Origin: a virus | Length of the DNA stretch: 31,567 nucleotides | Reading direction: 5' to 3' (one strand) | Virus record (IMG/VR): IMGVR_UViG_3300030109_001877 | Span: 1-31,567 of that record | In this document: positions 1 to 31,567 of the stretch, piece by piece | Numbering within the stretch: position 1 is the first letter of the stretch | Layout: the number at the start of each line of letters is the position of its first letter | Program-made: the position numbers and the translations under genes | The notes under the pieces: generated by a model | Seen by the model: only the letters and a program-made list of their open reading frames with translations | Database searches by the model: none | Told to the model about the DNA's origin: nothing

Positions 1-37
1 TACAGAGCACAAGGATGTGCTCGCCCCCCAAAAGAAA

Positions 38-60
38 CCAGTTCCCGAACTGCGTGCCGC
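38..60 (+). repeat. Degenerate 23-bp repeat, copy A
   Basis: It starts CCAGTTCCCG and ends GTGCCGC. It matches copy B (967-990) at 19 of 23 positions. A run of C residues followed by A residues lies just upstream. It sits about 70 bp before a TATCTAAATTAGATA palindrome, as copy C also does on a smaller scale (copy C follows a palindrome by about 14 bp). Function unknown; it may be a protein-binding site or the remnant of a duplicated regulatory block. Confidence 0.5.
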
Positions 61-132
61 CTAAGTCGCGCCCCCAAGATTTTTGTTCAAATTTTTTTCA
101 GCGTGACGCAAAAAATAGACGGCGTTTCTCAT

Positions 133-147
133 TATCTAAATTAGATA
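133..147. promoter_or_regulatory. Palindromic operator candidate, copy 1
   Basis: TATCTAAATTAGATA: two perfect 7-bp arms (TATCTAA / TTAGATA) around one central base. Flanks extend the match with the other copies (ATTATC... and ...TAGTCA). It lies about 70-80 bp upstream of the -35 box proposed for the gene at 302. An odd-centred dyad with 7-bp arms is typical of a dimeric helix-turn-helix repressor site. The protein that would bind it is not identified. Confidence 0.7.
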
Positions 148-214
148 GTCAAACCAGAATAGACTCAAAAATACTCAAAAAAAGTTCATTAAAATCAATC
201 AGATACAAAATCAC

Positions 215-243
215 TTGACTCTGTAACTTGTTTGTGAGACTAT
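215..243 (+). promoter_or_regulatory. Possible sigma70 promoter for the gene at 302
   Basis: TTGACT (215-220), a 17-bp spacer, then GACTAT (238-243). The -35 is 5/6; the -10 is only 3/6 but keeps the two most important positions (A at the second, T at the last). It would start transcription near 250, giving a leader of about 50 nt before the start codon. Confidence 0.4.
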
Positions 244-301
244 AGAAACCGTTCCCAGTGACGGGAGCGATACACTTAACTTTAATCATTAGGAGACAGC
301 T

Positions 302-907
302 ATGTCTGTTATTTTAACTTTAGGAAAAAAAGCAGTACGTGCAGGTAAGAAATGGGCTGGTAGTGCATATCAGAGTTTATGTGACAAAAAAGATTTTGTC
401 GCGGCGCTATTTGCGGATGGTATTACGCCCGATCACATCAAAAAGGGATCGCGCACTAACGAGAATCCCCTTTATGATCACGTTTCTCAGGTATTAACGG
501 ATGGATTGCCAGAAAAGAAACGCGCACTCTTGATGCGAGATCACAAGGATTTGACTACGCAGCGCCAGAAAGATGAACGTAACGCATTATTATCGGTACG
601 CTCTAAATTGATGGGTAATCTTCGCGGATCGCTTGAGCGAAAATGGAAGCGGGAAGTAAAGGACGGGAATATCAAGAAGCCCAATTGGATGGAATCGGAT
701 ACTCCTGAGAATCCTGATACTCCTGATACTCCTGATACTCCTGATACTCCTGTTACTCCTGATACGGTAACGCCTAGTCAGCACATGTCTACAATAGTGG
801 CAGCATTTATGGATAACGTAAAAACAGAAACATCTTACTTTAACGCCACCGCAGTAATAAAAACCGGAATGGATTTCCAGAAAGAGTTAGACAAGAAACC
901 AAAGTAG
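302..907 (+). CDS. Hypothetical basic protein with Asp-Thr-Pro repeats
   Basis: The 201-residue product is not recognised. The start is ATG at 302 with AGGAG (about 291-295) upstream. Residues 1-125 are basic and probably helical, with many Lys/Arg, which would fit nucleic-acid binding. Residues 133-155 are a linker of D-T-P triplets encoded by tandem 9-bp repeats. Residues 160-201 form a short C-terminal segment. The gene stands alone: it has its own promoter candidate and a strong terminator right after it, and it is flanked on both sides by copies of the palindrome. That isolation is what one expects of a regulator or an early take-over protein rather than of a replication enzyme, but no helix-turn-helix is evident. 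No signal peptide or membrane segment is seen. Confidence 0.8.
   Translation: MSVILTLGKKAVRAGKKWAGSAYQSLCDKKDFVAALFADGITPDHIKKGSRTNENPLYDHVSQVLTDGLPEKKRALLMRDHKDLTTQRQKDERNALLSVRSKLMGNLRGSLERKWKREVKDGNIKKPNWMESDTPENPDTPDTPDTPDTPVTPDTVTPSQHMSTIVAAFMDNVKTETSYFNATAVIKTGMDFQKELDKKPK
698..766 (+). repeat. Tandem 9-bp repeat inside the 302 gene
   Basis: GATACTCCT and close variants are repeated about seven times in frame, giving a proline-rich D-T-P linker. Repeat number could vary by slippage without shifting the frame. Confidence 0.85.
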
Positions 908-924
908 TTAGCAAGACAGTGAGA

Positions 925-951
925 GGGAGGCCGAAAGGTCTCCCTTTTTTT
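925..951 (+). terminator. Rho-independent terminator after the 302 gene
   Basis: An 8-bp GC-rich stem, GGGAGGCC (925-932) with GGTCTCCC (937-944), is closed by a GAAA tetraloop of the stable GNRA class. Seven T residues follow (945-951). It lies 18 bp after the stop codon of the 201-residue gene and makes that gene monocistronic. Confidence 0.93.
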
Positions 952-966
952 GTGCCCAAAAAGATG

Positions 967-990
967 CCAGTTCCCGCTCGGCGTGCTGCC
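967..990 (+). repeat. Degenerate 23-bp repeat, copy B
   Basis: It shares 19 of 23 positions with copy A (38-60) and 19 of 23 with copy C (1072-1094). It begins CCAGTTCCCGCTCGGCGTG. A GCCCCCCAAAG-like run follows at about 993, similar to the C-run that precedes copy A. Confidence 0.5.
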
Positions 991-1043
991 TTGCCCCCCA
1001 AAGCTGTGCTGCCCCCCACAAAATTCGACCTGACGCATGTGAC

Positions 1044-1058
1044 TATCTAAATTAGATA
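1044..1058. promoter_or_regulatory. Palindromic operator candidate, copy 2
   Basis: TATCTAAATTAGATA with the same 7-bp arms as the other copies. Its flanks (GTGAC... and ...ATG) match the reverse complement of the flanks of copies 3 and 4, so it lies in the opposite orientation to them. Confidence 0.7.
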
Positions 1059-1071
1059 ATGGGGTCTGACG

Positions 1072-1094
1072 CCAGTTCTCCCTCGGCTTGCCGC
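1072..1094 (+). repeat. Degenerate 23-bp repeat, copy C
   Basis: It starts CCAGTTCTCC and ends TTGCCGC, with four mismatches to copy B. It lies 13 bp after palindrome copy 2. Confidence 0.5.
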
Positions 1095-1123
1095 AAAAAC
1101 CCCTAATTTTGCGTAGAAATGCA

Positions 1124-1474
1124 TTTGTAACTTTTGTAACTTTTGTAACCTTTTTGAAACCTTGAAAAAGTTACAGCAGTCTTTTGCAGTTTGACGTGGG
1201 TTTCTTGTAGAAAGGCAAATTAATCTTGTTTGTTTTAATATATAAATTACTTAACTAAACTGTAATGTAACTTTTGTAACTTTTTTATTTATAAATAATA
1301 GGTCTGAACTTTTTTTAACACTGTTATTTCAAACTTGTTGTCAAGAGAGTGTCTGCGCCATAATCTCCAAACCTATTGTTTAAAAAGGTACAAAAGTTAC
1401 AAAAGTTACACAGTTGTTTTATAAGGATTTTTTCACCAAAAAAAAGTTACTTTTGTAACTTTTGTAACCTTTTT
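1124..1474. repeat. Iteron-like TTTTGTAAC repeats
   Basis: Tandem 9-bp units read TTTTGTAAC. There are three in a row at 1124-1149, a further pair around 1267-1280, an inverted set at 1382-1410 and another direct set at 1445-1474. A 20-bp block, GTAACTTTTGTAACCTTTTT, is identical at 1136-1155 and 1455-1474. It recurs inverted at 1382-1400 with one base missing. The DNA between is AT-rich. Tandem short repeats of this kind are typical of initiator-binding iterons or of multi-site regulator binding. The 9-bp period is shorter than one helical turn. Confidence 0.7.
1315..1344 (-). promoter_or_regulatory. Possible leftward promoter in the iteron region
   Basis: On the - strand there is a perfect TTGACA (1339-1344), an 18-bp spacer and TGTTAA (1315-1320, 3/6). 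No - strand gene lies downstream, so if active it would make a non-coding or primer-type transcript running toward palindrome copy 2. The weak -10 box keeps confidence low. Confidence 0.25.
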
Positions 1475-1585
1475 ATATCTCCACAACTTCTTGCCATCTT
1501 AAGACTTCACTTTCATGCTGTTTCATGCAGTTGTTTATAGCTTAATTCCACTTAAAACTTTTTTATGTGTAACTCTTTGTTTTAC

Positions 1586-1614
1586 TTGACATTTATTATG
1601 TTCTTTGCTATCAT
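1586..1614 (+). promoter_or_regulatory. Strong early promoter with extended -10
   Basis: Perfect TTGACA (1586-1591), a 17-bp spacer and TATCAT (1609-1614, 5/6), preceded by TGC so that it has an extended -10. Transcription would start near 1621, about 140 bp before the first early gene at 1760. Palindromes at 1657 and 1722 lie in the initial transcribed region, where a bound repressor could block or road-block elongation. Confidence 0.8.
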
Positions 1615-1656
1615 ATATAATAATTGGAGTTGCATTGCAGCTTGTTGTATTTTGAT

Positions 1657-1671
1657 TATCTAATTTAGATA
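1657..1671. promoter_or_regulatory. Palindromic operator candidate, copy 3
   Basis: TATCTAATTTAGATA, followed by GTCAC. It starts about 36 bp downstream of the expected start site of the promoter at 1586-1614. Confidence 0.75.
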
Positions 1672-1721
1672 GTCACATGGGTTGTGTGTCGGCACAGGGA
1701 CGTGCGCTTTTACTAATCGAT

Positions 1722-1736
1722 TATCTAATTTAGATA
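1722..1736. promoter_or_regulatory. Palindromic operator candidate, copy 4
   Basis: TATCTAATTTAGATA, followed by GTCAC, in the same orientation as copy 3 and exactly 65 bp away. It lies 23 bp before the start codon at 1760, so it could also affect translation initiation of the first early gene. Confidence 0.75.
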
Positions 1737-1759
1737 GTCACCAACTGAGGAAAGTATCA

Positions 1760-1960
1760 ATGGATAACTTAAGTAATGTAGTTGACGTTGACCTTCTTGA
1801 TGATGGCACGCTAGACACAGTAGTACGTATCACCACTACTTGCGGCGCGGCATTGATTGAGAGATTCGACAGCGAGACAAGGTTCGGCTTTGACGCTGAC
1901 CCTGACACCTCTACTGACCTGTTCCTAGACGACATCAAGGGGCAAGCATGGGACGTGTGA
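1760..1960 (+). CDS. Small acidic hypothetical early protein
   Basis: The product is 66 residues and not recognised. I chose ATG 1760 because GAGGAAAG lies about 7 bp upstream. The same frame stays open back to an ATG at 1682, but that would place coding sequence over palindrome copy 4 and has no ribosome binding site. The protein is rich in Asp with alternating hydrophobic residues (V-D-V-D-L-L-D-D), suggesting a small beta-rich acidic fold. It is the first gene after the strong early promoter and the two operators. The next gene overlaps its end by 13 bp, so the two are probably translationally coupled. Confidence 0.65.
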   Translation: MDNLSNVVDVDLLDDGTLDTVVRITTTCGAALIERFDSETRFGFDADPDTSTDLFLDDIKGQAWDV

Positions 1961-2178
1961 AGCAAGAGCTAGTAACTGAAGAAGGATGCTCAGTGTGCGG
2001 TGTGTTGTATGACCGCCGCCGAGCAGAACTGGGGTACACAACTTGTGTAACTTGTGGAGAGAAAGAAGCACGACAGCGCAAGCACACAGTAGTACCCCTT
2101 CATAAATCGAACTACATGGTTCCAGCTAACGCCGCTGAACTGCGTGGTATCAACAACAAGGGAGGATTCTTCCGGTGA
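1948..2178 (+). CDS. Small zinc-ribbon-like protein
   Basis: The 76-residue product has two CxxC pairs, C14/C17 and C33/C36, separated by a 15-residue Arg-rich loop. The second pair reads CVTCGEKEARQR. This spacing is typical of a treble-clef or zinc-ribbon site and is reminiscent of small DksA/TraR-type or HNH-related phage proteins. The Lys/Arg-rich tail suggests contact with nucleic acid or RNA polymerase. The start is ATG 1948 with a weak AAGG site; it overlaps the upstream gene by 13 bp and the downstream small gene by 4 bp (GTGA). The zinc site is visible; the role is inference. Confidence 0.7.
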   Translation: MGRVKQELVTEEGCSVCGVLYDRRRAELGYTTCVTCGEKEARQRKHTVVPLHKSNYMVPANAAELRGINNKGGFFR

Positions 2179-2330
2179 AAAACAAAACTAAAACCGACTA
2201 CCCTCGTGCCTTAAACCCACAAGTGGAAAAAATGCGGGGTTCAACAGGCAGTCATGTAGTCCTGTATTTTGTACACAGATTGGGTGATTGCCTAGAGAGG
2301 AGGGTTCTCAATGATTGTTCTACTAATTAG
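2175..2330 (+). CDS. Small hypothetical protein with GTG start
   Basis: A 51-codon frame fills what would otherwise be a 130-bp gap. The start is GTG 2175, overlapping the upstream stop as GTGA, the usual coupling arrangement. A GGGAGG site lies about 8 bp before it, inside the end of the zinc-ribbon gene. The stop is TAG 2328-2330, which overlaps the next gene by 20 bp. The product is basic at its N-terminus with no recognisable domain. Confidence 0.5.
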   Translation: MKNKTKTDYPRALNPQVEKMRGSTGSHVVLYFVHRLGDCLERRVLNDCSTN

Positions 2331-2766
2331 ATACGACACTTATTCTGATCGTGACCATGAGGGTCAAGAAATATTTACCAGAGAGTGGGCGGTATTGGAT
2401 AAGGGATTCTGGGACACTGATGATGATGAACTTGTAGTAGATAGGTACGACCAAGACAAGTTTGACTTTGACGGCCCACGAGATGCAGCAAAAGAATTTG
2501 TGAAACGTCACTACCCTGACATGCGTGTACTTCATGTCGGACGCTTGCCTGACTCTCGACATTCCATAGCGACACTAGAACCAGACGATCCTGATCCGGT
2601 TCGGGATTCTATTGGAATGAGTGATGCTGCCCTTAAGAAACTCAGCAAAGAACAGCTCATGTATCTAGTAAAGCATGAGCATGATCATGGGAGAGTGGCG
2701 CGTAAACTAGCGCAGGATTGGGAAGATTTGTATTGCAGCACAATGCAAAAGATGCAGCATGAATAG
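2311..2766 (+). CDS. Hypothetical acidic early protein
   Basis: The product is 151 residues and not recognised. ATG 2311 has an excellent GAGGAGGG site about 6 bp upstream. Residues 1-85 look like a compact alpha/beta domain starting with a hydrophobic strand (MIVLLIRYDTY) and carrying a D-T-D-D-D-E patch. Residues 108-151 are a charged helical region. It is the last gene of the first early block. A fresh promoter follows at 2777, so the next operon can be expressed separately. Confidence 0.75.
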   Translation: MIVLLIRYDTYSDRDHEGQEIFTREWAVLDKGFWDTDDDELVVDRYDQDKFDFDGPRDAAKEFVKRHYPDMRVLHVGRLPDSRHSIATLEPDDPDPVRDSIGMSDAALKKLSKEQLMYLVKHEHDHGRVARKLAQDWEDLYCSTMQKMQHE

Positions 2767-2776
2767 TACCAATAAC

Positions 2777-2805
2777 TTGATATAACTAAACCAAACTGTA
2801 ATAAT
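2777..2805 (+). promoter_or_regulatory. Promoter of the DUF3150-MoxR-VWA operon
   Basis: TTGATA (2777-2782, 5/6), a 17-bp spacer and AATAAT (2800-2805, 5/6), with TGT just before it giving an extended -10. The expected start is near 2812, about 24 bp before the ATG at 2836. It lies in the only spacer of any size between 1760 and 8023. Confidence 0.65.
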
Positions 2806-2835
2806 CCATAATCTAATTAATTACTTGAGGAGACT

Positions 2836-3762
2836 ATGATGGATAATGACAATGTAAATGAGACACTGAGTCCTATGGAGCGGTTATCCGCTTGTGCTAG
2901 GCTTGTGTCTGTGGAGGTGCATATACCTTCTTTTCGCAGGAAAGACAAACGTGCGGCGGCAGAGTATTCCAAGGCGCGGGGTGCGAAAGAAGGTCGCCAT
3001 GACATACACAAAGTACTTGTGAACAGTCCACACCTGAAAGCGATTGTTTCACTCGGCAATGACGCGAGAACTATTATTCGCAATAGCTGCCCCCCTTACT
3101 CTCAAGGACGCTTCCTGTGCCCTAATGAGAAAATCCTTGATATATACAATGGTGTGCTAGATGTATTCACCGAGATGGAACGACACAAGGATGCCTTTCT
3201 AAAAGACTACCCTGCACAGATGGCCGCCGCGCAACTGGAACTAGGCGCAGACTATCACGAGCATGAGTATCCCACTGTGGAGGACTTGCGTGCCTATAAG
3301 TTGTCATGGGATTTCCACCGAGACCCCGTACCCATCGAAGCCGATTTTCGTGGGGAGCTAGAAGCGGATACCCTGCAAGAGCTGCAAGATACTTACACAG
3401 AGAAAGCTAATATGCGTATGAAACGTACGCTTGAGACGGTGATGGAGGCACTCGTGGAGAAGATAGGCAGGGTTTCTGACCAACTAACTGACCGTGAGGT
3501 CAATGAGGATTTGAAGCGGCAACCTAGAACGAAGTGCAAATCCTTTCATGGAACCTTGATAACCAATGTGCTGAACCTAGTCGATCAGCTAGATATATGT
3601 AACGTCCACAATGACGTGGAGATTTCAAATTTACAATCTAATCTCAGAAACTTGTTGTCCTCAGTTAACACTGAGCAGTTGAAAGCATCGGATACCTTGC
3701 GTGCTGATACTAAAGAACAAGTGGACGCGATACTTAAGAAACTACCAACTTTAAACTTCTAA
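2836..3762 (+). CDS. DUF3150-like protein, MoxR/VWA operon partner
   Basis: The product is 308 residues, soluble and mainly helical, with no signal peptide. A basic segment (about 32-60) precedes a conserved-looking central part. Residues 190-235 and 255-308 are charged helices, probably coiled coil. Length, composition and position directly upstream of a MoxR-type ATPase and a VWA protein match DUF3150 proteins, which accompany such pairs in phages and proteobacteria. I base the family call largely on context. The function of DUF3150 is unknown; it may be an adaptor or substrate for the ATPase. The start is ATG 2836 (second ATG 2839) with GAGGAG upstream. The gene opens an operon from the promoter at 2777 and is followed after 22 bp by the ATPase gene. 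Confidence 0.7.
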   Translation: MMDNDNVNETLSPMERLSACARLVSVEVHIPSFRRKDKRAAAEYSKARGAKEGRHDIHKVLVNSPHLKAIVSLGNDARTIIRNSCPPYSQGRFLCPNEKILDIYNGVLDVFTEMERHKDAFLKDYPAQMAAAQLELGADYHEHEYPTVEDLRAYKLSWDFHRDPVPIEADFRGELEADTLQELQDTYTEKANMRMKRTLETVMEALVEKIGRVSDQLTDREVNEDLKRQPRTKCKSFHGTLITNVLNLVDQLDICNVHNDVEISNLQSNLRNLLSSVNTEQLKASDTLRADTKEQVDAILKKLPTLNF

Positions 3763-3784
3763 CTAACTAACTAAGGAACCTTTT

Positions 3785-4978
3785 ATGAGTATTAATAAAA
3801 ATACACTATTTGATTTTGCTGTGCCTATGACGCAACTAGTAGACGACATTGCGGATATAGGACACAAGTGGACTATCATCATGCAGGGCGGCATGGGATG
3901 GGGTAAGACTGAATCCCTGAACTTGCTCAAGCAAAAACCTGCACTGAAAGACCATGTGTTTATCTACATTGATGGCACTACCAAGTCCGATTCCGGTGAC
4001 TTCTATATGATCAAGTATTCAGATACCGGAGAGACGTTTACTACAGTACCTCATGAAGAACTTGGTATGCATCTGGAGCAACTGGGTAAGGATGTTGTTA
4101 TCTTCTTTGATGAGATCGGTAAGATGCCGCGCTCTGCTTTCAATGCCATATTGCGTGTCCTGTATGAGCGTAAGACTGCCAATGGATTGAAACTGTCGGA
4201 CAAGTCCATTGTGTATGCGGCAACTAACATGGCAGCGGAAGGTCTGGGTGATGTGTTGCAAGCACACAGTCGGAATCGCTGTCGTATTGCTACTGTCTCT
4301 GTCCCTACCAAAATGGAATGGTTGCAGTGGGCGATCCCTAATGCCATACACGAGTTTGTTATTGGCTACGCTAACGACAATAGCTTCATATTCAAATCAT
4401 TCTTGGAGCATAACCTTGACCATCAAGGTAACTCTGAGCATCCTGAAATCTACGATCCCCGCACCCCTGAACCCCCTGTTGCTTTCGTCACTGGCCGTTC
4501 GATGGCGCACGCTTCCGATTACTTCTATCTATATGACGAGCGTATCGCTAATGCGGTCAGTGGGGGGCACTTCTCTAATGATGTTGAGAAGAGTCTGAAA
4601 CATAACCTCAAGTGCCAATTGGCAGGTGTAGTTGGGCCGAAAGCAGCGACTGACATGTTGACTTACTTCTCTCTCCAGAAGGACTTGCCCACAGAGGAAG
4701 ATATCATCAACACACCCATGACGGCCAAGATACCCAATGGTGGTGCAGCTCGTGCGTTATTGATGGCGAAGTCTCTCAAGAACATGAGAAAAGAATTGGC
4801 CGCGCCGTGGATGAAATACCTCATGCGAGAAAGTGCGGGTGAGTTCACTAAGGTAGACCAAGCGGTGTTTGGTATGGGTGCTAACGTGAAAGGCTATCAT
4901 GGCACTAAGGTGCTAGCACGCAATGAGCAGTATCAGAAGTGGGCAGAGCAGAATGTCATATTGTTTGGTAAGGCATAA
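3785..4978 (+). CDS. MoxR/CobS-type AAA+ ATPase
   Basis: The 397-residue AAA+ ATPase would use ATP to remodel a protein or load a metal or other ligand together with its VWA partner. The Walker A motif is GGMGWGKT (residues 35-42, Lys41). The Walker B motif is VVIFFDE (Asp109-Glu110). Sensor 1 is the ATN at 146-148, and an Arg-containing segment (SRNRCR) follows in the arginine-finger region. This is the MoxR/CobS/RavA style of core, with a helical C-terminal region (about 230-397) that probably forms the lid and partner-binding part. ATG 3785 has AAGGAA upstream. The VWA/peptidase gene follows after 11 bp; such pairs (RavA-ViaA, NorQ-NorD, CobS-CobT) act as complexes. All key ATPase motifs look intact, so the enzyme should be active. 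The substrate is unknown. Confidence 0.9.
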   Translation: MSINKNTLFDFAVPMTQLVDDIADIGHKWTIIMQGGMGWGKTESLNLLKQKPALKDHVFIYIDGTTKSDSGDFYMIKYSDTGETFTTVPHEELGMHLEQLGKDVVIFFDEIGKMPRSAFNAILRVLYERKTANGLKLSDKSIVYAATNMAAEGLGDVLQAHSRNRCRIATVSVPTKMEWLQWAIPNAIHEFVIGYANDNSFIFKSFLEHNLDHQGNSEHPEIYDPRTPEPPVAFVTGRSMAHASDYFYLYDERIANAVSGGHFSNDVEKSLKHNLKCQLAGVVGPKAATDMLTYFSLQKDLPTEEDIINTPMTAKIPNGGAARALLMAKSLKNMRKELAAPWMKYLMRESAGEFTKVDQAVFGMGANVKGYHGTKVLARNEQYQKWAEQNVILFGKA

Positions 4979-4989
4979 GGAGACTAACG

Positions 4990-6201
4990 ATGTTTGCATT
5001 AGCAGAGATAACACAAGAAGATCGGTTATACCGAGGACTGTGCCAAGTACTTGAGGACGATAGGTATTGTTGTCTTGCAGGAACAGCACAACTGGGGGAG
5101 TTTAAAATCGTTGATGATTTCCCCACAGCATACACCGATGGACGTAACGTTTACTTTGGCAGGGAGTTCATAACAAAACTTACCGATGCCGAAATTCGTG
5201 GGGTGATTGTTCATGAATTGGCGCACATATTCAGACGGCACATGCTCTCTCTTATGTGGATGTGGGAGAAAGACTCACAACTGTCCAATGTAGTTTGGGA
5301 CATGGTGATCAACATCCAGATCACAGAAGAGAATGCACACGACAAGTTTGCTGTGTTGCCTGAACCGCACATCTATGACGCCAAGTACAAGGGCAAGACA
5401 GAAGTACAGGTGTGGGAAGATATGTACAAGGAAGGACAAGGAGGTCAGGGGGGTAAGGAAGGTGACGGTGAAGGTTCCGGTGGCTTTGATGAACATGGTG
5501 TCGAGAAGTTTAGAGAACTGACCGAGCAAGAACAGAAGGACTTGGATGATGAAACTACCGAGGCGATACGTCAGGGTCTACTTGCTGCCGAGAAGTCTGG
5601 CAAACCCAAGAACCAGAACATCGCTGATCTAGTTGCTGTGAAGATACCGTGGGATTCCATCTTGCAAGAGTGGATGGTGACAACGTTCGGTGTTGGAGAA
5701 GATGCCACGTTCCGCAAACCTAACAAGCGGTACTTGCACATGGACATCATTCGTCCCACTGCAATACAGGACAGTCTTAAGGATGTACTAGTTGCGATTG
5801 ACACTTCAGGTAGTTGTTGCAACGCGAAGGTATTATCGAAGTTCCTATCTATTGTCCGTAACATCTTGGAGACAGTATCAGTGAACAAGGTACACCTTTT
5901 GTTCTGGGACACTGAGATCCGTAGATATGAAGTCTATGGTCAAGGACACGCACCTATATCAGAACTAGTTAACACAACTATGCAGCAAGGTGCGGAGGGC
6001 GGAGGCGGTACATCACCCAACTGTATCCCTCTTTACATGGAGCAACACAACATCAAACCCGAAGGTGCAATTGTGTTAACCGATGGTTACATCTGGGGTG
6101 GATGGGGTGATGGGCTTTGGGACTGTCCTGTGTTGTGGGGCATCCTGAACAATCCCAATGCAGTTCCTACTAACAACAAAAAAGTTGATGTAACTATTTG
6201 A
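4990..6201 (+). CDS. DUF2201-like metallopeptidase with VWA-like domain
   Basis: The 403-residue two-domain protein is the partner of the upstream AAA+ ATPase. The N-terminal domain carries HELAH (residues 75-79) followed by a D..IN segment around 100, the pattern of the putative metallopeptidase DUF2201; it would bind zinc. A Gly/Glu-rich linker (about 145-165) leads to the C-terminal VWA-like domain. That domain has a complete metal-ion-dependent adhesion site: DTSGS (271-275), Thr341 after a glycine run, and Asp365 in LTDGY. VWA proteins of this type bind the MoxR ring and deliver substrates. The site is TAAGGAGACTAACG before ATG 4990. Both metal sites look intact. Proteolysis is an inference from the motif. 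Confidence 0.9.
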   Translation: MFALAEITQEDRLYRGLCQVLEDDRYCCLAGTAQLGEFKIVDDFPTAYTDGRNVYFGREFITKLTDAEIRGVIVHELAHIFRRHMLSLMWMWEKDSQLSNVVWDMVINIQITEENAHDKFAVLPEPHIYDAKYKGKTEVQVWEDMYKEGQGGQGGKEGDGEGSGGFDEHGVEKFRELTEQEQKDLDDETTEAIRQGLLAAEKSGKPKNQNIADLVAVKIPWDSILQEWMVTTFGVGEDATFRKPNKRYLHMDIIRPTAIQDSLKDVLVAIDTSGSCCNAKVLSKFLSIVRNILETVSVNKVHLLFWDTEIRRYEVYGQGHAPISELVNTTMQQGAEGGGGTSPNCIPLYMEQHNIKPEGAIVLTDGYIWGGWGDGLWDCPVLWGILNNPNAVPTNNKKVDVTI

Positions 6202-6209
6202 GGAGAACG

Positions 6210-7412
6210 ATGATGAATGAATTGGATTTACGTTATCAACTGAACTCTGTGCAAGAGCAAGCACTCAAGTATGACACGCATCATACCTTGGGGTACTTCA
6301 ATCCTGATAACAACAGAATATGGAAGTTGTTTCAGGAAGAGGGACTTCAGTTGCTCAGAGCTAACATGGGTAGAGATGATGGCATTGCCGATCTTTACTA
6401 TGCACTCAAGGACAAGTTACCTAATCATGTTATTGAACCTACGTGCTTGGTATCCAACGACCACAAACAAAGTAAGTATGTAACGATAGATGATTGGAGT
6501 GGTGGGTTTACTGAGCTGTGCATAAGACACAAGGATGCGCCCTTTTACAATGCTATTGTGGGTACTAGTTTTGTAGAGAATGATCTGGGTACACCCACTT
6601 TGAGGTACTACGTGGCTTCCCCTTTTATCCGTAAGGAAAGAGCACTTCCAGAATGCCCTAGCCCCTATCATCTGTTTGAGAGACGTTCAACTCAGACTAA
6701 TGATATGAACAAAGCAATCAAGCTAGTCATGGGGCTTCCTCATATCACCTTCATACACATGCAGAAGGTGCTCTTCCACCGAAATGATTTAGCAGGTTAT
6801 GCACAGAAGATGTTGGAACGTGACTTGGGTGATTACATAGAGTTGGCGCGTCAGTTTATATTCGACTTGAGGCATGATACCACACTCAGTGACTATGAAG
6901 GGTTAAAGGGCAAGGCTTATACTGTAGAGAAAGCACTGCCGTTCGTAAACTCTTTGGCCCGGATTATTAGTGGTGATTCTTCAGAACAACTTGTAGAAAC
7001 AGTACATGCGAAGGACAAAGCAATAGAGTACCTTGCACGAGCCAAAACTTTACAAGAAGATTACGAAGAGACAGCTAACTTACAGCCAGTGTACGTCATG
7101 CAGATGACGGAGCAGAGTCCTGTGTATTGTTTTATGGCAGCCTTTGAAACTGCGCGTCACACCTTTGGGTACAACACACACGTTCCTAGCAAACTGAAAG
7201 CTTTCACTAGTCCTTATGAAATGCCCCATAGCGTGAAGGGTAAGATAGCAGCAGTGGAGATCAACGGAGAACAACTAACGGACATATCAGATAGATGGGA
7301 ATACTTGTCCGGTGTGGGAGCTAAAGTAGGAGAACACGCCCACGAAGTATCCTTGTTCTGTGTTGCTTTAGACAAGGGAGAAATTGAGGAGCTATTTAGT
7401 GAGACAAACTGA
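6210..7412 (+). CDS. Hypothetical 400-aa protein in the MoxR-VWA operon
   Basis: I do not recognise this protein. It is 400 residues, soluble, evenly mixed alpha/beta, with no signal peptide or membrane segment. Residues 75-150 are likely beta-rich; 160-300 are helical. The start is ATG 6210 (then ATG 6213), with AGGAG 5 bp upstream; an in-frame TTG at 6198 is less likely. It follows the VWA gene by 8 bp and its end overlaps the next gene by 14 bp, so it is expressed with the ATPase and VWA/peptidase. It is therefore a candidate substrate, client or third subunit of that machine. The tract AGGAGAACGATGATGAA at its start is repeated exactly at the start of the gene at 8303. Confidence 0.8.
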   Translation: MMNELDLRYQLNSVQEQALKYDTHHTLGYFNPDNNRIWKLFQEEGLQLLRANMGRDDGIADLYYALKDKLPNHVIEPTCLVSNDHKQSKYVTIDDWSGGFTELCIRHKDAPFYNAIVGTSFVENDLGTPTLRYYVASPFIRKERALPECPSPYHLFERRSTQTNDMNKAIKLVMGLPHITFIHMQKVLFHRNDLAGYAQKMLERDLGDYIELARQFIFDLRHDTTLSDYEGLKGKAYTVEKALPFVNSLARIISGDSSEQLVETVHAKDKAIEYLARAKTLQEDYEETANLQPVYVMQMTEQSPVYCFMAAFETARHTFGYNTHVPSKLKAFTSPYEMPHSVKGKIAAVEINGEQLTDISDRWEYLSGVGAKVGEHAHEVSLFCVALDKGEIEELFSETN

Positions 7413-7689
7413 TCTATTTAAAATAGAGGTATTGGTGTGTAGAGATAACAGCTTAAGCGATAAAGTTGTTGTAGAGAAAGTGGGGCGTGACACTACACGA
7501 TGGGACTATCTTACTAAGCACTGTGTATTGCCAGTGGAAGAACTCCCTAAGTGGTTACAAAGAAAACTAGCGGTCTTGTTTTTAAAGAGTTACACCCCAC
7601 CTACTGAAGACATTCCTCATGTTGGTAAGAGGATGAGCCGCACTGAATTTTGGGTATGCGTAGGAGGAAGCGATGGCAATGACCCCTGA
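7399..7689 (+). CDS. Small hypothetical protein, GTG start
   Basis: The product is 96 residues and not recognised. I chose GTG 7399 because GAGGAG (7385-7390) lies 8 bp upstream; the TTG at 7384 would lie within that site's position and lack its own. The frame overlaps the preceding gene by 14 bp and the following nuclease gene by 17 bp, implying translational coupling. The protein is basic and mixed alpha/beta, with a W-D-Y-L and a W-L-Q-R-K segment. It may be a small partner of the VRR-NUC nuclease. Confidence 0.65.
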   Translation: MRQTDLFKIEVLVCRDNSLSDKVVVEKVGRDTTRWDYLTKHCVLPVEELPKWLQRKLAVLFLKSYTPPTEDIPHVGKRMSRTEFWVCVGGSDGNDP

Positions 7690-8023
7690 GAAGAAAGTTA
7701 AACAAAGAGTTGTGAACATATTAAAAAACATGGACGAAGAAGTGTACTATTTCTTTCCCGCAACAGGTGGATATGGGAGGTCAGGTGTCCCCGATATTGT
7801 TGTTTGTTTTGATGGTATGTTTTACGGAATAGAATGTAAGGCAGGTAAGAACAAACCAACTGCACTACAACAACGTGAGCTAGAGAACATTAACGGTGCG
7901 GGTGGTGTAGCGTGGGTCGTCAATGAAGATAACGTGGAGTCTGTAGAAGAAGTACTGAGAACAAGAGAACATGATGGGCCGCGCAGACAGTCGTGGCAAC
8001 AACTTATATTAGATTTGGAATAG
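7673..8023 (+). CDS. VRR-NUC domain endonuclease
   Basis: The 116-residue stand-alone VRR-NUC nuclease belongs to the PD-(D/E)XK superfamily, whose members cut branched or Holliday-type DNA. The signature is clear: G-R-S-G-V-P-D41 followed by the central E54-C-K56 pair, then a helix with Q-Q-R-E (about 65-70). Its length is the usual one for phage single-domain members. A GTAGGAGGAAGCG site precedes ATG 7673. It overlaps the previous gene by 17 bp and is the last gene of the operon, followed by the long structured spacer. Likely roles are resolving replication or recombination intermediates, or trimming DNA before packaging. Cytoplasmic. Confidence 0.9.
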   Translation: MAMTPEKKVKQRVVNILKNMDEEVYYFFPATGGYGRSGVPDIVVCFDGMFYGIECKAGKNKPTALQQRELENINGAGGVAWVVNEDNVESVEEVLRTREHDGPRRQSWQQLILDLE

Positions 8024-8302
8024 TAAGTTTGTTGGTAAGGGGGATAAGGTTTTTAGTCGATTTTTCCCTTTCCCCCCGATCCCAGAGGGCGGTGGGTCGT
8101 TCATGAAAAACACCCTCAGTGTATATTCCGATGTTTGGGCTTTTACTCCTTGATTTTGTGGGTATGAGTCATCCTCATCTTGGAAGTATGCACCGGAGAA
8201 ACCACGCTACGGTTAGTCGTGGTCTGTGTAAACTATTTGCTCCGATTAGGTGGAGTAAGTGTCACCTACAGACCACGCACTTTAATAATTATTAGGAGAA
8301 CG
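8024..8302 (+). other. Long structured spacer between two operons
   Basis: This 279-bp gap is exceptional, since most neighbours are separated by 0-25 bp. It starts with a G-run/C-run imperfect hairpin (8039-8049 with 8066-8076, 9 of 11 pairs). Next comes a possible stem CGATCCC/GGGTCG around 8078-8099, with one bulge, and then the hairpin pair described separately at 8201-8277. No T-tract follows the first hairpin, so it is not a classic terminator, and I find no good sigma70 promoter. A good ribosome binding site (AGGAG, 8294-8298) ends it. It may be an RNA leader, a processing site or a replication origin. Confidence 0.65.
8201..8277 (+). ncRNA. Competing-hairpin leader element
   Basis: Two structures share one strand. 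Hairpin 1 pairs ACCACG-CTA (8201-8209) with TAG-T-CGTGGT (8214-8223): nine pairs, one bulged T, loop CGGT. Hairpin 2 pairs CGTGGTCTGT (8218-8227) with ACAGACCACG (8268-8277): ten perfect pairs. It encloses a further stem, AGGTG (8248-8252) with CACCT (8263-8267). The CGTGGT at 8218-8223 can pair with either of two identical ACCACG segments (8201-8206 or 8272-8277), so the two folds exclude each other. This is the layout of an attenuator or riboswitch. The ligand and output are unknown. It could instead act as DNA hairpins in an origin. Confidence 0.5.
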
Positions 8303-8671
8303 ATGATGAAACTATATACCACTGGACAAGGGCATTGGGCAGGTACGCAAGCCGATGCTCGTAAGACAAAGAAACGAGCAGGTATGGATTGTGCATTACA
8401 CGAAGTGCCGACAGCTAAACCTGAACTGTTAGATTTCCTCAACAAACATAAAGTGTCCGTAACTAGTCTGGAAGGCAGCGTTAAGGTTAACTCTGTCAAA
8501 CAAGTTGTTGACGTAGCACACGAAGAACACGAACAGGTTCCAGTAGCAAGTGTCCCAGATAAAGAAGAGTTCATTGGTAAGACCACCATGTTAGTAGGTA
8601 ACGGCATGGCTAAAAAGATTCATGTTTATTTCTATGCCGAAAACATAGGGGGTATAACTGATGAACTTTAA
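8303..8671 (+). CDS. Hypothetical 122-aa protein after structured leader
   Basis: I do not recognise this protein. The start is ATG 8303 (followed by ATG 8306), with AGGAG 5 bp upstream. The frame is open further upstream but would translate the structured leader and has no ribosome binding site there. The product is 122 residues, with a Lys/Arg-rich patch at about 20-28, a central acidic His-rich stretch (EEHEQ) and a compact C-terminal part. It overlaps the next gene by 11 bp. As the first gene behind the competing-hairpin leader, it is the most likely target of any regulation there. Confidence 0.75.
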   Translation: MMKLYTTGQGHWAGTQADARKTKKRAGMDCALHEVPTAKPELLDFLNKHKVSVTSLEGSVKVNSVKQVVDVAHEEHEQVPVASVPDKEEFIGKTTMLVGNGMAKKIHVYFYAENIGGITDEL

Positions 8672-10166
8672 CTATGAAAAGTTTGTAAAAACAATAAATG
8701 AGATATTGAAGGGCGAGTACTTAGTCCAAGGAATACATAATACTGATACAGGCGACTTAAGTATTAATGATGAGGCAATGCGTAACTTGGTACGACTAAG
8801 CCCAGAAGAACCTGTGGAACTAGGAGAGTTACGTTCACAAATTATCCACAATTGGCAACGTCCTATAAGGCGACACAATGGATACGTTATGGACATAGCT
8901 GATAAAGGACTTAGAAAATGGGTTACAAAAGCGAAAGTAGCAGACGCTAAAAAACTTGCATCCCCTTCAACAGTGCATTACAAAATCAAAAATGAAGCTC
9001 TGGATATAATTATTCCTACTATGCGTAGGAACTCACGAAGGGTATTTACTAATAACTTTTTTAATTCGCATCCTCCACACAAGGCTATGTTTGTCGAATG
9101 GGACAACGCTTATCTTCTCAGCAAGTTAGGTAAAGTGAAGGGTGAGTTTGAACCTCGCATACAAGGAGTTTGGATACAGGAAGCTAGTAGAATAGTTGAC
9201 GGTAACAAGACTGAACACAGAGAGAAGAAAAGAGAAACCGTCATGGGTTATACTTACGATTGGTTTGGGCAACTCAAGCATGGAATACCGCACAAGGAAG
9301 GTTGGGGAACAGCATGGGAAGATAACTACGCCAAAAATAACTCCCATATCTACGAAACTTATCAGGAAGGTATGAACCTTTTCAATCTTGCTTTCCACGA
9401 GCAAACTTACACACATGAGCATATTCCTACTAACCCCGATTACCCAGATAGAGAATTTTGGTGTGCCTATATGTTTGCGCCATTTATGCACCACTTTAGT
9501 CATATCGCCAGTATCCCCGAAAGGTTTTCATTTGCACAAACTACTGGAGATATAATGTTAGCCGCTTCATCCGGTATGCCAAACTTAGAAGTTGGAGACC
9601 CATATTCAAAGGCGCTATCTCCAGATGAAATTACCATGCTTTCAAATTTAGCTTATGTTGATCAAGACACCGCTTCCGGTGGAGTGATACAAAGACCTTT
9701 AGAAAATTTCTCAGCTACCACAGGTTTTTCACACGAGTATACTCAAAATCACCCTGTAATAAGCCAATGTGCGATTGGTTGGTTCACTACGTTAACTAAT
9801 ATTATTTCTTTGATTAATCAACCGTGGGCAGTAATAGAGGAAGAAGGTACTACAGCAAGAGGCACTAAGTCTGTAGCTGAGAACATTAACAAGGGACAAC
9901 AGTTTAAAGTGATTACGCTTAACGTGCCGCAAGACAAAGCAATCAAACTGTTCAACAAGACGAAGGTACGCACGCGCAAATTTGGTACGGCAGAACATAC
10001 AGTGCGAGGGCATTACCGTACCTACAAGAAGACCGGAGAGACTGTATGGATTGGAGAGCACGCAAGAGGAGATGCTAAATATGGTACAGTACATAAAGAT
10101 TATGAAGTTGTTAAACGCGAAGGATTGCTTAAGCCAGTAATAACTACGAAGGAGGATAAGAAATGA
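8661..10166 (+). CDS. Hypothetical 501-aa phage protein
   Basis: I do not recognise this protein. It is soluble, with no signal peptide or membrane segments. Residues 100-300 are rich in His, Trp and Tyr. The C-terminal 45 residues hold a compact basic motif, V-R-G-H-Y-R-T-Y-K-K-T-G-E-T-V-W-I..H-A-R-G-D. I have the impression of having seen this motif at the end of other phage proteins, but I cannot verify that. ATG 8661 has AGGGGG upstream and overlaps the previous gene by 11 bp; the stop overlaps the next small gene as ATGA. A perfect DnaA-box match, TTATCCACA, lies inside it at 8842-8850, probably by chance. Confidence 0.8.
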   Translation: MNFNYEKFVKTINEILKGEYLVQGIHNTDTGDLSINDEAMRNLVRLSPEEPVELGELRSQIIHNWQRPIRRHNGYVMDIADKGLRKWVTKAKVADAKKLASPSTVHYKIKNEALDIIIPTMRRNSRRVFTNNFFNSHPPHKAMFVEWDNAYLLSKLGKVKGEFEPRIQGVWIQEASRIVDGNKTEHREKKRETVMGYTYDWFGQLKHGIPHKEGWGTAWEDNYAKNNSHIYETYQEGMNLFNLAFHEQTYTHEHIPTNPDYPDREFWCAYMFAPFMHHFSHIASIPERFSFAQTTGDIMLAASSGMPNLEVGDPYSKALSPDEITMLSNLAYVDQDTASGGVIQRPLENFSATTGFSHEYTQNHPVISQCAIGWFTTLTNIISLINQPWAVIEEEGTTARGTKSVAENINKGQQFKVITLNVPQDKAIKLFNKTKVRTRKFGTAEHTVRGHYRTYKKTGETVWIGEHARGDAKYGTVHKDYEVVKREGLLKPVITTKEDKK

Positions 10167-10309
10167 ATCGAGACCCAGTAATGGTTGATCTTGATAGGTA
10201 CTTAGACAGACAAGACCCTGAGTTCGTAGAGCAATGGGAGATTGATGAAGAGATTGCAGAGCGTGCAGCAGATGAAGCGTGTTCTACTTTTAAAGGAGAA
10301 AGCAAATGA
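10163..10309 (+). CDS. Very small acidic protein, 48 aa
   Basis: A 48-codon frame starts at ATG 10163, overlapping the upstream stop as ATGA, with a strong AAGGAGG site. It ends at TGA 10307-10309, overlapping the next gene by 4 bp. The product is very acidic (W-E-I-D-E-E-I-A-E), probably one or two helices. The coupling at both ends and the strong site make it a real gene. The function is unknown. Confidence 0.7.
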   Translation: MNRDPVMVDLDRYLDRQDPEFVEQWEIDEEIAERAADEACSTFKGESK

Positions 10310-10563
10310 CGCAAAATCGAAAGATGTGGGATATGGAATCGTTTAATAAAAACATTGAAGCAGTGAGTGATGACTGCGAGAAATTAATACAGAAGCATTT
10401 AGACGCAGGGGCAAATCCATTAGCGGTTTGCGGTGGGTTGATGGCTAATGTGTCTGAGTTGTTTAGGCTAGGGGCGTTTGGGCGAGAAGAGTTTGACGCT
10501 ATGGTGGCAAGTGCATGGGAAAACTTTGGTGATCCAGATAATGATTCGCAGGTACTACACTAA
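10306..10563 (+). CDS. Small hypothetical protein, 85 aa
   Basis: The 85-residue product is helical and acidic, with a possible helix pair at 15-70 (N-P-L-A-V-C-G-G-L-M-A-N...). It has no recognisable domain. AAAGGAG lies 7 bp before ATG 10306, and both neighbours overlap it (4 bp upstream, 1 bp downstream). It belongs to a run of five very short coupled genes between 10163 and 11050. Confidence 0.75.
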   Translation: MTQNRKMWDMESFNKNIEAVSDDCEKLIQKHLDAGANPLAVCGGLMANVSELFRLGAFGREEFDAMVASAWENFGDPDNDSQVLH

Positions 10564-10694
10564 TGGAAATTACTATAAAACTTGATGATCATGACACGAA
10601 CCCTAAACACATTGAGCACTTTCTTAGTTTGCTTGAGAGAGTGATTGTTATATTAGAGGAGGAACAAGTGGAGGACAAAAAAGGAGATGGATGA
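10563..10694 (+). CDS. Very small hypothetical protein, 43 aa
   Basis: A 43-codon frame starts at ATG 10563, overlapping the previous stop by one base (TAATG). Its own ribosome binding site is poor, so it depends on coupling. The product has a beta-like start (M-E-I-T-I-K-L-D) and an amphipathic helix ending in an acidic/lysine tail. Its tail sequence GGAGGACAAAAAAGGAG doubles as the ribosome binding region for the next gene. Confidence 0.5.
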   Translation: MEITIKLDDHDTNPKHIEHFLSLLERVIVILEEEQVEDKKGDG

Positions 10695-10872
10695 CCTGAG
10701 TACTAATGTTTGTCCTCAATGCCACGCTATCTCTGAGCAAGTACTTAACATGGAAATACGACAGCGCGTTGGCTGGTACTGTTTAAAATGCCATTACTTT
10801 GAGAAAGCGATACTACGAGAAACAGTCATATATAAAGAAGGAGAAAACGATGTTGATAAAAAAAGTGAGTGA
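10687..10872 (+). CDS. Small zinc-ribbon protein, 61 aa
   Basis: The 61-residue product has C9-P-Q-C12 and C32-L-K-C35, separated by 19 residues, a minimal zinc ribbon. Such small ribbons often bind DNA or RNA polymerase. ATG 10687 directly follows AAGGAG with no spacing, and a GAGGAGG lies about 25 bp upstream, so initiation is probably by coupling to the upstream gene, which overlaps it by 8 bp. The C-terminal 20 residues overlap the next gene in another frame. Confidence 0.6.
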   Translation: MDDLSTNVCPQCHAISEQVLNMEIRQRVGWYCLKCHYFEKAILRETVIYKEGENDVDKKSE

Positions 10873-11050
10873 AGATTTTTGGCGATTGGAACTTGGGTCG
10901 GGGGATAGTAAATTAATTTGGTACGGCCCCTCTCGTACAGAAGTAAGGAACAAGTTTAACAAGTGGGCGCGGGATAAAGAGATGGAGAAGATCACTACTC
11001 ACCGTTGTACACCCACAAGAGTTGCTAATCATCTTGCACATTTAGAATAG
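10850..11050 (+). CDS. Small hypothetical protein, 66 aa
   Basis: The 66-residue product is basic, with a beta-hairpin-like start (F-W-R-L-E-L-G-S-G-D) and a helical basic middle. The start is ATG 10850, with AAGGAGA about 7 bp upstream. The same frame is open back to 10799 but has no site there. It overlaps the zinc-ribbon gene by 23 bp. Function unknown. Confidence 0.65.
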   Translation: MLIKKVSEDFWRLELGSGDSKLIWYGPSRTEVRNKFNKWARDKEMEKITTHRCTPTRVANHLAHLE

Positions 11051-11059
11051 GAGAGGAAC

Positions 11060-11482
11060 ATGTTGTATGAATATAGCTGCACTATTCGATCTATTACTGA
11101 CGGTGATGGACTACGTGTCGACATTGATTTGGGTTTCGGCGTTACTCTGCGCGGTGACAGTGGCAGGGGGGTTAACATTCGTTTGTTTGGAGTTGACGCA
11201 CCGGAATCTCGTACACGAAATAAACAGGAGAAAGCACATGGTCTTCTTGCAAAGAAGTTCGTCCAAGAACATTGCAAAGTCGGGGAGACATACATCCTCC
11301 GAACGAAAGAGAAAGGAAAATTTGGAAGATGGTTGGGCGAGATTAAAACGCGAAAGGGACTTATTACAAAACTACTTATCAAAAACAAACTCGCCGTTGC
11401 CTATCATGGGCAGAATAAAAAAGAAATTAAAGCAGCTCATGAAGCGAATCGGCAGGAGCTAATTAAGATGGGGCTTTTGTAG
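11060..11482 (+). CDS. Staphylococcal-nuclease (SNase) family nuclease
   Basis: The 140-residue single-domain nuclease cuts DNA or RNA with calcium. The active-site set is present: D-G-D-G with Asp16 and Asp21, Arg41, Asp46 and Glu49 in R-L-F-G-V-D-A-P-E, and an Arg in K-F-G-R-W-L-G near 90. It lacks a signal peptide, unlike secreted family members, so it should act inside the host cell, either in phage DNA processing or in breaking down host nucleic acid. GGAGAGG precedes ATG 11060. The stop TAG shares a base with the GTG start of the polymerase gene, so the two are coupled. An overlapping 131-codon frame with a hydrophobic start lies in the +1 frame (see findings). Confidence 0.9.
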   Translation: MLYEYSCTIRSITDGDGLRVDIDLGFGVTLRGDSGRGVNIRLFGVDAPESRTRNKQEKAHGLLAKKFVQEHCKVGETYILRTKEKGKFGRWLGEIKTRKGLITKLLIKNKLAVAYHGQNKKEIKAAHEANRQELIKMGLL

Positions 11483-13359
11483 TGGATATAATAACGATAG
11501 ATTTTGAAACTTATTACAGTAAGGCTTTTGGCTTTAAGAAACTTACCACTGAACAGTACGTGCGTAGCTCTGACTTTGAAGTCATTGGCGTTGCTGTAAA
11601 AGTTAATAACGGAAAGACTGATTGGCTCAGTGGTAACTATGAAGATTTGAAAACTTATTTAGGAGATAACTATGATTGGGGAAACGCTGCTGTTCTGGCT
11701 CATAACACTCTGTTCGATGGTGCTATTTTGCATTGGCTTTTTGGCATACGTTGTAAGCTCTATTTTGACACGCTTAGTATGGCTCGTGCACTTCATGGTG
11801 TCGACACCTCTGCATCTCTTAAATCATTGTCTGAAATGTATGGTATCGGACAGAAGGGAGACGAAGTTATCAAAGCCGAAGGAAAAAGAAGAAGCGACTT
11901 CAACGAACAAGAACTAGCAGAGTATGGTGACTACTGTATCAATGACGTGGAACTTACGCATAAATTGTTTTCTATATTTATGAACAAACGCATGTTCCCG
12001 AAGATGGAACTTAAGGTGATAGATATGACCCTACGTATGTTTATCGAACCTCAATTAGTGTTAGACGTGGGTAAGCTAGACCAGCACTTGGACAATCTTA
12101 AAGCACAGAAAGAACAACTTCTTACAGAGAGTGGAGTAGAACGAGAAAACCTGATGTCTAACAATAAGTTTGCTGAACTATTAGAAGAGGTTGGAGTTAC
12201 CCCACCAATGAAAGTAAGTCCTAGAACTGGGAAAGAAACTTATGCGTTTGCGAAAACAGACGAAGAGTTTAAAGCCCTACAAGAACATGAGGACATAAGA
12301 GTACAAACGCTGGTAACAGCAAGGCTTGGTTTAAAGAGCACTTTAGAGGAAACAAGAACAGAAAGGTTCTTAGATATATCCACTCGTGGTAAACAACTAC
12401 CTGTACCTATCCGCTACTATGCAGCGCACACTGGAAGATGGGGTGGCTCTGACAAAGTAAACTTACAAAACCTCCCCTCTCGTGGGCCTAACGCTAAGAT
12501 ACTTAAATCATCTATGTGCGCTCCAGAAGGTCACACAATTATCCAAGCCGATTCTGCTCAGATAGAGGCTAGGGTTCTCGCATGGTTAGCAGAACAAAAC
12601 AATCTGGTACAAGCTTTTGAACGTGACGAAGATGTTTACAAGAAGATGGCAAGCACCATATACAATATTCCTGTAGAGGATGTTTCAGCCGACCAACGTT
12701 TTATTGGTAAGACTACGATACTCGGAGCAGGGTATGGCATGGGCGCAGTACGCTTTCGGGATCAGCTCAAAACTTTAGGTGTAGAAGTTGGTGAGGAAGA
12801 ATGTCGCAGGATTATAAAGGTATATCGGGATACCAATAGTAAGATCACAGGGTTGTGGCGAAATGCAGGGGATGCACTAACTGGGATGCACCGCGACCAG
12901 AGATACGCTTTAGGTAGAGCTAATGTGTTAAAGATAATACCCAGAGATAATGCAATCCAGTTACCGTCAGGTCTAAATATGTACTACAACAATTTGAAGA
13001 TAGAGCATGATGACGAAGGACGACCACAGTTTATGTATAAGACAAGGCAAGGTTACATTAAAATTTACGGCGGTAAGGTAATAGAAAATGTATGTCAGGC
13101 TATTGCGCGTTGTGTAATGGCAGAGCAAATGTTGGAGATACAAAAGAAATACAAGGTGTTGCTAACAGTACATGATTCCGTGGTATGCTGTGTATCTGAC
13201 GAACAAGTTGAAGAGGCTTGTAACTACATTAATTCCTGTATGGCTTTTGTACCCGAATGGGCACTTGGCCTTCCCGTCCGTGGGGATGTGGAAACTGGGA
13301 AGAACTATGGGGACTGTATTGAATGGACACCAAACCTGCATGGTCTTTCAGCAGCTTAA
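11482..13359 (+). CDS. Family A DNA polymerase with 3'-5' exonuclease
   Basis: The 625-residue replicative polymerase matches the phage form without a 5' nuclease domain. The exonuclease motifs are D7-F-E9-T, A-H-N-T-L-F-D79 and Y151-C-I-N-D155. Polymerase motif A is D357-S-A-Q-I-E; motif B is R406-F-I-G-K410-T-T-I-L414-G with Y418-G; motif C is H564-D565-S566, where most family members have HDE. Leu414 sits at the position of E. coli Phe762. All catalytic acids are present except the motif C Glu. The start is GTG 11482, overlapping the SNase stop by one base. The end overlaps the Cas4-like gene by 37 bp. It should copy the phage genome with the primase-helicase and SSB encoded downstream. 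Confidence 0.95.
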   Translation: MDIITIDFETYYSKAFGFKKLTTEQYVRSSDFEVIGVAVKVNNGKTDWLSGNYEDLKTYLGDNYDWGNAAVLAHNTLFDGAILHWLFGIRCKLYFDTLSMARALHGVDTSASLKSLSEMYGIGQKGDEVIKAEGKRRSDFNEQELAEYGDYCINDVELTHKLFSIFMNKRMFPKMELKVIDMTLRMFIEPQLVLDVGKLDQHLDNLKAQKEQLLTESGVERENLMSNNKFAELLEEVGVTPPMKVSPRTGKETYAFAKTDEEFKALQEHEDIRVQTLVTARLGLKSTLEETRTERFLDISTRGKQLPVPIRYYAAHTGRWGGSDKVNLQNLPSRGPNAKILKSSMCAPEGHTIIQADSAQIEARVLAWLAEQNNLVQAFERDEDVYKKMASTIYNIPVEDVSADQRFIGKTTILGAGYGMGAVRFRDQLKTLGVEVGEEECRRIIKVYRDTNSKITGLWRNAGDALTGMHRDQRYALGRANVLKIIPRDNAIQLPSGLNMYYNNLKIEHDDEGRPQFMYKTRQGYIKIYGGKVIENVCQAIARCVMAEQMLEIQKKYKVLLTVHDSVVCCVSDEQVEEACNYINSCMAFVPEWALGLPVRGDVETGKNYGDCIEWTPNLHGLSAA

Positions 13360-14000
13360 AATCTTTTGAGCAATGCCCGAAGAAATACCATCACTTAAAA
13401 GTTTTAAAGGACTATAAAGAATCTCAGTCGGAAGCAATGTCTTATGGTAATGAATTCCATAAAGCAGCAGAAGATTACGTCAGTAAAGTTGTACCTGAAC
13501 TTGACCCTAGATTTTCTTACGCGCAATCTATGTTGGATAAGTTATCAGCAATGGATGGAGAAAAGTTATGTGAGTACAGAATGGGCATAACTTCTAACTT
13601 AGAACCTTGTGAGTTTTTTGCTAAAGATGTGTGGTACAGAGGTGTAGCTGATTTAATAATCCTTGATAAAGAAAATAAAGTAGCACGAGTATTCGACTAC
13701 AAGACAAGTAAGTCCACAAGGTACGCTGATAAAGGGCAATTGGAACTCATGGCTTTGTGCGTTTTTAGACACTTCCCTGAGATAGAAGTTGTCAAGTCAG
13801 GGTTGCTATTTACAGTATGTAATAAGTTAATTAAAGAAACATACACAAGAGAAGACCAAACTAAATTGTGGCGTAAGTGGTTGATTAGTTATGGAACATT
13901 AGAAAAAACTTTTGAAAATGATGTATGGAATCCAAGACCTACTGGATTATGTAAGGCTCATTGTGTCATACTAGAATGTCCACACAACGGGAGACGTTAA
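13323..14000 (+). CDS. Cas4/RecB-like exonuclease with Fe-S cysteines
   Basis: The 225-residue PD-(D/E)XK exonuclease has catalytic residues D110 and D125-Y-K127 (V-F-D-Y-K-T-S). One Cys near the start (F-E-Q-C18-P-K-K-Y) and three at the end (C210, C214, C219) match the four ligands of the iron-sulfur cluster of Cas4, AddB and related nucleases, though the end spacing (C-x3-C-x4-C) is slightly looser than usual. It would resect DNA ends for recombination-linked replication. ATG 13323 overlaps the polymerase gene by 37 bp. There is no CRISPR array or other cas gene here, so it is a phage replication/recombination protein, not an adaptation module. Confidence 0.85.
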   Translation: MDTKPAWSFSSLKSFEQCPKKYHHLKVLKDYKESQSEAMSYGNEFHKAAEDYVSKVVPELDPRFSYAQSMLDKLSAMDGEKLCEYRMGITSNLEPCEFFAKDVWYRGVADLIILDKENKVARVFDYKTSKSTRYADKGQLELMALCVFRHFPEIEVVKSGLLFTVCNKLIKETYTREDQTKLWRKWLISYGTLEKTFENDVWNPRPTGLCKAHCVILECPHNGRR

Positions 14001-14002
14001 CT

Positions 14003-14296
14003 ATGCCGTATACGAAAAAGAAACGTCCTTATAAAAAAGAATATCAACAACAGAAAGCACGAGGTGAACATGCTAATCGCATGGAGCGGCAACGTGCTAG
14101 ACGTAAGATAGACAAGACAGGTGCGGATAAAAACAAAAACGGTAAAGCCGACAAACGTGAAGGTAAAGATGTTAGTCACAAGAAGGCTTTAAGTAAGGGT
14201 GGCACTAACAAAGACGGCGTTAAGATAGAAAGCAAAAGTAAGAATCGGTCTCGAAATTATAAAAAGAAAAAGACCGCGAAGAAAAAATCTAAATAA
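14003..14296 (+). CDS. Very basic HNH-like protein
   Basis: The 97-residue product is extremely Lys/Arg-rich. Residues 55-85 read V-S-H-K-K-A-L-S-K-G-G-T-N... S-K-S-K-N-R-S. This follows the V-D-H-I-x-P-L-S-K-G-G-T-N...N-R-S layout of HNH endonucleases, with Ser in place of the first Asp and no Cys pairs. A loop just before it (D-K-N-K-N-G-K-A-D) resembles a calcium-binding loop. It is either a degenerate HNH nuclease or a DNA-binding protein derived from one. The start is ATG 14003 with GGGAG upstream; the frame runs open to 13961 without a site. Confidence 0.7.
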   Translation: MPYTKKKRPYKKEYQQQKARGEHANRMERQRARRKIDKTGADKNKNGKADKREGKDVSHKKALSKGGTNKDGVKIESKSKNRSRNYKKKKTAKKKSK

Positions 14297-14311
14297 CATC
14301 TCGGAGTAACG

Positions 14312-15853
14312 ATGCAAGTAGTTGAGAACAGGGGGCTACGCCTGAAGGTGCGTGACCCTCAAAGAATTACGACCGCCATACCAACTAGTAAATCATTAGG
14401 TAACAACGAAGTATTGGTGCGGTGGGGCGTAGACGAAGCTCGTGTCCTCCGTAACCTAAACATAAAAGATGTACCGTCTCCCATACTGGGCAAGTATAAA
14501 TGGACAGGGCATCTAAAACCTTTTGACCACCAAAAGACCACAAGTTCTTTCCTTACTATGAACCCTCGTGCTTTTTGTTTTAACGAACAGGGCACTGGGA
14601 AAACTGCCTCTGCAATATGGGCAGCAGACTTCTTAATGAAAGAACAAGTAATCAAGAAAGTACTTATTATATGTCCCCTATCTATAATGGATTCGGCTTG
14701 GCGTGCTGACCTGTTTAAGTTTGCTATGCACCGTACAGTAGACATAGCGCATGGCCCTAAAGACAAACGCCGTAAGATAATAATGGGTGACGCAGAGTTT
14801 ATGATAATAAACTACGATGGTGTAGAGATTGTAGAAGAACATATCAAGATGGCCGATTACGATTTGATTATCGTAGATGAAGCTACCCATTACAAAAATG
14901 CACAGTCCAAGCGATGGAAAACACTTAACAGAATAATGAAACCAGAGACATGGGTATGGATGATGACAGGTACGCCAGCAGCACAATCGCCATTAGATGC
15001 GTTTGGTTTAGCTAAAATGTTAAACCCTTTGGCAGTGCCACGTTCTTTTAGTGCGTTTCGTGAGATGGTTATGCACAAAGTAACTCAGTTTAAATGGGTT
15101 CCAAAAGCCACCGCAATACCCACAGTACACGCAGTTTTGCAACCCGCCATCAGGTACACCAAAGAACAATGTTTAGATTTGCCTGAACTTACATACGTTA
15201 AACGAGAAGTAGCTCTTACGGCACAACAGAAAAAATATTACAAAGCTATTCGTTCTCACATGCTAACGATGGCAGCAGGGGAACAAGTTACAGCAACAAA
15301 CGCAGCCGTTACCATGAACAAGCTGTTACAAATATCTTGCGGCGCAGTCTATGCCGACAGTGGCGAGACGGTAGAGTTTGATATAAAGAACCGATACAAA
15401 GTATTGAAGGAAGCTATTGATGAGTCTAGTCAAAAGGTGTTGATCTTTGTCCCGTTCAAACATGTCATTGATATACTCTCTGAGAAACTTCTTGCTGACA
15501 AAATAACTAATGGCATTATCCGGGGAGACGTTAGCGTTTCTAAGCGCACGGAGCTGTTCCGTAATTTCCAAACTACAGACAACCCCAGAGTATTGATAAT
15601 TCAACCCCAAGCCGCAGCGCATGGTGTCACCCTAACCGCAGCTAATACTGTTGTTTGGTGGGGGCCAGTGGCCTCATTAGAGACGTATGCACAGGCTAAT
15701 GCACGAGTACATCGGTCAGGACAGCATCATCCTTGTACTGTGGTGCAGCTACAGGGAGCACCAGTAGAGAAGAGAGTATACAAACTACTTGACGAAAGAA
15801 TAGATGTGCATACAAAAATAATAGATTTATACAATGAACTACTTGAAATATAA
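14312..15853 (+). CDS. SNF2-family DNA helicase/translocase
   Basis: The 513-residue SF2 ATPase moves on double-stranded DNA or remodels protein-DNA complexes. Walker A is G94-T-G-K97-T; the DEAT box is D189-E190-A-T (SNF2 type D-E-A-H/T); motif III is T-G-T-P-A; motif VI is A-R-V-H-R-S-G-Q, the SNF2 hallmark. Its length equals the two RecA cores with few insertions, as in short phage members. ATG 14312 has CGGAG upstream. It ends the middle operon. The downstream promoter's -35 box lies at its stop codon. It probably restarts or supports replication forks, or strips bound proteins. Confidence 0.92.
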   Translation: MQVVENRGLRLKVRDPQRITTAIPTSKSLGNNEVLVRWGVDEARVLRNLNIKDVPSPILGKYKWTGHLKPFDHQKTTSSFLTMNPRAFCFNEQGTGKTASAIWAADFLMKEQVIKKVLIICPLSIMDSAWRADLFKFAMHRTVDIAHGPKDKRRKIIMGDAEFMIINYDGVEIVEEHIKMADYDLIIVDEATHYKNAQSKRWKTLNRIMKPETWVWMMTGTPAAQSPLDAFGLAKMLNPLAVPRSFSAFREMVMHKVTQFKWVPKATAIPTVHAVLQPAIRYTKEQCLDLPELTYVKREVALTAQQKKYYKAIRSHMLTMAAGEQVTATNAAVTMNKLLQISCGAVYADSGETVEFDIKNRYKVLKEAIDESSQKVLIFVPFKHVIDILSEKLLADKITNGIIRGDVSVSKRTELFRNFQTTDNPRVLIIQPQAAAHGVTLTAANTVVWWGPVASLETYAQANARVHRSGQHHPCTVVQLQGAPVEKRVYKLLDERIDVHTKIIDLYNELLEI

Positions 15854-15871
15854 AAACAATGCCCATATAAT
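15843..15871 (+). promoter_or_regulatory. Near-consensus promoter of second replication block
   Basis: TTGAAA (15843-15848, 5/6), a 17-bp spacer and TATAAT (15866-15871, perfect). The -35 overlaps the last codons of the SNF2 gene. The expected start is near 15878, about 30 bp before the start codon at 15910. No palindrome copy lies near it, so it may escape the control seen at the left end. Confidence 0.8.
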
Positions 15872-15909
15872 CACTTTGCTTAACCAAAATATAATAAAGA
15901 GGACGATGT

Positions 15910-16347
15910 ATGGCAAAGCAAAGTAATGAGGAACCGCACGCTATGACCCAAGCTGAAGAAGTTGGATTGGAACGTTTGGTCGAAGCGTGTATCAAAATTC
16001 GTGATAAAAAAGCGGAGATTACTAACGAACTTAACGGCAAGTTAGAAACTCTGGATACCAAACTCAAGGCGTTTAAGGCAGCTTTAGATGAGCACTGTCA
16101 GAAGACAGGCGCTAAGTCTATGTCTTTTGAGTGCGGTAGTTTTTATCGTTCAGTCAAAACAAAGTATTGGACTTCTGATTGGGAGAGCATGGGTAAGTTT
16201 ATCGTAGAGAACGAAGCTACTGATTTACTTGAGAGGCGTATCCATCAGGGTAATATGAAATCCTTTTTGGAGGAAAACCCTGAGAAATTACCACCAAACC
16301 TAAACGCCGAATCGGAATACACAATTACTGTTCGGAGGAAGAAATAA
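15910..16347 (+). CDS. Conserved phage protein, Gam-like layout
   Basis: The product is 145 residues: an N-terminal coiled coil (about 18-65) and a compact C-terminal part with a Trp-containing core (Y-W-T-S-D-W) and an R-R-I-H-Q-G-N-M-K segment. The architecture resembles small phage recombination accessory proteins such as Gam or Gp157, but I could not confirm the family. ATG 15910 has GAGG upstream and is the first gene behind the promoter at 15843. The HTH gene follows with no gap. A role in protecting or processing DNA ends is inference from layout and neighbours. Confidence 0.7.
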   Translation: MAKQSNEEPHAMTQAEEVGLERLVEACIKIRDKKAEITNELNGKLETLDTKLKAFKAALDEHCQKTGAKSMSFECGSFYRSVKTKYWTSDWESMGKFIVENEATDLLERRIHQGNMKSFLEENPEKLPPNLNAESEYTITVRRKK

Positions 16348-16608
16348 ATGCAAGAAGCGTCATACGTAACTTTAGATGAACTTGCCGCACATGTAGGTGT
16401 CAAAATATCTACAGTGCGTCAATGGGTGAAAAGAGGTTACATTCCACGTAACACTTACATCAAAGCAGGTAGCACTTATCGTTTCTGTTTAAAAGATGTT
16501 GAGGCATCTTTGCGTGACGAAGGTACAGAGGAGGATGTGTCTACTGAAGATACAACTCCTGTTTCGGAACTCTCTGAAATGGTTAGAGAAATAAATGAGG
16601 ATTTATAA
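16348..16608 (+). CDS. Excisionase/MerR-like helix-turn-helix protein
   Basis: The 86-residue DNA-binding protein has residues 6-55 matching the HTH_17/excisionase type winged helix: L-D-E-L-A-A-H-V-G-V followed by the recognition helix S-T-V-R-Q-W-V-K-R-G-Y-I-P and a Y-R-F wing. The rest is an acidic tail. It could be an excisionase, a terminase-small-subunit-like protein or a transcription regulator of this block. No integrase is present in the window, so excisionase is not proven. CGGAGG precedes ATG 16348, immediately after the upstream stop. Confidence 0.8.
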   Translation: MQEASYVTLDELAAHVGVKISTVRQWVKRGYIPRNTYIKAGSTYRFCLKDVEASLRDEGTEEDVSTEDTTPVSELSEMVREINEDL

Positions 16609-16617
16609 GGCAGTCTA

Positions 16618-17421
16618 ATGACAGATACAAATAACTTAGACGACATGCCTGATAGCTATAAAGACTTATTGTCTCAACTAGATGGAGAAACAAAACCTAC
16701 ACAAGACGATACTCCAAAAACGAACAAACTATCTGTTCGTGATAAAGTGTTTCGTAAGATTGTGGATGGTGTAGAAGTTGCCCAACTAACACAGCAGGAA
16801 CTAGATGTAGTTATTGTGAAGACAGGAGCTATATCTCGTTTGTTTTACAAGGGCGAATACCGTAGTGGTGTTGGTAGCCAACCTACATGTTGGAGTGCAG
16901 ATGTACGCACTGGCACTCCCTGTCCTGATGTGCCCGAAGGGAATCGTCAGAACCCCACTTGTTTTGATTGCACACAAAACATAAAGGGTAGCGGGGGTCA
17001 AAGTTCAAGGGCATGTAAATATCGGCAACGTATTGCAGTGATGTTGGTTGATTCTGATGGACGGATAACTCTCCAAGATGTTTATCAATTAGACTTATCT
17101 GGTGTAAGTGTGTTTGGGCGCGATCAGAAGCGTATGTCTATGCAGGGATACGCTAACTACTTGAACACACATCAATGTCCTTTAGCATCTGTAATAACAA
17201 ATATAAGTTTTGATAACACTACACATTTACCGAAACTTATATTTGCACCAAAACGTGCGTTAGAAAAAGAAGAACTGTCTTTAGTTGCGTATCTACAAAA
17301 AGATGCAAATACTAAGGCGCTTGTTGAATTGAACATAAAACCTCATAAAGAACTACATCAGGATGTCGATAACGTTTTTGGCGTAGTGACAGGAGAAGGA
17401 GTTTACAAAACTGGTAATTGA
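16618..17421 (+). CDS. Cys-rich replication-block protein
   Basis: The product is 267 residues and not assigned to a named family. Five Cys residues lie at 91, 102, 115, 118 and 133, within C-P..., P-T-C-F-D-C and R-A-C-K-Y-R-Q-R. Four of them could form a zinc site in the middle of a beta-rich domain (about 60-215). Phage proteins with such a Cys pattern between recombination genes and SSB are common, and a role in DNA binding is plausible. The first 45 residues are acidic and disordered. The ribosome binding site is weak (AAGG). Confidence 0.7.
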   Translation: MTDTNNLDDMPDSYKDLLSQLDGETKPTQDDTPKTNKLSVRDKVFRKIVDGVEVAQLTQQELDVVIVKTGAISRLFYKGEYRSGVGSQPTCWSADVRTGTPCPDVPEGNRQNPTCFDCTQNIKGSGGQSSRACKYRQRIAVMLVDSDGRITLQDVYQLDLSGVSVFGRDQKRMSMQGYANYLNTHQCPLASVITNISFDNTTHLPKLIFAPKRALEKEELSLVAYLQKDANTKALVELNIKPHKELHQDVDNVFGVVTGEGVYKTGN

Positions 17422-17464
17422 TAAAACGCGAAAATATTTTTTAACCTTTAACGAGAGCGAAATT

Positions 17465-18184
17465 ATGGAAAGACAAACTTACATGATTAACAATGTGGAA
17501 GCTCTTTATCCACGATTAGATAAACCGTATCGCTACGATCAGAGTGCCAACCAAGGGAAAGGCAGTAGTGTCCCATGTGAGGCAGGAGCGAAAGGTGCTG
17601 ACTACCACGTTAAATTTAAGATGGATACTTCTCAAGCTAAAGAGTTGGGAGCTGCCATGCTTAAAGCGTATAACGAAGCGAAAGAAGATAATTGGCCGAA
17701 GTTTAAAGTGCCTTTTGAGAAAGTAGATGGTGACACTGTGGCTTTTATTGGCAAGGCAAAACTACCTGCTATGTTTAGTGACACACCTACCGATCCTCCT
17801 AAACATTATGACTCAGAAAATACAAAGCTAGAGGATGGGTTCCAGTTGACAACGGGTAGTACTGTCAACTTGTATGTAGAACTAGTCCCCTACAACTATC
17901 AAGGTAGTGGGGTGTCGTTACGTTTACGTGGAGTACAAGTTATTAAGTTTAAAGAATTTGTTCCTCCTTCTCCGTTTTCAGCGCAAGAAGGTTTTACGAA
18001 AAACGATGCAGCTCCGAAAGATGATATTGACTCTATCTTTGATACCGCAGAAAAACCACAAGCTAAAGAACCTGTGGAGGAACCTGTGGAAGAACCTAAA
18101 GTTAGAACAAAGAAGAAAGCAGAGCCATCTTCCGAAGACGATCTATCAAAACTTCTTGACGAATTAGATGATTTTGATGGGTAA
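17465..18184 (+). CDS. Single-stranded DNA-binding protein, gp2.5-like
   Basis: The 239-residue protein has a globular domain of about 165 residues, consistent with an OB fold. A Pro/Glu/Lys-rich linker with E-E-P-V repeats (195-215) follows, then an acidic tail ending D-D-L-S-K-L-L-D-E-L-D-D-F-D-G. A penultimate Phe in an acidic C-terminus is the hallmark of T7 gp2.5-type and other replicative SSBs, where the tail contacts polymerase and helicase. It lies directly upstream of the primase-helicase and downstream of the polymerase block. I see no sequence motif that proves the OB fold, so the call rests on the tail and context. Confidence 0.7.
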   Translation: MERQTYMINNVEALYPRLDKPYRYDQSANQGKGSSVPCEAGAKGADYHVKFKMDTSQAKELGAAMLKAYNEAKEDNWPKFKVPFEKVDGDTVAFIGKAKLPAMFSDTPTDPPKHYDSENTKLEDGFQLTTGSTVNLYVELVPYNYQGSGVSLRLRGVQVIKFKEFVPPSPFSAQEGFTKNDAAPKDDIDSIFDTAEKPQAKEPVEEPVEEPKVRTKKKAEPSSEDDLSKLLDELDDFDG

Positions 18185-18196
18185 CAATAACCATAC

Positions 18197-18218
18197 GGAG
18201 CGTCTGCATGGGCGCTCC
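18197..18218 (+). promoter_or_regulatory. Hairpin between SSB and primase-helicase genes
   Basis: An 8-pair stem, GGAGCGTC (18197-18204) with GGCGCTCC (18211-18218), including one G-U pair, with loop TGCATG. No T-tract follows, so it is not an ordinary terminator. It lies where the ribosome binding site would be expected further upstream, and the downstream gene has no clear site of its own. It may act in RNA processing or partial attenuation. Confidence 0.55.
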
Positions 18219-18241
18219 ATCTCTACGATGTGTACTTTAAT

Positions 18242-21061
18242 ATGGATACTGAACAGTTTTTAAAGACTGTTCTGGGTGATGAGGGTTTTTACTGCACAGT
18301 TTGTATCAAAGAAAACAAACAGGTTACACAAGAATTTAAAGAATCAATAGAAGATGTTGTACAGAGTGTTAAACAAATAGATGCAGCGGGTAATGAAGCA
18401 TACTTTGCAGTTAGTACGTTTAAAGAAAAACAACGGAAAGCTGAATACGCCGAACAATTAAAGACTTTATTTCTTGATATAGATTGTGGTGAAGGTAAAG
18501 ACTACGCAACTCGGAACGAAGGGTTAGACGCACTTAAAGCATTTTATAAACGTTATAAACTTCCTCCTACACTTATAGTTAATTCTGGGAGGGGTTGGCA
18601 CGTCTATTGGGTATTGGATAAACCTTGTAGTCGTGACGAATGGATTACGGTAGCCGAACAATTAAAAAACGCTTGCAGTGATTTTGGGCTTAAGGCAGAC
18701 ACCGCAGTTACGGCAGACGCTGCCAGAATATTACGCCCGATAGGGACGCACAACTACAAGGGCAACGTACCGTTACCTGTTGAGAAATATAGCAGCAGTG
18801 ATTACATAACATCTTTACAGGAGTTTAAAGACAAACTTCCTGATAGCTTGATGCCAGTTCTCCCACAAAGAGAATACTCCGAAGAGGACAAGCGCGACAT
18901 GGAGCTTGCTTCTGGAGGTGGGGAACGTTACTCATATTCGTTAGCTGACATTTTAAACAAAAGTGTCACAGGCAAAGGATGTCAACAGATTCATCGGGCA
19001 GTTGAGAAACCAAACGAAATTAGCTACAACCAATGGATTGATGTTCTTTCTGTGGTTAAAGAGTGTGAAGAAGGCCCGAAAGCAATACATGTCATTTCTA
19101 ATAAATACGATAAGTACAGCAAATCAGAAACCGAATCTGTAGCCGCAGGGCTGAAGTGGGCGCACCACTGTACTACTTTCGAGCAGAATAACCCTGACGG
19201 TTGTGCAGACTGTGTGCATAGGGACAACCCTAAGATAAGAAGTCCGAAAGATTTAGGACGCAGACTACTTAAAAAGGTACAGGAAGATACCGAGACACAA
19301 GTAATAGAGAAGGAAGACCCAAAACAACCTACCCTACCAAAATACCCTTACCCTTACTTTCCTCTTAGGGATGGAGGCATTGGGGTAATGGAAACGGATA
19401 AAGAAGGTAATCAGTTTGAAAAGCCGATATGTGACACAGACTTTTATATCGTAAAAAGATTGCGCGATAAGATTGTTGGGCCAGCTTATATTTTTAGGCA
19501 TCACACAAAGCAAGAGGGGATTAGAGAGTTTATGATCCCTGCTCAAAAACTTATCAGCACAGAATCTTTTAAGATACAAATGAGCAAGAACGACATATTT
19601 ACATTAGCTCCTATGGATTTGATGCACTACGTAGCTGCTTGGATAACTCAAGTCAAAGATGTTAATGGGCTTCCAGAGATACAGGTAGCAGACCAATTTG
19701 GTTGGACGGATAACAACAAGTCTTTTATTTTAGGGGACAGAGAAATTTATGAAAATTCCATAGAGCCTAACTACCCAAGTTCTGTAACGGAAGATTACTT
19801 CATGCACTTTGAAAAGAAAGGGAGTTTGGAAGAATGGAAAAAGATACCAAAGTTTTTTGATAGGGCTGGGTTTGAACCTCATCAGTATATGTTTGGGCTT
19901 TCGTTTGCAGCACCACTTATGGTTTTTGCGCCTAAGATAGCAGGAAGTATATTCCATCTAAAAAGCGCCGAGTCTGGTTTTGGTAAGTCTACTGGACAAT
20001 TTGCAGGGGCTTCTGTGTGGGGCGACCCTACTTTAGTAGTGCAGAAAGGTGATGACACTATAGCTTCTATATGGAAGGTAACAGAAACTTATAAAAATAT
20101 TATTATTTACTGTGACGAACTATCTAATAAAGGAGGCAAAGAGCTAAGTGGTTTTGCTTACGATGTGAGTGGTGGTAAGCAGCGTAACAGGCTAAGAGGT
20201 TCTAGTGAAATAAACAAAGAACGCTACCGGGGAAATCCTTGGAGGACTCTTGTAGGAACTAGTGGTAATACTAGTATATTAGAAACAATATCCGCAGAGT
20301 TTAGAGAAAGCCCAAAAGGAGAGACTCAACGAGTACTTGAAGCAGAGACAATGGTTAAGCTCAAAGAAGATAGTGCCACTACAAGAGAAGGTATTGAGCT
20401 TAACATGTTGTTAGAAAACAACTATGGACATGCAGGTGAAAAGTACATCCAGTATGTAGTAAAGAATAAGGATGTAATAGAGAAGATATTGTTACAGAAA
20501 ATAGAACATCTTATAAAACAAACAGAGCTGTCTGCCCAGAATAGATTTTGGTTGTGGCAAGCCGCAGGGGTACTTACAGGCTTATTAATTGCAGGTAGGC
20601 TAGGGTTGCACAGTTTGAACATAGATAACTTGCAGGATTGGATTTGCAAGCAACTACGCCATGCTCGTGATGAGACGGTGAAGATGACAGTAGATATTCA
20701 CGATACGATAGCGGCTTACTTGGCCGACAACAATCGCAGCATACTTAGAATAAAAAGCACCGATAGAGAAGTGTATGATCCAGAAACGGAGACCTTAATT
20801 AGTCCCGAACAATTACCTATGTACAAGTTTGTAGGGCGACATGAGTTCGACACTAACACTGTGTACTTGTTACCTGCGCCGTTCAAGAAATGGTGTTTGC
20901 TCCGAAAGATAGACTACGGCTCTACACGTAGGGCGATTATGGAGCAGATGAATGGTACAGCTTTGAAGTTTAGGCTAGGAACTAACACTAACTTGAAACT
21001 TCCAATAACACACGTACTTAAACTATCTTGGTCTGAAGAAGTTACTGAGAGTATAACGTAA
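18242..21061 (+). CDS. Primase-helicase: AEP primase plus DUF927 helicase
   Basis: The product is 939 residues from ATG 18242. A GTG at 18230 would add four; neither has a clear ribosome binding site. The N-terminal part (to about 190) is a prim-pol-type primase, with D-I-D (near 80), S-G-R-G-W-H-V-Y-W and R-I-L-R-P-I-G-T-H-N. A Cys/His segment around 305-330 (H-H-C, C-A-D-C-V-H) is probably a zinc site. The C-terminal half is a DUF927 superfamily helicase. Its Walker A is S-G-F-G-K-S-T, with Lys at 582 from this start, and Walker B is I-I-Y-C-D-E (Asp 625). It should open the duplex and lay primers for the family A polymerase. It ends the + strand replication block. Confidence 0.93.
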   Translation: MDTEQFLKTVLGDEGFYCTVCIKENKQVTQEFKESIEDVVQSVKQIDAAGNEAYFAVSTFKEKQRKAEYAEQLKTLFLDIDCGEGKDYATRNEGLDALKAFYKRYKLPPTLIVNSGRGWHVYWVLDKPCSRDEWITVAEQLKNACSDFGLKADTAVTADAARILRPIGTHNYKGNVPLPVEKYSSSDYITSLQEFKDKLPDSLMPVLPQREYSEEDKRDMELASGGGERYSYSLADILNKSVTGKGCQQIHRAVEKPNEISYNQWIDVLSVVKECEEGPKAIHVISNKYDKYSKSETESVAAGLKWAHHCTTFEQNNPDGCADCVHRDNPKIRSPKDLGRRLLKKVQEDTETQVIEKEDPKQPTLPKYPYPYFPLRDGGIGVMETDKEGNQFEKPICDTDFYIVKRLRDKIVGPAYIFRHHTKQEGIREFMIPAQKLISTESFKIQMSKNDIFTLAPMDLMHYVAAWITQVKDVNGLPEIQVADQFGWTDNNKSFILGDREIYENSIEPNYPSSVTEDYFMHFEKKGSLEEWKKIPKFFDRAGFEPHQYMFGLSFAAPLMVFAPKIAGSIFHLKSAESGFGKSTGQFAGASVWGDPTLVVQKGDDTIASIWKVTETYKNIIIYCDELSNKGGKELSGFAYDVSGGKQRNRLRGSSEINKERYRGNPWRTLVGTSGNTSILETISAEFRESPKGETQRVLEAETMVKLKEDSATTREGIELNMLLENNYGHAGEKYIQYVVKNKDVIEKILLQKIEHLIKQTELSAQNRFWLWQAAGVLTGLLIAGRLGLHSLNIDNLQDWICKQLRHARDETVKMTVDIHDTIAAYLADNNRSILRIKSTDREVYDPETETLISPEQLPMYKFVGRHEFDTNTVYLLPAPFKKWCLLRKIDYGSTRRAIMEQMNGTALKFRLGTNTNLKLPITHVLKLSWSEEVTESIT

Positions 21062-21066
21062 GCTGA

Positions 21067-21132
21067 AAGTCTCCCAAGTAAGTCTCCCTTGCTAAGACAG
21101 TCAATGATTATGCGGGTAGTGCAGGTAGTGCA
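21067..21132 (+). repeat. Short direct repeats in the convergent spacer
   Basis: AAGTCTCCC occurs at 21067-21075 and 21080-21088; GGTAGTGCA occurs in tandem at 21115-21123 and 21124-21132. They sit in the 150-bp spacer between the converging operons, outside any likely gene. No function is evident. Confidence 0.5.
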
Positions 21133-21187
21133 GGTGTGGCAAGTTTGTGGTACAGTGCGCCTACATCGTTCTCGTAGAGAGACACTT

Positions 21188-21213
21188 TGCCCTCCATGTG
21201 AGGGCATTTTTTT
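21188..21213 (+). terminator. Rho-independent terminator at operon convergence
   Basis: TGCCCTC (21188-21194) pairs perfectly with GAGGGCA (21200-21206) around the loop CATGT, and seven T residues follow (21207-21213). It terminates the + strand operon 127 bp after the primase-helicase stop. Its T-tract runs into the complement of the stop codon of the - strand giant gene. No T-tract lies on the - strand side, so it works one way only. Confidence 0.93.
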
Positions 21214-24200
21214 ATCCTACATAAAAGTCGTCTTCGCCTAGTTCTTGTAGTCGCCTACGCACCACAGCGTTCAAACGTTGTCGGTTCACCGTTATACCCC
21301 CTAGTCTGCGTGCTATCTGAGAGGTTATGCGGTGTTGTCTTAACGACCTGCTCTTCGTAGACCCTGTAATCCTTACTTCAGGGTTTCTTGCGTTGAACTC
21401 CATGATATCCCTATCCGCGTCAAGCACTCCTGTAAAGTCCCCTTCACGGAAAGCCATGTAACGTTGACGTAACAACTTAGTTCTTTTCTCACTAATGTTC
21501 CTGTCTATACGTTTATCTCGTGCGTTTATTTCTAGCTGTTTCGTGTAGTCAGCAGGGGCAAACCCAAGGAATTGCCCAAGAATAGAACGTGCTGATAGGT
21601 CTTCTGTAATTGGGTCACCTCGTAGAGTACGTGCACCCTCAGTAGCATAGCGGATGCTTTTTAGTGGCCCTGAGAAACCTGCGGGTAACATTCCTTCCAA
21701 CCCACGTCTGTATTCACCTTCGTCCATTAAACCTTTACTACGTGAAATACGTTGCCCTATACCGTAAAGTGGGCCACCTGCCATTTCTAAAACGTAACTA
21801 AGACCATCATCTATCTCATTATTAGGCAATGACCTAAATATTAAATTAGTCATACCAATACGAGGCGCAAAATCTACGTCAAAAATTTCATTGAGTATGC
21901 CTGAATAGGCAGTTTCACCAATGTTAGCGGCTACAATGCTGTCAAAATCATCATCTTGGTCGTCTAAGAAGAATAAGTTAGCTACACCAGCAAACACACC
22001 ATAAAGAGGTAACCCTTGTGCTCCTGCCAATAAACCAGACATACCGAACAATCCAGCAATTTGTTTTTTAGCGTCTTTTTGTTCTTGTTCTGAAAAGTTG
22101 CCCATTCGTATAGCTTGTTTAGCCATCTTCATTTGCAGATAAGCCATAGATATACCGAACCGCTTATACATGAGAAGTATGCTACTAATATCACCTTGAG
22201 CTATTTGAGGAGCTGTTTCTATTAGCGCACCACTGTTAGTATGTTCAACGTCAAGCATTACCTCGTTTACAAAATTACTACCTAATGCGTGTACTTTTTC
22301 CAAATAGGCTTCGTATTTACGAATCTGCTCTTTAGTAGCACCTTTTTTTGGAGGTTTTCTTACAGTTTCTAGTTTGCTATCTGCTTTAGCTTTATCCAAC
22401 GCTAGTTTGTACGCAGCCATCGCTGTAATTTGTCTGTTAAATCTTTCCCCTTGATGGAACATAAATCCAGAGATTCCATTTACAGCCGTTATAGTTCGGT
22501 CAAACTTCCCACCCGTTGGATTATCTATATCTAGCATGTCTCCAACAGTAGACGCATTAGCTGCTCCTCTGTCAACAAGTTCTCTTATTAGAGGCTTAAG
22601 TTCTGCATATTCTTCCGGTAAGTTTTCAAGATCAAGGTTGGCGAGGCTAGGCCCATCAATCTCATATAAGTCATCTCTGGTTAACCCTCGCTTCTTTAAC
22701 TCTGCATCTAAATTTGCGTCTTCAAGCCCTTCAAGGTTTTCAAGCCCTGCTACTCTGCGTTTAACGCCAGTACCAGAGTATAATTTCATAGCTTCCATCA
22801 TAGCTGCCATCGTGTTACGCATCCCATAGCGTCCTGCTAAATAAGGCAACACTACAATGGGTAAGATGAAAGAGTTAACTACGGCAGAAGAAACGTTAAA
22901 ACCTAGTGTCATCAAGAACCCAAGTGATTTAAGTCGTCTACTGTTGGTGCTTATCTTGGGGTTTTTAACAAAGTCTGCGTATTCTGTTCCTTTCTGCACT
23001 AATTGTTCAGCGTAATCCAGTTCGCCCTGACTACCAGTAACCTGTGCTCTTAGATTGTTTAAGTTAGTTTTAACTTGGTCAAGAGGAGCGTCAAACTTTA
23101 AATTGTCTACTTGCCCCATAAAAGCTGGCATACGTTGACGGAACACATCGATAGCGTCTCTTTCTGCCCCACGGACATCTTTTCTAGTCCTAAAAGCGCG
23201 ATGCAAAGAACGCTCTGGCATTGCGTCAATAAGAGCGTCTTGTACAATACTATCTAAGGCATCACCCGCGCTCATTACTTGTTTGTACTTAGCTTCTGCG
23301 GCTGCAAGTTCTTCAGGTGTGGGTTCTCTGTTTTCTTCTTTAGCTGCGGCCAATTCTTTTTGTCTGGCTCTTTTTGCGGCTTGTTCTTTCTTCGCTCTTA
23401 CATCCGCAAGTAGTCCTTGTGCCCATCGAATGTCTACAGAAGAACGTTCTGATGCGTCAACTTGAGGGCGGTCTAACATTGTACCTTCCAAAGCAGTTCT
23501 AAATTCTGCTTCCTGTATCTGTTCAGGAGTGGCATTAGGATTAGTTTTTAATAGTGCTTCCCGTCCTCTTTTTCTAGCTTCAACAATAGTACCTGCTTCA
23601 CTTGTAAGTAGTTCTTCTCTCAGTCTTGTATCTTGTAAGATAGCTTGTTCGTACCGTTGCCTGTCTCGTTGAGAATCAAAAGCAGTTTTATATGGTTCAG
23701 GTCGTCCTGTAATTGGATCAAGACCCATGTGGGTGTACCAAAAATCACCTTTTCTAAACAACGGAAAATAAGGTTCTATAAGCTCTTTGTTTAAAAGTTC
23801 CAATAGAATTTTATCTTTGTACGATTGTTTTGCTTGTGCCGCTTCTTCAGAATCGGTTGGAACTCCATCAATACGTGCTACCAAGGCTTTACGTAAATCT
23901 TCGTAAGCGTCCGAATAGGCATCTCGTAGCTCTACGTACACCTCTCTTGCTTTTGGATCAAGCCTATTCCAGTACTCCATTATATTGTTGTAGTCTTTTT
24001 CTGCTTCTTCGCTAGGGTTTATCTTACCGAACTTTGACCGTTCTTCTTTTGATAACTTGTCATTCTCAGCTTGTTCCTTCTCAAAAGCCGCATCTCTTTT
24101 TTCCGCAGTTGGAAAGTGGTAAGTGTTCCTGTTACCGTCTTTATCTACCACAGTGTAACGATACCCTGTGTAGTACTCTTTAGCGTTCTTTCTGGAAGGG

Positions 24201-27200
24201 TCTATTCTAAGTAAAGTACTTTCTTCTACTATAAAGTTAAAAAGTTTGCGTTGATTTGGGCCTAACTTATTAAGTATCTTTTCGAACCGCCTTGCCTTGT
24301 CTTTAGTTAACAGCAGATACTTTTGCCTAGAACCATTCTTTTGCTGAATAATTTTAAACAGCTCATCCAAACCTCTGCCTAAATCTCTTATACCTTCGTT
24401 GTTACTTTGTTTTGCAAAGTCAGCTATGGAATTGAGAGGCAATAACTTAAAAAAGAACCCACGAGCGTCATTAGTTGCTTGCGGCGCATACGCATTAAAT
24501 ATAGAAGCCGCATCTTGTGGAACCTCACCGCCATATCCGTCAAATAGGTCATCCAAAAACGCATCTTCTTTACCTGCCGTTACCGCTAGGTTCATAGCAG
24601 GAGCGTTACGGTATTGAGGAGCAGGAGAGATCATGTCCCCTACTATCTTATCTACCTCACTCATTGCTGAGTTCAATTTCTTTGTAGGAAGACGGCGTAA
24701 TACGCGAATTACGTTAGCCACTATATTCTTAAATCGCTCCAATACCCCTAACTTATCTCCGTTGGTGTCCATAGAAGCTAGTTTGGCTTGGAACTCTGGG
24801 TTGGAAAAAGCCTCGGCAACAAATTCATCAAGGTTAGTAGTACCGTAAGCGTCTTCTAATCTGTCTTTAACGCTATCAAAGAGTCTCTGTAACTGTTTAG
24901 TAGTTGACCTGCTTTTGTTAGCAATTACGTGTGAAGTAACAGCGTGCAAGGATTCGTGCAACAGAGCGTGGTTAGTAGGGGGTATGCTTTCGTTCAGAAT
25001 AATAGTATTAGTTCTAGGATCGAACATACCTGCCAACAAACGCCCTTTCCCATCCATCAAGTTTGGTTGGAATGTAACCTTAGTGCCACTTTCTGCAATG
25101 GCTTTGTTGATGGCTCTAGCAACTTTTCGTACATCTTTATCTTGATTATTACCAAGTAGTTCCAGAGCTTCTGCCAGTTTCCCTTCTCGTAGTAGCTGGG
25201 TAACTTCTGGGTCTAAAACAGCCGCTGCTCCCACTAGTTTCTTCATTGGGAGAGGCATACCCAAGTCACTTCGCATACTGTTCTGCATAGCCTCTAAATT
25301 TTTTCTGGTGCTTTCAGAAGCGTTTTGTTGAATCCACGCTATTTTAGCTCTCGCGTCTGCTTTTTGTTGGGCAGTTCCATCAATGGAATTATAAGCAAGA
25401 GCCGAGAGAAAACTCTCCATATCGTCTCCAGTTTCTATTTCCTCAAACTCTGCCCGGAATTTTTCTTCGTCTAATTCTTTGTCAACTTGTTGTTGAGCTA
25501 CGCTTTCTTCTGTTGCGTTACGAGTATCGCCAGTTGCCTGTGGTTCTGACTCGACAGTAGTGGCTTCTTCTTTAGCTGCTTGTGCCTCTTCGTCTGTAGC
25601 GTTCTTAACGTTTTCTCTTCGATTAGGTCGTAGGATTCCTCCACGAGGGCCAAGCATTTCTATTTGCTCTTGTCTTTGCTCTTCTAGTTTTTCAAGTATG
25701 CGTTGTTGTTCTGCAATTTCTTGATCTAAACGATTGCTTTCCGCTTGTGCTTGAGCAGCAGGGTCAGCAGGTTCTACTTGTGGTATCTCTAATTGCGCTT
25801 GTCCCTCTACTGGACGGCCAGTACGATCTTGTTCTTGTTGCACTTCTCGTAAAGCTGCACCTAACGCAGGTTCTACGGAAGAATCTTGTCCTGCTTCCAT
25901 TGTTGCCGCCAACGCTTGTAAGTCTTCTGCACGTTCTTGTTCGCGTTGTGTAAAAGCTGCTTCCTGTTGTTCCTGAATAACATCCTGTTCAATACCTTCT
26001 CCTATGGTCATTTGTCCCGGCGCTTCTTTACGGGCAATCTGATCCATTTCAGAAGCCATCGCACCTGCTTCTTGTTCTGCGCTCTCTTTTGCGGCTAACG
26101 TTTCTGCTCTCGTTAGTATGGGCATGTTAAGTAAACCCAATACTTTATTTCGACTATCTCTGTAACGAGATTTTACTGTAGGGTTATTTGCATAATTAAC
26201 GATGGTTTCTACAGCAGTACGAGCATCCTGTGGGTCAGCCAAATCGAGTGCAGGAAGTTCTTTCTTTAACTTAGTGCTTGTAATACCTAAACCTTCTAAG
26301 TCTTCTTTAGTTATAGCTGTTTTCTCTTCAGCCATAATCTCCGTAAATAACTCGCGTTGTGCACCCTCACTCCTTAATTTTTCTTCATTGGCAATCGCTT
26401 CTTCAAATGCGGCTGCGAACCTTTCAGGGTACGCCCTACCTTGTGGGTCAACTAATATAGCCGAACCATCTCCAGTAGGTGGTGGGGGTAAACGATAGGT
26501 TCCTTGAGGTAAAGCAGGGGGAGGAACGGGAGGAACGGGAGGAAGAACTTCTCCTTCCAATATGGGTTCTGGGACAGGCACGAGATCAGTCCCAGTTGTA
26601 GCGGGTTCTGTAGCTACTTCTGCCTCACGGCCACTTAATTCTTCCCGTAACCTTCGCGCTCGTGATCGACTACCTAAAGCACCAATCGGGCCAAGTGTAC
26701 CGCCGACAGTAACAGCAAGGTAAGCTGCTTCGCCGTATTCAGAAAGAGCTTCAGGAGATAATACGTCTAGGCCAGCTTGTGCTCTTTCCAAAACTTGTTG
26801 GGCTACTTCTGTAGGCAGCTCTGCACCCGCACCTCTAGCAATGCCTCGCCCTATAGTTTTAGCTGTACCTAAGTCTGCCTCCCGCACTAGTTTTTCCGCA
26901 GCTTCTCGTAGCTGAGTGGAGCTTAACTTTGTAACATCTCCTTGTACCAACTTGTTTACAAGACCTTTACCTAAGATAAAGTATTGTCCCGCTAACTCTG
27001 GTATTGATTGTAAGGCGGCTGTACCAACAGCTTTTCCTAGCTCTACATCTACCGGACGGCCTTCGTCTATATCGGCTTGAGCCTGACGTTCAAGATTGTA
27101 CCCAGTAAATTGAGGTATAAGAGCAGCAAGACCGCCAACACCTGCGCCTATTCCAGCACCTATAGCTGTGCCTATACCGGGAAAAAAAGAGCCTATTCCA

Positions 27201-27652
27201 GCTCCAGCTACAGCGCCCATTTTAGCAGCAGCAACTGTGCTAAGTATTTGTGCTCCTTGCCCTGCAACGGCTTGTGGAATCTGGCCTAGCGCAGTCCCTA
27301 CAGTGGGTAGTATTCCTTCAGCATCTAGTACTTTCTGTAAAGTTGGGCCTTCACCGTAGCGTTGCGCTATGTCTTCGCTACGCTCTAACCCTGCAAGTGC
27401 GGCTGCTTCGTCATCCCCAAAAGTTGCTTCGCCAGCAGTGCGTATAGCCGAAAAAAGAGATTCTCCACCCCGCATGAGTTGCCCACCAAAAGTGCTTTCT
27501 GGAGGGGGAGGGGGTAGCGTAACGTCAATGCCTTGGCGTAATCTGAAGTAAGCATCCCTTGCTAATGCTGGGCCTTGTTCGTCAGGAGTACCTTTAGGTA
27601 CATAAAAGTCAAACTTTTCCCCTGAAGGTGCTGTTCCTGTAGCGATAGGCAT
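21212..27652 (-). CDS. Giant virion-type protein with zinc-peptidase motif
   Basis: At 2146 residues this is by far the largest gene in the window. Residues 138-180 are a glycine-zipper hydrophobic segment (G-A-V-A-G-A-G-I-G and G-A-G-I-G-A-G-V-G-G), typical of membrane-penetrating internal virion proteins. About 500-740 is Gln/Glu-rich coiled coil. H899-E-S-L-H903, with E947 in E-F-V-A-E-A-F-S-N, forms a complete HExxH...E zinc site. Residues 1580-1610 and 1865-1900 are further hydrophobic segments. This mix resembles phage large polyvalent or internal ejection proteins that enter the host with the DNA. AAGGAAG precedes the ATG. It is the last gene of the structural block; the peptidase could process virion proteins or open the host envelope. 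Confidence 0.85.
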   Translation of the reverse strand: MPIATGTAPSGEKFDFYVPKGTPDEQGPALARDAYFRLRQGIDVTLPPPPPESTFGGQLMRGGESLFSAIRTAGEATFGDDEAAALAGLERSEDIAQRYGEGPTLQKVLDAEGILPTVGTALGQIPQAVAGQGAQILSTVAAAKMGAVAGAGIGSFFPGIGTAIGAGIGAGVGGLAALIPQFTGYNLERQAQADIDEGRPVDVELGKAVGTAALQSIPELAGQYFILGKGLVNKLVQGDVTKLSSTQLREAAEKLVREADLGTAKTIGRGIARGAGAELPTEVAQQVLERAQAGLDVLSPEALSEYGEAAYLAVTVGGTLGPIGALGSRSRARRLREELSGREAEVATEPATTGTDLVPVPEPILEGEVLPPVPPVPPPALPQGTYRLPPPPTGDGSAILVDPQGRAYPERFAAAFEEAIANEEKLRSEGAQRELFTEIMAEEKTAITKEDLEGLGITSTKLKKELPALDLADPQDARTAVETIVNYANNPTVKSRYRDSRNKVLGLLNMPILTRAETLAAKESAEQEAGAMASEMDQIARKEAPGQMTIGEGIEQDVIQEQQEAAFTQREQERAEDLQALAATMEAGQDSSVEPALGAALREVQQEQDRTGRPVEGQAQLEIPQVEPADPAAQAQAESNRLDQEIAEQQRILEKLEEQRQEQIEMLGPRGGILRPNRRENVKNATDEEAQAAKEEATTVESEPQATGDTRNATEESVAQQQVDKELDEEKFRAEFEEIETGDDMESFLSALAYNSIDGTAQQKADARAKIAWIQQNASESTRKNLEAMQNSMRSDLGMPLPMKKLVGAAAVLDPEVTQLLREGKLAEALELLGNNQDKDVRKVARAINKAIAESGTKVTFQPNLMDGKGRLLAGMFDPRTNTIILNESIPPTNHALLHESLHAVTSHVIANKSRSTTKQLQRLFDSVKDRLEDAYGTTNLDEFVAEAFSNPEFQAKLASMDTNGDKLGVLERFKNIVANVIRVLRRLPTKKLNSAMSEVDKIVGDMISPAPQYRNAPAMNLAVTAGKEDAFLDDLFDGYGGEVPQDAASIFNAYAPQATNDARGFFFKLLPLNSIADFAKQSNNEGIRDLGRGLDELFKIIQQKNGSRQKYLLLTKDKARRFEKILNKLGPNQRKLFNFIVEESTLLRIDPSRKNAKEYYTGYRYTVVDKDGNRNTYHFPTAEKRDAAFEKEQAENDKLSKEERSKFGKINPSEEAEKDYNNIMEYWNRLDPKAREVYVELRDAYSDAYEDLRKALVARIDGVPTDSEEAAQAKQSYKDKILLELLNKELIEPYFPLFRKGDFWYTHMGLDPITGRPEPYKTAFDSQRDRQRYEQAILQDTRLREELLTSEAGTIVEARKRGREALLKTNPNATPEQIQEAEFRTALEGTMLDRPQVDASERSSVDIRWAQGLLADVRAKKEQAAKRARQKELAAAKEENREPTPEELAAAEAKYKQVMSAGDALDSIVQDALIDAMPERSLHRAFRTRKDVRGAERDAIDVFRQRMPAFMGQVDNLKFDAPLDQVKTNLNNLRAQVTGSQGELDYAEQLVQKGTEYADFVKNPKISTNSRRLKSLGFLMTLGFNVSSAVVNSFILPIVVLPYLAGRYGMRNTMAAMMEAMKLYSGTGVKRRVAGLENLEGLEDANLDAELKKRGLTRDDLYEIDGPSLANLDLENLPEEYAELKPLIRELVDRGAANASTVGDMLDIDNPTGGKFDRTITAVNGISGFMFHQGERFNRQITAMAAYKLALDKAKADSKLETVRKPPKKGATKEQIRKYEAYLEKVHALGSNFVNEVMLDVEHTNSGALIETAPQIAQGDISSILLMYKRFGISMAYLQMKMAKQAIRMGNFSEQEQKDAKKQIAGLFGMSGLLAGAQGLPLYGVFAGVANLFFLDDQDDDFDSIVAANIGETAYSGILNEIFDVDFAPRIGMTNLIFRSLPNNEIDDGLSYVLEMAGGPLYGIGQRISRSKGLMDEGEYRRGLEGMLPAGFSGPLKSIRYATEGARTLRGDPITEDLSARSILGQFLGFAPADYTKQLEINARDKRIDRNISEKRTKLLRQRYMAFREGDFTGVLDADRDIMEFNARNPEVRITGSTKSRSLRQHRITSQIARRLGGITVNRQRLNAVVRRRLQELGEDDFYVG

Positions 27653-27664
27653 AGATAACTTCCT

Positions 27665-29890
27665 TTACTCAGACGGAGCTGTATACCCAAAAGTGCCAGT
27701 AGATACTCCCAACCCGCTTCTTCTATATGCGTTCATATAATCATCAAGATACTTTTCTTTAAGGGCAGCAGTCTCAGCAGCTAATTGCGCTCCTTCAAAT
27801 TCTTGTTGTAAGCGCATAAATTGTGAATTAAATAATTGGTCATCTTCTAGGTCGGACAAAAAAGTTCTAGCCGCGTCTTGTTCAGCTCCTGCATACTGTT
27901 CTCTCAATTTTTGATCCGCTTCAAAAAACATTTTTCGTTCATCTTGGCGTAGATTAGCTAGTGCTGCACGATAGTCTAGTTCTGAACCGTAACGTGATGC
28001 GGATATACGTCCTAGCACGTCTGTCTCTTGTACATCTAACTGACGTTGGCGTAAGTCCTCTGCGGCTAAACTTCTATCACCTCCAGCCAGTGCACCTGCT
28101 GCGCTTGTTTGACCAGCTCCTCCACGTAAGAAAGCTCGTAGGCGATTCATGTCAGCGTTTTCTTCTACCTTGTCAAGAAGTCCAGCCAAACCACGCCGTG
28201 CAGCAACAGGTTCTTCCTGCTTTCCTGCATCAGTCACGCCTTTCATACGGAACTCCTCAGACTCTTCTTGAGGCTTCCCTAAATCTTTTACCATACTCGC
28301 TACATTAAAAGCGTCAGGCATAGTCCCATCAGCTTTCTTTTCTGTACTTCTTTCCTGTCCTGTTAGTTCTTGTCCTGCTAAAACTGCTCGGTCTGATAGA
28401 CTTAACCCCGGTATGTCTTCTTTAATATCTGCCATTCGTTCTTCATACTCTCGCATGGTTTCAGCAATTTCTTCTCCACTACGTGCAATACTAGGATTAG
28501 GTACTCTATAACCTGCTTCGTTTATTATATATTCTGGGCCTTTGGGCAACAGTGATCTTAAATCTTCTAATAAAGAAAGAGGTTTAGGTCTGTCTCGCCC
28601 TGTTCTTTCTCGGTAAGCCGCATCTATATCAGATTCCACCAAACTCCCTTCAGGGCCAGCAAACTTAGGGATATTAGCCGCAGGGTCGGCAGCATCAATC
28701 ATGCCCCGATTGTCAGCCATCATCTTAATGTAGTTGAGTGCTCTACGGGCCTCGTCTTCTTTGGCTTTTGCTTGCATCTCACCAATCATTTGCAAATACT
28801 TTATAGCACCGCTTTCGCTGCCTTCTGATTCATTAACCGCCTTACGCACGTCAGGAAACATCTGACTAAATTGTTCTGCACGGCTAGGTACGTACATGGT
28901 TTCTGGAGGTGTAGTGGGTTCATCTATAGCCCTAGCCAGAGCCATAATTCCTTCGCCCCCGCCCATCTCTGTATCCTCTCCTCTCCCTACATTTCGTAGG
29001 TTAGGGTCTGCATAACCAGAATCTAGGCCGTATTGACTCATTGTTTCCGAGACTTCTTCTTTACTAAGCGGTTGCACTTTATCTCGCTGTAGTAAACCCA
29101 TTAGTCCTCTAGGTATTGCGGCTAACAACTTACCAAAATTACTTCGTTCTCCTTCAGGTGTGAATGGAGTTCTAGTAGCTAAAGTCAACAAATCACTGAG
29201 TGTTTCTCCAATCCCGCCACCTGCTCTAAGTGCAACAACACCACCGCCCTGAAAACCATCCATACCTTTCATGCTGGATTCAGAAGCCATTTTCTGGTGT
29301 GCTTTTGTCCTAATGTCATCTTCAAAAGTTTGTTGCTCTGCCGTAAACCTAGCTTCTACGTCTTGTTTTTCTTCGGCTGTAGGTGCATTAGCTAGACTAG
29401 CTTCGTAGTCTCTATACGTTTTAATATAGTTATCTATATCTTTAGCCTCTGCATCTTGAGAAGCAGCACTGGGTTGTCCTTGGGGTATAGGTCTGTCACC
29501 CAGTATTGGAGCGCCTTTCTTAAATCCAATAATCCCACCGTCAGACATACGCATATTTGGTGCGGGTTGGCTTGGTATACCCATAGCCTGTCGTTGCATG
29601 GCCTGTTGATCGCGTGCTGCTTTTTGAGCAACTCCGGGCATGATGGCACTTATAGTATCGTTCCGAGCAGAAGTAGCATTTTGTTGATTCAACCGTTGTA
29701 ATTCGGTCTGGTTGGAACCACTGAACATAGCCTTTATTGCGTTATTAGCTTCCGCATTCTGGTTGGCAAGAAGTTGTGCAGAGATTAGGTCTAAGACTGA
29801 TTGTGACTTCCCGTAACGTTGCATTGCAGCTTGTGGGTTACCGTTAGCTGCATCTATCCGCGTTTGTATTTCTTGGTCTATACCAGCCAT
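27665..29890 (-). CDS. Putative structural or ejection protein, 741 aa
   Basis: The product is mainly helical and charged, with no signal peptide. It has an M-S-D-G-G-I-I-G-F-K-K-G motif at 115-126 and a G-G-G-V-V-A-L-R-A-G-G-G motif at about 218-229. I have the impression that short Gly-rich G-G-I/V-V motifs like these recur in tail or internal virion proteins of marine phages. The C-terminal 200 residues are coiled coil. GGAGAG precedes the ATG. It lies 12 bp upstream (in transcription order) of the giant protein gene and 2 bp after the stop of the 272-residue gene, so the block is one operon. The exact virion role is unknown. Confidence 0.75.
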   Translation of the reverse strand: MAGIDQEIQTRIDAANGNPQAAMQRYGKSQSVLDLISAQLLANQNAEANNAIKAMFSGSNQTELQRLNQQNATSARNDTISAIMPGVAQKAARDQQAMQRQAMGIPSQPAPNMRMSDGGIIGFKKGAPILGDRPIPQGQPSAASQDAEAKDIDNYIKTYRDYEASLANAPTAEEKQDVEARFTAEQQTFEDDIRTKAHQKMASESSMKGMDGFQGGGVVALRAGGGIGETLSDLLTLATRTPFTPEGERSNFGKLLAAIPRGLMGLLQRDKVQPLSKEEVSETMSQYGLDSGYADPNLRNVGRGEDTEMGGGEGIMALARAIDEPTTPPETMYVPSRAEQFSQMFPDVRKAVNESEGSESGAIKYLQMIGEMQAKAKEDEARRALNYIKMMADNRGMIDAADPAANIPKFAGPEGSLVESDIDAAYRERTGRDRPKPLSLLEDLRSLLPKGPEYIINEAGYRVPNPSIARSGEEIAETMREYEERMADIKEDIPGLSLSDRAVLAGQELTGQERSTEKKADGTMPDAFNVASMVKDLGKPQEESEEFRMKGVTDAGKQEEPVAARRGLAGLLDKVEENADMNRLRAFLRGGAGQTSAAGALAGGDRSLAAEDLRQRQLDVQETDVLGRISASRYGSELDYRAALANLRQDERKMFFEADQKLREQYAGAEQDAARTFLSDLEDDQLFNSQFMRLQQEFEGAQLAAETAALKEKYLDDYMNAYRRSGLGVSTGTFGYTAPSE

Positions 29891-29892
29891 TA

Positions 29893-30711
29893 TTACTCTC
29901 CAAATAAACCTAAAGTATCCAAGAACCCTAAAATACCACCCGAACCGCCCATAAAATTAGAAAGACCGGAAGGTTCAGCGTATTGATATTCCTGAGTACT
30001 GATAGGAAGTCCCTGCAATAGAGATTGCATGTACTGTACTTGTTTGTATGGGTAGTCGCGCTCTTGTTCAAATTGACGTAAATCAGCAGTAATTCCTGCC
30101 TGTTCAATGTCTCTTTGTTGTGCCCCTCCCCTACCCATTGCGTCTAAAGCAGTTAATCCGTAATTACGTTCTTTATCAAACATATCAGTCGCTTTATCAT
30201 AAGCTGTTGCGTAACCTTGCGCTGTTATGTCTCCGATTCTATCTAGGGCGCGATTCTGTAAACCTGCTTCAGCTACAGCCTGTCGTCCACCTCCATACCC
30301 CCCTGCTTTAGCGTATTGGCTTTGCAGGTTCTGTTGTGCTTTTGCTGTTTCTTCCCCTACACGTCTTATTGTCGGATTAAGCGCAGCTTCAATGTAAGGG
30401 TTCATGTACTGAGAAACAGGACTTGCAGAGCTTGCAGCCGCTCCCGGCAAAGGTACACCACTTGCCGCATCTTGTGCGGTTGGGATAGTAGGTGCTTGTC
30501 CTGTAAAAGAACCTGTCATGGTAGCGGAAGGAACGGCCAGCCCTGCTAACCCTTGAAACATTTGGTTTTGCAAGGAAGAAGGGCCAGCCGTGAGTGGGCC
30601 TTGGTATGCGGTGTAAGGCATATCGGCTAATGCCGCGCCTTTCCCTAACATCTCTGACACATAAGGGCCAGCGTATGGGGATAAAGAAGATGATCTACCT
30701 AATAAGCTCAT
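29893..30711 (-). CDS. Putative structural protein, 272 aa
   Basis: The product is Ala/Gly/Gln-rich. The middle part (about 105-210) is helical, with a Y-A-K-A-G-G-Y-G-G-G-R-Q-A-V-A-E-A segment and regular Arg/Asp/Gln spacing that suggests a long coiled coil. The end is Gly/Phe-rich (G-G-I-L-G-F-L-D-T-L-G-L-F). I recall similar proteins in marine podo- and siphophage structural regions next to giant ejection proteins. GAGGAA precedes the ATG. The role is inferred from place and composition. Confidence 0.7.
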   Translation of the reverse strand: MSLLGRSSSLSPYAGPYVSEMLGKGAALADMPYTAYQGPLTAGPSSLQNQMFQGLAGLAVPSATMTGSFTGQAPTIPTAQDAASGVPLPGAAASSASPVSQYMNPYIEAALNPTIRRVGEETAKAQQNLQSQYAKAGGYGGGRQAVAEAGLQNRALDRIGDITAQGYATAYDKATDMFDKERNYGLTALDAMGRGGAQQRDIEQAGITADLRQFEQERDYPYKQVQYMQSLLQGLPISTQEYQYAEPSGLSNFMGGSGGILGFLDTLGLFGE

Positions 30712-30721
30712 TATAAGTTCC

Positions 30722-31567
30722 TCAAGCAGGAAGTTTTTGCATAGGGTCTATTTCCGTACCTTGTTTGGTAGTTCCAGTACGGGATTCTCTTACCCTATCC
30801 ATCATTGAATACAGTTGTTTTGCTCCAGCATCTGAGTTGCCATTACCTAAATGACTAACAACATCAGCAGGAACTACAAATTCTCCATCACTTAATGCGG
30901 CTGGTTGTGTTCCATCTATGTTAGCGGGTACGAGATCAGCCATACCGTCTGTAGGCCCACCTAAATAATAACTATCTAAAGCTCCACCTTGAGCTAATGT
31001 ACGAGTAAGGTCTTTGAAACCACGAGAATTAGTATTGAAATTGTCCCGAATCTGATCTGCCGTAATACCTTCAAACTTAGGATCATTACTGTAATAAGCC
31101 GCGACTTCTTCAGGTGTGGTTCTACCTGCATCAAGTAAACGTACTATTAATTCTTCTTCTGTAAGCCCTTCTTGACCCATATAGTTTACAACGTCAGGAG
31201 GAGTAAACCCTCTCTTCCTTAACAGGTCTTCTGCAATATCTAATGTTCCCGTATCAAATTTACCTGCTACCTGTGGAATAGTTGCTTCCCCACGTCTTAT
31301 TGCGTCTACGACTGTGCCTATGTTATCTGATGAAGGTGTTGCCCCTGCCATTAAAAGATCATAGGCGCTAGGCGTAGGTGTAGCAGCAGGTGTAGCAGCA
31401 GGTGTAGGTGTAGCAGCAGGTGTAGGTGTAGCAGCAGGTGTAGGTGTAGCAGCAGTCGCTTCAGTAGTATCTATACCTCCACTTATTGCACCTAATAATG
31501 CGTCTCCCGCTGCTTGTTGATCTGCTACTCGTTTTGCTTCAGCCGCTTCAGCGGTTCGCATTTGAGC
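30722..31567 (-). CDS. Putative structural protein, 5' end beyond the window
   Basis: The first in-frame ATG is at 31561, but the frame stays open to the window edge and no ribosome binding site can be seen, so this is probably a truncated gene (at least 281 residues). It has an Ala-rich helical start and a P-T-P-A-A-T repeat region (about 40-65). The C-terminal part contains S-D-G-E-F-V-V-P-A-D-V-V-S-H-L-G-N-G-N, which I recall from phage virion or tail-associated proteins. Its stop lies 10 bp before the start of the next structural gene. Confidence 0.75.
   Translation of the reverse strand, partial: AQMRTAEAAEAKRVADQQAAGDALLGAISGGIDTTEATAATPTPAATPTPAATPTPAATPAATPTPSAYDLLMAGATPSSDNIGTVVDAIRRGEATIPQVAGKFDTGTLDIAEDLLRKRGFTPPDVVNYMGQEGLTEEELIVRLLDAGRTTPEEVAAYYSNDPKFEGITADQIRDNFNTNSRGFKDLTRTLAQGGALDSYYLGGPTDGMADLVPANIDGTQPAALSDGEFVVPADVVSHLGNGNSDAGAKQLYSMMDRVRESRTGTTKQGTEIDPMQKLPA
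31375..31455 (-). repeat. Low-complexity Ala-Thr-Pro repeats in virion gene
   Basis: GCAGCAGGTGTAGGTGTA-type units of 12-18 bp repeat in tandem, coding for A-T-P-T-P-A in the - strand gene. Repeat number can vary without breaking the frame. They make an extended, flexible linker. Confidence 0.85.

Follow-up and report, generated by a model that had tools for sequence, protein, structure and literature searches.

A DUF3150-family helical protein, a MoxR/midasin-like AAA+ ATPase and a metallopeptidase-VWA protein, encoded side by side in the window (the whole 31,567-nucleotide stretch analyzed, a 31.6-kb record of an uncultivated virus of podovirus-like lineage), are well supported by sequence comparison as a co-inherited three-gene module. 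The three genes occur together across phages and plasmids, their key residues are conserved, and genes for replication, recombination and transfer adjoin them; from this pattern we infer a physical complex, its direction of action, its substrate and the role of the trio. We give about even chances to our preferred reading, a ternary, MIDAS-guided AAA+ remodeller of mobile-element DNA replication and recombination complexes that works independently of the neighboring nuclease. A wider proposal, held more tentatively and at somewhat less than even chances, is that MoxR-DUF3150-VWA constitutes an undescribed ternary AAA+ class for mobile elements (its carriers being lytic phages, cyanophages, SXT-like ICEs and conjugative plasmids, IncC among them), which would remodel replication or recombination complexes on incoming DNA and, in some of its carriers, would cut protein as well.

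The six genes that an earlier note on this DNA had described as coupled are all present in the order it gave, on the plus strand and closely spaced or overlapping: gaps of 22, 11 and 8 nt are followed by two overlaps, and a purine-rich Shine-Dalgarno-like stretch precedes each ORF. The trio comprises ORF1 (2836..3762, 308 aa), the DUF3150-family third member, ORF2 (3785..4978, 397 aa), the ATPase, and ORF3 (4990..6201, 403 aa), with an N-terminal DUF2201 metallopeptidase-like part and a C-terminal VWA part. These are followed by ORF4 (6210..7412, 400 aa) and ORF5 (7399..7689, 96 aa), neither with an assigned function, and by ORF6 (7673..8023, 116 aa), probably a VRR-NUC/Hjc-like PD-(D/E)XK nuclease. 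The single promoter placed by the same note ahead of these genes stands only in part: a plausible plus-strand site lies upstream of ORF1 (2777..2805), reading TTGATA-17-AATAAT, TG-extended and scoring 10 of 12, but sites resembling promoters are no commoner here than in shuffled sequence (10 found, 12.8 expected), and we rejected one controlling promoter for all six genes.

The assignment of ORF1 to DUF3150 runs through its relatives and its modelled fold. Alone, the window copy misses the Pfam cut-off (PF11348, E=0.077), but E<=0.1 is reached by 9 of the 14 proteins in its alignment, three related phage records exceed the cut-off, and its AlphaFold model matches a viral DUF3150 protein (TM 0.77, E=3e-16); orthologues and fold together indicate that ORF1 belongs to the family, much as the note had supposed in calling it a DUF3150-like helical protein. 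The DUF3150 model is a long helical protein (pLDDT 82), a shape that may fit an adaptor or coupling role. Foldseek and profile searches returned no convincing relative of solved structure, VIA-align matches were dismissed as generic helical bundles, and our literature search found no paper naming DUF3150.

The other two proteins carry the residues that the note had named, and in relatives these are invariant or nearly so, a conservation that argues against chance. ORF2 has the conserved Walker A K41, Walker B D109-E110, sensor N148 and arginine R165 of an AAA+ ring ATPase; it falls below the Pfam AAA_5 cut-off and matches a PHROG ATPase family at 8e-25, and its placement near MoxR is tentative, the best PDB match of its profile being midasin (6e-41), with NorQ also found (4e-5). 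An ICE-like AAA homologue carries a CbbQ_C domain. ORF3 exceeds the Pfam cut-offs for both DUF2201_N (E=4e-17, 63.2 bits) and the DUF2201 VWA domain (E=5e-9, 36.9 bits), which identifies it by profile as a member of the DUF2201 metallopeptidase-VWA family, with an intact HExxH site (H75, E76 and H79, with H84 and D104) and a complete MIDAS (D271, S273, S275, T341 and D365). MDN1-MIDAS is one of several VWA domains that its VWA model matches, and Foldseek matches to Ro60 probably reflect the VWA domain. Judged by title and abstract, none of the papers naming DUF2201 treats this system.

Across the wider family these motifs are kept unequally. The Walker A lysine is present in every ATPase copy that covers the site; 43 plasmid or chromosomal copies have DD instead of DE at Walker B, and their hydrolysis may differ. 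The MIDAS is complete in 24/24 VWA copies of the phage lineage and in all but one of the covering copies elsewhere, the exception having S for T341. HExxH is intact in 21/21 covering phage-lineage copies, whereas outside the lineage it is lost at loci L088/L096, L089, L117, L119, L120 and L127, and L102 has HD. Because the MIDAS and Walker residues are hardly ever lost while HExxH is missing from several plasmid copies, the common core is a ring protein that binds ATP, together with a MIDAS protein and DUF3150, and proteolysis looks optional.

Within the phage lineage, whose PolA, primase and SNF2 proteins share ~25-40% identity with those of Rollin, RHph_TM27A and the KPP25 group, we used PolA as bait in IMG/VR and retrieved 145 relatives, of which 80 loci on fragmentary contigs were kept. 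IMG/VR scans with ORF2 or ORF3 singly gave no matches. All loci extending at least 7 kb upstream of PolA contain trio genes, and the order throughout is DUF3150, AAA, VWA, other genes, nuclease, PolA, RecB-type exonuclease and SNF2; in a few distant contigs VWA comes before DUF3150, and the contig stops short of the AAA side. The order of all six genes, for which the note had proposed a search across phage genomes, is retained within the lineage and not beyond it; it is a lineage trait, and the trio is the wider unit. ORF4 and ORF5 are lineage-specific: ORF5, between ORF4 and the nuclease, occurs across much of the lineage, and ORF4 is directly detected in close relatives only. In distant relatives the nuclease is preceded by a ~330-aa protein to which ORF4 is probably remotely homologous (71% probability, E=4e-5); a second ~330-aa protein, following VWA in some relatives, showed no similarity to ORF4 and was rejected as kin.

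The nuclease itself is probably of the kind named by the note (Pfam Hjc E=6e-4, at 20.1 bits just below the cut-off of 21.1; PHROG endonuclease E=1e-19; homologue annotated VRR-NUC in RHph_TM27A), but its proposed tie to the ATPase-VWA machine found no support in the comparison. Were the six genes one system, with the trio controlling the nuclease, one might expect trio, ORF4, ORF5 and nuclease to be kept together in close relatives, as they are, and trio and nuclease to stand in a single order lineage-wide, as they also do. Against this, Rollin has PolA, the nuclease and SNF2 and lacks the VWA gene, KPP25 has PolA and SNF2 and likewise lacks it, the TM27A nuclease adjoins SNF2 some ~7 kb from the VWA gene, and no nuclease of this kind is annotated beside any plasmid or ICE-like trio copy that we inspected. 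The rates differ as well: where PolA shares ~59% identity, the nuclease shares ~59% and SNF2 65%, whereas ORF1, AAA and VWA share 27%, 30% and 35%. We consider nuclease control by the trio very improbable. Since the nuclease is far more conserved, belongs to the replication module and is present in a phage that has no trio, we place it outside the machine, probably as a separate enzyme of replication or recombination that shares the cluster and acts independently.

Beyond the lineage, the trio persists where the other genes do not. All three genes occur together on one strand at 64 loci in three gene orders, spanning the podovirus-like lineage, a cyanophage, Burkholderiales and Rhodospirillales plasmids, Bacteroidota and WWE3 contigs. 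A tblastn search with a relative of ORF1 returned 44 plasmid records and four phage records, with AAA, DUF3150 and VWA all present at the plasmid loci inspected, as they are in cyanophage MinM2. A genome scan with DUF3150 alone gave 44 loci, among them Alpha- and Betaproteobacteria, two Bacteroidota and one WWE3 contig; 43/44 carry all three genes, and the exception is cut at a contig edge. Bacterial examples of this first, phage and plasmid branch are mostly Burkholderiales. The three proteins diverge in step, their pairwise distances correlating at r 0.94-0.98, a figure that common descent of whole elements would also raise; a set that is rearranged yet conserved is stronger evidence of joint function than synteny alone.

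The plasmid copies suggest one alternative directly. VirB T4SS genes lie near 34/53 non-lineage trio loci, and the trio stands immediately upstream of a VirB11-type ATPase gene in Burkholderia plasmids, as would suit an assembly factor for the conjugation or DNA-transfer apparatus that phages had co-opted. In most Burkholderia plasmids its nearest neighbors are T4SS genes and not recombination genes, which counts against our preferred reading. Phages have no T4SS, however, and in SXT the loss of transfer on deletion of s067, s068 and s070 is no more than tenfold (PMC2791158); by gene order these genes should fall in or beside the AAA-DUF3150-VWA module, and we found no other experiments on the trio system in the literature. 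We regard such a conjugation role as quite improbable.

A second DUF3150 branch extends the DNA-linked context. In an independent Pfam-profile sample of 398 Pseudomonadota genomes, DUF3150 occurred in 10, and most of eight fetched loci encode a Walker-A ATPase, DUF3150 and a CobT-like VWA protein with HExxH and DxSxS (no ATPase is visible at L156 and no VWA at L158, and the L157 sequence breaks off within its VWA gene). The order is AAA-SSB-Bet-Exo-DUF3150-VWA in IncC, SSB-Bet-YqaJ-AAA-DUF3150-VWA-RadC in an SXT-like element and RecT-Exo-MoxR-DUF3150-VWA in a Citrobacter plasmid. This DUF3150 is found on 1168 plasmid records, 978 of them typed conjugative. The SXT-like ICE and IncC genes thus represent the same three protein families as the phage trio, with a CobT-like VWA partner in place of DUF2201; the link between the two branches is one of profiles (PF11348), and cross-branch DUF3150 similarity is weak (E 0.003-0.08). 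Trio neighbors on plasmids and ICE-like elements also include a primase, L112 is flanked by a primase and SSB, and we read the Bacteroidota neighbors as ParB- and PrimPol-like proteins.

The ATPase-VWA pair is already known from other phages. N4 gp24 (AAA+ ATPase) and gp25 (vWA/metallopeptidase), a Schitoviridae signature listed among N4-like signature genes (PMC7650795), are adjacent AAA and DUF2201 VWA genes in the same order as ORF2 and ORF3; the window pair matches phrog_1297 and phrog_1314, and the VWA profile recognizes the EcP1 protein at E=3e-134. The N4 pair differs from the window in its phage backbone, in having no detectable DUF3150 and in sharing about 20-27% identity. Group 2.2 jumbo phages encode both components too, their vWA protein bearing a peptidase domain at its N-terminus, and no third component is described for them (PMC7824862). 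Since we did not detect DUF3150 in EcP1, vB_SupP_AX, MIJ3 or TM27A, representing N4-like, jumbo and TM27A phages, the profile evidence suggests that DUF3150 is not universally needed, and the pair without it is that of N4 gp24-gp25 and of the jumbo phages.

For the jumbo-phage MoxR-vWA-metallopeptidase pair a role in virion assembly has been proposed (PMC7824862), and a chaperone-protease of virion assembly, as also suggested for the ATV p618/p892 pair, would accord with gp24 and gp25 being signature genes of N4-like phages. Plasmids and ICE-like elements, however, carry the full trio and form no virion, and we therefore think this unlikely as a general role. HExxH is also lost in several plasmid copies, and the window trio lies away from the structural genes, on the plus strand with the replication genes, opposite to a large 2146-aa protein and its neighbors. 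Virion assembly thus seems improbable to us.

Phage AAA-VWA pairs are often annotated cobS and cobT (PMC8651126, PMC11288001, PMC11705849), and the ICE-like VWA protein matches Pfam CobT, which invites a reading as viral CobST cobaltochelatase subunits encoded by B12 auxiliary metabolic genes. The earlier note had itself named a known metal-chelatase or cobalamin role as one result that would overturn its proposal. We found no CobN in eight records (six related phage contigs, EcP1 and MinM2, some incomplete) with a search that was positive in 5 control genomes, and this absence disfavors a self-sufficient chelatase, though a host may supply CobN. The window VWA protein is DUF2201 and not CobT, and DUF3150 has no place in CobNST. 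We consider the cobaltochelatase reading almost certainly wrong.

The reading of DUF3150, AAA and VWA as a remodelling machine, by contrast, is supported and now reaches conjugative plasmids and ICE-like elements. Midasin/Rea1, RavA-ViaA, CbbQ-CbbO and NorQ-NorD each combine an AAA+ ring with a MIDAS/VWA partner, and the window proteins resemble midasin and NorQ in profile or fold; the substrates differ, and to our knowledge none of these systems has a DUF3150 partner. In midasin/Rea1 the MIDAS holds the client and the AAA+ ring pulls. By analogy, the ORF2 protein would form a ring, the MIDAS of ORF3 would grip a substrate and hand it to that ring, ORF1 would act as partner, adaptor or coupling subunit, and ATP-driven pulling would take apart or rearrange a protein or nucleoprotein assembly. 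In phages the substrate may be clipped by the HExxH domain, which would be dispensable in some relatives. The site of action would most likely be the replication and recombination phase, for example in clearing or recycling proteins on element DNA.

A different target would be a host defence or DNA-handling protein, whose unfolding or cleavage would let phage or plasmid DNA survive on entry. The trio is carried by lytic phages and by conjugative elements, both of which meet the same barriers; DUF3150 is patchy (10/398 genomes); the trio diverges faster (27/30/35%) than PolA, nuclease and SNF2 (59-65%); and the SXT deletions, with the gene match taken from gene order, cost at most tenfold in transfer between laboratory strains (PMC2791158). 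The primase, SSB and 16618 proteins of the phage nevertheless diverge almost as much (35-39% identity in the same comparison), and we rejected the divergence of the trio as proof of an arms race. PADLOC profiles gave marginal matches only, none convincing, and the IncC and SXT-like copies sit in a recombination cassette. Ternary MoxR-vWA conflict systems (VMAP, iSTAND, FtsH; PMC7159879) likewise join a MoxR AAA and a vWA protein to a third component, but the third gene here is DUF3150, the carriers are lytic phages and conjugative elements, and there are no variable C-terminal effectors: we saw no VMAP, iSTAND or FtsH component or effector, and the VWA domain of the window protein runs nearly to its C-terminus. 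We judge counter-defence unlikely. We prefer a remodeller of DNA-bound complexes and rank counter-defence second because the context recurs with DNA replication and recombination genes, in the phage lineage PolA, RecB-type exonuclease, SNF2 and the nuclease, and we count the limited SXT transfer effect for this reading too; such proximity is guilt by association, and early regions of mobile elements hold counter-defence genes too.

If the proposed remodeller of DNA-bound complexes exists, genes separately annotated as B12 auxiliary metabolic genes, a virion chaperone, an ‘HNH endonuclease’ or hypothetical proteins would become parts of a single three-gene machine found in widely differing mobile elements, IncC multidrug-resistance plasmids among them. 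The position of the trio beside DNA-recombination genes on conjugative and integrative elements makes a common DNA-handling job testable. Should the link hold, N4 gp24-gp25 and the SXT-type genes would offer ready laboratory systems for finding the machine’s job, and the B12 reading of phage ‘CobS/CobT’ could be tested against it.

The VWA-metallopeptidase family to which the window protein at 4990-6201 belongs corresponds to PHROG 1314, which PHROGs names 'HNH endonuclease', a label also present for this family in RefSeq phage records; Pfam HNH models gave no match in the window protein. The same annotation is borne by the DUF3150 gene of the Tunturi_3 phage (L092), in which no VWA partner of DUF3150 was detectable. 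Elsewhere in the window, a large polyvalent protein of 2146 aa (21212-27652, minus strand; LPD39, with a DarB-like PHROG) carries an HExxH-like motif of its own, HESLH, and short in-frame tandem repeats with units of 9 bp and 18 bp (698-765 and 31388-31455) encode Pro/Thr- or Ala-rich stretches.

In part of the window's podovirus-like lineage (L046, L056, L071 and L080), the position behind the VWA gene is filled by group A, a second unknown protein family of ~330 aa. Phage copies of the AAA protein retain the Walker B glutamate; in 43 copies from plasmids or chromosomes (among L087-L139), aspartate takes its place.

The VWA protein itself occurs as two ORFs, a peptidase half and a VWA half, on a Bacteroidota contig (L100, 5862-6956). 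Because plasmid or chromosomal VWA copies at L088, L089, L096, L117, L119, L120 and L127 have lost HExxH while retaining the MIDAS, their sequences suggest that these proteins can do without peptidase activity.
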